NCBI RefSeq assembly: GCF_000511355.1
Contig: NC_023135.1
Location: 565,462-629,461, forward strand
Source: Leisingera methylohalidivorans DSM 14336
GTDB lineage: Bacteria; Pseudomonadota; Alphaproteobacteria; Rhodobacterales; Rhodobacteraceae
Reading direction: 5' to 3'
DNA length: 64,000 nt
Position 1 is the stretch's first letter, and every line of letters begins with the position of its first letter. The notes beneath the pieces are model-generated. The model worked only from the letters and a program-made list of their open reading frames with translations, had not been told where the DNA came from and ran no database searches. Below, piece by piece: positions 1-64,000 of this stretch. The translations under genes and the position numbers were made by a program.

Positions 1-374
1 GCGCGGCAGCGGCATTACCGGTGCGGTTCGGCGGTCCGGTGGAGACCCAGCGCGGGTTTGTGCTGCACACGCCGGATTACGAATCGGACGTCAGCTCGCT
101 GAAGGTTCCGGGCGGGTTTTCGATGACCGCGACGCTGGACATCCTGGAAGACATCGCCCTGGGGCAGGGACCGGAGCAGCTGCTGGTGCTGCTGGGCTAT
201 GCGGGCTGGGGGCCGGGTCAGCTGGAAGCGGAAATTGCGATGAACGGCTGGCTGACGGCCGACGCCAGCCCGGAGCTTGTTTTCAGCCTCGCGGACGACA
301 GCAAATGGGAAGCATCGCTGAAAACGCTTGGGGTCGATCCGCTGACATTGTCAGCCAGCGCAGGCCACGCCTGA
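1..374 (+). CDS. yqgE: YqgE/AlgH family protein (5' end outside window)
   Basis: C-terminal part of a YqgE/AlgH family (UPF0301) protein. The reading frame is open from the first base and stops with TGA at 372-374, so the start lies upstream of the window. The visible part contains the family-typical [14 protein letters not shown] stretch, followed by a [13 protein letters not shown] motif that marks the conserved core. The family is of unknown biochemical function and is widespread in proteobacteria. About 124 residues are visible, against a usual length near 190. A GC-rich hairpin follows the stop, and the next gene is convergent. Confidence 0.9.
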
Positions 375-393
375 GCGGCTGATAAGAGACGCC

Positions 394-413
394 GCGCCGC
401 GCTTGCGCGGCGC
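394..413. terminator. GC-rich hairpin between convergent yqgE and sua5
   Basis: Perfect inverted repeat GCGCCGCGC / GCGCGGCGC with a two-base centre, 20 bases after the yqgE stop. There is no T-tract on either strand, so this is a structural call only. It sits in the convergent gap between yqgE (plus) and sua5 (minus). Confidence 0.4.
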
Positions 414-519
414 TATGCCCAACAGTTTGGCTTACGTATTTTGGCACCCGTTCTTGATGGTTTTCAATCGGGCGGGGGTGTCCTGGCCGGGCGGCCGGGC
501 GGCCGGGTGCCGGGGCGGC

Positions 520-1470
520 TCAACCCCTGGGCGCGGCGGCGCGGACAAGCCGGTCGTTGATGGCTTCGCCCAATCCGTGATCCGGAACCGGCGCCACCGC
601 GATGGGTTTGCCAAGGGCGTCCAGACGGTGCAGGTGGCCAAAAAGATTGGCGGCGGCCTCGGCCAGGTCTGCGCTGGCGGAGAGGTTCAGATCGCCTCCT
701 CCCGGGCCGAACCCAAGATACAGCTCTCCATCCTCAGCCTTGGCGGCGTTCAGCCGGACCGGCGCGCCCGGGGCGTAGTGGGACAGCAGCTGGCCCGGGG
801 CGGTCAGCGGGTCCTGGACGTCGCGCATTACCAGCTTTTTGCCCAGCACGGCCTCGATATCTTCTGCCGCCAGCCCGCCCGGGCGCAGCAGCATCGGCGC
901 CGGGCCTGCGAGCCCGACAATGGTTGATTCCAGCCCGACCCCGCAGGCGCCGTCATCCAGAATCGCGGCGATGCGGCCGTCCAGCCCGGCCTGCACATGG
1001 GCCGCGGTGGTGGGGCTGATCCTGCCCGAAGGATTGGCCGACGGCGCGGCCACCGGACCGTCCAGCGCCTGCAGCAGGGCCTGGCCTGCGGGATGCGCTG
1101 GCACGCGCAAGCCCAAAGTCCCGAGGCCGGCAGTGACCAGCGGCGATATTCCGTGGCCCGCGCGCAGCGGCAGCACCAGGGTCAGCGGACCGGGCCAGAA
1201 GGCCTGGGCCAGCTGCTCAGCCGTTTCGTTCCAGTCCACATAGCGGCGGCCGGCCTCTGCGGAATGCACATGCGCGATCAACGGGTTGAAGGAGGGCCGC
1301 CCCTTGGCCTCATAGATCGCTGCCACAGCCGCGCCCTGCCGGGCATCGGCGCCAAGGCCATAGACCGTCTCGGTCGGGAACGAGACCAGCTTGCCGTCCC
1401 GCAGCAATTGGGCGGCGCGGGCAATGCCGGTTGCCGTGGCGGCAAGAATTTCGGTGCGGTGCAGGGGCAT
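520..1470 (-). CDS. sua5: L-threonylcarbamoyladenylate synthase (Sua5/YrdC/YwlC)
   Basis: Forms threonylcarbamoyl-AMP from threonine, bicarbonate and ATP, the first step of t6A37 modification of ANN-decoding tRNAs. The 316-residue product has the YrdC domain first, with SFPTETVYGLGADA near the N terminus and the NPSGRISPTTAAHV stretch, then a C-terminal extension ending in a domain of the Sua5 type. It is therefore the long Sua5 form rather than the short TsaC form. I chose the ATG at 1468-1470 because the longer frame adds 48 residues unlike the family. The gene diverges from the acyl-CoA dehydrogenase at 1613. Confidence 0.92.
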   Translation of the reverse strand: MPLHRTEILAATATGIARAAQLLRDGKLVSFPTETVYGLGADARQGAAVAAIYEAKGRPSFNPLIAHVHSAEAGRRYVDWNETAEQLAQAFWPGPLTLVLPLRAGHGISPLVTAGLGTLGLRVPAHPAGQALLQALDGPVAAPSANPSGRISPTTAAHVQAGLDGRIAAILDDGACGVGLESTIVGLAGPAPMLLRPGGLAAEDIEAVLGKKLVMRDVQDPLTAPGQLLSHYAPGAPVRLNAAKAEDGELYLGFGPGGGDLNLSASADLAEAAANLFGHLHRLDALGKPIAVAPVPDHGLGEAINDRLVRAAAPRG

Positions 1471-1612
1471 TCCAGGTGACGCGGCGTTTTGGTTGATTGA
1501 GATGAGCGTCCGATTAGGTAATCGGTCAAGCCATCGACCATAATAGGCCCGTGCCGGGAAGCCAAGGCTGCCCGTGCCAGGTTGCCCCCTAAATGACCTC
1601 CAGAGGACGCCC

Positions 1613-3316
1613 ATGACCTTCCGTGCCCCCGTTTCCGAGTATGAGTTTCTGCTGAACCACGTCGTCGGCTATGGCGCCATCCCGGCCACAGACCGCTTTG
1701 CAGAGGCAACGCCGGATGTGGTGAGCGCCATCCTTAACGAGGCTGGCAAGATGTGCGACGAGGTGATGGCCCCCTTGCAACGCAACGGGGACCTGACCCC
1801 GGCCTTTCTGGAGAACGGCGTGCTGCGGACCTCGCCCGGTTTCGGCGATGGGTTCAAGGCCATCGCCGATGGCGGCTGGATCGGCATGAGCGCGCCAGAG
1901 GAACACGGCGGCATGGGGCTGCCGCTGACGGTAGCCACCGCGGTGAACGAAATGATGGCGGGCGCCTGTTTGTCGCTGCAGCTGGCACCGCTGATGACCC
2001 AGGGCCAGATCGAGGCGCTGGAGCATCACGCCCCGGATGCGATCAAGGAACTGTATCTGCCCAAACTGATCTCCGGCGAATGGTCCGGCACCATGAACCT
2101 GACCGAACCGCAGGCCGGTTCGGACGTGGGTGCGCTCAGCTCCAAGGCCGAGCCGAACGGCGATGGCACCTATGCGGTCAGCGGCCAGAAGATCTTCATC
2201 TCCTGGGGCGATAATGATTTCTGCGGCAACATCTGCCATCTGGTGCTGGCGCGGCTGCCGGACGGCGTGCCGGGGACCAAGGGGATTTCCCTGTTTCTGG
2301 TGCCGAAATTCCTGCCGGACGCAGATGGCAATCCGGGCGCGGCAAACGATCTGAAGGTCGTCAGCCTCGAGCACAAGATGGGCCTGCACGGCTCCCCCAC
2401 CTGCGTGATGCAATATGACGGTGCCACCGGCTGGCTGATCGGCGAGGAGCATGGCGGCATGGCAGCCATGTTCACCATGATGAACAACGCGCGCCTCGGC
2501 GTCGGCGGCCAGGGCGTGGGGGCAGGCGAAGGCGCCTATCAGCATGCGCTGGCATATGCGCTAGAGCGCAAACAGGGCAAGACTGCCAGCGGCACGATTG
2601 CGGACCACGCCGATGTGCGCCGGATGCTGATGGAGATGAAGGCGGACCTGTTTGCCTCCCGCGCAATCCTGCTGGCCTGTGCGCAGGCCATCGACATGCA
2701 GACCGCCACCGGTGCAAAGGACTGGGCCGCCCGCGCAGCATTCCTGACGCCGATAGCCAAGGCATTCGGAACCGACACCGGGATCCGGGTGGCAGAGACC
2801 GGGGTGCAGGTGCATGGCGGCATGGGCTTCATCGAGGAAAGCGGTGCTGCGCAATATTACCGCGACGTGCGGGTGACCGCGATCTACGAGGGCACCAATG
2901 GCATCCAGTCGATGGACCTGGTGGCGCGCAAGATGATGGACGGCGGCGAAATGGGTTTTGCCCTGATCGACGAGATCGAGGAGCAGGCCGAACGCGCCCG
3001 CACCACCCATCCGAATATGGCCGAATCCGTCTGGCAGGCCTGTGAAAGCCTGCGCGAAGCCACCGAATGGCTGGCCGCCCAGCAGGACATGCAGGATCGC
3101 TTTGCCGGTTCCGTGCCGTATCTGCGGGCCTTCGCCCGGGTGCTGGGCGGCCATTACCATCTGGCGGCAGCGATGGCGGATCAGGGTGGTCCGCGCGAAA
3201 AACTGGCGCGGTTCTACATCACCCGGATGCTGCCCGAACATGGCAGCCTGCTGGCCCATGCCCAGGCCGGCGCTGCGGGGGCCTTTGCCCTCACCCTTGA
3301 TGAACTGGCAGGCTGA
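1613..3316 (+). CDS. Long-type acyl-CoA dehydrogenase (DmdC-like)
   Basis: FAD-dependent alpha,beta-dehydrogenation of an acyl-CoA thioester. At 567 residues it is much longer than classical 380-residue enzymes and fits the large subfamily with an extra C-terminal domain. That subfamily includes 3-methylmercaptopropionyl-CoA dehydrogenase DmdC of DMSP demethylation. Visible signatures are the TEPQAGSDVGALSSKAE flavin/substrate segment, QVHGGMGFIEESGAAQYYRD and IYEGTNGIQ, which carries the expected catalytic glutamate. The start is ATG 1613, preceded by AGAGGA. The MBL-fold gene follows after 3 bases, so the two are probably co-transcribed. The substrate cannot be fixed from sequence; generic long acyl-CoA dehydrogenase is equally possible. 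Confidence 0.88.
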   Translation: MTFRAPVSEYEFLLNHVVGYGAIPATDRFAEATPDVVSAILNEAGKMCDEVMAPLQRNGDLTPAFLENGVLRTSPGFGDGFKAIADGGWIGMSAPEEHGGMGLPLTVATAVNEMMAGACLSLQLAPLMTQGQIEALEHHAPDAIKELYLPKLISGEWSGTMNLTEPQAGSDVGALSSKAEPNGDGTYAVSGQKIFISWGDNDFCGNICHLVLARLPDGVPGTKGISLFLVPKFLPDADGNPGAANDLKVVSLEHKMGLHGSPTCVMQYDGATGWLIGEEHGGMAAMFTMMNNARLGVGGQGVGAGEGAYQHALAYALERKQGKTASGTIADHADVRRMLMEMKADLFASRAILLACAQAIDMQTATGAKDWAARAAFLTPIAKAFGTDTGIRVAETGVQVHGGMGFIEESGAAQYYRDVRVTAIYEGTNGIQSMDLVARKMMDGGEMGFALIDEIEEQAERARTTHPNMAESVWQACESLREATEWLAAQQDMQDRFAGSVPYLRAFARVLGGHYHLAAAMADQGGPREKLARFYITRMLPEHGSLLAHAQAGAAGAFALTLDELAG

Positions 3317-3319
3317 TCT

Positions 3320-4366
3320 GTGACTGACATTCCCGACGTTTCCCCCCGCACCCCGTGGGAACAGCCGCCCGCACAGGGCGAAGCCATCGAAGTGGCCGAC
3401 GGCGTGCTTTGGATGCGCCAGCCGCTGCCGATGAAGCTCGATCACGTCAATATCTACGCGCTGGATGACGGCGATGGCTGGACGGTGATCGATACCGGCT
3501 TCAACACCCGCAAAAGCCGGGCGATCTGGGACAGCCTGATGGCGGGCCCGCTGAAGGGCAAGCCGGTCACCCGCGTTGTCGGCACCCATCACCACCCGGA
3601 CCACATCGGCCTGGCCGGCTGGTTCCAGTCGCAGCATGGCGCCGAACTGGTCACCACCCGCACCGCCTGGCTGTTCGCCCGCATGCTGACGCTGGATGTG
3701 CAGGAGACCTGGCCGGAGGAGACGCTGGCCTATTACCGCAGTGCGGGCATGGACACGGCCTTCTATGACAAACGGGCCAGCGACCGGCCCTTCAACTTTG
3801 CCGATACGGTTTATCCGATGCCGCTGGGGTTCACCCGCATCAGGCAGGGGGATGCAATCCGCATGGGGGGGCGCGACTGGGATGTGCACGTCGGCAACGG
3901 CCATGCACCGGAACACGCGACCTTCTGGAGCCGCGACGACAATCTGGTGATCACCGGCGATCAGATCCTGTCGACCATCAGCCCCAACATCGGCGTCTAT
4001 GCGACCGAGCCGATGGCGGATCCCTTGGGCGAATGGCTGGAGGCCTGCGAGCGCCTGTCGAAACTGGCGCGGCCCGATCATCTGGCCTTGGGCGGGCACA
4101 AGCTGCCCTTCACCCGGCTGCCCTTGCGGATGCAGCAGCTGATCGGCAATCATCACGGTGCGCTGGAGCGGCTGATGGATCATCTTTCTGTGCCGCAGAC
4201 AGCCGCCGATTGCTTTGCGCCGCTGTTCAAGCGCACAATCGGCGAAGGCGAGTACGGGCTTGCGCTGGTCGAGGCGGTGGCCCATGTAAATCATCTGTAC
4301 CACACCGGCCAGGTGGACCGCTGGAAACGCGAAGACGGCGCTTGGCTCTATCAGCGCAAGGGGTGA
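3320..4366 (+). CDS. Metallo-beta-lactamase-fold hydrolase
   Basis: A 348-residue MBL-fold protein. The zinc motif HxHxDH is present as THHHPDH (H90, H92, D94, H95). Downstream are GNGHAPEHATF, a TGDQIL aspartate and a late GGHKLPF histidine, which together supply the usual metal ligands. A C-terminal 80-residue extension resembles the LACTB2/winged-helix tail of this subfamily. It starts with GTG 3 bases after the acyl-CoA dehydrogenase stop. This pairing suggests a thioesterase-like or other hydrolytic step in acyl-CoA catabolism, but the substrate is inference. Confidence 0.85.
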   Translation: MTDIPDVSPRTPWEQPPAQGEAIEVADGVLWMRQPLPMKLDHVNIYALDDGDGWTVIDTGFNTRKSRAIWDSLMAGPLKGKPVTRVVGTHHHPDHIGLAGWFQSQHGAELVTTRTAWLFARMLTLDVQETWPEETLAYYRSAGMDTAFYDKRASDRPFNFADTVYPMPLGFTRIRQGDAIRMGGRDWDVHVGNGHAPEHATFWSRDDNLVITGDQILSTISPNIGVYATEPMADPLGEWLEACERLSKLARPDHLALGGHKLPFTRLPLRMQQLIGNHHGALERLMDHLSVPQTAADCFAPLFKRTIGEGEYGLALVEAVAHVNHLYHTGQVDRWKREDGAWLYQRKG

Positions 4367-4392
4367 CGCACCCCGTATTTGGGGGAGGCACC

Positions 4393-4845
4393 ATGAGCGA
4401 CGAGATTTCTACCAGCGCCGAGGCGGCAGAGGCGGCGGTGCTGCCCTGCGTGCACGAGGTTCATGCCGATCCCGAGGCCTGCACAGGCCTGCGCAAGATT
4501 CCGGAAAAACTGCAAAAGCAGGACGCGGCCAAAAGCCCGGCGCGCTGGGCCTACGAGCGGCTGATCCTTTATATCCAGAATTTCGAACAGCAGCTGGACG
4601 CCGAGCACGAGGTTGCGATGGGCTTTGCCGGCGGCAATGCGGGGGTGCTCCGGATCGAAGGCATGGGCTATTACGATCCCGATATCATCACCTTTTATGG
4701 CAGCGAAGGCCCCGGCGGGCGCACCCAGCTGGTGCAGCATGTCAGCCAGCTGAACGTGATGCTGCGGGCGGTGCCCAAAGCACAGGAAAAAGCCCCCGCC
4801 AACCGGATCGGCTTCCGGCTCGCTTCGGATTTGGAGCAGGCTTAA
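4393..4845 (+). CDS. DUF6173-like conserved hypothetical protein
   Basis: A 150-residue soluble protein with no signal peptide or membrane segment. It has an acidic N-terminal leader, a helical SPARWAYERLILYIQNFEQQ stretch and a beta-rich centre (ITFYGSEGPGGRTQLVQHVS). I believe it belongs to a small alphaproteobacterial family (DUF6173) of unknown function, recognised by general appearance only. ATG 4393 is preceded by GGGGGAGG. It lies 26 bases after the MBL-fold gene and may be the last gene of that operon. Confidence 0.7.
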   Translation: MSDEISTSAEAAEAAVLPCVHEVHADPEACTGLRKIPEKLQKQDAAKSPARWAYERLILYIQNFEQQLDAEHEVAMGFAGGNAGVLRIEGMGYYDPDIITFYGSEGPGGRTQLVQHVSQLNVMLRAVPKAQEKAPANRIGFRLASDLEQA

Positions 4846-5031
4846 GCCCAGGGGCAGGGCCCGGCCGATTCGCCTGCGCGGCGGTGCCGGGTCCGCCGGA
4901 TGCCATGACTGCGGGCATGACTGCGGAATTCACCGCGTATTTCCCGCTGATGCGCCCGAATGACGTGGTGACAGAGCGCGGCAAATCCAGTAATCACCAG
5001 AAAAATGCACGTGAATTGAGGGATAACTCAC

Positions 5032-5166
5032 ATGGCTGAACATCAGCACGGCACCATGGACACCGCGGTTCAGGAAAAAGTCTACGCAGGCTTTCTGACT
5101 TTCATCACCCGCTCCTGCATTGCTCTGGTCATTTTTGCCGTCTTCCTGGCGATCTTCGCCACCTGA
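5032..5166 (+). CDS. aa3-type cytochrome c oxidase subunit IV (small)
   Basis: A 44-residue protein. A hydrophilic N terminus (MAEHQHGTMD) is followed by one transmembrane helix, TFITRSCIALVIFAVFLAIF, ending at the C terminus. This is the arrangement of the bacterial aa3-type cytochrome c oxidase subunit IV family (COX4_pro_2), a single-helix accessory subunit in the inner membrane. The gene stands apart from other oxidase genes, which is usual in Rhodobacterales. A weak GAGGGATAA precedes the ATG. Confidence 0.85.
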   Translation: MAEHQHGTMDTAVQEKVYAGFLTFITRSCIALVIFAVFLAIFAT

Positions 5167-5189
5167 CCGCCTGATCCGCGGAGCGCGCC

Positions 5190-5810
5190 GTGCGCAATCT
5201 TCTGTGCCTCGGCGCGGTTCTGCTGGCGCTGGCGGGGTGCGCGGCACCGCAGCAGCCCAATGCGGATGCCGAAACCCTGGCCCGGGTGTCTTACCGCCAC
5301 CCCGGGCCGCCCGCGCTGACCCTTTATACCATGATCAACAACCGCACCGGCCGGGGCGGCCATGCGTCATTGATGATCAATGCGTCAGAGCGGGTGATCT
5401 TTGATCCGGCAGGCTCCTTCTATGCCTCGGTGGTGCCGGAACGCAACGACGTGCTTTATGGCATCACCCCCGCGGTGGAGCAGGCCTATCGCGGCGCCCA
5501 TGCCCGCAGCACCTTCCATGTGGTGGTGCAGCGGATCGAGGTTACGCCGGAGCAGGCTCAGAAAGCCTATCGGCTGGCGGTCGCCAATGGCCCTGTGCCG
5601 GGCGCCTATTGCGCTCAGGCCACCATCGGCATCCTGCAGCAGATCCCCGGGTTCGAGAGCCTGAACCGCACCTTCTATCCGGAAAAGCTGTCAGCGCAAT
5701 TCGGCCGGCTTCCGGGGGTGGTGACGGAGCGCTACTACGAGAACGACAGCGCCGATCTGCAGGCGGGCCTTGCCAAAGGCGACGCCGCGCTGAGCGCTGC
5801 TGCGGATTAA
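5190..5810 (+). CDS. Predicted lipoprotein, possible permuted papain-like (NlpC/P60-type) fold
   Basis: A 206-residue protein with a signal peptide and lipobox LALAGC, predicting lipidation at Cys17 and export to the envelope. It starts with GTG preceded by GGAG. The mature part has a conserved-looking GGHASLMI (His58), then an FDPAGSF segment, and later GAYCAQAT (Cys141). The His-before-Cys order and the spacing are those of circularly permuted NlpC/P60 proteins such as YaeF/YiiX. That fold assignment is inference; the secure call is a lipoprotein of unknown function. It lies 23 bases after the oxidase subunit IV gene. Confidence 0.75.
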   Translation: MRNLLCLGAVLLALAGCAAPQQPNADAETLARVSYRHPGPPALTLYTMINNRTGRGGHASLMINASERVIFDPAGSFYASVVPERNDVLYGITPAVEQAYRGAHARSTFHVVVQRIEVTPEQAQKAYRLAVANGPVPGAYCAQATIGILQQIPGFESLNRTFYPEKLSAQFGRLPGVVTERYYENDSADLQAGLAKGDAALSAAAD

Positions 5811-5895
5811 CCCTGCTGTCCGGGACACGCCGAAGGCGCCGCCCATGCTGTTCATGGCCTTGGATTGCCGAGGCAGCCTTGCGGGGCGAGCAGCT

Positions 5896-6225
5896 TTAAG
5901 CCGCGAGATACAGCAGCAGCAATGATACCCCGCCGGCGCCAAGCCCGTACAGCACGTTCCTGGTCAGGTAACCCACCGCCAAGGTCGCGGCAGCGGCCGC
6001 AAAATGCATCAGGCTGGGGGCGCCATCGGTGGGCGCCGGCCAGACCACCAGCGGTGCCACCAGCGCCGGGATGATCGCAACGGCGGTATAGCGCAGGTGC
6101 CGCATCAGCCAGGGCGCAATCGGCTTGCCGCCCATGAAGCCGATGAAGGCGAACCGCAGGGCATAGCTGCCCACGGCCAGGCCAAGGATCACAGTCCAGA
6201 GAAGCGGGGCGGGAATACTGCTCAT
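5896..6225 (-). CDS. azlD: AzlD family branched-chain amino acid export subunit
   Basis: A 109-residue membrane protein with four hydrophobic segments and the AzlD-typical start region (VGSYALRFAFIGFMGG). With AzlC it forms an exporter for branched-chain amino acids and analogues. The start at 6225 overlaps the azlC stop in an ATGA arrangement, indicating translational coupling. A longer frame adds 13 residues, but those lie inside azlC. Confidence 0.88.
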   Translation of the reverse strand: MSSIPAPLLWTVILGLAVGSYALRFAFIGFMGGKPIAPWLMRHLRYTAVAIIPALVAPLVVWPAPTDGAPSLMHFAAAAATLAVGYLTRNVLYGLGAGGVSLLLLYLAA

Positions 6226-6950
6226 TGCGCGGCCTCCGACTTGGTTTTCTGCCGCTCCAGCCACAGCTCCGCCTGGGCACCGGCAATCATGCCGGCAATG
6301 CCGGCCACAATCAGCCCCAGGTTATAGGGCAGGGCTGCGGCGGGCAGGGCGGTGGCCACGGCGACGAAACAGGCGGCGATATGGGCCGGCGTGCGCAGCA
6401 TCGGGCCGATCATCGCCAGGAACGCCAGCGGCAGCACGAAATCAACACCCCAGCTGTCAGGGATCCGGGTGCCGACCAGCGCGCCAAATGCGGTGGCGAT
6501 CACCCAGGCCGGGGCCACAATGCCATTGGTGCCAAGAAAATAGGCCATCCGCTGCGGTGCGGTCAGTTCCGGCTCAGTCTCGAATTTGACGATTGACAGC
6601 GCATAGGACTGATCCACCATGAAATAGGCGGCCAGCGCCCGCTGCCACATCGGCGCATCGCCCAGGTAAGGCGTCAGCGACGCCGAATACATCGCCATCC
6701 GCAGGTTCACCGCCAGCGCCGAGATCAGGATGATGATCAGCGGCGCGTTCTCCTGCATCAGCTGCAGCGCGGTGAACTGGGCGGCGCCGGCAAAGACCGC
6801 CAATGAAAACGCAAAGGCTTCGGGCACGATCAGCCCGGCCTCGGCCGCCAGCACCCCGAACAGAAAGCCGAAGGGCGAGGCCATGAAGATAAAAGGGGCG
6901 CTGTCGCGAAACCCCTTCCAGAAGGCCGATTTGGTGGTGGTGATTGCCAT
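6222..6950 (-). CDS. azlC: AzlC family branched-chain amino acid exporter, large subunit
   Basis: A 242-residue inner-membrane protein with about seven to eight hydrophobic segments. Family-typical features are the PFGFLFGVLAAEAGL segment near the N terminus and FAGAAQFTALQLM in the second helix pair, followed by NLRMAMYSASL. It is the large subunit of the AzlCD efflux system. ATG 6950 is preceded by AGGA on the minus strand. It diverges from fdhD with a gap of about 60 bases that must hold both promoters. Confidence 0.92.
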   Translation of the reverse strand: MAITTTKSAFWKGFRDSAPFIFMASPFGFLFGVLAAEAGLIVPEAFAFSLAVFAGAAQFTALQLMQENAPLIIILISALAVNLRMAMYSASLTPYLGDAPMWQRALAAYFMVDQSYALSIVKFETEPELTAPQRMAYFLGTNGIVAPAWVIATAFGALVGTRIPDSWGVDFVLPLAFLAMIGPMLRTPAHIAACFVAVATALPAAALPYNLGLIVAGIAGMIAGAQAELWLERQKTKSEAAQ

Positions 6951-7008
6951 CTGCGCGTCCTAGATTGCGTGCAACCGGCCTACGGCGGTGGCAGAAGGAA
7001 TGCAATTG

Positions 7009-7890
7009 GTGAGTATGGATATCACGTCAGAATATCTGATCGCGCCCGGCGTTGCCGACCCGCGGCTGACCCGCGCCGTCACCGGGGTGGACCAGAACGG
7101 CGAGGCCAGCGAGATTGCCGTGGTCGAGGAGCGGCCGCTGACCATCTTCCTGAATTCCCAGGAAATCGTCACCGCGATGACCATCGGCGACTATCCGGAA
7201 TACCTGGCGCTTGGCTTCCTGCGCAATCAGCGCATGCTGCTGGACGGGGATGAAGTCACCCGCGTCGATTATGACGAGGATCTGGAAACCGTGGTGGTCC
7301 GCACTGCGGTGGAAACCAGCCACGAGGAAAAGCTGAAGAAGAAGACCCGCACCTCCGGCTGCGCGGTCGGCACCGTCTTCGGCGACATGATGGAGGGACT
7401 GGAGGACGTGCGCCTGCCCGAGGTGCAGGTGAAGACTTCCTGGCTTTACACGCTGGCCCACAAGATCAACCGCACACCCTCGCTGTATCTGGAAGCCGGC
7501 GCCATCCACGGCACCGTGCTCTGCCATCAGGACCGCCCGCTGGTCTATATGGAGGACGTCGGCCGCCACAACGCGGTGGACAAGATCGCCGGCTGGATGC
7601 TGTCAGAGCAGGCAGAACCCGCGGACAAGATCCTCTATACCACCGGGCGGCTGACCTCGGAGATGGTGATCAAGACCGCGATGATGGGCATCCCGGTGCT
7701 GGCGTCGCGCTCAGGGTTCACCGCCTGGGGCGTTGAAATCGCGCGCGAGGTTGGCCTCACCCTGATCGGCCGGATGCGCGGCCAGCGGTTCATCTGCCTC
7801 TCGGGCGAGGAGCGCCTGCTGCGCGACATGGACCCGAAAGACGCGCCGGTGGAAGACAAGAAACACCGGAGAAAGAGTGCGGACGGGTAA
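7009..7890 (+). CDS. fdhD: Formate dehydrogenase accessory sulfurtransferase FdhD
   Basis: FdhD passes sulfur from a cysteine desulfurase to the bis-MGD cofactor of formate dehydrogenase. The product has the conserved RPLTIFLNSQEIVTAMTIGD start region, the EDVGRHNAVDK motif and the TTGRLTSEMV and SRSGFT segments. The sulfur-carrying loop reads TRTSGCAVGT. Only the first cysteine of the usual CxxC (Cys118) is present, with Gly at the second position. I chose GTG 7009 (293 residues), 9 bases after AGAAGGA; ATG 7015 and an upstream GTG 6988 remain possible. It heads the fdhD-mobA-mobB-moeA cluster. Confidence 0.92.
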   Translation: MSMDITSEYLIAPGVADPRLTRAVTGVDQNGEASEIAVVEERPLTIFLNSQEIVTAMTIGDYPEYLALGFLRNQRMLLDGDEVTRVDYDEDLETVVVRTAVETSHEEKLKKKTRTSGCAVGTVFGDMMEGLEDVRLPEVQVKTSWLYTLAHKINRTPSLYLEAGAIHGTVLCHQDRPLVYMEDVGRHNAVDKIAGWMLSEQAEPADKILYTTGRLTSEMVIKTAMMGIPVLASRSGFTAWGVEIAREVGLTLIGRMRGQRFICLSGEERLLRDMDPKDAPVEDKKHRRKSADG

Positions 7891-7951
7891 GCGGTTTCCG
7901 CGCGGATTTCGGCCCGGGAAACGCGTGTTTTCCTGCTCTGGAGGAGAAGGC

Positions 7952-8596
7952 ATGACAGAAATCAAACCCCTCGGTATCATCCTCGCAGGCGGCCTCGCCA
8001 CCCGGATGGGCGGCGGCGACAAGGGGCGGCTGCAGGTCGGCGGCCAAAGCCTGCTGTCCCGCGTCGTGGGCCGGCTTTCGCCGCAAGTCGCGGGCCTCGC
8101 GCTTAACGCCAATGGCGATCCGGAGCGGTTCGATGACCTGGGGCTGCCGGTCATTGCCGACTCGATAGAGGGCTTCGCCGGCCCGCTGGCGGGTGTGCTC
8201 GCGGGCCTCGACTGGGCGGCAGAGCAGGGCGCGGAGACCATCGTCACCGCCGCCGCCGATACGCCGTTTTTCCCGCAGGACCTGGTGACCCGGCTGACCG
8301 CCGCGGCAGAAGGGATGGACCATCCGCTGGTTATGGCCACCACCCCGCGCACCGGCGACGAGGCGCTGAAGTCCGGCGGCGGCAAGCGGATCAACCGCCA
8401 CCCGGCCTTTGGTCTGTGGCCGGTTGCCTTACGCGAAGACCTGCGCGCCGCGCTGAATGATGGCCTGCGCAAGGTGGTCATCTGGACCGACCGGCACGGC
8501 GGCCGCGAGGCCCTGTTCGGGGCCGATCCCTTTGATCCCTTCTTCAACATCAACACGCCTGAGGATCTGGCCCGCGCCGAGGCGCTGCTGAAATGA
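7952..8596 (+). CDS. mobA: Molybdenum cofactor guanylyltransferase MobA
   Basis: Transfers GMP from GTP to molybdopterin to make MGD. The 214-residue product carries the nucleotidyltransferase signature ILAGGLATRMGGGDKGRL near the N terminus, the AADTPFFP metal-binding aspartate region, and the terminal FFNINTPEDLARAE typical of MobA. ATG 7952 is preceded by GGAGAAGG. The frame could extend 25 codons upstream, but that part is unlike the family. It overlaps mobB by 4 bases. Confidence 0.95.
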   Translation: MTEIKPLGIILAGGLATRMGGGDKGRLQVGGQSLLSRVVGRLSPQVAGLALNANGDPERFDDLGLPVIADSIEGFAGPLAGVLAGLDWAAEQGAETIVTAAADTPFFPQDLVTRLTAAAEGMDHPLVMATTPRTGDEALKSGGGKRINRHPAFGLWPVALREDLRAALNDGLRKVVIWTDRHGGREALFGADPFDPFFNINTPEDLARAEALLK

Positions 8597-9084
8597 AGAT
8601 CTACGGCGTCACCGGCTGGAAGAACAACGGCAAGACCGGGCTGATGGAACGGCTGGTAACGGAGTTCACGTCCCGCGGCCTCACTGTCTCCACCATCAAG
8701 CACGCCCATCACGCAACGGACGTGGACCAGCCCGGCACCGACAGCTACCGCCACCGCCAGGCAGGCGCGTCCGAGGTGGTGCTGGCCTCGGCAGGGCGCG
8801 TGGCAATCATGCAAGAGCTGCGCGGCGCAGCAGAGCCGCCGCTGGCCGAGCTGCTGGCGCGCTTGCGTCCGGTCGATCTGGTGCTGGTCGAGGGCTACAA
8901 ACGCGAACCCCACCCCAAGGTCGAGGCCTGCCGGAAGGCCGCAGGCACAGACCTGATCGCTCTGCAGGATGCCAGCATCCGGGCCGTCGCCAGCGACACC
9001 CCGCTGGATCTGGACCGCCCGGTTTTTGATCTGAACGCCACTTCGGCGATTGCGGATTTCATCCAGTTGGACTTGGGTCTGTGA
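8593..9084 (+). CDS. mobB: Molybdopterin-guanine dinucleotide biosynthesis protein MobB
   Basis: A 163-residue P-loop GTP-binding protein that assists MobA. The Walker A motif is GWKNNGKTGL at residues 8-17, followed by TIKHAHH and the DVDQPGTDSYRHRQAGA segment characteristic of MobB. LVLVEGYKREPHPKVE marks the C-terminal half. It overlaps mobA and the following moeA fusion gene by 4 bases each (ATGA and GTGA), which predicts one coupled transcript. Confidence 0.95.
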   Translation: MKIYGVTGWKNNGKTGLMERLVTEFTSRGLTVSTIKHAHHATDVDQPGTDSYRHRQAGASEVVLASAGRVAIMQELRGAAEPPLAELLARLRPVDLVLVEGYKREPHPKVEACRKAAGTDLIALQDASIRAVASDTPLDLDRPVFDLNATSAIADFIQLDLGL

Positions 9085-11213
9085 CCGGATTTGACACCGT
9101 TCTGACCGTCGACTGGTCCGCCGCCAAACGCAAGCCCCGGCGCCAAAGCAAAGATGCGATCTGGCTCGGGGTGGCGCGCGGCGGAACCGCGCAACAGCAG
9201 ATCTACTGCCGCAGCCGGCAGGAGGCAGAGGCGTGGATCAGCAAATTCCTTGAGGAGGAACAGGCCGCAGGGCGGCGGGTATTGGCGGCTTTTGATTTTC
9301 CCTTCGGCTATCCGCGCGGATTTGCGCGCCGGGTGACCGGGTCGGATGACCCCTTGGCCCTTTGGCAGTGGCTGGAAGAGCGGATCGAAGACGCTGAGGA
9401 CGGCAGCAACAACCGGTTTGATGTGGCCTCTGCAATGAACCGGCTGTTTGCCGGCGCCGGCCCGTTCTGGGGCAAGCCGGATCAGAAGAACTGGCCGGAC
9501 ATTCCCTACCGCAAGGCCGGTATAAGCTATGAAGAAGTGGCAGAACGGCGCAGCGCGGATCTGGCGGCCAAAGCGTCTTCCTCCTGTTTTCAGCTGTTTT
9601 TCAACCCGACGGTAGGCAGCCAGACCCTCATGGGGGTGCCGGTGCTGCAGCGGCTGCGGCTTCGGCACAAGGCCGCTGTCTGGCCGTTCGAGAAGGTTGA
9701 GACTGCGCAAGCAGTGTTGGCAGAAATTTGGCCAGGATTGATCGAACCCGCCGTCAAGGCTGCCATGGCCGTTGCAGGCCCGGAAGAGATACGCGACCGG
9801 GTGCAGATGCGGCTGTTGTCGCAGGCGCTCGGCCGTTTGCCTGCGGAAGAGCTGGCGGCAATGCTGGCCGCTGCGCCTGAGGCAGCGCAAGAGGAGGCTT
9901 GGATATTGGGCACTGGATACGAAGACCGCTTGAATGCGCTGGCCGCTGATGAACCGGGACGGCTGGCACCGCCGCCGCTCAGCAATGATTGCTTTGCCCT
10001 GCCTGCGGGCGTCGACTGGACCCCGGTCGATGATGCGCTGCAACTGCTGAAGGACCGGCTCGGCCCTGTCACCGGGGGGGAAACGGTGCCGCTGGCAGAC
10101 GCCCTGGGCCGGGTGCTGGCAGAGGATGCGGTGGCCGAACGCGCCAACCCGCCGCTGCCGAATACGGCGGTGGACGGTTACGGTTTCGCAGGCGGCCGGG
10201 CAGAGGGGCCGCATGTGCTGCCGCTGGTTCAGGGCCGCGCAGCGGCCGGTGTCCCATTTGATGGCGCGGTGCCCGGCGGCAGCGCCATCCGGGTGCTGAC
10301 CGGGGCAGCGCTGCCCGATGGCGTGGACACGGTGATCCTCGAGGAAGACGTCAGCACCGACGGCGCCCGGATCGCCTTCAACGGCCCGCTGAAGCGCGGG
10401 GCGAACACCCGCAAGGCAGGCGAGGATGTCTCCGCAGATGAGGTGATTCTGCCCGCGGGCCGGGTCGTGTCCCCTGCCGATCTGGCGCTGGCCGCTGCAA
10501 CCGGGCTGGCGGAGCTCACGGTGCGGCTGCCGCTGCGGGCCGGGGTGCTCTCCACCGGCGACGAGCTGGTCGAGGCGGGGGAACCGGCCGGCAAGGGGCA
10601 GATATTCGATGCCAATCGCCCGATGCTGCTGGCGCTGATGCGGCAGCTGGGCTTCGTGCCGGTGGATCTGGGCAAGGCCGCAGACGACCGCGAATCCCTG
10701 CGCGCGCATCTCGACGGCGCGGCAGCGCGAACGGATGTGATCCTGACTTCGGGCGGTGCCTCAGCCGGGGACGAGGATCATATGTCGGCGCTGCTGCGCG
10801 AGGCCGGTGCGATGCAGGAATGGCGGATCGCGCTGAAACCCGGCCGCCCGCTGGCCTTGGGCATGTGGCAGGGCACGCCGGTCTTCGGCCTGCCGGGCAA
10901 CCCGGTGGCGGCCTTGGTCTGCACGCTGATCTTTGCCCGCCCCGCAATGGGGCTGATGGCGGGCGCTGGCTGGCAGGCCCCGCAGGGGTTCGAGGTTCCG
11001 GCCGCCTTTGAAAAGCGCAAGAAGCCGGGCCGCCGCGAATACCTGCGCGCGCGGGTGCGGGACGGCCGCGCGGAGGTGTTCAAATCCGAAGGCTCCGGCC
11101 GGATCAGCGGCCTCAGCTGGGCCGAAGGGCTGGTGGAGCTTGGCGACGGCCCCGGCCATATCAAACCGGGCGATCCGGTTCGTTTCATTCCCTACGGCAG
11201 CTTTGCCATGTAA
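9081..11213 (+). CDS. moeA: MoeA molybdopterin molybdotransferase with extra N-terminal domain (fusion)
   Basis: A 710-residue protein in two parts. Residues ~300-710 are a complete MoeA, which inserts molybdate into adenylylated molybdopterin. Its motifs are NPPLPNTAVDGYGF, GDELVEAGEPAGKGQIFDAN, TSGGASAGDEDHM and FGLPGNPVAALV. Residues 1-295 are not part of MoeA. They begin TVLTVDWSAAKRK, contain VLAAFDFPFGYPRG and end in a helical region. The two acidic strands (Asp11, Asp72) resemble an RNase H-like/DUF429-type fold, which is my inference. There is no stop or frameshift between the parts, and the start overlaps mobB. A separate fused activity in cofactor synthesis is likely but unknown. 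Confidence 0.9.
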   Translation: MTGFDTVLTVDWSAAKRKPRRQSKDAIWLGVARGGTAQQQIYCRSRQEAEAWISKFLEEEQAAGRRVLAAFDFPFGYPRGFARRVTGSDDPLALWQWLEERIEDAEDGSNNRFDVASAMNRLFAGAGPFWGKPDQKNWPDIPYRKAGISYEEVAERRSADLAAKASSSCFQLFFNPTVGSQTLMGVPVLQRLRLRHKAAVWPFEKVETAQAVLAEIWPGLIEPAVKAAMAVAGPEEIRDRVQMRLLSQALGRLPAEELAAMLAAAPEAAQEEAWILGTGYEDRLNALAADEPGRLAPPPLSNDCFALPAGVDWTPVDDALQLLKDRLGPVTGGETVPLADALGRVLAEDAVAERANPPLPNTAVDGYGFAGGRAEGPHVLPLVQGRAAAGVPFDGAVPGGSAIRVLTGAALPDGVDTVILEEDVSTDGARIAFNGPLKRGANTRKAGEDVSADEVILPAGRVVSPADLALAAATGLAELTVRLPLRAGVLSTGDELVEAGEPAGKGQIFDANRPMLLALMRQLGFVPVDLGKAADDRESLRAHLDGAAARTDVILTSGGASAGDEDHMSALLREAGAMQEWRIALKPGRPLALGMWQGTPVFGLPGNPVAALVCTLIFARPAMGLMAGAGWQAPQGFEVPAAFEKRKKPGRREYLRARVRDGRAEVFKSEGSGRISGLSWAEGLVELGDGPGHIKPGDPVRFIPYGSFAM

Positions 11214-11220
11214 CCGGGGT

Positions 11221-11328
11221 GCTCCCGCCCGCGGCACAGCGCATCACAGATGCTTGCCCGCGGTTTGGCCGGGCGCCGGGCTGGCGCCCGGCGCGGCGCT
11301 CCGTTGCTTCATCTTTCTCAAAATACGC
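11221..11328 (+). repeat. Composite intergenic repeat, copy A
   Basis: Begins with GCTCCCGCCCGCGG, then the small palindrome GCATCACAGATGC (11241-11253), then a GC-rich stretch with GGGCGCCGGG-type hairpins. It ends with TCATCTTTCTCAAAATACGC (11309-11328). The same modules in the same order recur at 18635-18748 and, in the opposite orientation, at 32344-32527. It fills most of the gap between convergent genes. A second palindrome, GGCGGCTTTGCCGCC, lies just downstream. Confidence 0.6.
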
Positions 11329-11396
11329 GCGTCCCGCTGCCCGGCAGGCGGCTTTGCCGCCGGGAGGGGAGGCAGCGGCCGCTCAGGGCCGCCCGG

Positions 11397-12428
11397 TCAG
11401 TCGAACGTGCCCGCCACCCGGCCCAGCAGCATGAACGCGCGGGCGGTGCGGGTGTTGCCAAGGGCGGAAATCTCGCCATCGGTGGCCTCGGTTTCGAAAT
11501 CGGCAAACATCTGGTCGAAGCGGCGCAGAAAATGGTGCGCGGCGTCGCGGAAAATCGGGTCCTGCTTCATCCGCGCCGCCGTCAGCGCCAGCGAGGTGCG
11601 GTCGCGCACGCCGCCAAGGGGGGCAACCGCACGGCCGCGTGCGCCCTGGGCAAACTGGCGCCAGATCTCGGGGCGGGCCATGTCAGGGCGCAGATCGTCC
11701 ATATAAATGCCGTCCTGGCTGAGCAGGGTCAGCACATCCTGCGCCGCCTGGATCACCTGGGCGGCCTTGCGGTCCTGCAGGGCGGCGCGCAGGGCGGCGA
11801 AACCGTCCTGATCCTCAGCCGTTTCCGGGAAGTTCAGCGCCCGGATGAAATGTTCTGCGGGCAGCGGCGGCGCGGCATCCCCGGCCTGGGTGCCCAAAGC
11901 CAGCGATCCTTGCTCGGCCGCTGCCAGCTCGGCCGCTTCGGCGGGGATTGCCGGGCGCTGCGGATCGCGGCGGCTGGTGTGGAAGGTGGCCAGCGCGGTT
12001 TCGGTCTTGCGGGTGGCCTCGGCGATCTCCTCCAGCCGCTTGACCATTGCCGGCTCGGCCACCGCGGCATGCTGCTGGGACTGGGACAGATAGGTCTGCC
12101 GCAGCCCGTCAATGGCGGCCTGCAGCTGCTCGCACTCTTCCCGAATCACCCGGGCCGAACGCGCAGCAGAGGCCGCAACCCACAGCATCGCCAGCGGCAG
12201 CACCAAGGCAAGGCCGCCAGTGATCAGGCCGGTCCAATGCGCCGGCCCGGCGTCCTCCGGGGCAACCAGATACACAGCAGCTGCCGCCAGCAGCCAGACC
12301 GCACCCAGGCCGATGGCAGCCAGCTCGGCACCGCCCAGCCCATTGCCCGAAGGTCCGTCAAAGCGCCGCAGCGGGCGATTGCCGGCGGGAGACGGATTAG
12401 GGCCGGGACTGCTGCTGGAGCCTGTCAT
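11397..12428 (-). CDS. Hypothetical membrane-anchored protein with coiled-coil region
   Basis: A 343-residue protein not assigned to a named family. The N-terminal 45 residues are Pro/Ser/Gly-rich and cytoplasmic-looking. Two transmembrane helices follow (about residues 40-60 and 68-90), then a helical, probably coiled-coil stretch (QQHAAVAEPAMVKRLEEIAE), then an alpha-helical C-terminal domain (RDAAHHFLRRFDQMFADFE). Start ATG 12428 removes a 29-residue out-of-family extension. It lies directly downstream of greA on the same strand with a 22-base gap, so co-transcription is likely. Roseobacter relatives are normally annotated hypothetical. Confidence 0.75.
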   Translation of the reverse strand: MTGSSSSPGPNPSPAGNRPLRRFDGPSGNGLGGAELAAIGLGAVWLLAAAAVYLVAPEDAGPAHWTGLITGGLALVLPLAMLWVAASAARSARVIREECEQLQAAIDGLRQTYLSQSQQHAAVAEPAMVKRLEEIAEATRKTETALATFHTSRRDPQRPAIPAEAAELAAAEQGSLALGTQAGDAAPPLPAEHFIRALNFPETAEDQDGFAALRAALQDRKAAQVIQAAQDVLTLLSQDGIYMDDLRPDMARPEIWRQFAQGARGRAVAPLGGVRDRTSLALTAARMKQDPIFRDAAHHFLRRFDQMFADFETEATDGEISALGNTRTARAFMLLGRVAGTFD

Positions 12429-12450
12429 GAACACTCGCTTTTTTTGCGGA

Positions 12451-12921
12451 TCAGGAATAGACGATCTTGAGAATTTCATACGCGCGGATGCCGCCGGGTG
12501 TGCGCACCTCCACACTGTCGCTTTCGTCCTTGCCGATCAAGGCGCGCGCAATCGGCGATTTGATGTTCAGCAGACCCGCTTCAATGTTGGCTTCATGCTC
12601 GCCAACGATCTGCCAGGTCTTCTCTTCGTCAGTGTCCTCGTCCACCACGGTCACCCTGGCGCCGAATTTGATGGCCCCTGAGAGTTTGGCCGGGTTTATC
12701 ACATCTGCCAGCGACAGGATGCCTTCCAGCTCCTTGATGCGGCCCTCGATGAAGGACTGCTTTTCGCGGGCCGAGTGGTATTCGGCGTTCTCCGACAAAT
12801 CGCCCAGCTCGCGCGCTTCGGCAATCGCCTTGATGATCGCCGGGCGTTCGACGGATTTCAGGTTCTTCAGTTCGCTTTCCAGCGCGGCGTGACCCGTGGG
12901 GGTCATCGGGATCTTTTCCAT
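12451..12921 (-). CDS. greA: Transcription elongation factor GreA
   Basis: Stimulates RNA cleavage by backtracked RNA polymerase. The 156-residue protein has the family start [15 protein letters not shown] and the N-terminal coiled-coil hairpin with the acidic tip [16 protein letters not shown]. The C-terminal FKBP-like domain contains [12 protein letters not shown] and ends [16 protein letters not shown]. Length is standard. ATG 12921 matches the conserved N terminus; the longer frame adds 32 unrelated residues. Confidence 0.97.
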
Positions 12922-13172
12922 GAGATTGGTCCAGGTCGCTATTATTGTTGTGTTCTTGTCAGTCGGAAAACCGCAGCCCCGCAGCATAAGCCGCGGGGCC
13001 TCCGGTCCGGTTGACAATTACCTGACCCAATCCTGCACCTGATTTCAAGTGCGCGCGGGGCTTCCAGGCACGCAATTCCGCCTAAGCAGACGGATTGCAG
13101 GTGTTTTCCACAGGATTGCGCGGAAAAATGCCGCGTGCGGGCAGCGCGGGCAGGGCAGCCTGCCAGAGGAGA

Positions 13173-13553
13173 TCAATCATATTGCACCGCCTCGTATTCG
13201 ATGCCGTTCTCATCATGGAAGTAGAACCGGCGCCCGGGTTCGTAATCGCCGTGATTCACCGGCGTGAAGCCGGCGGCCTTTACCGCGGCCTCGGTGGCGT
13301 TCAGATCCTCGACGATCACCGCCAGGTGGTTCAGCCCGCCAATGATGCCGTAGCTTTCCGGCGCTTTGCCTGCGGGGGTCCGCGGCGTGTAAAGCGCAAG
13401 ATAGCTGGTCTCGCCGCCGGTATGCACGGTGTAGCCGCCATTCTTGGCCTCGCCCTCCCAGCGCACATGCCAGCCGAAAACCTCCTTCATCCATTTCGCA
13501 GTGGCATTGGGGTCGGCGACGGTGACGTTTGCGTGTTCAAGAACTGCGCTCAT
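13173..13553 (-). CDS. VOC family protein (glyoxalase/bleomycin resistance fold)
   Basis: A 126-residue vicinal-oxygen-chelate protein with two beta-alpha-beta-beta-beta modules: LEHANVTVADPNATAKWMKE at the N terminus and GLNHLAVIVEDLNATEAAVK in the middle. The metal-ligand-like residues His8, His83-type and the terminal ENGIEYEAVQ glutamate are in the usual places. It starts at ATG 13553 behind AAGGAG. It diverges from soxR and has its own MerR-type promoter in the gap. Redox-dependent control by the neighbouring regulator is therefore likely. The substrate is unknown. Confidence 0.88.
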   Translation of the reverse strand: MSAVLEHANVTVADPNATAKWMKEVFGWHVRWEGEAKNGGYTVHTGGETSYLALYTPRTPAGKAPESYGIIGGLNHLAVIVEDLNATEAAVKAAGFTPVNHGDYEPGRRFYFHDENGIEYEAVQYD

Positions 13554-13596
13554 TGGAAATCTCCTTGTCGCTTGAGCAAACCTGTTGATACGACTC

Positions 13597-13627
13597 ACCC
13601 TAATTCCTAAACCTAACTTTAGCTCAA
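13597..13627 (-). promoter_or_regulatory. MerR/SoxR-type promoter of the VOC gene with 19-bp spacer and operator dyad
   Basis: Reading the minus strand, TTGAGC (13627-13622) and TAGGGT (13602-13597) are separated by exactly 19 bases, the overlong spacer typical of MerR-family activated promoters. Within the spacer lies the inverted repeat CTAAA-N6-TTTAG (13607-13622). The spacing to the VOC start is about 44 bases. The dyad differs from the classical SoxR box, so the link to the adjacent SoxR-like gene is inference. Confidence 0.6.
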
Positions 13628-13650
13628 GAGATTTCTTCAGGGAGTTTGCC

Positions 13651-14106
13651 ATGCCTTCATCCGCCGGGATATCCATCGGCTATCTGGCCGGCCGCACCGG
13701 CCTCGCCGTGTCCGCCATCCGCTATTACGAGGCGCAGGGGCTGGTGGAGCCCTGGCGCAATGCAGGCGGGCAGCGGCGGTTCCACCGCGCCGACATCCGG
13801 CGGATGAGCTTCATCATGATTGCCCAGCAGTTCGGATTTTCCCTGCCGGAAATCCGCGGGTTCCTGAAAAGCCTGCCGGGCAGCCGGACGCCCACCAAAG
13901 AAGACTGGGCGCGGATCTCTGAAAACTTCCGCAGCCATCTGGACCAGCGAATCGAAACCCTGCTGCGGCTGCGCGACAATCTGGACGGCTGCATAGGCTG
14001 CGGCTGTCTTTCGCTTCCGAATTGCAAACTTTACAACCCCGAAGACAGGGCTGCAGAGAAGGGGCAGGGACCCCGATATCTGATGGGAGACCGGCCCGAG
14101 ACATGA
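13651..14106 (+). CDS. soxR: SoxR-type MerR family redox regulator
   Basis: A 151-residue MerR-family activator. The N-terminal winged helix-turn-helix contains ISIGYLAGRTGLAVSAIRYY, followed by the dimerisation helix. The [2Fe-2S] cluster motif is intact as CIGCGCLSLPNC, with Cys114, 117, 119 and 125 in the SoxR spacing C-x2-C-x-C-x5-C. In non-enteric bacteria SoxR usually responds to redox-active compounds and controls small local regulons. ATG 13651 lies behind CAGGGAG. It diverges from the VOC gene, its likely target. Confidence 0.93.
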   Translation: MPSSAGISIGYLAGRTGLAVSAIRYYEAQGLVEPWRNAGGQRRFHRADIRRMSFIMIAQQFGFSLPEIRGFLKSLPGSRTPTKEDWARISENFRSHLDQRIETLLRLRDNLDGCIGCGCLSLPNCKLYNPEDRAAEKGQGPRYLMGDRPET

Positions 14107-14203
14107 TCTGCGGCGGAAATTGATGCTTGAGTGACGATAATGGACGCACTTTTTGTCTCAGTTGCCTGTTTTACAGGTGTTTGACGCGGAGTTTGGATTG
14201 ACC

Positions 14204-14215
14204 GGCAGGCCTGCC
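14204..14215. promoter_or_regulatory. Palindrome GGCAGGCCTGCC upstream of ETF-QO gene
   Basis: A perfect 12-base palindrome, flanked by GTTTGG (14191-14196) and CCAAAC (14214-14219), about 90 bases before the ETF-QO start. It overlaps a possible TTGACC -35 element. It could be an operator or a small hairpin; no regulator can be named. Confidence 0.35.
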
Positions 14216-14300
14216 AAACGCTAAGCAACCGCGAAATAAAATTGCGCCCACGCAACTCTGGTGGGGCCGGTAGCGAATAAAAGCCAAGGAGCGCCGCAAA

Positions 14301-15950
14301 ATGGCCGAGATTGAACGCGAAGCGATGGAATACGACGTGGTGATCGTCGGGGCCGGCCCTGCCGGTCTGTCTGCGGCCATCCGTCTGAAACAGCTGGATG
14401 CCGACCTGCAGGTCGTTGTCCTGGAAAAAGGCTCGGAAGTGGGCGCGCATATTCTGTCGGGGGCGGTACTGGACCCCTGCGGCCTGAATGCGCTGATGCC
14501 GGACTGGAAAGAAAAAGGCGCGCCGCTGAACGTCGAAGTCAAGGAAGACAACTTCCTGATGCTGGGCGAAGCCGGCCATGTCCGGATCCCCAACTTCCCG
14601 ATGCCGCCGCTGATGAACAACCACGGCAACTACATCGTCTCGATGGGCAACGTCTGCCGCTGGATGGCCGAGCAGGCCGAAGAACTGGGCGTCGAAATCT
14701 TCCCCGGCATGGCCTGTTCCGAGCTGGTCTATGGCGCGGGCGGCGAAGTGAAGGGCGTGGTGGCCGGCGAATTCGGCCGCAACCCCGATGGCACGCCGGG
14801 GCCGTCTTATGAACCGGGCATGGAGCTGCACGGCAAATATGTCTTCCTGGGCGAGGGCGTGCGCGGCTCGCTGTCCAAGGAGGTGATTGCCAAATACGGC
14901 CTGTCCGACGGCAAGGAGCCGCAGAAATACGGGCTCGGCATGAAAGAGATCTGGGAGATCGACCCCGCTAAGCACAAGGAAGGCACCGTCACCCACACCA
15001 TGGGCTGGCCGCTGGGCAAGAACGCGGGCGGCGGTTCGTTTATCTACCACCTGGACAACAACCAGGTTTACGTGGGCTTCGTGGTGCACCTGAACTACAA
15101 GAACCCGCACCTGTTCCCCTACATGGAATTCCAGCGCTTCAAGCACCACCCGGTGGTGGCCGAGCTGCTGAAGGGCGGCAAGCGCGTCGCCTACGGCGCC
15201 CGCGCGATCACCGAGGGCGGCTGGCAGTCGATGCCGAAACTGGTGGCCCCCGGCGTGGCGCTGCTGGGCTGCTCGGCGGGCATGGTCAACGTGCCGCGCA
15301 TCAAGGGCAACCACAATGCGATGCTGTCGGGCAAGGCAGCCGCCGAAGCCGCATTCGACGCGATCAAGGCAGAGCGTTCGGGTGATGAGCTGACCGCCTA
15401 TGAGACCGACGTGCGCGGCGGCGCCATCGGCAAGGACTTGAAGATGGTCCGCAACGTGAAGCCGATGTGGTCCAAATGGGGGCTCACCGCTTCGCTGGCC
15501 TTCGGCGGGCTGGACATGTGGACCAACAACCTCCTGGGCTTCTCGCTGTTCGGCACTCTGGGCCACGGCAAGAACGACGCCGAAGCGACCGAGGAAGCCT
15601 CCAAGCACAAGCCCATCGACTATCCCAAGCCCGACGGGGTGCTGTCCTTCGACCGGCTGACCAACGTCAGCTTCTCGATGACCAACCACGAGGAAAGCCA
15701 GCCCTGCCACCTGCGCCTGGGCAATCAGGACACTCCGGTCCAGATCAACCTGCCGAAATTCGCCGAACCGGCGCAGCGCTACTGCCCGGCCGGGGTTTAC
15801 GAGGTGGTGGAAAAAGACGGCCAGCCGGAGTTTGTGATCAACTTCCAGAACTGCGTTCACTGCAAGACCTGCGACATCAAGGACCCGTCCCAGAACATCA
15901 CCTGGACCACGCCGCAGGGCGGCGACGGCCCGAATTACCCGAACATGTGA
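14301..15950 (+). CDS. Electron transfer flavoprotein-ubiquinone oxidoreductase
   Basis: Membrane-associated FAD/[4Fe-4S] enzyme that passes electrons from ETF, and so from acyl-CoA dehydrogenases, to ubiquinone. The 549-residue product has the N-terminal dinucleotide motif VVIVGAGPAGLSAAI, HILSGAVLDP, YEPGMELHGKYVFLGEG, and the C-terminal ferredoxin-like domain with YCPAGVYEV and NCVHCKTCDIKDP supplying the cluster cysteines. Length matches the bacterial and mitochondrial family. It is monocistronic, with a 194-base leader, and partners functionally with the acyl-CoA dehydrogenase at 1613. Confidence 0.96.
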   Translation: MAEIEREAMEYDVVIVGAGPAGLSAAIRLKQLDADLQVVVLEKGSEVGAHILSGAVLDPCGLNALMPDWKEKGAPLNVEVKEDNFLMLGEAGHVRIPNFPMPPLMNNHGNYIVSMGNVCRWMAEQAEELGVEIFPGMACSELVYGAGGEVKGVVAGEFGRNPDGTPGPSYEPGMELHGKYVFLGEGVRGSLSKEVIAKYGLSDGKEPQKYGLGMKEIWEIDPAKHKEGTVTHTMGWPLGKNAGGGSFIYHLDNNQVYVGFVVHLNYKNPHLFPYMEFQRFKHHPVVAELLKGGKRVAYGARAITEGGWQSMPKLVAPGVALLGCSAGMVNVPRIKGNHNAMLSGKAAAEAAFDAIKAERSGDELTAYETDVRGGAIGKDLKMVRNVKPMWSKWGLTASLAFGGLDMWTNNLLGFSLFGTLGHGKNDAEATEEASKHKPIDYPKPDGVLSFDRLTNVSFSMTNHEESQPCHLRLGNQDTPVQINLPKFAEPAQRYCPAGVYEVVEKDGQPEFVINFQNCVHCKTCDIKDPSQNITWTTPQGGDGPNYPNM

Positions 15951-15988
15951 TCGGAAATTCAGCTTTTCGGCGCGGTTTTGCCGGAATT

Positions 15989-16016
15989 AATGGGGCGGTC
16001 CTCGGGCCGCCCCATT
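15989..16016 (+). terminator. Hairpin after ETF-QO gene
   Basis: AATGGGGCGG / CCGCCCCATT arms of 10 bases around an 8-base centre, 39 bases after the stop. There is only a short T-rich tail, so this is a plausible rather than classical rho-independent terminator. Confidence 0.55.
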
Positions 16017-16085
16017 GCGTGTTGACGGGCTGCGCACTACGCTTTCTTAGAAGAGCAAGAGCAGTAAATCGTAAAGGGGTCCCGC

Positions 16086-17798
16086 GTGCCCGTATCCATT
16101 CTTCGCACCCTGTCCTGTGCGGCCCTGGCGGCCGCCTCCGTGCCTGCCGCGCAGGCGGACGGGCTGGCCGGCGCTTATCTGGCGGGGCGGGCGGCAACCT
16201 ATGACAGCGATTTTGCCGCGGCGGCGCTGTATTATACCCAGGCACTGGCGCGCGATCCGCAGAACCCGCTGCTGATGGAAAACGTGATCTTTGCGCAGCT
16301 CGCCATGGGCAAGGCCGAACTGGCCGTGCCGGTGGCGCAGCGGCTGCTGCAAACAGGCGCCCGCAGCCAGGTGGCCAATATCATCCTTGCGGGCGGCCAT
16401 GCGGCGGCGGGTGATTTCCAGGCGATCCTGGACCGCGACGCCGAACAGGCGGCGATCCACCCGCTGGTGGACGGCTTGCTGGAAGGCTGGGCGCATATCG
16501 GCACCGGCTCCGTCTCCAATGCGCTCAAAAGTTTTGATCAGCTGGCCCGGGATGGCAGCCTGCGCCCCTTTGTGCTCTATCACCGGGCGCTGGCGCTGGC
16601 CTCCGCCGGGGATTACGGCGGCGCCGAAGAGCTGTTTGCCGCCGAGGACGGCCGCCTGGCCACCCTCAGCCGCCGCGCGGCGGTCGCGCGGGTGCAGATC
16701 CTGTCGCAGCTGGGCCGCCATGACGACGCCCGCGAGGCGCTGAAAGCGGCCTTCGGCAGCCGCCTGGACCCCGGCCTGGCAGCCATGGATGCGCAGCTCG
16801 CTGCCGGTGAAACGCTTTCCTACACCATCGCTCCCAGCCCGCTGGAGGGGATCGCCGAGGTGTTCTATACCCTTGGTGCGGCCCTGAATGGCGACACCGC
16901 CAATGATTACGTGCTGATGTATGCCCGCATAGCGGCCTCCTTGCGCCCCGATCATGTGGACGCAATTCTGCTGAGCGCCGGGCTGCTGGATCAGCTGGGC
17001 CGGTATGAATTGTCGGTGGCCACCTACAAACAGGTGCCCGTCAGCCACCCCGATTACCATGCCGCGGAAATGGGCCGCGCCGAGGCGCTGCGCCGCGCCG
17101 CCAAGCCAAACGCGGCCATCGAGGTTCTGGAACAGCTGGCGCGGGACTTCCCGAAACAACCCAGCGTCTATGTCAGCCTCGGCGATCTGCTGCGTCAGCA
17201 GGAAGACTATGCCGGCGCTGCCAGCGCCTATGACAAGGCATTGGCCAACACGCCCGAAGGCTCGGGCACCGGCTGGTTCCTGTATTATGCCCGCGGCATC
17301 TGTTATGAAAGGCTGGGCCAATGGGCGCAGGCCGAGGCCGATTTCCGCGCCTCGCTGGAACTGGACCCGGACCGGCCGCAGGTGCTGAACTACCTGGGCT
17401 ACTCGCTGGTCGAAAAAAGCAGCAAGCTGGACGAGGCACTGGATCTGATCGAACGCGCCGTCGCGGCACGGCCCGATTCCGGCTTTATCGTCGACAGCCT
17501 GGGCTGGGTGCTCTACCGCATGGGCCAGTTTGACGAGGCGGTCGCCCATATGGAACGCGCAGTGGAGCTGATGCCGGTGGATCCGGTGGTCAACGATCAT
17601 CTCGGCGACGTCTACTGGGCCGTCGGCCGCGCCCGCGAGGCTGAGTTTCAGTGGAAGCGGGCGCTGTCCTTCATCAAACCCGAAGACACCGATGGCGAGG
17701 CCGACCCCGAACGCATCCGCCGCAAGCTGGAGATCGGGCTGGATGCTGTGCTGGCCGAGGAAGGCGCCGAGCCCCTGAAGGTCGCAAATGGCGGCTGA
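16086..17798 (+). CDS. Tetratricopeptide repeat protein, exported
   Basis: A 570-residue protein with an N-terminal signal peptide (LRTLSCAALAAASVPAAQADG, cut after AQA) and TPR-like helix pairs throughout. The best repeats are PSVYVSLGDLLRQQEDYAGA, ICYERLGQWAQAEADFRASL and the C-terminal VDSLGWVLYRMGQFDEAVAH. It probably scaffolds protein contacts in the periplasm or at the membrane. GTG 16086 follows AAAGGGG. Its 3' end overlaps ispE by 11 bases, an arrangement common in Rhodobacterales. Partners are unknown. Confidence 0.88.
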   Translation: MPVSILRTLSCAALAAASVPAAQADGLAGAYLAGRAATYDSDFAAAALYYTQALARDPQNPLLMENVIFAQLAMGKAELAVPVAQRLLQTGARSQVANIILAGGHAAAGDFQAILDRDAEQAAIHPLVDGLLEGWAHIGTGSVSNALKSFDQLARDGSLRPFVLYHRALALASAGDYGGAEELFAAEDGRLATLSRRAAVARVQILSQLGRHDDAREALKAAFGSRLDPGLAAMDAQLAAGETLSYTIAPSPLEGIAEVFYTLGAALNGDTANDYVLMYARIAASLRPDHVDAILLSAGLLDQLGRYELSVATYKQVPVSHPDYHAAEMGRAEALRRAAKPNAAIEVLEQLARDFPKQPSVYVSLGDLLRQQEDYAGAASAYDKALANTPEGSGTGWFLYYARGICYERLGQWAQAEADFRASLELDPDRPQVLNYLGYSLVEKSSKLDEALDLIERAVAARPDSGFIVDSLGWVLYRMGQFDEAVAHMERAVELMPVDPVVNDHLGDVYWAVGRAREAEFQWKRALSFIKPEDTDGEADPERIRRKLEIGLDAVLAEEGAEPLKVANGG

Positions 17799-18609
17799 GG
17801 TCTTTGCGCCTGCCAAGATCAATCTGACCCTGCATGTGACCGGCCGCCGCAGCGATGGCTATCACCTGCTGGATTCGCTGGTGGTCTTTGCGGATACCGG
17901 GGATCAGCTGCGTCTTGAACCCGGCCCCGAACTGGCTCTGGAGGTTTCCGGCCTGTTTGCAAACGGCGTGCCGGCAGATCAGCGGAACCTGGTCTGGAAA
18001 GCCGCCGCAGGCGCCGGCTGGACCGGCCGGATCAGCCTCAGCAAGCATTTGCCGCATGGCGCGGGCATCGGCGGCGGCTCCTCGGACGCGGCTGCGGTCC
18101 TGCGCGCGGTTGCGGCGGAGGGACGCAATATCCCCGAGGCACTGCCACTGTCGCTTGGCGCCGACGTGCCGGTCTGCATGAAAGCCCGCGCAGCCCGGAT
18201 GCAGGGGATCGGTGAACAGGTGGCCGCCGCGGACCTGCCGGAGCTGCACGCGCTGCTGGTCAATCCCGGCGCGCATGTCCCGACAGGCCCGGTGTTTTCG
18301 GCGCTTGCCTGCCGTGACAACCCGCCGATGCCGCAGGACATCCCCGCCTTCACGTCCGCCGAAGACTGCGCCGCGTGGCTGCAGGAGCAGCGCAATGATC
18401 TTGAAGCCCCGGCCTGCGCGCTGGCCCCCGTGATTGACCGGACCCTGTCCGATTTGCGCAGCAGCCGAAATGCGCTGATGGCCCGCATGTCCGGCTCCGG
18501 CGCCACCTGCTTTGCGCTTTATCCCACAAAAAAGGCCGCCCATATGGCGGCCTATGAAATCGGGGCCGAGCATTCCGATTGGTGGTGCAGCGCCGTCACC
18601 CTGACCTGA
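17788..18609 (+). CDS. ispE: 4-diphosphocytidyl-2-C-methyl-D-erythritol kinase
   Basis: GHMP kinase that phosphorylates CDP-methylerythritol in the MEP isoprenoid pathway. The 273-residue product has FAPAKINLTLHVTGRRSDGY at the N terminus, the glycine-rich ATP loop PHGAGIGGGSSDAAAVLRA and the C-terminal ARMSGSGATCFALY motif. Length is normal. The start lies inside the end of the TPR gene, which suggests coupling. The isoprenoid product feeds the polyprenyl diphosphate synthase encoded convergently at 18796. Confidence 0.95.
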   Translation: MAAEVFAPAKINLTLHVTGRRSDGYHLLDSLVVFADTGDQLRLEPGPELALEVSGLFANGVPADQRNLVWKAAAGAGWTGRISLSKHLPHGAGIGGGSSDAAAVLRAVAAEGRNIPEALPLSLGADVPVCMKARAARMQGIGEQVAAADLPELHALLVNPGAHVPTGPVFSALACRDNPPMPQDIPAFTSAEDCAAWLQEQRNDLEAPACALAPVIDRTLSDLRSSRNALMARMSGSGATCFALYPTKKAAHMAAYEIGAEHSDWWCSAVTLT

Positions 18610-18634
18610 GACGCCGCACCCGGCTGCAAACAAG

Positions 18635-18748
18635 GCGCTCCCGCCCGCGGAGCGGCGCATCAAAGATGCTTGCCCGCCATTGGGCCAGGCGCCGCGCTTG
18701 CGCACGGCGCGCCACCGTGCTGCCGCGTCTTTCCGGTCGAAAATACTC
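18635..18748 (+). repeat. Composite intergenic repeat, copy B
   Basis: GCGCTCCCGCCCGCGG at the left end is followed by GCATCAAAGATGC (18657-18669) and TTGCCCGCC. After a GC-rich middle comes the reverse complement of GAGTATTTTCGACCGGAAAG (about 18727-18748). Beyond it, GGGTGAGGCCGCAGGGCCGAGGGGGCCGCGCCCCC continues the hairpin module also seen in the 41.9 kb copy. It fills the convergent gap between ispE and the polyprenyl synthase. Confidence 0.6.
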
Positions 18749-18795
18749 CGGGGGTGAGGCCGCAGGGCCGAGGGGGCCGCGCCCCCTTTTCCCGG

Positions 18796-19794
18796 TCAGC
18801 TCAGCCGCGACACCACGTAATCGGCCAGATCACTCAGCATGCTGCGGATCTCGTGATCGGGCAGCGCCTCCAGCGCCGCCTTCGCCTTGGCCGCCCAGCG
18901 GCAGGCGTCCTCGCGGGTGGCTTCCAGCGTGCCGTATTTCGCCATCAGTGCCAGCGCCTGCTCCAGGTCGCCGTCCTGCTGGCGGCCCTTCTCGATGGTG
19001 CGGGTCCAAAACGCGCGCTCTTCCTCCGTCGCTTGCGCCACGGCCTTGATCACCGGCAGGGTCAGCTTGCGCTCGCGGAAATCGTCGCCGACGTTCTTGC
19101 CGGTGGCCTTGCTGTCGCCCTGATAGTCCAAAAGGTCATCGGCGATCTGAAAGGCGATCCCCAGCGCGTCGCCGTAGTCAAACAACGCCTTCACCTGCGC
19201 CTCGGAGGCCCCGGCAATCACCCCGCCGACCTCGGTCGCGGCCGAGAACAGCGCCGCGGTCTTGCCGCGCACCACCTGCAGATAGATGTCTTCGCCGGTC
19301 TTCAGGTTCGAGGCGGCAGTCATCTGCAGCACTTCGCCCTCGGCAATCGTGGCCGAAGCATTGGCAAGGATGTCCAGCACCCGCAGCGACCCGGTCTCCA
19401 CCATCAGCTGGAAACTGCGGGCAAACAGGTAGTCGCCGACCAGCACCGAGCTTTTGTTGTCCCAGAGCAGGTTCGCGGTGGGGCGTCCGCGCCGCTGGGC
19501 GCTTTCATCCACCACATCGTCATGCAGCAGGGTGGCGGTATGGATGAATTCGACCGTTGCGGCCAGTTTCAGATGGTGATCGCCCTGATAGCCGCACATC
19601 TTCGCGGCTGCCAGCGTCAGCATCGGCCGCAGGCGCTTGCCGCCGGCCTCAACCAGATGCGCGGTCACTTCGGGGATGCGCGGCGCATGTTCCGAGGCCA
19701 TCCGCTTGCGGATCAGCACATTCACCGCGTCCAGTTCCTGGCTCAGCGTGGCGGCCAGCATTTCATGCGGCTTCTTGGTCATCACTTGGTCCAT
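18796..19794 (-). CDS. Long-chain polyprenyl diphosphate synthase (octaprenyl/decaprenyl type)
   Basis: Makes the ubiquinone side chain by adding IPP units. The 332-residue product carries both aspartate-rich motifs, LLHDDVVDESAQRRG (first) and QIADDLLDYQGD (second), plus GGKRLRPML. Small residues occupy the chain-length region before the first motif (TVEFIHTATLLHDD), as expected for a long-chain product. Ubiquinone-10 is typical of Rhodobacteraceae, so a decaprenyl product is likely (inference). ATG 19794 is preceded by AGGA; an upstream ATG at 19821 is possible. It diverges from the DUF2007 gene. Confidence 0.92.
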   Translation of the reverse strand: MDQVMTKKPHEMLAATLSQELDAVNVLIRKRMASEHAPRIPEVTAHLVEAGGKRLRPMLTLAAAKMCGYQGDHHLKLAATVEFIHTATLLHDDVVDESAQRRGRPTANLLWDNKSSVLVGDYLFARSFQLMVETGSLRVLDILANASATIAEGEVLQMTAASNLKTGEDIYLQVVRGKTAALFSAATEVGGVIAGASEAQVKALFDYGDALGIAFQIADDLLDYQGDSKATGKNVGDDFRERKLTLPVIKAVAQATEEERAFWTRTIEKGRQQDGDLEQALALMAKYGTLEATREDACRWAAKAKAALEALPDHEIRSMLSDLADYVVSRLS

Positions 19795-19851
19795 CACATT
19801 CCTGCCCGCAAGGCTCGACAAGGCAGGCGCCTTGCCCTTAGATCCGTTCTC

Positions 19852-20067
19852 ATGAAAGAGCTTCTGCGCAGCACCGATCCGACGATCATGGCCTTTGCCT
19901 CCGCCCTACTTGAGGGTGAGGATATAGACTGCTTTCAAATGGACGTAAATATGAGCGTCCTGGAAGGCGGCATCGGAATTTTCCCGCGCCGCCTGATGGT
20001 GCGGGCGGATGATTACGACGACGCGCTGGTGGTGATGCGCGACAATGAAATTCCCCTGGGCCGATGA
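19852..20067 (+). CDS. DUF2007 domain protein
   Basis: A 71-residue soluble protein that is a single DUF2007 domain. It has the beta-alpha-beta start MKELLRSTDPTIMAFASALL and the FPRRLMVRADDYDDALVVM core. The fold resembles a PII-like signal-transducer fragment; function is unknown. It overlaps the following methyltransferase by 4 bases (ATGA), so the two are translationally coupled. Divergent from the polyprenyl synthase, with a 57-base promoter region. Confidence 0.88.
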   Translation: MKELLRSTDPTIMAFASALLEGEDIDCFQMDVNMSVLEGGIGIFPRRLMVRADDYDDALVVMRDNEIPLGR

Positions 20068-20831
20068 ATGCTTTTGCGAAAGAGGCGCTGAGCTGCAACG
20101 GCTTTCTTGGCGGCAGGGTTCGGCTGTGGCAGCCCGTCAAGGGATACCGCGCGGGGGTGGATCCTGTGCTGCTGGCAGCGGCGGTCCCGGCACGGCCGGG
20201 CGAGGCGGTGCTGGAGCTGGGCTGCGGTGCCGGACAGGCCTTGCTGTGCCTCGCCGCGCGGGTGCCGGACCTGCAGCTGGCGGGGGTGGAGCTGCAGCCG
20301 CCTTACGCGGAGCTGGCCCGGTGCAATGCTGCGGAGAACGGTCAGGCGATCGAGGTGTTCGAGGCCGATTTATCGGCACTGCCAGAGGTCCTGAAACAGC
20401 GCCAGTTCCATCACGTCGTTGCCAATCCGCCTTATTACAAACCGGGCGCCCACAGCCGGGCGCGCGATGCCGGCAGGCAGGTCGCGCTGGGGGAGGGCAC
20501 GCCGCTGGCGGACTGGATCACCACCGCCGCCCGGCGGCTGGCGCCGAAAGGATACCTGCATATGATCCAGCGCACCGACCGGCTGCCGGATATGCTGGCG
20601 GCCTGCAGCGGCGGTCTTGGCTCGGTCGAGGTGCTGCCGCTGGCGCCGCGCGCAGGGCGGGCGGCTGAGCTGGTGATCCTACGCGCGCGCAAGGGCGGGC
20701 GGGCCGGTTTCCGGCTGCATGCGCCGCTGATTCTGCATGAAGGGGCCCGGCATGAGCGGGACGGAGACAGCTACCAGCCGCAAATCCGGGCGGTTCTGCG
20801 CGAAGGTGCGGCGTTGCCCTGGCCGGTCTGA
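20064..20831 (+). CDS. tRNA1(Val) adenine-N6-methyltransferase-like protein (TrmN6 family)
   Basis: A 255-residue SAM-dependent methyltransferase. Motif I is VLELGCGAGQALLCLAARVP, the acidic motif II is GVELQPPYAELA, and the amino-methylating motif is NPPYYKPG. These define N6-adenine methyltransferases of the YfiC/TrmN6 type. The N terminus (CNGFLGGRVRLWQPVKGYRA) also matches that family. The substrate (A37 of tRNA-Val in E. coli) is assumed by homology. Coupled to the DUF2007 gene. Confidence 0.88.
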   Translation: MNAFAKEALSCNGFLGGRVRLWQPVKGYRAGVDPVLLAAAVPARPGEAVLELGCGAGQALLCLAARVPDLQLAGVELQPPYAELARCNAAENGQAIEVFEADLSALPEVLKQRQFHHVVANPPYYKPGAHSRARDAGRQVALGEGTPLADWITTAARRLAPKGYLHMIQRTDRLPDMLAACSGGLGSVEVLPLAPRAGRAAELVILRARKGGRAGFRLHAPLILHEGARHERDGDSYQPQIRAVLREGAALPWPV

Positions 20832-21066
20832 CAGGGATTTTGCAGCGCCGCGAATATAGGGGGCAAGCCATCCGCATTCAACTTATGAGACATGTTTATC
20901 AGCAGGTTTCTGCCGGAATGCGATGCCGCCTGCGGCAAAATGCGCGGCGCATGGCTGATATGAAAATTTCATGACAAAAATACTGCGGCTGCGGCGTGAC
21001 AGACGTGGAAACTTGTGGTCCACTCTTTGATGTCGAACACATCTAGCTCTAAGAAGGAGGGTTGCC

Positions 21067-21240
21067 ATGAGCCTTAGCTCGCATCTGACCGAACTTAAGA
21101 AGAAGCACGAGCATCTGAGCATGGAAGTGGAACAGGCCCAACGATCGCCCAGTACCGACGGTCTGGAAATCGCATCAATGAAAAAGCAAAAGCTCAAGCT
21201 GAAGGAAGAGATTGAGCGTCTGACGACTGAACTGGTCTGA
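21067..21240 (+). CDS. DUF465 (YdcH-like) small protein
   Basis: A 57-residue highly charged helical protein: SSHLTELKKKHEHLSMEVEQ, then KKQKLKLKEEIERL. The two helices form the antiparallel coiled-coil of DUF465. The RBS AAGGAGGG is strong and 6 bases before ATG, suggesting high expression. A 234-base leader without a gene precedes it. A good rho-independent terminator follows, so it is monocistronic. Confidence 0.9.
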   Translation: MSLSSHLTELKKKHEHLSMEVEQAQRSPSTDGLEIASMKKQKLKLKEEIERLTTELV

Positions 21241-21278
21241 GGAGTTCCCGCCGGGATGCGTCCCGGCAACACGGTTCG

Positions 21279-21309
21279 GAGGGCCTGCCCGGCGCGGCGG
21301 CCCTCTTTT
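21279..21309 (+). terminator. Rho-independent terminator of the DUF465 gene
   Basis: GAGGGCC / GGCCCTC arms followed by TTTTCATTTT, 38 bases after the stop. A second small hairpin, CCGGGA-TGCG-TCCCGG (21251-21266), sits between stop and terminator. Confidence 0.75.
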
Positions 21310-21349
21310 CATTTTGCGGGAGCAGGATTGCCGGATCAGGATGACGGGG

Positions 21350-22213
21350 TCAGCTTGCCGAACTGGCCCTTGCCGCAATCAGCGCCCCGCCGGTGATCAG
21401 CGCCGCCGCCAGCGCCAGCCCCCAGGAGGCGGCGGCAATGCCCGCCAGCACCAGGATCAGCGTCGACAGCAGCGGCGCGGCGTAGCTGCTGGTGCCGAGC
21501 ATCTGAATGTCGCCCTGTTTGACGCCGATGTCCCAGACATAAAACGCCAGTCCGACAGGACCAAGGCCCAGCAGCAGGGTTGAGAGCCAGCCCAGCGTGC
21601 CTGCAGGCCAGACGGTCTCCTCCAGCGCGAAATGCAGCCCCCAGGAGGCGATCGCGGTGGCCAGGCAGAAAACAGCGACCGAGGCGGTCGGCGCCTTGCC
21701 CACCAGCCGCGACAGCACCGAATACCCTGACCAGGTCAGCGCGCAGAGCAGCGCCAGGCCATAGCCGGGCAGATATTGCGCCTGAAACCCCTCGCCGCCG
21801 CCGGAGATGATGGTGGCAGCCCCGGCAAAGCCCAGTCCGGCCCCGATCAGATGCCCCGCCTTAAGATGCTCGCCGGGCAGCAGGCCGGAGAACAGCACAA
21901 TCAGCAGCGGCCACAAATAGGCGATCAGCCCGGCTTCGGCCGCAGGGGCCAGCCGCAGCGCCGAGAAGTAAAGCGCGTGATAGCCAAAGAGGCCCAGGGT
22001 GCCGAAGGCATAGACCTTCAGCGGCACCAGCCTCAGCTGGCCCAGCTTGCCGCTGGCGGCGGTCCAGATCATGCCCAGGGTGCCGCCGATGGTGAAACAC
22101 AGCGCATTCAGCAGCAGCGGCGGCGCAGGTTCCGACCCGACGGTCAGCAGCGCCAGAAGCGACCACAGCAAAACAGCGATAAAGCCGACGGCGGTCGCAC
22201 GGGATCTGGTCAT
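21350..22213 (-). CDS. EamA/DMT family transporter (YddG-like exporter)
   Basis: A 287-residue inner-membrane protein with ten hydrophobic segments arranged as two EamA halves. Motifs such as YHALYFSALRLAPAAEAGLI and LGLGPVGLAFYVWDIGVKQG resemble aromatic amino acid exporters of the YddG type. The substrate is not certain. The start overlaps the stop of the upstream LysR gene by 4 bases, so regulator and exporter are co-translated. Confidence 0.88.
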   Translation of the reverse strand: MTRSRATAVGFIAVLLWSLLALLTVGSEPAPPLLLNALCFTIGGTLGMIWTAASGKLGQLRLVPLKVYAFGTLGLFGYHALYFSALRLAPAAEAGLIAYLWPLLIVLFSGLLPGEHLKAGHLIGAGLGFAGAATIISGGGEGFQAQYLPGYGLALLCALTWSGYSVLSRLVGKAPTASVAVFCLATAIASWGLHFALEETVWPAGTLGWLSTLLLGLGPVGLAFYVWDIGVKQGDIQMLGTSSYAAPLLSTLILVLAGIAAASWGLALAAALITGGALIAARASSAS

Positions 22214-23157
22214 GGCGGCGGGATGTCCTCAACGGGGATGATGTCAAAAGCGTCCGAGACGTAGGCGGTTTTTTCGATCTCGGCAACAAACCACTCGCGG
22301 AAGGCGGCGATCTGGGGGCGGTTTTCGGTGCCGCGGGCACAGAGGAACCGGAAATGCGCCTTGGTCTCAATCGCGGTCTTGAACGGTGCCACCAGCCGGC
22401 CCGCATGAAGGTCCGTCACGACGATCGGCCGCCGTCCCAGCGCCACGCCGACCCCGGCCAGCGCCGCGTCGATGGCATGGTCGGCCTGTGAAAACCAGGC
22501 GCCATGGGCGGGGGTGAAATCGATCCCCTGGGTGCGGAACCACACCGGCCAGTCACAGGGCGGATCGAGGAAGTTCAGCGACTCGTCAAACAGCAGCGGC
22601 GCCTCGGTCAGGCTTTTGGGGGTCGGGTAGCGTTCGGCCAGCTCCGGCGTCATCACCGGGGTCATCCAGTCCTTGCGCAGAGGCATTGCCCAGACGCCTT
22701 CGTCCGGCCCATAGCCAAAGCGGATCGCCACATCGACCTCGTCCCGGGCAAAATCCATTTGCCGCAGCGTGGCCGAGAAGCGCAGGTCGATCTCCGGGTG
22801 GCTGCGGGCAAATTCATAGAGCCGCGGCGCCAGCCACTTGGCGGTCAGCGCCGGTCCCGCGGTCACCGTCAGCGTGGTGTTGTCCTGCAGACGGCGCACG
22901 GCGCGCCAGGCGGCGGTCAGCGCTTCAAAACCTTCGGCGGCGCCGGGGGCCAGTGTCTTGCCGGCTTCCGTCAGCTCCACCGCGCGGTTCAGGCGGCGGA
23001 ACAGCGGCTGGCCCAGATGCTCCTCCAGCGATTTGATCTGAAACGACAGCGCAGCGGGGGTCACATGCAGCTCCTCCGCCGCCTTGGCAAAGGACATGTG
23101 CCGGGCGGCGGCATCAAACGCGCGCAAAGCGGTGAGGGGCGGCAGGCGGTCAGGCAT
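22210..23157 (-). CDS. LysR family transcriptional regulator (GcvA-like)
   Basis: A 315-residue LysR regulator. The N-terminal HTH is MPDRLPPLTALRAFDAAARH continuing through FAKAAEELHVTPAALSFQ, the form shared by GcvA-type regulators. The periplasmic-binding-like effector domain follows from about residue 90. ATG 23157 fits the family start; the longer frame adds 85 residues from the divergent promoter region and small gene. It overlaps the EamA exporter gene and diverges from the 53-codon gene at 23270. Confidence 0.92.
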   Translation of the reverse strand: MPDRLPPLTALRAFDAAARHMSFAKAAEELHVTPAALSFQIKSLEEHLGQPLFRRLNRAVELTEAGKTLAPGAAEGFEALTAAWRAVRRLQDNTTLTVTAGPALTAKWLAPRLYEFARSHPEIDLRFSATLRQMDFARDEVDVAIRFGYGPDEGVWAMPLRKDWMTPVMTPELAERYPTPKSLTEAPLLFDESLNFLDPPCDWPVWFRTQGIDFTPAHGAWFSQADHAIDAALAGVGVALGRRPIVVTDLHAGRLVAPFKTAIETKAHFRFLCARGTENRPQIAAFREWFVAEIEKTAYVSDAFDIIPVEDIPPP

Positions 23158-23269
23158 TTCACACAAGTACAGCTTAACTGAACCTCTGCAAAGTCTCGTT
23201 TGCGCGTTTGACGGAACGTCGTCACAGTGAATGCATCTAAAGGATACTGATCCGAATAGGAGGCCGAAG

Positions 23270-23431
23270 ATGCTGGAATACTCTGCTGATGCTGCCGTGA
23301 AGTCTGCCATGGCCCGTGCCCACACTGAGCGCGGTGAGGTGCTGAAACACGTGCTGAAACTGGCCTGGGCCCGGCTGTTCGGCGCGCGGCACCTGCCAGC
23401 CTTCCGTCCCAAGGTTTCCCGCTGGGCCTGA
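23270..23431 (+). CDS. Small hypothetical protein (53 aa)
   Basis: A basic, helical 53-residue protein: LEYSADAAVKSAMARAHTER, then VLKLAWARLFGARHLP. ATG 23270 is preceded by AGGAGG at 9 bases. The frame could extend 13 codons upstream, but no RBS supports that. It has no signal peptide and no recognised family. It diverges from the LysR gene with a 112-base gap, the typical position of a LysR target. A strong terminator follows. Confidence 0.7.
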   Translation: MLEYSADAAVKSAMARAHTERGEVLKHVLKLAWARLFGARHLPAFRPKVSRWA

Positions 23432-23472
23432 GCGCGCTCTGATTTCAGAAAAAGGCACTTACGGGATAGGAA

Positions 23473-23500
23473 AAGGGCCGGTCCATCAGGACCGGCCCTT
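23473..23500. terminator. Bidirectional terminator between the small gene and phaB
   Basis: AAGGGCCGGTCC / GGACCGGCCCTT, 12-base perfect arms with a 4-base loop, between convergent genes. It has an A-tract on its left side, so it reads as AAAAGGG...CCCTTgccgttt on plus and ...CCCTTTTCC on minus. It can serve both transcripts. Confidence 0.8.
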
Positions 23501-23523
23501 GCCGTTTCAACTGCGGGTGCAGC

Positions 23524-24246
23524 TTATACGAAGAACTGCGCGCCGTTGGCGGAGATGGTCGAACCGTTGATGAAGCCCGAGTCGTCGGACGCCAGGAAGG
23601 CGACGCAGCGGGCAATCTCTTCGGGCTCGCCCAGACGGCCGGCCGGGATCTGGCCGATAATCGACTCGCGCACCTTTTCCGGAACCGCCATCACCATTTC
23701 AGTGGCGATATAGCCGGGGCAGATCGCATTGGCGGTGATGCCTGCGCGGGCGCCTTCCTGGGCCAGCGATTTCACGATGCCCAGATCGCCCGCCTTGGTC
23801 GCGGCATAGTTCACCTGCGCGAACTGGCCCTTCTGGCCGTTGATCGAGGAGATCACGACAACGCGGCCGAATTTGCGCTCGCGCATGCCGGGCCAGACCG
23901 GGTGCACGGTGTTGAACACGCCGGTCAGGTTGGTGTCGATCACTTCCTGCCACTGCTGCGGCGTCATCTTGTGGAACGGCGCGTCGCGGGTGATGCCGGC
24001 ATTGGCGACCACGATGTCGATCGGACCCACTTCCGCTTCGACCTTGGCGATGCCTTCGGCGCTTTCCTCATAGCTGCCGACATTCCATTTATAGGTCTTG
24101 ATGCCGGTTTCGTCGGTGAACTTTGCCGCGGCTTCGTCATTGCCGGCATAGGTCGCGGCCACATTGCAGCCCTGCGCCTTCAGCGCCTGCGAGATTGCTG
24201 CGCCGATGCCGCGGGAACCGCCGGTGACGAGTGCAGTACGTGCCAT
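23524..24246 (-). CDS. phaB: Acetoacetyl-CoA reductase
   Basis: NADPH-dependent reduction of acetoacetyl-CoA to (R)-3-hydroxybutyryl-CoA for polyhydroxybutyrate and the ethylmalonyl-CoA pathway. The 240-residue short-chain dehydrogenase has GGSRGIGAAISQALK, NAGITRDAPFHKM and the catalytic YAATKAGDLG, and ends with NGSTISANGAQFF. PhaB-type residues around the active site (the INGQKGQFAQVNY stretch) support the specific call over a generic FabG. It lies downstream of phaA, but a terminator intervenes, so it may have its own promoter in the 24247-24384 gap. Confidence 0.94.
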   Translation of the reverse strand: MARTALVTGGSRGIGAAISQALKAQGCNVAATYAGNDEAAAKFTDETGIKTYKWNVGSYEESAEGIAKVEAEVGPIDIVVANAGITRDAPFHKMTPQQWQEVIDTNLTGVFNTVHPVWPGMRERKFGRVVVISSINGQKGQFAQVNYAATKAGDLGIVKSLAQEGARAGITANAICPGYIATEMVMAVPEKVRESIIGQIPAGRLGEPEEIARCVAFLASDDSGFINGSTISANGAQFFV

Positions 24247-24384
24247 TCAAGAATCCTCCAGTTTGACTTCTTTGTAATCTTGCTACAGTTTCGGTTTCGC
24301 CTGCGCAACAATATTGCGTCATGAAATTTCTGCATTGCCGCAAAAAATTGTCGCACCCGCGAGATACCGCTGAATTGTAAAAGA

Positions 24385-24410
24385 AAAAGGGCGCCCTGGC
24401 AGGGCGCCCT
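24385..24410 (-). terminator. Rho-independent terminator downstream of phaA
   Basis: AGGGCGCCCT repeated around a 3-base loop (24388-24397 and 24401-24410); each arm is itself a palindrome. On the minus strand it is followed by TTTTTCTTTT. It ends the phaA transcript 25 bases past the stop. Confidence 0.85.
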
Positions 24411-24434
24411 CCGATATCAGTAATATAGCGCCAC

Positions 24435-25610
24435 TTACGGGCGCTCCACGCAGAGGGCAACGCCCATGCCGCCGCCGATGCACAGGGTGGCGAGGCCTTT
24501 TTTGGCGTCGCGGCGTTTCATTTCGAACAGCAGCGTGTTCAGCACCCGGCAGCCCGAAGCGCCGATCGGGTGGCCGATGGCAATGGCGCCGCCGTTGACG
24601 TTGACGATCGACGGATCCCAGCCCATGTCCTTGTTCACGGCACAGGCCTGGGCGGCAAAGGCTTCGTTGGCTTCGACCAGATCCAGGTCGCCGACCGACC
24701 AGCCGGCCTTTTCCAGCGCCTTGCGCGAGGCATAGATCGGGCCGACACCCATGATCGACGGGTCCAGGCCGGCAGTGGCATAAGACGCAATGCGGGCCAG
24801 CGGCTCGATGCCGCGCTTCTCGGCCTCATCGGCGCTCATCAGCAGGGTGGCGGCAGCGCCGTCGTTCAGGCCCGAGGCATTGGCGGCAGTGACCGAGCCA
24901 TCCTTGGTGAAGGCCGGGCGCAGCTTCTGCATCGCTTCCATGGTGGCGCCGTGGCGGATGTATTCGTCCTGGTCCACCACAGTCTCGCCCTTGCGGTGCT
25001 TGACGGTGAAGGCGGCGATCTCATCGGCGAATTTGCCGGCTTTCTGGGCAGCTTCCGCCTTGTTCTGCGAGGCAACGGCAAATTCGTCCTGCATCTCGCG
25101 GGAGATCTGCCACTGCTCGGCCACGTTTTCGGCGGTCTGGCCCATGTGGTAGCCGTTGAAAGCATCCCACAGACCGTCGCGGATCATGGTGTCGATATAT
25201 TTCATATCGCCCATCTTGTGGCCGGACCGCAGATGCGCGGCATGGGGGCTCAGGGTCATGTTTTCCTGGCCGCCGGCGGCAACGATGGAGGCATCGCCCA
25301 GCATGATGTGCTGGGCGCCCAGTGCCACTGCGCGCAGGCCCGAGCCGCACACCTGGTTCAGACTCCAGGCGGCGCTTTCCTGCGGCAGGCCGGCATTGAT
25401 ATGGGCCTGACGGGCAGGGTTCTGGCCCTGGGCGGCGGTCAGAACCTGGCCGAGAATGGTTTCCGAGACTTCGGATTTGTCCACACCGGCCCGTTCTACC
25501 ACGGCTTCCAGAACGGCTGCGCCCAGATCGTGGGCAGGGGTGTTGGCGAACGAGCCGCCAAAGGAGCCGACGGCGGTGCGCGCGGCGGATGCGATTACAA
25601 CATTGGTCAT
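24435..25610 (-). CDS. phaA: Acetyl-CoA C-acetyltransferase (beta-ketothiolase)
   Basis: Condenses two acetyl-CoA to acetoacetyl-CoA. The 391-residue thiolase shows the acyl-enzyme cysteine motif [14 protein letters not shown], the [15 protein letters not shown] histidine motif and the C-terminal [11 protein letters not shown] with the second catalytic cysteine. Length is standard. I chose ATG 25610; the longer frame adds only 8 residues. A PhaR-type operator lies about 115 bases upstream. Confidence 0.95.
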
Positions 25611-26025
25611 TGATTTCTGGTCCTCTGCCATCAATTCAGGTCTTCCGGGGGATCTCTGCGCGCGGGATGTGAAATCGGGCGCGCAACAATCTTACCCGTG
25701 TCCTCCGGATGCCGACATAATCTATTGCTGCATGTGCAGCAATTGACAGGGTGTCTCAGGGGGGGCAGCAGAGTCAACCGTCAGAAACGCCTTGCAACAC
25801 AGGATTCCCGTCAGCCCGGGGTGATCCGCCGGCAAAGCAGCGAAGCGCCACGCGATTGGCATCAACGGTCCGGTCCCGGGAAATACAGGAATAACAGGGC
25901 TGCCAGTGCAGAGACGCTGATGCGCATGCGGCAGAGGCGGCGCAAAGGGACCGTGGCCCTTCACAGGGCGCCTGTGCGGCACCGTTGCCTGGCAGGGCAG
26001 GCAAGCGACCTGTCCCCGGCTGCGC
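25611..26025. other. 415-base gap upstream of phaA
   Basis: No gene is evident. The half nearest phaA holds the leader and the dyad at 25724-25743. The rest (25760-26020) is the region downstream of the EAL gene. It contains no clear terminator and no frame with a plausible RBS. Confidence 0.6.
25724..25743 (-). promoter_or_regulatory. PhaR-type operator upstream of phaA
   Basis: Perfect 20-base dyad ATTGCTGCATGTGCAGCAAT containing CTGC-N4-GCAG, the pattern recognised by the PHB-responsive repressor PhaR in Paracoccus. On the minus strand TTGCTG and TATGTC are 17 bases apart and could be the -35 and -10 of phaA, with the dyad covering the -35 and half the spacer. That is the position expected for repression. 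PhaR itself is not in the window. Confidence 0.7.
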
Positions 26026-26865
26026 TCAGCCGGCCTCCCGGCGGCGCTTCAGGTCCTCGATCCAGGGCGGCGAGACGGAAGGAGCGCCAAACAGGTAGCC
26101 TTGCAGGCAATCAACGCCGGTATCGACCAGGAATTCCGCCTCCGCCTGGCTTTCCACCGATTCCGCGACGGTGAACATGTCGAATTGCTTGGCAATGCCG
26201 ACCAGCGCGCGCACAACGGACTGGTTGTCGTGGCTGGCATGCACGCCGCGCACGAATTGGCCGTCGATCTTGACCGCATCAAAAAAGAACTGGCGGAAAT
26301 GGCCGATCGAGGTGGTGCTGGCACCGAAATTGTCCAGCGCAAAGGCAATCCCGTGCTGTTGCATCCGCCCCATGAAATCCGTCACCAGTTCCGGTGCCGC
26401 CATGGCCGAGGCTTCGGTGATTTCCAGCACCAGCCGCTCAGCCAGTGTTGCGTCGCGTTTCAGGAACCGCTCCAGCACCTTGGACCAGCGCTGATAGCCG
26501 ATGGAACGGGCCGACATGTTCACGGACAGGCGGATCTGCGGGTATTTATCCAGCGCCCGCAGCCCATGCTGCAGCGCCAGGCAGTCCATCTCGCGGCCGG
26601 TTTCGGTTTCTTCGACCACATGCATGAATTCGCGGGCGGGAATCACCCGGCCTGTCGGATCAAGCACCCGGATATACCCCTCGTAAAACGCCACCCCGCG
26701 CGGCGCCAACGCCTGCATGACGGGCTGATAGGCCAGCACGGTCTGATTGTGGCGCACCGCCTCTGAAACCATGTCCAGCGTACAGCGGTCGCGGCCGGTC
26801 ACCGCCGCGTTCAGCGGGCTTTCAGAACCTTCGGGCATTCTTGCATTGGCGTTGAATTTGGTCAT
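26026..26865 (-). CDS. EAL domain protein with degenerate active site
   Basis: A 279-residue stand-alone EAL domain, the c-di-GMP phosphodiesterase fold. Several catalytic residues are kept: NMSARS (Asn116), LEITEA (Glu148), KIDGQFV (Lys199) and AESVES (Glu235). The signature EAL motif is replaced by EGY at residues 62-64. The metal-binding DDFG loop reads DNFG (Asp178-Asn179). Hydrolysis is probably weak or lost, so a c-di-GMP receptor role or protein-binding role is likely (inference). No GGDEF, PAS or membrane segment is attached. ATG 26865 is preferred over a start 22 codons upstream. Confidence 0.85.
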   Translation of the reverse strand: MTKFNANARMPEGSESPLNAAVTGRDRCTLDMVSEAVRHNQTVLAYQPVMQALAPRGVAFYEGYIRVLDPTGRVIPAREFMHVVEETETGREMDCLALQHGLRALDKYPQIRLSVNMSARSIGYQRWSKVLERFLKRDATLAERLVLEITEASAMAAPELVTDFMGRMQQHGIAFALDNFGASTTSIGHFRQFFFDAVKIDGQFVRGVHASHDNQSVVRALVGIAKQFDMFTVAESVESQAEAEFLVDTGVDCLQGYLFGAPSVSPPWIEDLKRRREAG

Positions 26866-26993
26866 GTGCTGCTGGGACCCTGTTCCGGCAAAGTTGTGAC
26901 ACAGTATGATGCTCCCGGCAGTTTCACGCAAAAGGGTTGAGGCGGAATTAAAGTTCGAATTTGAACGATCCGCCTGATGCCGCCGCGGGCGGT

Positions 26994-27926
26994 CTAGCTG
27001 TCAAAGCCGGGGGTGCCTGCATCCTCGGGGTGGCGGGCGAGATGCTCCGCCTTGATTCCGGCCGAGGTGCTGCGGCTGCCATCGTGGCTGTAGCCCGGCG
27101 GTGCAAACGCATAGAGCAGCCGCTGTTTCCAGCTGAGGCCGGGCTGGGCAATGTCCCTGAAAATGCCCGCCCATTCGTGAAAAGCCACCCGCAGCGGATT
27201 GAAACTGGCGATGTTGTGGACCAGGCCGAAATCGGGGCGGTCGTGGTCCTGTTCGGGCACAAAGGTGCCGAAAATTCTGTCCCAGATGATGAACACGCCG
27301 GCATAGTTGCAATCCAGATAACGCGCATTGCGGCCGTGATGGGCGCGGTGGTGGCTGGGGGTGTTCATCACCGCCTCGAACCAGCGCGGCAGGCGGCTTA
27401 TGGTCTCGGTGTGGATCCAGAACTGGTAGATCAGGTTCAGCCCGCCGCAAAACAGCACCAGCGCCGGGTGGAACCCCAGCAGGACCATCGGCGCCTTCAC
27501 CACCATCATGAAGGTGAAGGTCCCGGTCCAGGTCTGCCGCAGCGCAGTGGTGAGGTTGTAATGCTGGCTGGAATGGTGGTTGACATGGCTGGCCCAGACC
27601 CAGCGGACCCGGTGGCCCAGACGGTGCACCCAGTAATAGCGCAGATCATCCAGCACAAAACATACCAGCACCGCCCACAGGGACGTGCCGGTGTCCAGCG
27701 GCGTGATCCGCCACAGCAGCATCAGAATCCCCCAGGCGGCAAAGCCCAGCAGCAGCCCTTCGGCGACGCTGCCCGCGCCCATTATCAGCGAGGTGACCGC
27801 ATCGCGCGTCTCATACCGCCCGCCGCGTTCCTTCAAAGCGATCCACAGCAGTTCGGCCAGAATGGCGGCGATGAAGAACGGCACTGCCAATTGGGTCGCA
27901 TCGGGGTAAGAGAGTGTTCCGTTCAT
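26994..27926 (-). CDS. Sterol desaturase/fatty acid hydroxylase family membrane protein
   Basis: A 310-residue di-iron membrane oxygenase. Hydrophobic segments near residues 15-35, 45-75 and 80-100 precede three histidine boxes: HRLGHR, HVNHHSSQH and HHRAHH, with a further upstream DDLRYYWVHR. This is the ERG3/FA-hydroxylase superfamily. The lipid substrate is unknown. The start overlaps the upstream hypothetical gene by 4 bases. Confidence 0.9.
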   Translation of the reverse strand: MNGTLSYPDATQLAVPFFIAAILAELLWIALKERGGRYETRDAVTSLIMGAGSVAEGLLLGFAAWGILMLLWRITPLDTGTSLWAVLVCFVLDDLRYYWVHRLGHRVRWVWASHVNHHSSQHYNLTTALRQTWTGTFTFMMVVKAPMVLLGFHPALVLFCGGLNLIYQFWIHTETISRLPRWFEAVMNTPSHHRAHHGRNARYLDCNYAGVFIIWDRIFGTFVPEQDHDRPDFGLVHNIASFNPLRVAFHEWAGIFRDIAQPGLSWKQRLLYAFAPPGYSHDGSRSTSAGIKAEHLARHPEDAGTPGFDS

Positions 27927-28321
27927 GCCGCAGCCCTGGCGGCGGCGATCAGCGCCAGCCAGTGTTCGCGCTCGGCCGCCGTCAGCGTCAGAGACAGGCT
28001 CGGAGCGCTGAAGTCGTTGAAGTCAAACCGCAAACCGTTGGGGCTGGGGGAAACTTCCGCGGCGCTCAGGTGCCGGGCCACGGTGCCGGCGCCAAAGGCC
28101 CAAACCAGGCCCGCGCCGCTTCGGGCTGCAATCAGCGCCGCATGGCCGTCTGCCGCAGGCCGCACGTTGCGGATGCTGTCGCCGGGGCAATGCCGCAGCC
28201 AGGCTGCACGCGCAGTTTCCGCGGTCAGCACGGCGCGTTCAGACCGTCCCGACAGATGCAGGATTGCGGCAATTGCGGCTATTCCGCCCGCAACCAGGGC
28301 CAGCAGCAGTTCAAGCGGCAT
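27923..28321 (-). CDS. Hypothetical membrane-anchored protein coupled to the hydroxylase
   Basis: A 132-residue protein with one N-terminal transmembrane helix (LELLLALVAGGIAAIAAILH) followed by a small soluble domain. The domain has strands around ADGHAALIAARSGAGLVWAF and a helical C terminus. No family recognised. Its stop overlaps the hydroxylase start by 4 bases, so it likely assists or is co-regulated with that enzyme. Confidence 0.72.
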   Translation of the reverse strand: MPLELLLALVAGGIAAIAAILHLSGRSERAVLTAETARAAWLRHCPGDSIRNVRPAADGHAALIAARSGAGLVWAFGAGTVARHLSAAEVSPSPNGLRFDFNDFSAPSLSLTLTAAEREHWLALIAAARAAA

Positions 28322-28443
28322 AGTCTCCTCCCGCCGGGCAGACTGGCGGCCGGTCAGGCGGCTGTCAAAGGTGGCGTGGGGTCAAGCGGATCCTGCCCCG
28401 CCGGCAGGGCAGGGACCGCAACCCGCGCGCGGGCGGCGCTTGC

Positions 28444-28785
28444 CTAAACCGCCGCGGCCGCGCGCTGCGGCGGAGCCAGGACTTGCATCCGGACCACTCG
28501 CTCGACAAAGGGCACCAGCCCGTCCGGCCCGGAGGCGCGGTCCTTCAGGTGAATGCAGACATCGGGCCTGAGCGCCGCAATGATGCCAATGAGGTCGCCG
28601 CGGATCTGGTCGTCCAGACCCGCGCCCATGATCACGCAGGCGATGCGCGGTTCGGTTTCCAGCTGGCGCACCACCTCGGGCTGGTCATGCGCGCCGAGCC
28701 ATTGAATCGGCAGATGGTCAAGCTGCTCTGCGACATTGCCGATCACATGCGGCAGCTTGCCGATCAGTAGCACAACAGGTTTCAT
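28444..28785 (-). CDS. Hypothetical receiver-like small protein
   Basis: A 113-residue protein with alternating strands and helices: KPVVLLIGKLPHVIGNVAEQ, then RIACVIMGAGLDDQIRGDLI, then RPDVCIHLKDRASGPDG. The order resembles a response-regulator receiver fold. The phospho-acceptor strand ends VIMGAGLDD without the usual acidic pair at the N-terminal strand, so it would be a pseudo-receiver. The start at 28785 is supported by GGAGAG 5 bases upstream. Function unknown. Confidence 0.65.
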   Translation of the reverse strand: MKPVVLLIGKLPHVIGNVAEQLDHLPIQWLGAHDQPEVVRQLETEPRIACVIMGAGLDDQIRGDLIGIIAALRPDVCIHLKDRASGPDGLVPFVERVVRMQVLAPPQRAAAAV

Positions 28786-28876
28786 ATCACTCTCCACCCT
28801 ATTAGCGGGCGCCTTGCGGGGGCGCCCCTCAGGAATGAAATAGTGCGAATTTCTGCCGGGTCAGCGGCTGCCTTTG

Positions 28877-29506
28877 TCAGGGCCTGGTTACATGGATGAC
28901 GCTGCACTTGCTGCCGCTTCCCGCCATGACATTCTGAACAAGGTGAGCTGATGTGTTCGCGTTAACACCTTTTACACTTTTTCGACAGTAACGGATAGCG
29001 GTGGCCCTTGCCTCAACTTCGGAGCTTAAATTTCTGCTATAACCAGGGTGCCCGTATTTAGTCGTCGCGAAGGCACCAAATTTTCCGTCTTTCTGCGTTC
29101 TTTGGTACTCCTTGAAGAGGCGGTTTCCGCTTTGGCTTAGCCTGATACCGTCGCCTGCCGCCGGTTTTTTAGGGCCAACTGTAGCATAAAGTGCGCAAAG
29201 TGACGGGTCCTCAGATTTGAGACGACAAGATTTCAAGGCGCTTTGCTTTGCCAGCGCCAGGCTTCTTGTGTCCCAAAACTCGCCAGCGATGTCCTCCTGG
29301 CTATTTATATAAAGAGCGCCATAGTAATCTGCGTTCTTCTTAAAATAGGAAAACTGTTTCTTTATGTCGCCCCGCAACCTCAAATCAGAATGAAGAGTGA
29401 GTTTGGGTCTATGTCCTTCGAGTAAAATCTCACCGGCCTGGACGTCGGTGCTATTAAAAAAAAGCGCTGTTCCGGCAACTGCCACGCTCATAAAGTACTT
29501 TTTCAA
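28877..29506 (-). CDS. Secreted protein of unknown function, DUF4189-like repeats, TTG start
   Basis: A 209-residue protein with a clean signal peptide, KKYFMSVAVAGTALFFN ending in DVQA-GE. I chose TTG 29506 because AGGAG lies 6 bases upstream and the two lysines then form the signal-peptide n-region; the ATG 42 bases earlier has no RBS. The mature part has two similar units, YGALYINS...ALKSC and FGAFATTKYGHPG...IRYC, each ending in cysteine. That layout recalls DUF4189 domains. Base composition is visibly lower in GC than the neighbours, suggesting acquisition. Function unknown. Confidence 0.65.
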   Translation of the reverse strand: MKKYFMSVAVAGTALFFNSTDVQAGEILLEGHRPKLTLHSDLRLRGDIKKQFSYFKKNADYYGALYINSQEDIAGEFWDTRSLALAKQSALKSCRLKSEDPSLCALYATVGPKKPAAGDGIRLSQSGNRLFKEYQRTQKDGKFGAFATTKYGHPGYSRNLSSEVEARATAIRYCRKSVKGVNANTSAHLVQNVMAGSGSKCSVIHVTRP

Positions 29507-29566
29507 AGTGGTCTCCTGAAACTGGTATTCCTGCTCCAAGCTACTCACTTCATTGGCAGGTTCAAG

Positions 29567-30130
29567 CTACTTTGACGCGATCAGCGTCTTGACGATCTCC
29601 TTGGCGCTGTCCGAATTCCACTCGGCATCGCCCAAGAGCCGGGCGACCTCTTTGCCGTCGCGGTCCAGCAGCACCGTGATCGGCAGGCCGATCACCGCCA
29701 TCTCCCGCGCCAGCGCCTGTTTCGGGTCCTGATGGCGGGGCAGGTTGGAGATGCCGTTTTCATCAAAGAACTTCTGGATGCCGGCGGGAGAGTTGCGGCC
29801 GGTGGCAATGGTCAGCACCTCGAAATCCGCGCCGCCGAATTCCTCTTGCAGCTCGGCCAGCTGCGGCATTTCCTTGCGGCAGGGGGCGCACCAGGTGGCC
29901 CAGAAGTTCAACAGAACCACCTTGCCTCTGTAATCCTCCAGGCTGGCGGTGCCGGCGCCATCCGCCAGTTCAAACGCGGTGGCGGACACATCCCGCGGCT
30001 CGGAATGCACAACCAGCCGCTTCAGCGAGCCGTCGCGCAAACCCTCCAGCTGCGCCGGGTCCGCGGCAAAGGCCGCATTTGCACCCAAGGTCAGGGCCAT
30101 ATAAAGGGAAAGCTGACGAAACAGACGCAT
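29567..30130 (-). CDS. TlpA/ResA-like periplasmic thioredoxin
   Basis: A 187-residue exported thioredoxin-fold protein. The signal peptide is [18 protein letters not shown]. The active site is [20 protein letters not shown] (CxxC), and the cis-proline loop is [17 protein letters not shown]. Such proteins reduce periplasmic disulfides, for example in cytochrome c or oxidase assembly. ATG 30130 follows CGGAG at 7 bases. It diverges from argH with only 22 bases between the starts, a conserved Rhodobacterales neighbourhood in my recollection. Confidence 0.92.
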
Positions 30131-30152
30131 ATTATCTCCGGGGTTCCACACC

Positions 30153-31547
30153 ATGACAGATCAATCCTCGAACCAGATGTGGGGCGGCCGCTTCGCCGCT
30201 GGCCCGGACGCGATCATGGAGGCGATCAACGCCTCGATCGGGTTCGACAAGCGGATGGCAGCACAGGACATCGCAGGCTCAAGGGCCCATGCGGCAATGT
30301 TGGCCGCAGCAGGCGTCATTACGGATAATGATGCCGAGGCCATTCGGGAAGGGCTGCTCACCGTTTTGTCAGAGATCGAGGGCGGAACGTTTCAGTTTTC
30401 CACAGCACTGGAAGACATCCACATGAATGTGGAGGCCCGCCTGAAAGAGATCATCGGCGAGCCTGCGGGCCGTCTGCACACAGGCCGCAGCCGCAATGAC
30501 CAGGTGGCGACCGATTTCAAACTTTGGGTGCGCGACCAGCTGGACGCGGCGGAATCGGGGCTGCTGGCGCTGATCCGCGCGCTTCTGTCGCAGGCCGAGG
30601 CCGGTGCGGATTGGGTGATGCCGGGCTTTACCCATCTGCAGACCGCGCAGCCGGTGACCTGGGGCCACCATATGATGGCCTATGTGGAAATGTTCGGCCG
30701 CGACCTGTCACGGGTGCGGGATGCGCGGGCGCGGATGAACGAATCGCCCTTGGGGGCGGCGGCGCTGGCCGGCACCTCCTTCCCGATCGACCGGGAGATG
30801 ACGGCACAGGCGCTGGGCTTTGACCGCCCTGCGGCCAACTCGCTGGACGCGGTGTCGGACCGCGATTTTGCGCTGGAGTTCCTGTCTGTGGCCTCGATCA
30901 GCGCGGTGCATTTGTCCCGCTTTGCCGAAGAACTGGTGATCTGGTCCTCGGCCCAGTTCCGCTTTGTAACGCTGAGCGACCGCTTCTCCACCGGCTCGTC
31001 GATCATGCCGCAGAAAAAGAACCCGGACGCAGCCGAGCTGATCCGTGCCAAGGTGGGCCGGATCTTTGGCGCCAATACCGCGCTGATGATGGTGATGAAG
31101 GGGCTGCCGCTGGCCTATTCCAAGGACATGCAGGAAGACAAGGAACAGGTGTTTGACGCCGCCGACAACTGGATGCTGGCGCTGGCGGCGATGGAGGGCA
31201 TGGTCAAGGACATGACCGGCAACCGCGTTGAGCTGGCGGCGGCGGCCGGGTCCGGCTTTTCCACCGCCACCGATCTGGCCGACTGGATGGTGCGGGTGCT
31301 GAAGGTGCCGTTCCGGGACGCCCACCACGTCACCGGCACCCTGGTGGCGATGGCCGAAAGCCGCGGCTGCGACCTGCCGGATCTGTCGCTGGAGGATATG
31401 CAGGGGGTGCATGCAGAGATTACCGAAGATATCTTTACTGTGCTTGGCGTCGAGAATTCGGTAAACTCACGGATGTCTTACGGCGGCACTGCGCCGGCGC
31501 AAGTGCGCGCGCAGATCGCCCGCTGGACAGAGATGCTGGCAGGCTGA
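30153..31547 (+). CDS. argH: Argininosuccinate lyase
   Basis: Last step of arginine synthesis, releasing fumarate from argininosuccinate. The 464-residue product has [20 protein letters not shown] at the N terminus, the [14 protein letters not shown] motif, and the fumarase/aspartase superfamily signature [15 protein letters not shown]. Length is standard. It is followed by two small lipoprotein genes and lysA. Confidence 0.97.
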
Positions 31548-31583
31548 GGCCGCGAGGCAGGGCCTGCGGCAGGGAGGCGGAAA

Positions 31584-31760
31584 ATGCGCAACATGATCTT
31601 TGCTTTGCTTGGGCTGGCGGTGCTGGCCGCCTGCGGCGTCGATGGCGAACCGGTGCAGCCGACACTGAACGCCGGTGTCGGCGTCGGGAACAGCGGTATC
31701 CACGTGGGCGGCGCGGTCGGGCTGCATAAGGGGCCGGTCAGCGTGTTCCTGGGGTTCTAG
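31584..31760 (+). CDS. Small lipoprotein between argH and lysA (LptM-like position)
   Basis: A 58-residue lipoprotein. The signal peptide FALLGLAVLAACG gives lipidated Cys17, then CGVDGEPVQP, then a glycine-rich tail (AGVGVGNSGIHVGGAVGLHK). Many proteobacteria have a tiny lipoprotein with CGxKGPLxxP before lysA or dapF (the LptM/YifL family). CGVDGEPVQP is a plausible divergent form, so a role with the LPS translocon is possible but inferred. GGGAGGCGG precedes the ATG. It lies 36 bases after argH. Confidence 0.75.
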   Translation: MRNMIFALLGLAVLAACGVDGEPVQPTLNAGVGVGNSGIHVGGAVGLHKGPVSVFLGF

Positions 31761-31815
31761 CGGCCCGCGCACTTGACGCGGTGCTGTTGAAACACCATTT
31801 CTGCACCGCCCCTGC

Positions 31816-31834
31816 AAACCGCTGGGGCGGTTTT
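31816..31834 (+). terminator. Terminator after the first small lipoprotein
   Basis: AAACCGC-TGGG-GCGGTTTT, 55 bases after the stop, with the T-run continuing TTTTCCTTT. It should end the argH-lipoprotein transcript just before the second lipoprotein gene. Confidence 0.7.
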
Positions 31835-31851
31835 CCTTTGGGGATATTGCG

Positions 31852-32004
31852 ATGAAAGCTGCCGTTGTTTTTCTGGCCCTGATCGGCCTTGCGGCTTGCG
31901 ACACCGGAGCGCGGGCATCCAAACCGCCGCAAAACCATGAACCCGCAGCAACCGGGGTGTCGGTTTCCGGCTATGGCCGGGCCGGGGTGTCCCATACGTT
32001 TTAG
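31852..32004 (+). CDS. Second small lipoprotein, related in layout to the first
   Basis: A 50-residue lipoprotein: MKAAVVFLALIGLAACDTG, lipidated Cys16, a proline-rich linker and a short tail, TGVSVSGYGRAGVSHTF. The tail resembles the AGVGVGNSG motif of the first lipoprotein, suggesting a duplication. There is only a weak purine stretch (TTTGGGGATA) as RBS, and a terminator lies just upstream, so expression is less certain. No family recognised. Confidence 0.55.
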   Translation: MKAAVVFLALIGLAACDTGARASKPPQNHEPAATGVSVSGYGRAGVSHTF

Positions 32005-32601
32005 GCACACGCCCGCCTGCCGTCCGGCCTTGCGGCCCGTCCGTTTGCTGTCTGCTGCCTGTTCTGTATCTGATGTGCTGATCATCAGCGGTAAGGAGTG
32101 GCGGCGCCGCCAAGGAGGCGGAGGCGGGACGGGAGGTTCCTCCCGCACGCTGAACGTTGTCTCTGCGTGCCCTTGCCAAAGGGCCCTGTTCCTGGAGGCC
32201 GGGGATGTCAGTCCCGGCGGTGACCGCGATCAGGAGAGAGAGTGGCATATGGGGTTTAAAATGCGGTGACAGGGGCGTACGCCGGGGGGGCAACACCCTG
32301 ATGTCGCGTCCCGGCGCCGCCGTTGTGCCAGCCGTTGAGCAGTGAGTATTTCTGAAAAGATGACGCGCCGGTGCGTGCCTCTTCATCTTTTTTCCAATAC
32401 TCAAATCCCAAGGGCGGCCAAGCACGCGGCGCTGCCTGCAATACTGCTGCACCCTGCAAAGGTATTCGAAGTTTGCACGTCAACGGGGGCTGGCGCATCT
32501 TTGATGCGTCTGCGGCGGGCGGGAGAGCTGCTTTTATTCCGGCAGAGGGCAGGGGCGGAATCATTTGATCCATCTGCCCCTTTTGCCCTAAACGCGGGGC
32601 C
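32005..32601 (+). other. 597-base gap upstream of lysA with hairpins and repeat modules
   Basis: No convincing gene. 32160-32240 contains three consecutive hairpins: CCCTT-GCCA-AAGGG, CCGGG-GATGTCAGT-CCCGG and CGGT-G-ACCG. A small RNA is possible, but I cannot match one. 32344-32527 holds the composite repeat copy C. No recognisable lysine riboswitch is visible. Confidence 0.5.
32344..32527 (-). repeat. Composite intergenic repeat, copy C, with inverted core pair
   Basis: Two cores face each other: GAGTATTTCTGAAAAGATGA (32344-32363) and the reverse complement of GAGTATTGGAAAAAAGATGA (32383-32402). They match at 16 of 20 positions around a 19-base loop, so they can form a long hairpin. Further right are GCATCTTTGATGC (32495-32507) and GCGGGCGGGAGAGC, the other end module in reverse orientation relative to copies A and B. 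Confidence 0.6.
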
Positions 32602-33867
32602 ATGGATCATTTTCTCTACCGCGACGGCGCGCTTTTCGCCGAAGACGTTCCCATCTCCGAGATCGCCGCGGCGGTGGGCACCCCGTTCTATGTCTATTCC
32701 ACCGCCACCCTGCTGCGGCATTTCAGGCTGTTTGACGAAGCGCTGGAGGGCACCGATCACCTGGTCTGCTTTGCAATGAAGGCGGCCAGCAACCAGGCCA
32801 TCCTCAAGACCCTGGCGCAGGCCGGAGCGGGCATGGATGTGGTCAGCCAGGGCGAATACCTGCGGGCCAGGGCGGCAGGCGTGCCGGGGGAGCGGATCGT
32901 GTTTTCCGGTGTCGGCAAGACGGCAGAGGAAATCCGCATCGCCCTGACCGGCGGCATCCGCCAGTTCAACGTGGAATCCGAGCCGGAGATGGAAGTGATC
33001 AACGCGGTGGCCCAGGAGCTGGGCGTGGTTGCCCCCATCACCATCCGGGTGAACCCGGATGTGGACGCCAAGACCCACGCCAAGATCGCCACCGGCAAAT
33101 CCGAAAACAAATTCGGCATCCCGATTGCCCGCGCCCGCGAGGTCTATGCCCGCGCGGCGGCGCTGAAAGGGCTCGATGTGGTCGGGATCGATGTCCACAT
33201 CGGTTCGCAGCTGACCGATCTGGAGCCGTTCCGGCTGGCCTATCAGAAGGTGGCGGAGCTGACCGGAACCCTGCGGGAAGACGGCCATAACATCCGCCGC
33301 CTGGATCTGGGCGGGGGCTTGGGCATTCCCTATACCCGCTCCAACGAGGCACCGCCCCTGCCGGTCGAATACGGCCGGATGGTCAAGGAGACGCTGGGTC
33401 ATCTGGGCTGCGAAATCGAGATTGAGCCGGGGCGGCTGATCGCGGGCAACGCGGGCCAGCTGGTGTCCAGGGTGATCTATCTGAAATCGGGCGAAGGCCG
33501 CGATTTCCTGATCCTGGATGCGGCGATGAACGACCTGATCCGCCCGGCGATGTATGAGGCGCATCACGACATCGTACCGGTTCAGGAACCGGCGGCAGGC
33601 ACCGAAAGCCAGCCTTACGACATTGTCGGCCCGGTATGCGAGACCGGCGATACCTTTGCCAAGCAGCGCGATCTGCCGCCGCTGGCCGCGGGCGATCTGG
33701 TCTCCTTCCGCAGTGCCGGGGCCTACGGCGCGGTGATGGCCAGCGAGTATAACTCGCGCCCCCTGATCCCCGAAGTTCTGGTGCATGGGGATCAATTCGC
33801 AGTTATCCGCGCACGTCCCGCCTTTGACGAAATGATAAACCGCGATACCATCCCGGAGTGGCTCTGA
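32602..33867 (+). CDS. lysA: Diaminopimelate decarboxylase
   Basis: PLP enzyme (fold III) that makes lysine from meso-DAP. The 421-residue product has the PLP lysine in LVCFAMKAASNQA (Lys60), DVVSQGEYLRA, DVHIGSQLTDLEPF, the GGGLGIPY phosphate loop, EPGRLIAGNAG and GPVCETGDTFA with the dimer-interface cysteine. Length is standard. ATG 32602 gives the family start MDHFLYRDGALFAEDV. Confidence 0.96.
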   Translation: MDHFLYRDGALFAEDVPISEIAAAVGTPFYVYSTATLLRHFRLFDEALEGTDHLVCFAMKAASNQAILKTLAQAGAGMDVVSQGEYLRARAAGVPGERIVFSGVGKTAEEIRIALTGGIRQFNVESEPEMEVINAVAQELGVVAPITIRVNPDVDAKTHAKIATGKSENKFGIPIARAREVYARAAALKGLDVVGIDVHIGSQLTDLEPFRLAYQKVAELTGTLREDGHNIRRLDLGGGLGIPYTRSNEAPPLPVEYGRMVKETLGHLGCEIEIEPGRLIAGNAGQLVSRVIYLKSGEGRDFLILDAAMNDLIRPAMYEAHHDIVPVQEPAAGTESQPYDIVGPVCETGDTFAKQRDLPPLAAGDLVSFRSAGAYGAVMASEYNSRPLIPEVLVHGDQFAVIRARPAFDEMINRDTIPEWL

Positions 33868-33904
33868 CGCGATCCGGCGCGGGCCATCCGAACATGAGGC
33901 CCGA

Positions 33905-36511
33905 ATGCCCTTTGACAGACGTGCCGATCCGGCCCTGAAACGCCTGCGCCGGCCTGTGCTGCTGACGCAGTCCGGACTTGTGGCTGAACGCGCCATGCGG
34001 GCGTTCTGGCCGCTGGCCTCGGTGCTGATGGCGGCGCTGGCGGCGCTGATGCTGGGCCTGCACCTTCTGCTGCCGGAATCAGCGGTCTGGACCGGCGCAA
34101 TCGCTGCCGTGCTTGCAGCCGCAGCCGCTTTTGGCTGGGGCGCCTGGCGGTTCCGCTGGCCTGCCCGGAGCGAGGCCCTGGCGCGGCTGGACGCAACCCT
34201 GCCCGGGCGGCCGGTTGCGGCGATGCTGGATACCCAGGCCGTCGGGGCCGGGGATGCCGCCTCGATCGTCTTGTGGCAGGCGCATCAGCGCCGGATGGCC
34301 GAGGCCGCGGCACAGGCGCGGGCGCCTGCACCGGATCTGAACGTGGCCGCAGCGGATCCATATGCGCTGCGCTATGCGGCCGGTCTGTTCCTGGCGGTGG
34401 CGCTGCTGTTCGGCTCGGTCTGGCAAGCGGCGTCGATCAAGGAGCTGGGAGCGGACGGCGGCGCCGCCCTCAACGGCCCGGCCTGGGAGGGCTGGGCAGA
34501 GCCGCCTGACTATACCCGCCTGCCGGTCCTGTATCTGAACGATCAGGCCGGGGGCGCCTTGAAACTGCCGGAAGGCAGCCGCGTCACCCTGCGGTTCTAT
34601 GGCGAGGCGGGGGCGCTCAGCCTGTCGCAAAGCGTCGCAGGCCCAAGCCCAGAGCCGCCGCCGGACCTGGACGGCGCGATGGAATTCGATGTCCGCCGCA
34701 GCGGCACGGTCTCTATCGACGGCACCGGCGGCCGCAGCTGGCAGGTCGAGGTGATCCCGGACCAGGCACCCAGGGTGGCGGTTGCGGGCCGGCCGGAGCT
34801 GGAGAGCGACGGCTATACCACGCTGGCCTTTGCGGCCCGCGATGACTATGGCGTGGCCGCGGGCCAGGTCCGGATTGCGCTGGATCTGGCTGCCGTGGAG
34901 CGCCGCCACGGGCTGGCCGCAGACCCCGACCCGCGGGAGGCGCTGGTGCTGGATCTGCCGCTGCCGCTGTCAGGCTCGCGCAAGGAGTTCACCGAAAAGC
35001 TGATCGAGGATTTCGCCCGGCACCCCTGGGCCAACCTGCCGGTGGTCTTCACTTTCTCGGCGGTGGATGCGGCCGGGCAATCCGCGGCGGCGGCCGGCTT
35101 TGGCACTGATCTTGTCACCCGCCGTTTCTTTGATCCGCTGGCGGCTGCCGTGATCGAACAGCGCCGGGATCTGCTGTGGGCGCGCGCAAATGCGCCGCGG
35201 ACGGCGCAGATCCTGCGCACCCTGTCGCACCGCCCCGAAGACCTGTTCCGCGACTATGGCGATTTCCTGCGGCTGCGCACCATCCTGCGGCGGCTGGAAA
35301 GCTATACCGTGCAGGGCAGCATTCCGGAGCCGCAGCAGGCGGAAATCGCTGCAGCGCTCTGGGATCTAGCGATCCAGCTGGAAGAGGGCGACGTGGGCGA
35401 CGCGCTGGAGCGGATGCAGCGGGCGCAGGAACGGCTGAGCCAGGCCATGCGCGATGGCGCAAGCGATCAGGAGATCGCCCAGTTGATGCAGGAGCTGCGC
35501 GAGGCGACCGAGGACTATATGCGCCAGCTGAGCCGGCAGGCTGAGGCGAATGGCGAGGTGCTGGAACCGGGCGAGATGCCCGAGGACATGATGACCCTCA
35601 GCCAGGATGACCTGCAGGCGATGATGGACCGCATCCAGGAGCTGATGCAGCAGGGCCGCATGGCGGAGGCCGAACAGGCGCTGCGCGAGTTTCAGGAAAT
35701 GATGGAAAACATGCGGATGACGCGCGCACAGCAACGTCAGGGCGAGGGCAGCCAGGGCCGGGAGGCGATGGAAGGGCTGGGCGAAACCCTGCGCGAGCAG
35801 CAGGGGCTGTCCGACCAGGCATTCCGTGATTTGCAGGAACAGTTCAATCCCGGCGCCCGCAGCGGCGAGAGCCAGGGCAACGAAGGCCGCGATGGCGGGC
35901 TGGGCCGCGGCCAAAGCCATCAGGGCGGCCAGGGCGGTGACAGCGGCCAGGACGGTCAGGGCAGCGACGGCGCCGAAAGCCGCACTCCCCAAGGTTCCGG
36001 CCCCGATGGCCGCACGCAGCCGGGTGCGGACGGCTCGCTTGCAGACCGTCAGCAGGCCCTGCGCCGGCAATTGCAGCGCCAGCAGGAGGGGCTGCCCTAT
36101 CTGGATGGCGAGGCAGGCGATGCCGCCCGCGAAGCGCTGGACCGGGCGGGCCGGGCGATGGAGGGCGCAGAAGATGCGTTGCGCGGCGGTGATATGGCCG
36201 AAGCGATCGACCAGCAGTCCGAGGCGATGGAGGCACTGCGCGAAGGCATGCGCAATCTGGGCCAAGCGCTGGCGCAGCGCGAAGACGGCCAGCGCAACGG
36301 CCAGGGGCAGCCTTCGGCCACGGCTGAGGGCGAGCGGCTGGACCCGCTGGGCCGCAGCAACGGATCGGTGGATGATGGCGGCAAAGTGGGAGAGGGCAAT
36401 GCCTACCGCCGCGCCTGGAATTTGCTGGAGGACATCCGCCGCCGGGCAGGAGAGCGCGACCGAAGCGAGCGGGAGCGCAACTACCTGCAACGGCTGCTGG
36501 ACAGGTTCTGA
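33905..36511 (+). CDS. TIGR02302/DUF4175 family membrane protein
   Basis: An 868-residue protein of the alphaproteobacterial TIGR02302 (DUF4175) family, function unknown. Three hydrophobic segments occur near residues 38-58, 60-80 and 155-175 (FLAVALLFGSVWQAASI). A beta-rich region follows, then helices. The last 330 residues are extremely rich in Gln, Glu, Met and Gly (LMQELREATEDYMRQLSRQA and the GQDGQGSDG-type stretch). The low-complexity C terminus is probably extracytoplasmic and may bind cell-wall or other partners (inference). It lies 37 bases after lysA. Confidence 0.88.
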   Translation: MPFDRRADPALKRLRRPVLLTQSGLVAERAMRAFWPLASVLMAALAALMLGLHLLLPESAVWTGAIAAVLAAAAAFGWGAWRFRWPARSEALARLDATLPGRPVAAMLDTQAVGAGDAASIVLWQAHQRRMAEAAAQARAPAPDLNVAAADPYALRYAAGLFLAVALLFGSVWQAASIKELGADGGAALNGPAWEGWAEPPDYTRLPVLYLNDQAGGALKLPEGSRVTLRFYGEAGALSLSQSVAGPSPEPPPDLDGAMEFDVRRSGTVSIDGTGGRSWQVEVIPDQAPRVAVAGRPELESDGYTTLAFAARDDYGVAAGQVRIALDLAAVERRHGLAADPDPREALVLDLPLPLSGSRKEFTEKLIEDFARHPWANLPVVFTFSAVDAAGQSAAAAGFGTDLVTRRFFDPLAAAVIEQRRDLLWARANAPRTAQILRTLSHRPEDLFRDYGDFLRLRTILRRLESYTVQGSIPEPQQAEIAAALWDLAIQLEEGDVGDALERMQRAQERLSQAMRDGASDQEIAQLMQELREATEDYMRQLSRQAEANGEVLEPGEMPEDMMTLSQDDLQAMMDRIQELMQQGRMAEAEQALREFQEMMENMRMTRAQQRQGEGSQGREAMEGLGETLREQQGLSDQAFRDLQEQFNPGARSGESQGNEGRDGGLGRGQSHQGGQGGDSGQDGQGSDGAESRTPQGSGPDGRTQPGADGSLADRQQALRRQLQRQQEGLPYLDGEAGDAAREALDRAGRAMEGAEDALRGGDMAEAIDQQSEAMEALREGMRNLGQALAQREDGQRNGQGQPSATAEGERLDPLGRSNGSVDDGGKVGEGNAYRRAWNLLEDIRRRAGERDRSERERNYLQRLLDRF

Positions 36512-36576
36512 ACCCCGGCCGCCTGCGGCAACCGGATATCTGAAACTTCAGGACAAAGGATGCTGCCGGGGCCGCG

Positions 36577-37509
36577 TTACTGGGCGCTGGTCAGGGATTT
36601 AACCTGATCATCAAGCCACAGCCGTGCCTGATCCACCCAGCCGACATAGCTGCTGAGTGCCGGATCCGCCTGCGGCAGTTTTTCCGAGATCAGCGTTGCG
36701 TTGTCATAGATCATGACCATGACCAGCGCGGCAATCACCGACAGCGAAAACCCGCGGGCAAAGCTGCGTTTGCGCTGCACCGGCGGCTGTGCCGAAGCGG
36801 GCTGCAGTGGAGGGGCTGCACTGCCTGCTGAGCGCAGGGTCGAATTGATCTCTTCGATATCCGGCAGCAATTCCTTGCGCGAGCCGGTTTCAGCTGCGGC
36901 CAGCTGGCGCGGGTCTTCACCGCGGATACGGGCCATCCGGTCACGGGCCTGGCGGCTGCGGCGGGCGGCCCCGTCCTCGGCTGTAGCGGCTGCCTCCAGC
37001 CCCAGATCAGGCTGCGTTTCCAGGCTGTGGCCTTCTGCCGCCCGCAGCGCGGCTTCGCGCTCGGCTTCTTCGCGCAGGATATCGGACAAGGCGGGGTTCA
37101 GGGCACGGGTCCGCGGCGGCGCCTCTGGCTCCGCGTCTGCGGCCCCGGTTGCGTCAGCGCCCGTCCATGCGTCCGGATCATCGTCTTCGCCGGTCTCCGG
37201 GGCGCCGGCTGCGGGCTCCGGCATATCCCGCGGCGCCGCGCCAGCTGCAGCGGGCGTTTCCGCGGGTTCGCCGGGAAGGTCCCCAGGCATTTCCGGCTCC
37301 GGGTAATCTTCTGCCGCCTGCGCTGCTGCCGCTTGGATTCCGGCTGCGTCCGGCGCGGTTTCCCCGGCGGCGCGTGCGGCAACAGCCTCGGCGGATGCCT
37401 GAAACCAGGTCTGGCCGCAACTGGAACACTGCACATCCCGGCCCTCGTCGGGGATCACATCCTCGGGCACTTCGTACTGGGCTGCACAATTCGGGCAGGT
37501 CAGGCGCAT
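36577..37509 (-). CDS. MJ0042-type zinc-ribbon domain protein with C-terminal membrane segment
   Basis: A 310-residue protein. The N-terminal zinc ribbon is LTCPNCAAQYEVPEDVIPD, then VQCSSCGQTWF (CxxC...CxxC), the MJ0042 family pattern. A long acidic Ala/Pro/Glu-rich linker follows, then RSRQARDRMARIRGEDPRQL, and near residue 250 a transmembrane helix (GFSLSVIAALVMVMIYDNAT). Two ATGs are adjacent; I prefer 37509 for spacing from GAGGAG. It diverges from ftsE. Function unknown. Confidence 0.85.
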   Translation of the reverse strand: MRLTCPNCAAQYEVPEDVIPDEGRDVQCSSCGQTWFQASAEAVAARAAGETAPDAAGIQAAAAQAAEDYPEPEMPGDLPGEPAETPAAAGAAPRDMPEPAAGAPETGEDDDPDAWTGADATGAADAEPEAPPRTRALNPALSDILREEAEREAALRAAEGHSLETQPDLGLEAAATAEDGAARRSRQARDRMARIRGEDPRQLAAAETGSRKELLPDIEEINSTLRSAGSAAPPLQPASAQPPVQRKRSFARGFSLSVIAALVMVMIYDNATLISEKLPQADPALSSYVGWVDQARLWLDDQVKSLTSAQ

Positions 37510-37725
37510 CATGCTCTCCTCGGCACCGTCCTACCGGCCAGCGGGCGGCAGGTTGTTTTTCAAGGGATTATATGCAGCCCGGCAGTCCGGTGAAAGAGTC
37601 AAATGCCGATGCAGCCCCAGCCCGGCGGCGGCGGGGGTTTCCTGGCAACAGAGCCCATTGAAACTGATGGTCCCATGGGGCAAAACACCGGAGCGCCAAT
37701 TTTCCGGCGCAATCAGGGGGCAGCA

Positions 37726-38403
37726 GTGATCGAGCTGGAGAATGTGGGCTATAATTACGGCGGCGGCGAGCTGCTGGATGCGGTGTCAGTGCAGCTGGCC
37801 CCGGGATCGTTCCATTTTCTGACCGGCCCGTCCGGCGCGGGCAAGACGACGCTTTTGAAACTTTGCTATGGCGCGCTGATGCCGACCTCGGGCCGGGTGC
37901 GGGCTTTCAACATGGATGTGCACGGGCTGGACCGCGATCAGATGGCCCATCTGCGCCGCCGCGTCGGCGTTGTGCATCAGGACTGCCGGTTTCTGGACCA
38001 TTTGCCGGTGGTCGAGAACATCGCTCTGCCGCTGCTGGTTTCCGGGCGGGAGCTGTCGCATGAGGAGGCCAATCTGCACGAGCTCTTGAACTGGGTCGGC
38101 CTGTCTGAACGCGCCCATGCGCTGCCGCCGGAGTTGTCGGGCGGCGAGCGGCAGCGGGCGGCGCTGGCCCGGTCAGTGATCCTGTCGCCGGATGTGATCA
38201 TTGCGGATGAACCGACCGGCAATGTGGACTGGGAAATGTCGCAGCGGCTGCTGCAGCTTCTGGTGGAGCTGAACCGGATGGGCAAGACTATCCTGGTGGC
38301 CACCCATGACCTGTCGCTGATCCGGGCGGCCAAGAACCAGGTGCAGGCCCGGGTGCTGCGGATCTCCAACCGGCAATTGCAGCTGGCGGGGGCGGACTTA
38401 TGA
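37726..38403 (+). CDS. ftsE: Cell division ATP-binding protein FtsE
   Basis: ABC-type ATPase that with FtsX controls septal peptidoglycan hydrolases. The 225-residue form has Walker A GPSGAGKTTLLKLCYGALMP, the Q-loop in VGVVHQDCRFLDHL, the signature LSGGERQRAALARS and Walker B VIIADEPTGNVD. I chose GTG 37726, 5 bases after AGGGGG, giving the usual IELENV start; the frame remains open upstream to 37603. It overlaps ftsX by 4 bases. Confidence 0.93.
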   Translation: MIELENVGYNYGGGELLDAVSVQLAPGSFHFLTGPSGAGKTTLLKLCYGALMPTSGRVRAFNMDVHGLDRDQMAHLRRRVGVVHQDCRFLDHLPVVENIALPLLVSGRELSHEEANLHELLNWVGLSERAHALPPELSGGERQRAALARSVILSPDVIIADEPTGNVDWEMSQRLLQLLVELNRMGKTILVATHDLSLIRAAKNQVQARVLRISNRQLQLAGADL

Positions 38404-39299
38404 CCGACAGCAGGCTGCACAAGCTGGTGCTGGGCGATACCCAGGCCAACCGGGTGGTGCCGCCCAGCGGTTTCACCGCCCATCTGACGCTGTTTGTCTC
38501 CGGCGCGATGGCCTTTCTTGCGGTTTTTGCGCTGGCGCTGTCGATGGCCTCCGGGCGGCTGGCGGACCAATGGGCCTCGGAGCTGGCGCGGGCGGCAACT
38601 CTGCGCATCAACGCCCCGGCTGAGCAGCGCGCGGCACAGACCGAAGCGGCATTGGAAATCCTGCGCCAGACACCGGGCGTGGCCACCGCGCGCGCGCTGT
38701 CGGGCGAGGAGCAGGCGGCCTTGCTGGCGCCCTGGTTCGGTTCCAGCCTGCCGGTCGGCAGCCTGCCGCTGCCGCAGCTGATCGAAGTCACGGGCGAGGA
38801 CCCCGGATATGACGCCGCCGGGCTGCGTCTGCGGCTGCAGGCCGAAGTGCCGGGCGCGGTTCTGGATGACCATACCCGCTGGCGCGCCCCGCTGGTCGAT
38901 GCAGCCCGGTCGCTGCGCCGTCTTGCCTGGGTGTCGATCCTGCTGATCGGCGGCGCCACGGCGGCGATGATCACCCTTGCGGCCAATGCCGCCCTTGCGG
39001 CCAATGCCCAGGTGATCGAAGTCCTGCGGCTGGTCGGCGCTTTGGACAGCTATATCGCCCAGGCCTTCATCCGCCGCTTCACCCTGCGCGCCCTGACCGG
39101 GTCCGCCGCGGGCGTTGTCTTGGGCATGATCGGTGTCTGGCTGATGCCGGAAGCTTCGGATGAGGGCGGCTTCCTCACCGGGCTTGGCTTTCAGGGCTGG
39201 GGCTGGCTGGCACCGCTGGTGATTCCGCTGCTGGGCGCGCTGGTGGCCTTTGCCGCCACCACCCGCGCGGCCGGCAAACGTTTGGGAGCAGTGTCGTGA
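38400..39299 (+). CDS. ftsX: Cell division permease FtsX
   Basis: Membrane partner of FtsE. The 299-residue product has one N-terminal transmembrane helix (LTLFVSGAMAFLAVFALALS), an extracytoplasmic domain of about 110 residues, and three C-terminal helices, including SILLIGGATAAMITLAANAA and the VIEVLRLVGALDSYIAQAF coupling region. This is the FtsX/MacB permease layout. The start overlaps ftsE and the stop overlaps plsC, so the three are coupled. Confidence 0.93.
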   Translation: MTDSRLHKLVLGDTQANRVVPPSGFTAHLTLFVSGAMAFLAVFALALSMASGRLADQWASELARAATLRINAPAEQRAAQTEAALEILRQTPGVATARALSGEEQAALLAPWFGSSLPVGSLPLPQLIEVTGEDPGYDAAGLRLRLQAEVPGAVLDDHTRWRAPLVDAARSLRRLAWVSILLIGGATAAMITLAANAALAANAQVIEVLRLVGALDSYIAQAFIRRFTLRALTGSAAGVVLGMIGVWLMPEASDEGGFLTGLGFQGWGWLAPLVIPLLGALVAFAATTRAAGKRLGAVS

Positions 39300-40045
39300 A
39301 AAACCCGGTTCAATGGCTGCGTTCAGCCGTCTTTCTGGTGCAGATGTATCTGGCCATGCTGGTGCTGGGGCTGCTGTTTGCGCCCTGGGCCGCAGTCTCC
39401 GCCAAGGGCGCGCGCATAGCCTGCAAAACCTATGCCCGCTGGGTCCTGTGGACCGCGCGCTGGATGGTCGGCATTAAGACCGAGGTCCGTGGCCAGGTGC
39501 CGTCTGATGAGGTGATCATCGCCGCCAAGCACCAAAGTTTCCTGGACATCCTGATCATTTTCAACGCGGTGCCGTCGGCGCGGTTCATCATGAAGCGCGA
39601 GCTGATGTGGACGCCCGTCATCGGGGTCTACGCCAAGCGGCTGGGCTGCGTGCCGGTGAACCGCGGCAAGCGCGGCGCGGCGATTGCCAAGATGGTCAAG
39701 GATGTCGCCAACGAGAGCCGCGAGCCGGGCCAGCTGATCATCTATTCGCAGGGCACCCGTGTCGCGCCCGGTGCCCGCAAGCCTTATAAGATCGGCACTG
39801 CGGTGCTGTATCAAGGCCTGAGCCAGCCCTGCGTGCCGGCCGCCACCAATGTCGGCGTGTTCTGGCCGCGCACCGGGATCTACCGCAAGCCGGGGCTGGC
39901 GGTGGTGGAGTTCCTGGAGGTGATGCAGCCGGGGATCAGCCGCGAGGATTTCATGGCACAGCTGGAACAGCGCGTCGAAAGCCGCTCGGACGCGCTGATG
40001 CGGGAAGCCGGGTTTGAACCGGGCGAGACTGCGCAACAGGCCTGA
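39296..40045 (+). CDS. plsC: 1-acyl-sn-glycerol-3-phosphate acyltransferase
   Basis: Converts lysophosphatidate to phosphatidate at the inner membrane. The 249-residue protein has an N-terminal hydrophobic helix and the HX4D catalytic motif in AAKHQSFLDILI. The acyl-acceptor motif reads YSQGTRVAPGARKPYK, with Gln for the usual Glu of EGTR. VPAATNVGVFWP follows. GTG start overlaps ftsX by 4 bases. Confidence 0.92.
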   Translation: MKNPVQWLRSAVFLVQMYLAMLVLGLLFAPWAAVSAKGARIACKTYARWVLWTARWMVGIKTEVRGQVPSDEVIIAAKHQSFLDILIIFNAVPSARFIMKRELMWTPVIGVYAKRLGCVPVNRGKRGAAIAKMVKDVANESREPGQLIIYSQGTRVAPGARKPYKIGTAVLYQGLSQPCVPAATNVGVFWPRTGIYRKPGLAVVEFLEVMQPGISREDFMAQLEQRVESRSDALMREAGFEPGETAQQA

Positions 40046-40403
40046 TCTGCCAGCGCGCTTGCACTCTCCGGCAGCAAGAAAGCTCGCATCTTCCTGGCAA
40101 TAAACGGCGCCGGGACATCGAGCCCGCCGGGCAGCCCCTTGGTCGCGGTAAGGGACTGCAGATGCGGCCCCGGATGCGGCCCCATGTGCGGGTCCGCAAT
40201 CTGCATATAGTATCTGCGTAATAGGTGCAGCCGGAGGTCCAGCCGTCGCTTGCGGGGGAAATGACCTGCAATGAAACGGCCATGGCCGTGCCTTCCGGGA
40301 CCTGAATTCAGCGCCGGTAAAGCGGGGGGACACGCCCGTTTCCAAACTGAAAAAGGGCAGCTGCGGCGAGCTGCCCTTCAGTAAACTCGGCACTTTGCCA
40401 GGA
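40046..40403. other. 358-base gap between plsC and lpdA
   Basis: Convergent gap. The right end holds the lpdA terminator. The rest has no plausible coding frame with an RBS. A minus-strand frame running 40206-39880 overlaps plsC and is not supported. Confidence 0.6.
40353..40378 (-). terminator. Rho-independent terminator of the suc/lpd operon
   Basis: AAGGGCAGCT / AGCTGCCCTT around a 6-base loop, 26 bases past the lpdA stop. On the minus strand it reads into CCCTTTTTCAG, a good T-tract. Confidence 0.85.
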
Positions 40404-41795
40404 TCAGCTGTGGATCGGCCCGTCGCCGCAGGCGAGCGCCGCTTCACGCACCGCCTCGGAGTAGGTCGGATGCGCGTGGCAGGTCAGCGCCACATCCTCG
40501 GCCGAGGCACCGAATTCCATTGCCACGCACAGCTCGTGGATCATGTCGCCCGCCGCCGGGCCGATAATGGCGGCCCCCAGGATGCGGTCGGTTTCGGCGT
40601 CGGTGATGATCTTGACGAATCCGCCCTCGGCCTGGCCCACGGCCTTGGCCCGGGCGTTGCCCATGAACATGAACTTGCCCACCTTGACCTTCTTGCCCTC
40701 GGCCTTCAGCGCGTCCTCGGCCGCACCGACGGTGGCCACTTCGGGCGTTGTATAGACGACACCGGGGATCACGCCATAGTTCACATGGCCGTGCTTGCCC
40801 GCGATCACCTCGGCCACCGCCATGCCCTCGTCCTCGGCCTTGTGCGCCAGCATCGGGCCTTCGATCACATCGCCGATGGCATAGACGCCGGGGATATTGG
40901 TGCGCCAGTGATCATCGGCGGCGATCTGGCCGCGCTCGGTCATCTTCACGCCCAAGGCGTCCAGCCCCAGCCCCTCGCTGTAAGGCTTGCGTCCGGTGGC
41001 AACCAGCACCACATCGGCGTCCAGGGTCACCTCATCGCCGCCCTTTTTGGGCTGGTATTTGACCTTGGCCTTGGTCTTGGAGGTCTCCACCGATTGCACG
41101 GCGGCGCCCATGACGAAGTTCAGCCCCTGCTTTTCCAGGATCCGCTTGAAGCTGCGCTGCACGTCCTTGTCCATGCCGGGGCAGACCGCGTCCATGTATT
41201 CGACCACGGTCACCTCAGACCCCAGACGCGCATAGACCGAGCCCAGCTCCAGCCCGATGACGCCAGCACCGATCACCGTCAGTTTCTTGGGGATCTTCGG
41301 CAGTTCCAGCGCACCGGTGGAGGAGACCACGATCTTCTCGTCGATCTCGACACCAGGGATCGACGCGGGCACGGAGCCGGAGGCGATCACGATGTTCTTG
41401 GCCTCATGCACCTCGTCGCCGACCTGCACCTTGCCCGCCCCGGGGATGGAGGCCCAGCCCTTGATCCAGTCGATCTTGTTCTTCTTGAACAGAAATTCGA
41501 TGCCGCCGGTGTTCTGGCCGATGACCTCATCCTTGTAGGCTTTCATCTGGTTCCAGTCGACGGACGGGCTTTTGCCCTTGAGACCCATATGGGCAAAGTT
41601 GTGCTCGGCCTCGTGCAGCAGATGGGTCGAATGCAGCAGCGCTTTCGACGGGATGCAGCCCACGTTCAGGCAGGTGCCGCCGAGGGTTTCGCGGCCCTCG
41701 ACCACAGCTGTTTTCAGTCCCAGCTGGGCGCAGCGGATGGCGCAGACATAGCCGCCGGGGCCGGCGCCGATTACGATCACGTCATAGGATGCCAT
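40404..41795 (-). CDS. lpdA: Dihydrolipoyl dehydrogenase (E3) of the 2-oxoglutarate dehydrogenase complex
   Basis: Reoxidises lipoyl groups with NAD. The 463-residue flavoprotein has [20 protein letters not shown], the redox disulfide [17 protein letters not shown], the NAD motif [20 protein letters not shown], and the C-terminal [15 protein letters not shown], whose His-Glu pair is catalytic. It lies last in the suc operon on the minus strand, so it probably serves OGDH, though it could be shared with other 2-oxoacid complexes. Confidence 0.95.
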
Positions 41796-41902
41796 TTGAG
41801 GGGGGTCCTTTCGTCAGAATGGGGTGGGCCAAGGGGGCATCTGTGCGCCATGCGTACACCACCTGTGCACCGCCCTGGAAGTTTTGGAGTTGCGGGCCGG
41901 GG

Positions 41903-41965
41903 AGGGGGGCGCTGCCCCCGGCCCTGACGGGCCTCCCCCGGAGTATTTTGGGAAAGATGAAAGAG
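41903..41965 (+). repeat. Composite intergenic repeat, copy D (hairpins plus core)
   Basis: GGGGGCGCTGCCCCC hairpin, then GGCCCTGACGGGCC hairpin, then TCCCCC and the core GAGTATTTTGGGAAAGATGA (41941-41960). The same order (in reverse) is seen after copy B and, more degenerately, at 56474-56536. It lies between the lpdA start and the zinc-ribbon gene, inside the operon. Confidence 0.6.
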
Positions 41966-41973
41966 TTGGAGGG

Positions 41974-42426
41974 TCATTTGGTTCGGCCATCTGCAAGATT
42001 CACACTCTCGACCTCCTCCAGGCGTCCGTTGATGGCACTGAGGGCGATGAAAATCGTTATCACCATCAAAACCCCGGCACCGAACGTTGGTTCGCCTTTG
42101 TTTGGGCCCTCAGTTATGACCCAGCCCAACAAACCAAATGCGATTGATGTGAGCACCAATACAGCGAAAAAGACAGGCACGTGCAGGAAGAAAAAACGCC
42201 TGTTGCGGGATTTTCCAGTCAGAAAGAGGTGTGTTCCGCAGGTTCCGCAAAGGTGAAAATCGGTCTTATTCACACCCCTCCAAGGGTTTGTCCGCGTTAT
42301 AGCCAGCGGTGATTGAATGCGTCCGCAATCGGGGCATCTAATCCCGCACCAACGCGCCCAAAAGCTGGGTCTTTCCCCGATCTTGGGCGCGCTGATTTTG
42401 AAGGGCTGGATGGGCTCGTCCCGCAA
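41974..42426 (-). CDS. Zinc-ribbon membrane protein of unknown function inside the suc operon
   Basis: A 150-residue protein. An N-terminal zinc ribbon (CGIRCPDCGRIQSP, then FHLCGTCGTHLF) is followed by two transmembrane helices (FFLHVPVFFAVLVLTSIAFG and GAGVLMVITIFIALSAI). It resembles DUF983-type proteins in layout, but I do not assign it. GC content is visibly lower than in the flanking TCA genes. Its start is 4 bases from the odhB stop, so it must be translated from the same mRNA. Confidence 0.72.
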   Translation of the reverse strand: MRDEPIQPFKISAPKIGERPSFWARWCGIRCPDCGRIQSPLAITRTNPWRGVNKTDFHLCGTCGTHLFLTGKSRNRRFFFLHVPVFFAVLVLTSIAFGLLGWVITEGPNKGEPTFGAGVLMVITIFIALSAINGRLEEVESVNLADGRTK

Positions 42427-42430
42427 CGGT

Positions 42431-43957
<1,527 letters not shown>

Positions 43958-43969
43958 GTCTCTTTATCC

Positions 43970-46921
43970 TCAGATGCTCAGCGCTTCGTTCACGAGGGCT
44001 GCTTGTTGGGCTTTGTGCTGGCTGGCCAGACCGGTTGCAGGAGAGGCCGAGGTGGCGCGGCCGGCATAGACGGGCCGGGTGTGCTTGGCCTTGATGCGGG
44101 TCAGCACCCATTCGATGTTGGGCTCGATGAAGGTCCAGGCGCCCTGGTTCTTGGGCTCTTCCTGGCACCAGACCATTTCCGCCTGCTTGAAGCGTTCCAG
44201 CTCCTTCACCATCGAGATCGCCGGGAACGGGTAGAACTGTTCGACCCGCATCAGGTAAATATCATCGATGCCGCGGGCGTCGCGTTCTTCCAAGAGGTCG
44301 TAGTAGACCTTGCCCGAGCACATGACGACGCGCTTGATCTTGTCATCCGCCACCAGCTGGGTGTCGGAGTTGCCTTTCTGCGCATCATCCCACAGCACCC
44401 GGTGGAAGCTGGAGCCGGTGGTGAAATCCTCGGCGTTGGAGACCGCCAGCTTGTGGCGCAGCAGCGATTTCGGGGTCATCATGATCAGCGGCTTGCGGAA
44501 GGTGCGGTGCAGCTGGCGGCGCAGGATGTGGAAATAGTTCGCAGGCGTGGTGCAGTTGGCCACGATCCAGTTGTCCTGGCCGCACATCTGCAGGAAGCGT
44601 TCCAGCCGGGCAGAGGAATGCTCGGGGCCCTGGCCCTCGAAGCCATGCGGCAGCAGGCAGACCAGGCCCGACATCCGCAGCCATTTGCTTTCGCCGGAGG
44701 AAATGAACTGGTCGAACATGATCTGCGCGCCGTTGGCGAAATCACCGAACTGGGCCTCCCACAGGGTGAGGGCGTTGGGTTCGGCCAGCGAATAGCCGTA
44801 TTCAAACCCCAGCACCGCGTATTCCGACAGCGCCGAGTCGATCACGTCGAATTGCGACTGGCCGGCGCGGATGTTGTTGAGCGGATAGTAGCGCTCCTCG
44901 GTCTCCTGGTTGACGATGCCGGAATGGCGCTGCGAGAAGGTGCCGCGGGTGGCGTCCTGGCCGGACAGGCGCACCGGGTAGCCCTCCAGCAGCAGCGAGC
45001 CGAATGCCAGCGCCTCGCCGGTCGCCCAGTCAAAACCCTGGCCGGTTTCAAACATCTTGCCGCGGGCATCCAGGAACCGGCCGACGGTGCGGTGCATCGG
45101 GAAGCCGTCCGGCACCCGGCTGAGCGAAGCGCCGATCTCGGACAGGGTTTCCGGCGGGATCGCGGTGCGGCCGCGCTGATAGTCGGCGTCTTTCTTGTCC
45201 AGATGCGACCAGCGCCCGTCCAGCCAGTCGGCCTTGTTGGGTTTGTAATTCTTGCCGGTCTCGAACTCCTCGTTGAGATGCGCCTGAAACGCGGCCTTCA
45301 TGTCCTCGATCTCGCCCTCGGGGATCAGTCCGTCCTTGACCAGCCGGTCTGTGTAGAGCGTCAGCGTGGTCTTATGGCCCTTGATCTTCTTGTACATCAA
45401 CGGGTTGGTGAACATCGGCTCGTCGCCTTCGTTGTGACCGAAGCGGCGGTAGCAGAAGATGTCGAGCACCACATCCTTGTGGAACTTCTGGCGGAATTCG
45501 GTGGCGACGCGGGCGGCGTGGACCACCGCCTCCGGATCGTCGCCGTTGACGTGGAAAATCGGCGCCTCAACCACCAGCGCATTGTCGGTGGGATAGGGGG
45601 AGGAGCGCGAGAAATGCGGGGCGGTGGTGAAACCGATCTGGTTGTTCACCACGATGTGCATGGTGCCGCCCGCCTTATGGCCGCGCAGGCCGGAGAGAGC
45701 AAAACATTCCGCCACCACGCCCTGGCCGGCAAAGGCCGCGTCGCCGTGCAGCAGGATCGGCAGCACCTGGCTGCGGTCAGTGTCGCCCAGCTGGTCCTGC
45801 TTGGCGCGGACCTTGCCCAGAACCACCGGGTTCACCGCCTCGAGGTGCGAGGGGTTGGCGGTGAGGCTGAGGTGCACGTTGTTGCCATCAAAGGAGCGGT
45901 CGGAGGAGGCGCCGAGGTGGTATTTCACATCACCGGAGCCGTCCACGTCCTCGGGCTTGAAGCTGCCGCCCTGGAATTCGTTGAAGATGGCGCGGTAGGG
46001 TTTCTGCATCACATTGGCCAGCACCGACAGGCGGCCGCGGTGCGGCATGCCGATCACGATGTCGCGCACCCCCAGCGCGCCGCCGCGTTTGATGATCTGC
46101 TCCATCGCCGGAATCAGGCTTTCGCCGCCATCAAGACCGAACCGCTTGGTGCCGGTGTATTTGACGTGCAGGAATTTCTCGAAGCCCTCGGCCTCGACCA
46201 TCTTGTTGAGGATTGCCTTGCGGCCCTCCCGGGTAAAGCGGATTTCCTTGTCGTAGCCCTCGATCCGTTCTTTCAGCCAGGCGGATTGCTCGGGGTTGGA
46301 AATATGCATGTACTGCAGCGCGAAGGTGCCGCAATAGGTGCGTTTCACGATGTCGACGATCTGGCGCATGGTGGCGACCTGCAGGCCCAGCACGTTGTCG
46401 ATAAAGATCGGCCGGTCCATGTCGCCGTCGGTGAAACCATAGGTTTTCGGGTCCAGCTCCGGAAGCGCCGTGGCGGCATGCATGCCCAGCGGGTCCAGGT
46501 CCGCTGCCAGATGGCCGCGGATCCGGTAGGCGCGGATCAGCATCAGGGCGCGGATCGAGTCAAGAACGGCGCGCTGCACCTGATCGTCGGTGACCTCAAC
46601 GCCCTTGGCGGAAGCCTTCTCCTTGATCTTCTTGCTTGCGCCCTTGGCCTCAGCCGGGGCCGGCCATTCGCCGGTCAGCGCGCCGGTGATGTCATCTGCG
46701 GGCGCGGGCGGCCAGTCATCGCGCGCCCAGGAGGGGCCCTGAGCCTCAGCCTTCACATCCAGTTCGGCGTCGCCCATCTGGCGGAAGAACTCGGCCCAGG
46801 CGGCATCCACCGCATTCGGGTCATTGGCGTACTGGGCATAAAGCTGCTCCAGATACTCCGCATTGTGCCCCTGCATGAAGGAGGAGGCGTGGAAGAGGTC
46901 GTTGGGGCTTTGTTCGGTCAT
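43970..46921 (-). CDS. sucA: 2-oxoglutarate dehydrogenase E1 component
   Basis: ThDP-dependent decarboxylation of 2-oxoglutarate. The 983-residue protein has the short E1o N-terminal segment (FHASSFMQGHNAEYLEQLYA), which docks E2. Later motifs include GMPHRGRLSVLANVM, LLHGDAAFAGQGVVAE, the GDDPEAVVHAARVATEFRQK pyrophosphate-binding region and HSSARLERFLQM. Start ATG 46921 overlaps the upstream DUF805 gene by 4 bases; the longer frame is that overlap. Length is normal for alphaproteobacteria. Confidence 0.96.
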   Translation of the reverse strand: MTEQSPNDLFHASSFMQGHNAEYLEQLYAQYANDPNAVDAAWAEFFRQMGDAELDVKAEAQGPSWARDDWPPAPADDITGALTGEWPAPAEAKGASKKIKEKASAKGVEVTDDQVQRAVLDSIRALMLIRAYRIRGHLAADLDPLGMHAATALPELDPKTYGFTDGDMDRPIFIDNVLGLQVATMRQIVDIVKRTYCGTFALQYMHISNPEQSAWLKERIEGYDKEIRFTREGRKAILNKMVEAEGFEKFLHVKYTGTKRFGLDGGESLIPAMEQIIKRGGALGVRDIVIGMPHRGRLSVLANVMQKPYRAIFNEFQGGSFKPEDVDGSGDVKYHLGASSDRSFDGNNVHLSLTANPSHLEAVNPVVLGKVRAKQDQLGDTDRSQVLPILLHGDAAFAGQGVVAECFALSGLRGHKAGGTMHIVVNNQIGFTTAPHFSRSSPYPTDNALVVEAPIFHVNGDDPEAVVHAARVATEFRQKFHKDVVLDIFCYRRFGHNEGDEPMFTNPLMYKKIKGHKTTLTLYTDRLVKDGLIPEGEIEDMKAAFQAHLNEEFETGKNYKPNKADWLDGRWSHLDKKDADYQRGRTAIPPETLSEIGASLSRVPDGFPMHRTVGRFLDARGKMFETGQGFDWATGEALAFGSLLLEGYPVRLSGQDATRGTFSQRHSGIVNQETEERYYPLNNIRAGQSQFDVIDSALSEYAVLGFEYGYSLAEPNALTLWEAQFGDFANGAQIMFDQFISSGESKWLRMSGLVCLLPHGFEGQGPEHSSARLERFLQMCGQDNWIVANCTTPANYFHILRRQLHRTFRKPLIMMTPKSLLRHKLAVSNAEDFTTGSSFHRVLWDDAQKGNSDTQLVADDKIKRVVMCSGKVYYDLLEERDARGIDDIYLMRVEQFYPFPAISMVKELERFKQAEMVWCQEEPKNQGAWTFIEPNIEWVLTRIKAKHTRPVYAGRATSASPATGLASQHKAQQAALVNEALSI

Positions 46922-47424
46922 TTTGGTGCCTCGTGCGGGTTGGGACCGTATTTGTTGGTGCCGGGTTCCGAGGGCAGTATCAGCTGCCCTGCGAGCGGGC
47001 CGATCCAAAAGACCGACGCCAGAAGAACAAAAGGAAAGCTTAGCCAGTAGAGAGCAACCAAGAGGTAGGCAATCAGAACGGGAATACCTCCCAGTAGGGC
47101 GTCAAAGCCAAGTTCCCAAATCATCATTGAAGCAAAGAAGTATGCGATAGGCGTAAACGGCAGGAAAACGCCTTGTCCGGCTTCGCCTGTGTCCTGCAGA
47201 CGCCGTGCGCCGGACGCGAGCAACGGGAGGAAGGCCACAAACGTCAGCATCAGTACGCCAATAGAAGGATAGTCCACGTTCAAATACTTCTGCGAAAGCG
47301 GGAATGTCACAACTGGAAGCATAAGCCCGAAAGGTGCGAAGGCCCAAAATCTTGAGCGGGTAGTGCGCCCTCGGAAGTTTAATCCGTCGGCTAGCTCCAG
47401 AGTTATGGTGCTTAGGACGCTCAT
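46918..47424 (-). CDS. DUF805 family membrane protein inside the suc operon
   Basis: A 168-residue membrane protein. The DUF805 motifs are GRTTRSRFWAFAPFGLM near the N terminus and ASGARRLQDTGEAGQGVFLP in the middle, with four hydrophobic segments. Function unknown; some DUF805 proteins are linked to envelope stress. GC content is lower than in the flanking genes. It starts 95 bases after sucD and ends overlapping the sucA start (ATGA), so sucA translation is coupled to it. Confidence 0.85.
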   Translation of the reverse strand: MSVLSTITLELADGLNFRGRTTRSRFWAFAPFGLMLPVVTFPLSQKYLNVDYPSIGVLMLTFVAFLPLLASGARRLQDTGEAGQGVFLPFTPIAYFFASMMIWELGFDALLGGIPVLIAYLLVALYWLSFPFVLLASVFWIGPLAGQLILPSEPGTNKYGPNPHEAPK

Positions 47425-47519
47425 GGAATTAGGGTGAACTTGGCCGAGACATGGCAGAACACCTGCCCCTGCAAGGGGCAGGCTTTGCAAGCCGCACATT
47501 CACCCGGCTCACAGTCATC

Positions 47520-48404
47520 CTACTTGCCGATCGCTTTCAGAACCGCTTCGCCCAGGCCGGCCGGGCTTTCGGCGACCACGATGCCTGCGGATTTCATCGC
47601 TTCGATCTTGTCCTCGGCACCGCCCTTGCCGCCGGCCACAATCGCGCCCGCGTGGCCCATGCGGCGGCCCGGAGGGGCGGTGCGGCCGGCGATGAAACCT
47701 GCAACCGGCTTCTTGCGGCCCTTCTTGGCCTCGTCGGCCAGGAACTGGGCGGCTTCTTCCTCGGCGGAGCCGCCGATTTCGCCGATCATGATGATGCTCT
47801 CGGTCTCGTCATCACCCAGGAACCATTCCAGCACGTCGATATGCTCGGTACCCTTGATCGGGTCGCCGCCGATGCCGACGCAGGTCGACTGGCCGAGGCC
47901 GACGTCGGTGGTCTGCTTCACCGCCTCATAGGTCAGGGTGCCGGAGCGGGACACAACACCGACGGAGCCGCGGCGGTGGATATGGCCGGGCATGATGCCG
48001 ATCTTGCAGGCGTCAGGCGTGATGACGCCGGGGCAGTTGGGGCCGATCAGGCGCGACTTGGAGGTTTCCAGCGCCCGCTTGACCCGCATCATGTCCAGCA
48101 CCGGGATGCCTTCGGTGATGCAGACGATCACTTCCATTTCGGCGTCGATCGCCTCGAGGATGGAATCCGCGGCAAAGGGCGGCGGCACGTAGATGACAGA
48201 GGCATTGGCCTCGGTCACATGCTTGGCTTCATGCACGGAGTTGAACACCGGCAGGCCCAGATGCTCCATGCCGCCTTTGCCGGGGGTGACACCGCCGACC
48301 ATTTTGGTGCCATAGGCGATGGCCTGTTCAGAGTGGAAAGTGCCCTGCGAGCCGGTGAAGCCCTGACAGATAACTTTGGTGTTTTCGTCGATAAGGACTG
48401 CCAT
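47520..48404 (-). CDS. sucD: Succinyl-CoA synthetase alpha subunit
   Basis: A 294-residue subunit with the CoA-binding Rossmann N terminus ([20 protein letters not shown]) and the active-site histidine in [19 protein letters not shown]. It also has [20 protein letters not shown]. It makes ATP or GTP from succinyl-CoA together with SucC. ATG 48404 gives the standard length; the longer frame adds 46 residues from the GT25 gene. A glycosyltransferase gene separates it from sucC. Confidence 0.96.
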
Positions 48405-48417
48405 GATGTCGGTTCCT

Positions 48418-49245
48418 TCAAGCGGTATGTGTCTGTTGGTTCTGCGGGGTGGCCAATGAACGGCCGTCGAAGCGGATTTTTTCGAGGGTGGCCCGCCCCA
48501 GGACCACACTGGGAAAGACTCTGAAGCCGCCGCGGAATTCATAGATCCCGCGCCGGAGTTTCTGACGGATCAGCGGCCAGCCCTTGGGGCGGTGGCGCGC
48601 CGGGCCGATGGCGTGTTCGTCCGGCGCCTCGTTGCCCTGTTCGGCAAGCGCCGGCTGGACCTGATAGACCTTGATGGCGCGCGCCGGCTGTGAGGCATCA
48701 AAGTTGAACAGGAGGTTGTCCAGGGTGATGTCAAACGGCCGGCTGTCCAGAAGGTGCTGCGCCGCCCGGCGCGAGATCGCATAAGCTGCGCCGCCTGCGT
48801 GGCGGGACAGCATCTGGCGCACCTCGCGGCCCATATGGGTGACGCCATCCTTGCCAAGCGCGACCTGCAGCCGCGTCGCCCGCCAGCGTTCAAACTTGAC
48901 GATGCCGGCATCCGCGGGCCACCAGGCCAGGTCGTTCAGCCAGGCGCCGGTGTCGGGTGACAGGAAAACGTCATCCTCCAGGATCAGCGCCACATCGGCG
49001 TCTGATTCCAGAAACGCCTCCCAGGCCTTGGCATGGCTGAGGGTGCAGGCCATGTCCTTGGTCTGGAAATAGCCCCAGTTGCCCTCGGATTTGCATTGCT
49101 GCAGCATTTCCTCGCGGCTGACCCGGGTGCTGTCCACCGCATCGATGCGCACAGCCGAAAGCCCGGCCTGATCCAGCTCCCGCTGCATCAGCTCCGCCCG
49201 GCCCGTGGCCTGCTGCAAGCCTATGAGGTAGACAGCCGCCTTCAC
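48418..49245 (-). CDS. Glycosyltransferase family 25 (LPS-type) protein between sucC and sucD
   Basis: A 275-residue GT25 protein of the kind that adds sugars to lipooligosaccharide. It has the family start [37 protein letters not shown], the metal-binding [14 protein letters not shown] and the [17 protein letters not shown] segment. It starts with GTG 12 bases after the sucC stop and ends 13 bases before the sucD start, in the same orientation. A glycosyltransferase inside an enzyme-subunit pair is odd. The acceptor is unknown. Confidence 0.85.
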
Positions 49246-49257
49246 CGGTTCTGTCCC

Positions 49258-50451
49258 TTAGCCCTTTACCGCTTTTACGATTTTCTCGGCGCCGTCTTTC
49301 AGGTTGTCGGCGGCGATCACGTCGAGGCCGGAGGTGTTGATGATCTCCTTGCCCTTCTCGACATTGGTGCCTTCAAGGCGGACCACCAGCGGCACCTTCA
49401 GGCCGACTTCCTTCACGGCCGCAACCACGCCCTCGGCGATGACGTCGCAGCGCATGATGCCGCCGAAGATGTTCACCAGGATGCCTTTGACCTGCGGGTC
49501 GGAGGTGATGATCTTGAACGCCTCGGTCACCTTTTCCTTGGTGGCGCCGCCGCCCACGTCGAGGAAGTTGGCAGGCTCGGCCCCGTACAGCTTGATGATG
49601 TCCATGGTGGCCATCGCCAGGCCTGCGCCGTTCACCATGCAGCCGATCTCACCGTCCAGCGCGATGTAGTTCAGGTCGTATTTCGAGGCTTCCAGCTCTT
49701 TCGGGTCTTCCTCGGTGGTGTCGCGCAGCTCGGCCACATCGGCGTGGCGGTAGACCGCGTTGCCGTCAAAGCCGACCTTGGCGTCCAGCACCTTGAGGCT
49801 GCCGTCGTCCGCCACGATCAGCGGGTTGATCTCCAGCATCTCCATGTCCTTGTCGACAAAGGCTTGATACAGCTGGCCCATCAGTTTGACGCATTGTTTC
49901 ACCTGGGCGCCTTTCAGGCCCAGCGAGAAGGCGATGCGGCGGCCGTGGTAAGCCTGGTAGCCGGTGGCCGGATCAACGCTGAACGACAGGATCTTCTCCG
50001 GGGTGGCCGCAGCCACTTCCTCGATGTCCATGCCGCCTTCGGTCGAGCAGACAAAGGAAATGCGCGAGGTCTGGCGGTCGACCAGCAGCGCCAGGTACAG
50101 TTCGGTCTCGATGCCGGAGCCGGCCTCGATGTAGATGCGGTTCACCTGCTTGCCGGCCGGGCCGGTCTGATGGGTGACCAGGGTGCGGCCCAGCATCTTC
50201 TTGGCTTCCTCGGCGGCTTCCTCGACCGATTTGGTCAGGCGCACGCCGCCCTTTTCGCCGGCATCCGCTTCCTTGAAGGAGCCCTTGCCGCGGCCGCCTG
50301 CGTGGATCTGTGCCTTGACCACCCACAGCGGGCCGTCGAGTTCACCGGCGGCGGTTTTGGCATCTTCGGCTTTCAGCACCACGCGTCCGTCGGACACCGG
50401 AGCACCGTAGCTGCGAAGAAGGGCTTTTGCCTGATATTCGTGGATGTTCAT
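49258..50451 (-). CDS. sucC: Succinyl-CoA synthetase beta subunit
   Basis: A 397-residue ATP-grasp subunit that binds nucleotide. It has [52 protein letters not shown] and the C-terminal [20 protein letters not shown]. Length is standard. mdh upstream has its own terminator, so the 302-base gap must hold the promoter of the sucC-to-lpdA operon. That gap contains the paired palindromes. Confidence 0.97.
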
Positions 50452-50561
50452 CTGAAACTGTCCCGTCTGGCTGCAATTGTCTGTCGTTAATAGGCCGTCT
50501 TAAAGCCAAGTGTTAAAGGCTTATTTGACAGGGTGCGGGGAAATGACGAAGATTTTCAGGT

Positions 50562-50596
50562 TTTGTGATCACGGATTTTGGGGGTGTGATCACAAA
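50562..50596 (-). promoter_or_regulatory. Paired GTGATCAC palindromes upstream of sucC
   Basis: TTTGTGATCAC (50562-50572) and GTGATCACAAA (50586-50596) form an inverted pair, each core itself an 8-base palindrome. Centres are 21 bases apart, two helical turns. The near edge is 111 bases before the sucC start. The same arrangement occurs upstream of sdhC. It is probably a cooperative operator; the regulator is not identified. Confidence 0.7.
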
Positions 50597-50709
50597 TTTT
50601 CAGAAGCTTAACGGTGGTGATTCGAAGCTGGCAGCATTGGACCGCCACCGCCGTATCATGAACCAAAAGCGTCAAGTGCCGGGGCCGGTACGCCGCGGCA
50701 AAAGAAAAG

Positions 50710-50729
50710 GGTCCGCCGAAGCGGACCCC
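50710..50729 (-). terminator. Rho-independent terminator of mdh
   Basis: GGGTCCGC-CGAA-GCGGACCC, 25 bases after the mdh stop on the minus strand, continuing into TTTTCTTTT. It separates mdh from the suc operon. Confidence 0.85.
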
Positions 50730-50753
50730 CTGATCTGTGCAAGGCTGGATGGC

Positions 50754-51851
<1,098 letters not shown>

Positions 51852-51873
51852 TCAGGGCTTTCGAGGACGGGCA

Positions 51874-52629
51874 ATGGCGGCATTTGATGCGATGTTTTTC
51901 GTTTTTGCCATTCCGGCGGTCGTTTTTGCGGGCGTGTCCAAGGGCGGTTTCGGATCCGGCGCCGCCTTTGCCTCGGCGGCGATTCTGGCGCTGGTGATTG
52001 ACCCGGGCGCTGCATTGGCGCTGATGCTGCCGCTGTTGATGCTGATCGATCTGGCTTCGCTGAAACCCTATTGGGGGCGCTGGAACTTGCGGGCTTCGCT
52101 GCTGCTGATTGGCGGCGGCTTGCCCGGAGTGGCGCTGGGGGCCTGGCTGTATGCGGCGGTGAATGACGATGCGATGCGGGTGCTGATCGGCGCTGTGTCG
52201 GTCGGCTTTGTGCTGTGGCGGATGCGCGGCCGTTTCGGAGTAAGCGTGTCGGCCGGAGCCCCGCTGTCTTCCGGGGCGGGGGCGCTGGCCGGGCTGGCGG
52301 TGGGGTTCACCAGTTTTGTCAGCCATGCGGGCGGGCCGCCGGCTGCGGTTTACCTCCTCAGCCTGAAGTTGCGGAAGACCGAGTATCAGGCCAGCACCGT
52401 GCTGATTTTCTGGGTTATCAATCTCGCCAAGGCGGTGCCATATGCCGGGCTGGGGCTGTTCACACGTGAAACACTGATGCTGGATCTGATGCTGGCGCCC
52501 TTTGCCCTCCTTGGTGCCTGGCTGGGGGTGAAGCTGCATCACAGGATCCCCGAGCGCGTGTTTTTTGCGCTGACCTATCTGCTTTTGACCGTCACCGGCA
52601 GCAAGCTGATTTGGGACGGGCTGACATGA
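51874..52629 (+). CDS. TauE/SafE family membrane transporter
   Basis: A 251-residue protein with about seven to eight transmembrane segments. TauE/SafE features are the start FAIPAVVFAGVSKGGFGSGA and the second-half repeat FTSFVSHAGGPPAAVYLLSL. The family exports sulfite, sulfoacetate or other organosulfonates; the substrate here is unknown. It diverges from mdh and overlaps the GNAT gene by 4 bases. Confidence 0.9.
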   Translation: MAAFDAMFFVFAIPAVVFAGVSKGGFGSGAAFASAAILALVIDPGAALALMLPLLMLIDLASLKPYWGRWNLRASLLLIGGGLPGVALGAWLYAAVNDDAMRVLIGAVSVGFVLWRMRGRFGVSVSAGAPLSSGAGALAGLAVGFTSFVSHAGGPPAAVYLLSLKLRKTEYQASTVLIFWVINLAKAVPYAGLGLFTRETLMLDLMLAPFALLGAWLGVKLHHRIPERVFFALTYLLLTVTGSKLIWDGLT

Positions 52630-53117
52630 ACATTGCGTCTGAGTGCCGCCTGCGCCGCGCTGCCGAACGGGACTATGGCGGTTTGCTGCGCCTGTACCGG
52701 GAGTTGATGGGCGATCTGCCGGTTCTGGCCGGCGTGGAAGGGGCTGCCATGCTGCGCCGTATCCTGCAGCACCCGGGCACCAGTATCGCGGTGGCCGAGG
52801 CGGAGGGGCAGGTGGTGTCAACTGCTACGCTGCACGTCCTGCCCAATCTCACCCATGGAGGGCGGCCTTACGCGCTGATCGAAAACGTGGTGACATTGCG
52901 CGCCTTTCAGGGCCGGGGGCTGGGCCGGGCGGTGATGACCTTTGCCCGGGACGCAGCCTGGGCGCAAGATGCCTATAAGATCATGCTTCTGACCGGCAGT
53001 GCGGCTGCTGCGCGCGGCTTCTACGAGCGGCTTGGCTATTCCGGTGACGACAAGCACGCGATGACCCTGCGCCGCAGCCCGGCCCGAAAGCCGCCGCCTG
53101 GAAACCTGCCTCAATAA
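52626..53117 (+). CDS. GNAT family N-acetyltransferase
   Basis: A 163-residue GNAT. The acetyl-CoA loop is VVTLRAFQGRGLGRAVMTFA (motif A, Q/RxxGxG/A), followed by ARGFYERLGYSGDDKHAM near the C terminus. The substrate is unknown. ATG 52626 overlaps the transporter stop (ATGA), so the two are translated together. Confidence 0.9.
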   Translation: MNIASECRLRRAAERDYGGLLRLYRELMGDLPVLAGVEGAAMLRRILQHPGTSIAVAEAEGQVVSTATLHVLPNLTHGGRPYALIENVVTLRAFQGRGLGRAVMTFARDAAWAQDAYKIMLLTGSAAAARGFYERLGYSGDDKHAMTLRRSPARKPPPGNLPQ

Positions 53118-53124
53118 CTTCTGC

Positions 53125-53439
53125 TCAAGCGTCGCTGCCGGTGTCCGGCAGTGCTTCTGCCAGCACTTCATAAGACTGGCCCGACGCCACCAGGCAGGTC
53201 ATGCCGTTGGGCGTGGTGATGGTAATGGTCCAGCTGCCGGTCTCGCCGGAGGCAAAGGTTTCCATCACCATGCCTTTCTGGCCCACGCCGATGCTTTGAC
53301 GGCTTTCACCGTATTTTTCCGCCAGACGTTTGATCACCATGTCGCGCGGAGCGCAGTTGCGGCTTTGCGCGGTGGCAGGTGCAGCAGCCAGGGCCAGGGC
53401 GGCGAGGGCTGCCGGAAGTGCGAAGAGTGAGTTTTTCAT
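53125..53439 (-). CDS. Small secreted protein of unknown function
   Basis: A 104-residue protein with signal peptide (FALPAALAALALAAAPATAQS, cut after TAQ). A short mature domain has CAPRDMVIKRLAEKYGESRQ, SWTITITTPNGMTCLVASGQ and two cysteines that could pair. Relatives in Rhodobacterales are common but uncharacterised. It converges with the GNAT gene (7 bases apart) and diverges from mcl2. Confidence 0.8.
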   Translation of the reverse strand: MKNSLFALPAALAALALAAAPATAQSRNCAPRDMVIKRLAEKYGESRQSIGVGQKGMVMETFASGETGSWTITITTPNGMTCLVASGQSYEVLAEALPDTGSDA

Positions 53440-53789
53440 CTCGTTTTACCCTTTCCGGAACGGCCGGACTGAACCGGGTGCCAGATGGCAGCCCCCGGTA
53501 TCCCCGTGCGGGCCGGTGTGTAACGCAATTCGAAATGCAGGCCCCATGCCTGCGGGCATCAGGTGCGGCCTGGGGCGGCGGCGGGGATCCTGTGCCTTGG
53601 TGCCCACAAGTTTGGCAACCAGATGCTGAAAAGTGGTTAACCCTGCGGACGCTGAAAAATCACAAATTATATCAGTATCTTGCTGCACATGCGGGGAAAG
53701 TTACGCTGCGCTGCGGCGGAATTGCACTTGAAAGTATACAATCGAAACTGTACCGATTTACGCAACAAAATAACTTTTGGAGAGCCTCG
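53440..53789. other. 350-base divergent gap upstream of mcl2
   Basis: A promoter region without a supported gene. The right half is AT-rich. It includes TTGCTGCACATGC at 53680-53692 and TATACAAT near 53736. Frames seen here lack RBS and family resemblance. Confidence 0.6.
53680..53692 (+). promoter_or_regulatory. Partial PhaR-type site upstream of mcl2
   Basis: TTGCTGCACATGC is identical over 13 bases to the minus strand of the perfect dyad upstream of phaA. The right half then diverges (CTGC-ACAT-GCGG instead of GCAG). It lies 98 bases before the mcl2 start. A degenerate PhaR site is possible. Confidence 0.4.
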
Positions 53790-54644
53790 ATGGACCCGCG
53801 CACGCGCCCGTACCGATCGGTTTTGTATATCCCCGGCTCCAAGCCGCGTGCGCTGGAGAAGGCCAAGACCCTGCCGGTGGACGCGGTGATTTTTGACCTG
53901 GAAGACGCGGTGTCGGTGGATGAAAAACCCAATGCCCGCGCAACCTTGGCGCAGGCGCTGGAGGCGGGCGGCTTTGGTGCCCGGATGAAGATCGTACGGA
54001 TCAACGGGCTGGATACGGTCTGGGGCCGTGACGACGCGATCGCGGCGGCCCGGATGAATTGCGACGCTATTCTGCTGCCCAAGGTGAATGCGCCTGCGGA
54101 TCTGGACGCGCTGGCGGAAATCACCGGCGATATCCCGCTGTGGGCGATGATGGAAACCCCGCGGGGCATGCTGAATGCCGCCGCCATCGCTGCGCACCCC
54201 AAGCTGCAGGGCATGGTGATGGGCACCAATGACCTGGCCAAGGAGCTGCAGACCCGTTTCCGCCCCGACCGGCTGCCGATGATGGCCGGTCTGGGCCTGT
54301 GCCTGCTGGCCGCCAAGGCCGAAGGGCTGGTGATCGTCGATGGTGTCTATAACGCCTTCAAAGATGTCGAGGGCCTGGCAGCGGAATGCGCGCAGGGCCG
54401 CGACATGGGATTTGACGGCAAGACCCTGATCCACCCGGCGCAGGTGGAGGTGGCCAATGCCGCCTTTGCCCCGACGGAACGCGAGATCGAGACCGCCCGC
54501 CGCCAGATCGCCGCATTTGAAGAGGCACAGGCCGCAGGACAGGGTGTTGCCGTGGTCGATGGCAGGATAGTCGAGAACCTGCATGCGGCGACGGCGCGCG
54601 AAATCCTGGCAAAAGCGGATGCAATCGCCGCGCTTTCCGCATAG
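53790..54644 (+). CDS. mcl2: HpcH/HpaI-CitE family protein, probable (3S)-malyl-CoA thioesterase
   Basis: A 284-residue CitE-like protein. Motifs are YRSVLYIPGSKPRALEKA, the metal-binding DAVIFDLEDAVSVDEKPNAR, WAMMETPRGMLNA and GMVMGTNDLAKEL. In Rhodobacter sphaeroides a CitE homologue (Mcl2) hydrolyses (3S)-malyl-CoA and is encoded in this neighbourhood between mdh and sdh, near mesaconyl-CoA hydratase. That context drives the specific call; malyl-CoA lyase or citrate lyase beta are alternatives. ATG 53790 follows GGAGAG. First gene of an mcl2-nnrU-DUF1737-mch run. Confidence 0.82.
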   Translation: MDPRTRPYRSVLYIPGSKPRALEKAKTLPVDAVIFDLEDAVSVDEKPNARATLAQALEAGGFGARMKIVRINGLDTVWGRDDAIAAARMNCDAILLPKVNAPADLDALAEITGDIPLWAMMETPRGMLNAAAIAAHPKLQGMVMGTNDLAKELQTRFRPDRLPMMAGLGLCLLAAKAEGLVIVDGVYNAFKDVEGLAAECAQGRDMGFDGKTLIHPAQVEVANAAFAPTEREIETARRQIAAFEEAQAAGQGVAVVDGRIVENLHAATAREILAKADAIAALSA

Positions 54645-54678
54645 GTGTTAATCAGCTTAACATCTGAGAGGGGCTGAA

Positions 54679-55227
54679 ATGGCGCTTTTGATTCTGGGAC
54701 TTCTGCTGTGGTGGGGCGGCCACCTGTTCAAACGGCTGGCGCCGGAGGCGCGCGCCGCGATGGGCAATGGCGGCCGCGGCGCGGTGGCGCTGGTGCTGGT
54801 AGCGGGCGTGGTGCTGATGGTGCTGGGCTACCGCAGCACAGGGTTCATCCATGTCTGGGCGCCGCCGTCCTTCATGGTGCATATCAACAACCTGATGGTG
54901 CTGGTCGCGATTTACATGATGAGCCCGGCGCCGAAGAAAGGCGCGCTGCTGAATGGGATGCGCCATCCGATGCTGGCGGGCTTCAAGCTGTGGGCTGCGG
55001 CGCATCTTCTGGTCAACGGCGACCTCGCCTCGATCATCCTGTTCGGCGGGCTGCTGGCCTGGGCTGTTGCGGAAGTCATCGTGATCAACCGCACGGAACC
55101 GGCATGGCAGCCGCGGCCCAAAGGCTCCATCGCCAAGGATGCGATGTTCTTTGCCGCCTCAATTGTTCTGATGGGGGTGATCGGCTACGTCCACGGGATG
55201 ATCGGGCCGTCGCCCTTTCCAGGATAG
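54679..55227 (+). CDS. NnrU family membrane protein
   Basis: A 182-residue protein with five to six transmembrane segments. Features of NnrU are the start LILGLLLWWGGHLFKRLAPE, then STGFIHVWAPPSFMVHINNL and MRHPMLAGFKLWAAAHLLVN. NnrU was named from denitrification clusters in Rhodobacter, but its biochemical role is unknown. It lies 34 bases after mcl2 and 6 before the DUF1737 gene, in a carbon-metabolism operon. Confidence 0.9.
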   Translation: MALLILGLLLWWGGHLFKRLAPEARAAMGNGGRGAVALVLVAGVVLMVLGYRSTGFIHVWAPPSFMVHINNLMVLVAIYMMSPAPKKGALLNGMRHPMLAGFKLWAAAHLLVNGDLASIILFGGLLAWAVAEVIVINRTEPAWQPRPKGSIAKDAMFFAASIVLMGVIGYVHGMIGPSPFPG

Positions 55228-55233
55228 GATACC

Positions 55234-55437
55234 ATGAAACTCTACCGATTTTTGTCCGAGGACGACACCTCCGCCTTTTGCCACAAGGTGACCGATGCGC
55301 TGAACAAGGGCTGGGAGCTGCACGGCAGCCCGACCCAGACTTTTGACCCTGTGAAGGGGATCATGCGCTGCGGCCAGGCCGTGGTGAAGGAGGCGGACGG
55401 AACCTACACCCCTGAGACCAAACTGGGAGAACACTGA
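55234..55437 (+). CDS. DUF1737 domain protein
   Basis: A 67-residue soluble protein: MKLYRFLSEDDTSAFCHKVT, GWELHGSPTQTFDPVKGIM, CGQAVVKE. This is a whole DUF1737 domain, related to the C-terminal helper domains attached to some enzymes. It ends one base into the mch start (TGATGG), so it is coupled to mesaconyl-CoA hydratase and may be an accessory to it (inference). Confidence 0.88.
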   Translation: MKLYRFLSEDDTSAFCHKVTDALNKGWELHGSPTQTFDPVKGIMRCGQAVVKEADGTYTPETKLGEH

Positions 55438-56468
55438 TGGCCAAGACCAATCCGGGCCGGTTTTTCGAAGACTACACCGTCGGCGAGGTAATCCGCCACG
55501 CGGTGCCGCGCACGGTGTCGGGCGGCGAACGGGCGCTGTACCATGCGCTCTATCCAGCGCGCCATGCGCTCTATTCTTCGGATGAATTTGCCCGGGCCGC
55601 TGGTCTGCCCTCGGCGCCGCTGGATGATCTGGCGGCGTTCCATGTGGTGTTCGGCAAGACAGTGCCGGACATCTCGCTGAATGCGCTGGCGAATCTCGGC
55701 TATGCCGAAGGCCGCTGGCTGCTGCCGGTCTATCCCGGCGACACGCTGCGCTCCGAATCCGAGGTGATCGGGTTGAAGCAGAACTCCAACGGCAAGTCGG
55801 GCGTGGTCTATGTGCGCACCCGCGGGCTGAACCAGCGCGATGAATGCGTGATGGAATACGTGCGCTGGGTGATGGTGCGCAAGCGCGATCTTGACGCGCC
55901 CGCGCCCGAGACGGTGATCCCGGAGCTGAACAAGGTGATCCCGGCAGAGCAGCTGGTGATCCCGGCGGGGCTGCATTTCAGCAATTATGATTTCACCCTG
56001 GCCGGCGAGCCGCACCGCTGGGGCGATTACGCGGTGGGTGAGACCATCGACCATGTGGATGGCGTCACCATCGAGGAAGCCGAGCACATGCTGGCGACCC
56101 GCCTGTGGCAGAACACCGCCAAGGTGCATTTCGACAACACCGCGCGCCCCGATGGCACACGGCTGATCTATGGCGGCCATGTGATCTCGATGGCGCGGAC
56201 GCTGTCGTTCAACGGGCTTGCCAATGCGCAGATGATCGTGGGCCTGAATGGCGGTGCCCATGCCAACCCCTGCCTGTCCGGCCTGACCGTGCGGGCCTGG
56301 TCCGAAGTGCTGGACAAGGCTGACACGGACGCCCCCGGTGTCGGTGCGATCCGGCTGCGGCTGGTGGCGACCAAGGGCGGTGCGCCGTTTGAGCTGAAGG
56401 GCGAGGATGGCAAGTATCTGCCGGATGTGCTGCTGGATCTCGATTACTGGGCCTTGATGCCAAAGTAA
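55437..56468 (+). CDS. mch: Mesaconyl-CoA hydratase (beta-methylmalyl-CoA dehydratase)
   Basis: Hydrates mesaconyl-C1-CoA to beta-methylmalyl-CoA in the ethylmalonyl-CoA pathway. The 343-residue protein is a double hot-dog MaoC-like enzyme: N-terminal FFEDYTVGEVIRHAVPRTVS, middle FHVVFGKTVPDISLNALANL, second domain GDYAVGETIDHVDGVTIEEA. Length and context (mcl2 and sdh beside it) match the Rhodobacter enzyme. Generic MaoC dehydratase is the fallback. RBS GGGAG overlaps the end of DUF1737. Confidence 0.9.
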   Translation: MAKTNPGRFFEDYTVGEVIRHAVPRTVSGGERALYHALYPARHALYSSDEFARAAGLPSAPLDDLAAFHVVFGKTVPDISLNALANLGYAEGRWLLPVYPGDTLRSESEVIGLKQNSNGKSGVVYVRTRGLNQRDECVMEYVRWVMVRKRDLDAPAPETVIPELNKVIPAEQLVIPAGLHFSNYDFTLAGEPHRWGDYAVGETIDHVDGVTIEEAEHMLATRLWQNTAKVHFDNTARPDGTRLIYGGHVISMARTLSFNGLANAQMIVGLNGGAHANPCLSGLTVRAWSEVLDKADTDAPGVGAIRLRLVATKGGAPFELKGEDGKYLPDVLLDLDYWALMPK

Positions 56469-56473
56469 CGGGG

Positions 56474-56536
56474 AAGGGGGCGCTGCCCCCTCGCAGGCGC
56501 TGCCTGCTCACCCCCGGTGTATTTCTGACCAGAAGG
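56474..56536 (+). repeat. Intergenic repeat, degenerate copy E
   Basis: AGGGGGCGCTGCCCCCT hairpin, then GCAGGCGCTGCCTGC, then CACCCCCGGTGTATTTCTGACCAGAAGGA. The module order equals copy D, but the core carries several substitutions. It lies just after the mch stop and may serve as its terminator. Confidence 0.5.
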
Positions 56537-56606
56537 ACGCAGCGCCAGTATCGCGGCTGGCAGAAATGTGATGACCCGCCGCGGTATTGCTGCATAAGCT
56601 GGCGGC

Positions 56607-57308
56607 ATGCGGGTTTTGCAGCTTCTGGTTCTCTCCACGCTTTTCCTCTGGCCGCTGCGGACGGCGGCCTGCGATCTGGCATTGGTGCTGGCGGTGGATG
56701 TGTCCGGCTCGGTGGATGCCGATGAGTACCGGGTGCAGATGGACGGGCTGGCGGCGGGGCTGCGCGACGGGGTTGTGTCCGAGGCGCTGGTCAAGGCGCG
56801 GGCGCACGTGCTTTTGGTGCAATGGTCGGGTGCGTCCCGGCAGGAGGTGACTCTGCCTTGGGCGCCTGTCCGCCGTTTCGCCGATGTGGAAGCACTTGCC
56901 CGGCAAATCGAACAGGCGCCGCGGCCCTGGCGCAATTATTCCACCGCAGTGGGCGAGGCGCTGTTGCTGGCGCTGGACCAGTTCGCCGCGGTTCCGGACT
57001 GCAGGCGCAGGGTGATCGACATCTCCGGCGACGGGTTTTCCAACGAAGGCGTCGAGCCGCGCGCGGCGCATGGGGCGCTGGCAGCCCTAGGGGTGACCGT
57101 GAATGCCATCGCCATCGAACAGAGCGAACCGGACCTGACGGCCTATTTCTATGAAAATGTGATCCGCGGCGACGGGGCCTTTGTGGTCACAGCTGCCAGC
57201 TTTGACGACTACCCCGCACGGATCCGCAAAAAGCTGGTGCGGGAGGTCGCAAGGCAGACAGCAGCGCTGCCGCCCGAGGCAGACGGGAGGGTGCAGCCTT
57301 TGCAGTGA
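56607..57308 (+). CDS. DUF1194 exported von Willebrand factor A-like protein
   Basis: A 233-residue protein with signal peptide (LLVLSTLFLWPLRTAACD). A vWA fold follows, with a MIDAS start LVLAVDVSGSVDADEYR (Asp31, Ser33, Ser35), the later threonine region NYSTAVGEALLLAL and RRVIDISGDGFSNEG. It is the DUF1194 family of Rhizobiales and Rhodobacterales, function unknown, probably a metal-dependent protein-binding domain in the periplasm. It stands alone before the sdh operon. Confidence 0.88.
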   Translation: MRVLQLLVLSTLFLWPLRTAACDLALVLAVDVSGSVDADEYRVQMDGLAAGLRDGVVSEALVKARAHVLLVQWSGASRQEVTLPWAPVRRFADVEALARQIEQAPRPWRNYSTAVGEALLLALDQFAAVPDCRRRVIDISGDGFSNEGVEPRAAHGALAALGVTVNAIAIEQSEPDLTAYFYENVIRGDGAFVVTAASFDDYPARIRKKLVREVARQTAALPPEADGRVQPLQ

Positions 57309-57354
57309 TTTGCAGATTGCCTTGTGATTCTGCAAAAAATTTCCAATCCGCGGA

Positions 57355-57388
57355 TTTGTGATCACTAATTATTTGCTGTGATCACAAG
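57355..57388 (+). promoter_or_regulatory. Paired GTGATCAC palindromes upstream of sdhC
   Basis: TTTGTGATCAC and GTGATCACAAG with centres 20 bases apart (57361.5 and 57381.5), matching the pair upstream of sucC. The near edge is about 117 bases before the sdhC start. A weaker third element, TTGTGATTCTGCAA, lies at 57322-57335. TTTAACACTT follows at 57429-57438, as in the suc promoter. Confidence 0.7.
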
Positions 57389-57502
57389 TCGTGGCCTTTT
57401 AGCGCCAACAGAGCAATTTCACGTGGTTTTTAACACTTCCTCCGGGTGACACGCCGTAAAAATCGGCTAAAACGTCGTCAGCCAACCTGAAAAGGAGCCA
57501 TC

Positions 57503-57886
57503 ATGGCCGATGTCAATCGGGGCAACCGCCCGCTTTCGCCGCATTTGCAGGTCTACCGGCCGCAGCTGACCTCTGTGACGTCGATCCTGACGCGGATCAC
57601 CGGCAACGCGCTGATCGTCTCGGCGCTGCTGATTGCCTGGTGGTTCCTGGCCGCTGCTACCTCGCCTGAATATTTTGCCACCGCCAACGGCGTGCTGACC
57701 AGCTGGTTCGGCGACCTGGTGATGACCCTGTCGGCACTGGGGCTGTGGTATCACACGCTGGCGGGCATCCGGCACCTGATCTGGGACAATGGCTACATGC
57801 TGGAACTGGATCAGGCCGAGAAGCTGGGCTGGTTTGTGATCACGGGTTCGGCAGTTCTGACCGTTCTGACCATTATCATCGTCTAA
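57503..57886 (+). CDS. sdhC: Succinate dehydrogenase cytochrome b556 subunit
   Basis: A 127-residue membrane anchor of complex II. It has RPLSPHLQVYRPQLTSVTSI with the conserved quinone-site serine/arginine region, three transmembrane helices and the heme-ligand histidine in YHTLAGIRHLIWD. Strong RBS AAAGGAG. First gene of sdhCDAB, preceded by the paired palindromes. Confidence 0.95.
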   Translation: MADVNRGNRPLSPHLQVYRPQLTSVTSILTRITGNALIVSALLIAWWFLAAATSPEYFATANGVLTSWFGDLVMTLSALGLWYHTLAGIRHLIWDNGYMLELDQAEKLGWFVITGSAVLTVLTIIIV

Positions 57887-57903
57887 GCTGGGGACATAAC
57901 GCG

Positions 57904-58275
57904 ATGCGATATCTGACTGACCGCAAGCGCGCCGTAGGCATGGGCGCTGCAAAATCCGGAACCAGCCACCACTGGTCGATGCAGGTGAGCTCGATTGCTC
58001 TCCTGATCCTGGTGCCGCTGTTTGTCTTCACCTTCGGCCCGGCGCTGGGCGGATCCTATGAAGAGATCACCGCCTATTATGCGCGTCCCTTCCCGGCACT
58101 TGTGGCGGCGCTGACGATCTGGGTCGGCATGATGCACTTTAAATCCGGCGCCCAGATCATGATCGAGGATTACGTTCACGGCGTCAAAGGCCGCCTGACG
58201 ATTATCCTGGTCAACTGCCTGTCCTATGCTGTCGCCGCGACCAGCGCCTATGCGCTGATCCGCCTGGCCCTGTAA
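57904..58275 (+). CDS. sdhD: Succinate dehydrogenase hydrophobic membrane anchor subunit
   Basis: A 123-residue three-helix anchor. It has [20 protein letters not shown] at the N terminus and [18 protein letters not shown], which carries the second heme/quinone-site residues (HxxxGxxxxxxDY pattern). ATG 57904 lies 18 bases after sdhC; an upstream in-frame extension overlaps sdhC and is not needed. Confidence 0.94.
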
Positions 58276-58294
58276 CTCCCCGAGGTTTCCATCA

Positions 58295-60100
58295 ATGGCT
58301 GCTTACGAATACGAAACACATGAATATGACGTGGTCGTGGTTGGCGCCGGCGGGGCTGGCCTCCGCGCGACGCTGGGCATGGCCGAGCAGGGCCTGCGCA
58401 CTGCCTGCGTGACCAAAGTGTTCCCGACCCGTTCCCACACCGTGGCGGCGCAGGGCGGTATTGCCGCCAGCTTGGGCAACATGGGGCCGGACAGCTGGCA
58501 GTGGCATATGTATGACACTGTCAAGGGCTCGGACTGGCTGGGCGACACCGACGCGATGGAATACCTGGCGCGCGAAGCCCCCAAAGCGGTCTATGAGCTG
58601 GAGCATTACGGTGTGCCGTTCAGCCGGACCGAAGAGGGCAAGATCTACCAGCGCCCGTTCGGCGGCCACACCACCGAGTTCGGCGAAGGCCCGCCGGTGC
58701 AGCGCACCTGCGCCGCCGCCGACCGCACCGGCCACGCGATCCTGCACACGCTGTATGGCCAGAGCCTCAAGAACAACGCGGAATTCTACATCGAGTATTT
58801 CGCCATCGACCTGATCATGTCCGAGGACGGGCAGTGCCAGGGCGTGGTCTGCTGGAAGCTGGATGACGGCACCATGCATGTCTTCAACGCCAAGATGGTG
58901 GTGCTGGCGACCGGCGGTTACGGCCGCGCCTATTTCTCGGCGACCTCGGCGCATACCTGCACCGGCGACGGCGGCGGCATGGTGGCGCGCGCAGGCCTGG
59001 CGCTGCAGGACATGGAGTTCGTGCAATTCCACCCGACCGGCATCTACGGTTCCGGCTGCCTGATCACCGAAGGCGCGCGGGGTGAGGGCGGCTACCTCAC
59101 CAACTCCGAAGGCGAACGCTTCATGGAGCGCTACGCGCCCCAGTACAAAGACCTGGCGCCGCGCGACTATGTCAGCCGCTCGATGACCATGGAAATCCGC
59201 GAAGGCCGCGGTGTGGGGGCCGAGGGCGACCACATCCACCTGAACCTCAACCACCTGCCGGCCGAGGCGCTGGCGGAACGGCTGCCGGGCATTTCCGAGT
59301 CGGCCAAGATCTTTGCCGGTGTGGATGTCACCAAGGAGCCGATCCCGGTTCTGCCCACCGTGCACTACAACATGGGCGGCATCCCGACCAACTATTGGGG
59401 CGAGGTGCTGAACCCGACGGATGAGGATCCGACCGGTGTTGTGCCGGGTCTGATGGCGGTGGGCGAGGCGGGCTGCGCCTCGGTGCATGGCGCCAACCGT
59501 CTGGGTTCCAACTCGCTGATCGACCTGGTGGTCTTCGGCCGCGCCTCGGCCATCCGCGCAGGCAAGGTTGTGGATCCAGAGGCGGCCAACCCGGTGCTGA
59601 ACACGGCATCCGTGGACAAGGCGTTTGACCGCTTTGACAGCCTGCGCAATGCCAAGGGCGGCATCCCGACCGCGGATCTGCGGCTGGAGATGCAGCGCAC
59701 CATGCAGGCGGATGCGGCGGTGTTCCGCACCGACAAGACCCTGAAAGAGGGTCTCGGGAAGATGACCGCCATCGCGGCCAAGCTGGACGACCTGGCGGTG
59801 ACCGATCGGTCGCTGGTGTGGAACTCCGACCTGATGGAGACACTGGAGCTGACCAATCTGATGCCCAACGCGCTGGCCACCATCGTGGGCGCAGAGGCCC
59901 GCAAGGAAAGCCGCGGCGCCCATGCGCATGAGGATTACGCAACCCGAGACGACGAGAACTGGCGCGTGCACACCGTGTCCCGTGTCGAGGGTAACGAGGT
60001 GCAGCTCAGTTACCGCCCGGTGATCACCGACCCGCTGTCGACCGAAGACGAAGGCGGCATCAGCCTCAAGAAAATCGCGCCCAAGGCGCGGACGTTCTAA
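58295..60100 (+). CDS. sdhA: Succinate dehydrogenase flavoprotein subunit
   Basis: Catalytic subunit oxidising succinate to fumarate. The 601-residue protein has [20 protein letters not shown], the covalent-FAD histidine in [15 protein letters not shown] (His48), the active-site [20 protein letters not shown] and the late [20 protein letters not shown]. Length is standard. It lies 19 bases after sdhD. Confidence 0.98.
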
Positions 60101-60111
60101 GGAGACAGATT

Positions 60112-60891
60112 ATGGTACAATTCAGCCTCCCCAAGAACTCGCGCATGACCACCGGCAAAACCTGGCCCAAGCCGGAGGGCGCCGCCAATGTGCGCAAGTT
60201 CAAGATCTACCGCTGGAACCCGGACGACGGCGAGAACCCGCGTGTCGATACATATTTCCTGGATATGGACACCTGCGGGCCGATGGTGCTGGACGCGCTG
60301 ATCAAGATCAAGAACGAGATTGATCCGACCCTGACCTTCCGCCGCTCCTGCCGCGAAGGCATCTGCGGGTCCTGCGCAATGAACATCGACGGCATCAACA
60401 CGCTGGCCTGTATCTATGGCATGGACGAGATCAAGGGCGATGTGGCGATCTACCCGCTGCCGCATATGCCGGTGATCAAGGACCTGATCCCGGATCTGAC
60501 GCATTTCTATGCTCAGCATGCGTCGATCATGCCCTGGCTGGAAACCAAGACCAACCGCCCCGCGAAAGAGTGGAAGCAGTCGATCGAGGACCGCAAGAAA
60601 CTGGACGGGCTATATGAATGCGTGATGTGCGCCAGCTGCTCGACCTCCTGTCCCAGCTACTGGTGGAACGGCGACCGCTACCTTGGCCCCGCCGCATTGC
60701 TGCACGCCTACCGCTGGATCATCGACAGCCGCGACGAGGCCACGCCGGAACGGCTGGATCAGCTGGAAGATCCGTTCAAGCTCTACCGCTGCCACACCAT
60801 CATGAACTGCGCCAAGACCTGCCCCAAGGGTTTGAACCCGGCCAAGGCGATTTCACATATCAAGCAAATGATGGTCGAGCGCAGCGTTTGA
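60112..60891 (+). CDS. sdhB: Succinate dehydrogenase iron-sulfur subunit
   Basis: Electron-relay subunit with three clusters. The 259-residue protein has the [2Fe-2S] motif [15 protein letters not shown] with a later LACI cysteine, the [4Fe-4S] motif [17 protein letters not shown], and the [3Fe-4S]/[4Fe-4S] motif [17 protein letters not shown]. Last gene of the operon, 11 bases after sdhA, followed by a strong terminator. Confidence 0.98.
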
Positions 60892-60948
60892 TGCGAAGCA
60901 AGCCTGATCCGCAAGGATCCGCTGCCCGGCAGCGATGAAAATTGCACC

Positions 60949-60985
60949 GCCCCCGGTTTCCTGCGAAACCGGGGGCATTGTTTTT
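60949..60985 (+). terminator. Rho-independent terminator of sdhCDAB
   Basis: GCCCCCGGTTTC / GAAACCGGGGGC, 12-base perfect arms with a 4-base loop, 57 bases after the sdhB stop and followed by ATTGTTTTT. Confidence 0.9.
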
Positions 60986-61010
60986 CCCCAAGCAGGCGGC
61001 GGGCACAGTT

Positions 61011-61280
61011 ATGAAAACCATCTTTCCGGCCATTGCGGCCCTAAGCCTTCTTTCAGGCTGCCTGTCGGCGGCGGACAATGACCGCTTGGGGGCACAGCTT
61101 GCTGCCATCGATGCCCGCATCCCCGGTTGTATCGAAGCGGCTGGCATCACCGGTCAGTACCGGGTGCGGACTGAATTCCTCGGCCATGGCGCCGGGGCGA
61201 CAGTCTTGCGGACCGTGCAGGCCGGGCCAAACGTGACAGACGGGCAGGCCGCGCAGGCAACCTCCTGCATCAACACCTGA
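61011..61280 (+). CDS. Small predicted lipoprotein
   Basis: An 89-residue protein with signal peptide and lipobox (IAALSLLSGC, lipidated Cys17), then LGAQLAAIDARIPGC and a short C-terminal domain with two more cysteines. No family recognised. ATG 61011 was chosen because it starts a proper signal peptide; the longer frame crosses the sdh terminator. Confidence 0.72.
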   Translation: MKTIFPAIAALSLLSGCLSAADNDRLGAQLAAIDARIPGCIEAAGITGQYRVRTEFLGHGAGATVLRTVQAGPNVTDGQAAQATSCINT

Positions 61281-61325
61281 CGTAAACCGGTTGAGTTGCG
61301 GTGGCAGCCGCTATAGGCTGCCGTG

Positions 61326-62036
61326 ATGCAACCTCATGTTTTTGCCATTCTTTTAGCCGGGTTTGCCGGTCTCGCTATGCCGCTGGGCGGGTTCCTTGCC
61401 TGGTGCGAGCATATCCGCAACCCGATGCTCCGGGACCAGGTGCTGCACACCGTCGGGGCCTTTGGCGGCGGGGCGCTGGCCTCTGCGGTGGCGCTGGTGC
61501 TGGTGCCGGAAGCGGCGGAGGCCCTGCCGCCGGTGCTTGCCGTTGTGTTGTTTGCAGCGGGCGGGGGGGTGTTCTACGCGGCAGATGCCATGTTGCAAAA
61601 GCACGGCGGCAGCGGGGCGCTGCTGCTGGCGATGCTGCTGGATTTCCTGCCCGAGGCGATGGCGCTGGGGGCGATGCTGGTGGCGGATGCTGCCACTGCC
61701 AGGCTGCTGGCACTGATGATCTTTCTGCAAAACCTGCCCGAGGGCTTTGCCGCCTTCCGCGAGATCTGGCGCGGCAGCAGCCCGGCCTGGCATGTGCTGC
61801 TGGCCTTTCTGGGACTGGCCGCACTGGGGCCGGTCTGCGCGCTGGCAGGGCTCGTCTGGCTGGCCGACGCCCGCGCAGCACTGGGGGCGATCATGATTTT
61901 TGCCGCCGGCGGGATTCTCTATCTGCTGTTTCAGGATATTGCGCCCAAGGCCCATTCCAGCCGCAGCAGCGTGCCGGCGCTGGGTGCGGTTGCGGGTTTT
62001 GCGCTGGGGCTGGCCGGGGACCTTCTGACCGGCTGA
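61326..62036 (+). CDS. ZIP-like metal transporter family membrane protein
   Basis: A 236-residue protein with seven to eight hydrophobic segments. The helix pair MLLDFLPEAMALGAMLVADA and IFLQNLPEGFAAFREIW repeat the ZIP signature of a helix with (H/D)xLPE followed by a second NxPEG. The metal-binding histidines of classical ZIPs are partly replaced (LLDFLPEAMALG), so metal specificity is uncertain. Starts at ATG 61326; GTG 61323 directly before it is possible. Confidence 0.8.
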   Translation: MQPHVFAILLAGFAGLAMPLGGFLAWCEHIRNPMLRDQVLHTVGAFGGGALASAVALVLVPEAAEALPPVLAVVLFAAGGGVFYAADAMLQKHGGSGALLLAMLLDFLPEAMALGAMLVADAATARLLALMIFLQNLPEGFAAFREIWRGSSPAWHVLLAFLGLAALGPVCALAGLVWLADARAALGAIMIFAAGGILYLLFQDIAPKAHSSRSSVPALGAVAGFALGLAGDLLTG

Positions 62037-62165
62037 GGCTGGCCGGCGGGGTTTGCAATGCAGTTCCTGCATGACGCCCTTGCACAATCAACTGCTGCAG
62101 CGGACTTGGCCAGCGCTTATCTTTCTGCGCAAGGGAGGCTCGTGCCAGACTATGGAGGCAACCCG

Positions 62166-62318
62166 ATGGACCCCGTGAAACCGAAAAAGAGACAGGCTGC
62201 ACAAGACGCGCTGGACGCATTGGAGCAAGCCTTTGCCTATTCCGCCCCGGAACCGCTGCCGGCGGGCAAGCAGGCTGATCCCGGCGCATGGCTGATCGAA
62301 TACTACCAGGCGTCCTGA
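62166..62318 (+). CDS. Small hypothetical protein (50 aa)
   Basis: A 50-residue soluble protein (KPKKRQAAQDALDALEQAFA, ending GAWLIEYYQAS). ATG 62166 has GGAGG 7 bases upstream; the frame opens earlier but without an RBS. No family recognised. It lies between the ZIP-like gene and another tiny gene on the same strand. Confidence 0.62.
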   Translation: MDPVKPKKRQAAQDALDALEQAFAYSAPEPLPAGKQADPGAWLIEYYQAS

Positions 62319-62365
62319 GAACCCTGGCGGTTGAGGCTGCGGCTGCTGCAGCGTAGACAGGGGCC

Positions 62366-62563
62366 ATGCCCCTGTTACTGCTGCTTCTCCTTGCCGCTGT
62401 GTTCGGCTATTTCCTGTGGCGCCGCAGTGCCACCGGCCTGACTCGCAATTGCCGCTGGCGCCAGCAGCGCACCAAGGGGCAATGGCACTGCAGCCATTGC
62501 GGCGCGGTTGCGCCGGGCGGTAAGGCGCCGCGCATCTGCCGCAATCCGCAACGCAAGCCCTGA
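62366..62563 (+). CDS. Small membrane-anchored zinc-ribbon-like protein (65 aa)
   Basis: A leading hydrophobic helix (PLLLLLLLAAVFGYFLW) is followed by a basic stretch and a half-ribbon (GQWHCSHCGAVAPGG, then a lone RICRN cysteine). Such tiny anchored ribbons are common in Rhodobacterales. It has only a weak RBS (CAGGGG). Function unknown. Confidence 0.6.
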   Translation: MPLLLLLLLAAVFGYFLWRRSATGLTRNCRWRQQRTKGQWHCSHCGAVAPGGKAPRICRNPQRKP

Positions 62564-62897
62564 CGGAACGCTCCCGCGCCCGCAGGCGCACCGGCTCCGC
62601 CGGAGCGCCTTCCGTGCGGCCTTGGGCCCGGCACCGCGCTTTGCGCGGTGCCGGGCCCAACTGCGGCGGGGCTTTGCAAAGCCCCTGAAGCAGGCGGGAG
62701 CGCACCAGCCTGCCGGTATGCTGCAGGCATGGCAAAAAAACACTTGAACGACTCAGGCACATGCCCGATACGGGCGCCCAAGACGCCAACGCACGCGCCT
62801 CTGGCGAAAGGGGTTACGCCCCTACGGTTACGTAGCGACGGTAACGTCTCTGACAGAACTGAGCGGTCATATATGGCCGGGTCTTTTGGAGATGACC
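62564..62897. other. 334-base gap with strong palindromes upstream of the decarboxylase gene
   Basis: The left half carries TTGGGCCCGGCACCGCGC and its exact complement around TTT (62622-62660), then the 18-base palindrome GGGGCTTTGCAAAGCCCC (62668-62685). Further right is GTTAC-N9-GTAAC (62827-62845). No gene is supported; a frame through 62648-62932 runs into the decarboxylase start. Confidence 0.6.
62622..62660. terminator. 18-bp-arm hairpin after the small zinc-ribbon gene
   Basis: Perfect 18-base arms around a TTT loop, 59 bases after the 62366 gene. There is no T-tract behind it. The following palindrome at 62668-62685 may extend the structure. Structural terminator or repeat; either is possible. 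Confidence 0.5.
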
Positions 62898-64000
62898 ATG
62901 AACGCAAACGTGGCCGGGCTGACTGCCCGTAATTGCGAAACCGTATCCCGCACTCTGAGCTTCATTGCCGCCAACCGGTTTGAGCGGCCGACGCTGGTGG
63001 TGGACGCCGAAGCTGTTGCCGCCAAATACCAGGCGCTGGCCCGCGGGCTGGGCCGGGCCCGCATTCACTATGCGGTCAAGGCCAATCCGGCAGCGGCTAT
63101 TCTTGAGCGGCTGGTGCAGGAGGGATCCAATTTCGACGCTGCCAGCCGGACGGAGATCGAATTGTGCCTGGCGGCAGGGGCCGCGGCCAGCCGGATCACT
63201 TTTGGCAATACCATCAAACGCCCCTCGGACATTGCCTTTGCCCACAGCATCGGCATCACCCATTTCGCCGCCGATGCACGTGAGGAGCTGGACAAGCTGG
63301 CCGCGCATGCGCCGGGAGCCAGGATCTGTCTGCGGCTGATCGTCGAGGCCAGCGAAGCCGATTGGCCGCTCAGCCGTAAATTCGGCTGCACCCCGGAAAA
63401 AGCGCTGAAGCTGATGGATTATGCCGCCGCCCGCGGTTTGCTGGTCGAGGGGCTGTCTTTCCATGTCGGCTCGCAAACCCGCGAGCCGCAGATGTGGCAG
63501 AGCACGCTGCAGCAGGTGGCGCAGGTCTGGCGCCAGGCGCATGAGGCAGGCCATAAGCTGAACCTGCTGAACATTGGCGGCGGTTTCCCGGCCTCTTATG
63601 GCTCGGACATGATGCCGGCCGAAGATTACGCCCGCGCGGTGATGACGCAGGTCGGCGCGCATTTTGGCGATGTGGCGGAGATCATGGCCGAACCGGGCCG
63701 CGGCCTGGTGGCCGAGGCAGGCGCCATTGCCGCCGAGGTTCTGCTGGTTTCGCGCAAGCACGACGATGATCTGCACCGCTGGGCCTACCTCGATATCGGC
63801 ATGTTCTCGGGCCTGGCCGAAACCATGGGCGAGGCGATCCGCTACCGGATCACCACGGACCGCGACCATGAGACCACCGGCCCCTGCATTCTGGCGGGGC
63901 CCTCCTGCGACAGCGCGGATGTGCTGTACGAGCGCAAGCCCTACCAGCTGCCGCTGGGGCTGAAGGGCGGCGACCGCGTGGTGATCCATTCCTGCGGCGC
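62898..64000 (+). CDS. Type III PLP decarboxylase, ornithine decarboxylase-like (3' end outside window)
   Basis: Fold-III PLP decarboxylase making putrescine from ornithine or cadaverine from lysine. The visible 367 residues include the PLP lysine in IHYAVKANPAAAIL (Lys61), DAASRTEIELCLAAG, LSFHVGSQTREPQMW, the glycine loop NIGGGFPASYG, EPGRGLVAEAG and the substrate-site CDSADVLYE, which favours ornithine/lysine decarboxylase over LysA. A full enzyme is about 380-400 residues, so little is missing. ATG 62898 is preceded by GGAG. Confidence 0.92.
   Translation, partial: MNANVAGLTARNCETVSRTLSFIAANRFERPTLVVDAEAVAAKYQALARGLGRARIHYAVKANPAAAILERLVQEGSNFDAASRTEIELCLAAGAAASRITFGNTIKRPSDIAFAHSIGITHFAADAREELDKLAAHAPGARICLRLIVEASEADWPLSRKFGCTPEKALKLMDYAAARGLLVEGLSFHVGSQTREPQMWQSTLQQVAQVWRQAHEAGHKLNLLNIGGGFPASYGSDMMPAEDYARAVMTQVGAHFGDVAEIMAEPGRGLVAEAGAIAAEVLLVSRKHDDDLHRWAYLDIGMFSGLAETMGEAIRYRITTDRDHETTGPCILAGPSCDSADVLYERKPYQLPLGLKGGDRVVIHSCG

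Follow-up and report, generated by a model that had tools for sequence, protein, structure and literature searches.

Sequence comparisons within Leisingera and across its family make it very probable that AkgR (RSP_0981 of Rhodobacter sphaeroides) binds at the paired GTGATCAC palindromes upstream of sdhC and sucC. A single TCA regulator common to sdh and suc had been proposed in the first-pass annotation of this stretch of 64,000 nucleotides (hereafter, the window), and this part of the proposal holds; the regulator was thought to be unnamed, whereas AkgR has been both named and studied. The regulon is likewise known, the link of sdh and suc to RSP_0981 being already in print. In particular, PMC4344238 gives RSP_0981, a GntR-family gene, as a predicted regulator of sucCD (RSP_0967-6), sdh (RSP_0974-6), and the 2-oxoglutarate dehydrogenase genes (RSP_0965-62). 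PMC6365646 reports GtGATCAC among the AkgR sites of R. sphaeroides and calls AkgR an activator.

Operators of the sdh and suc Operons

The sdhC operator, TTT-GTGATCAC-N12-GTGATCAC-AAG, occupies positions 57355-57388 of the plus strand. Its palindromes lie at 57358-57365 and 57378-57385 with the centres 20 bp apart, and 117 bases separate the pair from the sdhC start codon (ATG at 57503); flanks, spacing, and distance are all as first described. The operon begins with sdhC (57503-57886, Pfam Sdh_cyt) and continues on the same strand with sdhD (57886-58275), sdhA (58295-60100), and sdhB (60112-60891), all three assigned by NCBIfam. In addition, relatives (L109-L228) carry a moderately conserved element with the consensus gccaaaaaaccgcgc between the sdhC operator and the promoter; its counterpart in the window, TTTTAGCGCCAACAGAGC at 57397-57414, seems weak.

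The sucC operator is found on the minus strand at 50562-50596, between the 3' end of mdh and the sucC start codon (ATG at 50451), with palindromes at 50565-50572 and 50586-50593. The first-pass annotation had considered this pair identical to the one before sdhC. The pair is indeed present, but its centres are 21 rather than 20 bp apart, and the flanks are TTT/AAA rather than TTT/AAG. Also on the minus strand are sucC itself (49258-50451, Pfam ATP-grasp_2 and Ligase_CoA), sucD (within 47520-48542), and sucA (43970-47008), the latter two assigned by NCBIfam. No palindrome site with at most one mismatch was found before sucA (46900-47520), a gene that follows sucC on the minus strand and may be transcribed from the promoter of the latter.

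The window contains seven copies of GTGATCAC, compared to a mean of 0.67 and a maximum of 3 in 100 shuffles. The three unpaired copies (3947, 57836, and 60020) all fall within open reading frames. Two of them had already been noticed there, with coordinates one base off (3948 and 57837), and had been described as never paired; in the whole 4.65-Mb genome, the exact GTGATCAC pair with a spacer of 6-30 bp occurs at the sdhC and sucC sites only. Elsewhere in the genome, exact TGTGATCACA sites number two, both internal to an ORF. L005 and L006 (G000:C1:3465925 and 3851715) are identical copies of a 226-codon ORF, ca. 386 kb apart, with TGTGATCACA in each frame; their identity is a sign of recent duplication. 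A loose genome search allowing three mismatches yielded 156 matches per strand, with the half-site phase of its pattern (21-bp start offset) excluding the sdhC and sucC pairs. The reversed-pattern control for the pair searches contains CTAG, a tetranucleotide rare in such genomes, and was given little weight.

Conservation of the Pair in the Family

Absence of the pair from relatives had been named at the outset as grounds for discarding the operator. We sampled 149 genomes from the family, with a single representative for each genus; the exact pair (6-30 bp spacer) is kept in 133, and sdhC was found in 142. Besides the window, the sdhC region was retrieved for 120 of the other 141 genomes, giving 121 upstream regions; scoring allowed at most one mismatch per palindrome and centre spacings of 14-50. 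A pair was found in 104 of these regions, with the spacing equal to 21 in 91 cases, 20 in 12, and 19 in one. Upstream of sucC, the pair was present in 93 of 95 regions (spacing 21 in 85, 20 in eight). Among the individually named loci, the 21-bp pair precedes all four sdhC genes and all seven full-length sucC genes for which 200 or more upstream bases are present; two sucC loci with too little upstream DNA were left out of the count. The named locus L342 (51% identity, probably a paralogue) is without the sucC-type pair. Titles and abstract openings among the literature matches listed, which did not cover the AkgR paper itself, make no mention of the 21-bp pairing.

A survey of the class (289 genomes) found the exact pair in all four genomes of the family itself and a loose pattern, mostly with other spacings, in 16 of the 285 genomes outside it. 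The best match to AkgR outside the family had E = 5.2e-44 (39%). In one of the outside genomes, a GTGATCAC pair with the centres 24 bp apart (G260:C207:9058-9089) adjoins a 36% FCD homologue (8303-8908), and therefore the palindrome may be common to a wider group of regulators.

The Probable Regulator and Its Distribution

Twenty-one FCD-domain genes were found in the Leisingera genome. The akgR orthologue, which encodes GntR and FCD domains, is located at C1:438868-439518, ca. 126 kb ahead of the window; we call it orthologous to RSP_0981 on the basis of synteny in G051. The Leisingera protein is 78% identical to the G051 orthologue, itself 95% identical to the Cereibacter ovatus protein. In G051, akgR lies 4.7 kb past sdhC, following sdhD, sdhA, small ORFs, sdhB, and one more ORF; this order fits the tags RSP_0974 to RSP_0981, the gene-by-gene match being our reading.

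With orthologues called at E ≤ 1e-50, 130 of the 149 genomes have both akgR and the exact pair, 13 have neither, three have the orthologue only, and three the pair only (Fisher p = 1.8e-13; since the genera are related, our p values are optimistic). The three genomes with the pair and no akgR orthologue found are G019, G096 (77% complete), and G114. Twelve of the 17 pair-less sdhC regions come from genomes lacking an AkgR orthologue, and five (L137, L216, L218, L224, and L228) from genomes that have one.

The nearest solved structure by sequence is McbR of Escherichia coli (4p9f; E = 2e-19, or 2.2e-24 with a profile). Residues N131, H135, H178, and D200 are invariant in AkgR (alignment A1, 24 sequences) and presumably occupy the positions of the FCD metal ligands Asp, His, His, and His. 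The effector site of AkgR may differ from that of other FCD proteins.

Sites Upstream of akgR

The Leisingera akgR gene is preceded by GTGATCAC sites at distances of 60 and 16 bases from its start. We compiled 44 distinct akgR upstream regions, namely those of 40 orthologues, leaning to the ones closest to Leisingera's, and those of G051, G026, G111, and Leisingera; 37 have an exact site at most 85 bases from the match start. By contrast, among the 79 named loci nearest to the Cereibacter-type protein (L269-L348), only 14 have a site within 150 bases; in 12 of these, a TTGAC or TTGAT starts 18 bp ahead of the first base of the site, which overlies the expected -10 element. As the site is frequent in one set and rare in the other, autorepression of akgR is likely but lineage-specific. 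The akgR site is missing in 65 of the 79 Cereibacter-type loci, yet the sdhC and sucC pairs remain there where they could be checked.

Predicted Promoters and Operator Geometry

The predicted sdhC promoter (57446-57473, plus strand) consists of GTGACA (57446-57451), a 16-bp spacer, and TAAAAC (57468-57473), and scores 9/9 against the family pattern found 3' of the pair, GTGACA-N16-TAnnAa; the transcription start is predicted near 57480. At least 8/9 is reached in 66 of the 104 pair-bearing loci, compared to a mean of 1.45 in shuffles, the other 38 scoring lower. Of the 12 pair-less sdhC regions from genomes without an AkgR orthologue, 11 have no GTGACA promoter scoring at least 8 either, G048 being the exception. 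For sucC, the predicted elements are TTAACA (50516-50511) and TATTAA (50492-50487), on the minus strand (50487-50516) at offset 55, scoring 8/10, with a predicted start near 50480. This TTTAA/TATA pattern is weaker than that of sdhC: at least 8/10 was seen in 32 of 93 loci (6.2 in shuffles) and at least 9/10 in 18 of 93 (0.2 in shuffles).

The first-pass annotation had described a three-part design shared by the two operons, with TTTAACACTT as the third element. Exact copies do occur at both places (57429-57438 on the plus strand and 50508-50517 on the minus strand), but they are not conserved: TTTAACA follows the pair in one of 104 sdhC regions and one of 93 sucC regions, both being those of the window. 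At sucC, only a shorter TTTA core recurs, at offset 54-56 in 31 of 93 regions. At sdhC, where the conserved -35 element is GTGACA and starts 17 bp after TTTAACACTT does, we regard the latter as a coincidence.

Counted from the first base of the proximal palindrome, GTGACA lies 65-69 bp away in 60 of the 66 sdhC loci. The remaining six distances (56, 57, 78, 78, 79, and 88) are off by one or two turns of the helix (p = 8e-5 for this phasing versus uniform placement). At a looser cutoff of 7/9, there are 84 loci, compared to 14 expected from shuffles, and three of the 84, with distances of 11, 32, and 35, break the phasing. Among the 32 sucC loci, the distance is 53-55 in 27, 44-45 in three, 29 in one, and 69 in one; the last two were dropped before medians were taken, and the small classes prove little, as 6.2 loci are expected by chance. 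Assuming transcription starts 12 bases after the first base of the -10 element, the proximal palindromes are centred near -97.5 (sdhC) and -87.5 (sucC), values that do not fix the helical period. Since the sdhC distances step by whole helix turns, the sequences suggest an activator touching the polymerase from one fixed face of the DNA.

Proposed Mode of Action

We propose that one AkgR dimer probably binds each 8-bp palindrome, so that two dimers, centred near -98 and -118 at sdhC and near -88 and -109 at sucC, would occupy the same face of the DNA at a distance of about two helix turns. From there, AkgR would assist RNA polymerase, in a class-I-like manner, at promoters with a -35 element unlike TTGACA. 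It would also be able to repress its own gene in those many genera where a site overlies the expected -10 element of akgR. This model relies on the observed sites, their spacing and conservation, the promoter pattern, the phasing, and the co-occurrence with akgR, and takes the motif, the predicted targets, and the activator role from published papers; the single dimer per palindrome, the polymerase contact, the start positions, and the autorepression are what we infer. As a whole (AkgR operator, two dimers, class-I-like activation, and akgR autorepression in many genera), we consider it highly probable. A further generalization, that a single AkgR uses two geometries, activating as a two-dimer unit shifted by whole turns at sdhC and perhaps sucC and, in many genera, repressing from the -10 site of akgR, seems to us evenly balanced between right and wrong.

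Many characterized GntR proteins are repressors, and the two sites could instead provide cooperative occupancy for an AkgR that represses sdh and suc. Paired sites at a constant distance have been described for FadR-subfamily divergons (PMC4494728). Still, in most scored loci the proximal site is located ca. 53-69 bp upstream of the -35 element and not over the promoter, and the activator label given to AkgR in PMC6365646 also argues against repression, which we consider improbable.

Alternative Regulators

Another GntR/FCD protein could instead be the main binder of the pair. One such paralogue, L029 (G000:C1:4095936-4096619), is 38% identical to AkgR over 205 residues, has the same two domains, and carries TGATCA 93 bases before its start. 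Its distribution, too, is associated with that of the pair (p = 2.7e-4), more weakly than in the case of AkgR, and G019 combines the pair with an L029-type paralogue, no AkgR orthologue having been found there. Nevertheless, close relatives of L029 (E below 1e-50) exist in only 73 of the 149 genomes, and 61 of the 133 pair-bearing genomes are without one. AkgR fits the distribution of the pair far better, and a paralogue is very unlikely to be the main binder.

The CRP/FNR motifs are TGTGA-N6-TCACA and TTGAT-N4-ATCAA. While TGTGATCACA resembles CRP half-sites, the half-sites of the palindrome abut, leaving neither the N6 nor the N4 gap. Moreover, no CRP analogue is predicted for R. sphaeroides, according to PMC4344238. 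The same paper gives CceR (RSP_1663) as another predicted regulator of sdh in R. sphaeroides, but the CceR motif printed there, [AGT]GTT-N6-8-AAC[ACT], is absent from both 57309-57502 and 50452-50753. We therefore reject CRP/FNR-type and CceR sites as hardly credible.

Finally, a chance or codon-driven origin, for which one could cite the copies of the core within genes, is already refuted by the conservation of the pairs, whose spacing hardly varies from genus to genus at either of the two orthologous promoters, and its probability is negligible.

Comparison With Known Systems

These results connect a TCA operator with a regulator that already has a name, in most of the genera sampled from a major family of aquatic bacteria, point out the orthologue in the Leisingera genome, and correct the sdhC promoter. 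They also bear on the way in which transcription may be activated by a GntR protein. The interesting part is the conserved two-turn pair together with the whole-turn steps at sdhC. If true, AkgR with two geometries would be an activator design unlike its relatives, which are mostly repressors.

Three known systems can be compared. McbR of E. coli also belongs to the GntR family, but it is a distant relative. PS417_07240 from the deoxyribonate cluster of Pseudomonas simiae, 32% identical to R. sphaeroides AkgR, is a GntR protein proposed to use GTGATCAC, although it differs in having only one site, located 47-40 bases ahead of the start codon of its own gene, and in serving a different pathway (PMC6365646). 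The closest counterpart is the AkgR (RSP_0981) regulon of R. sphaeroides, which shares with Leisingera the palindrome, the predicted sucCD and sdh targets, and an orthologous regulator; unlike there, akgR of Leisingera is not near sdh and has two upstream sites of its own.
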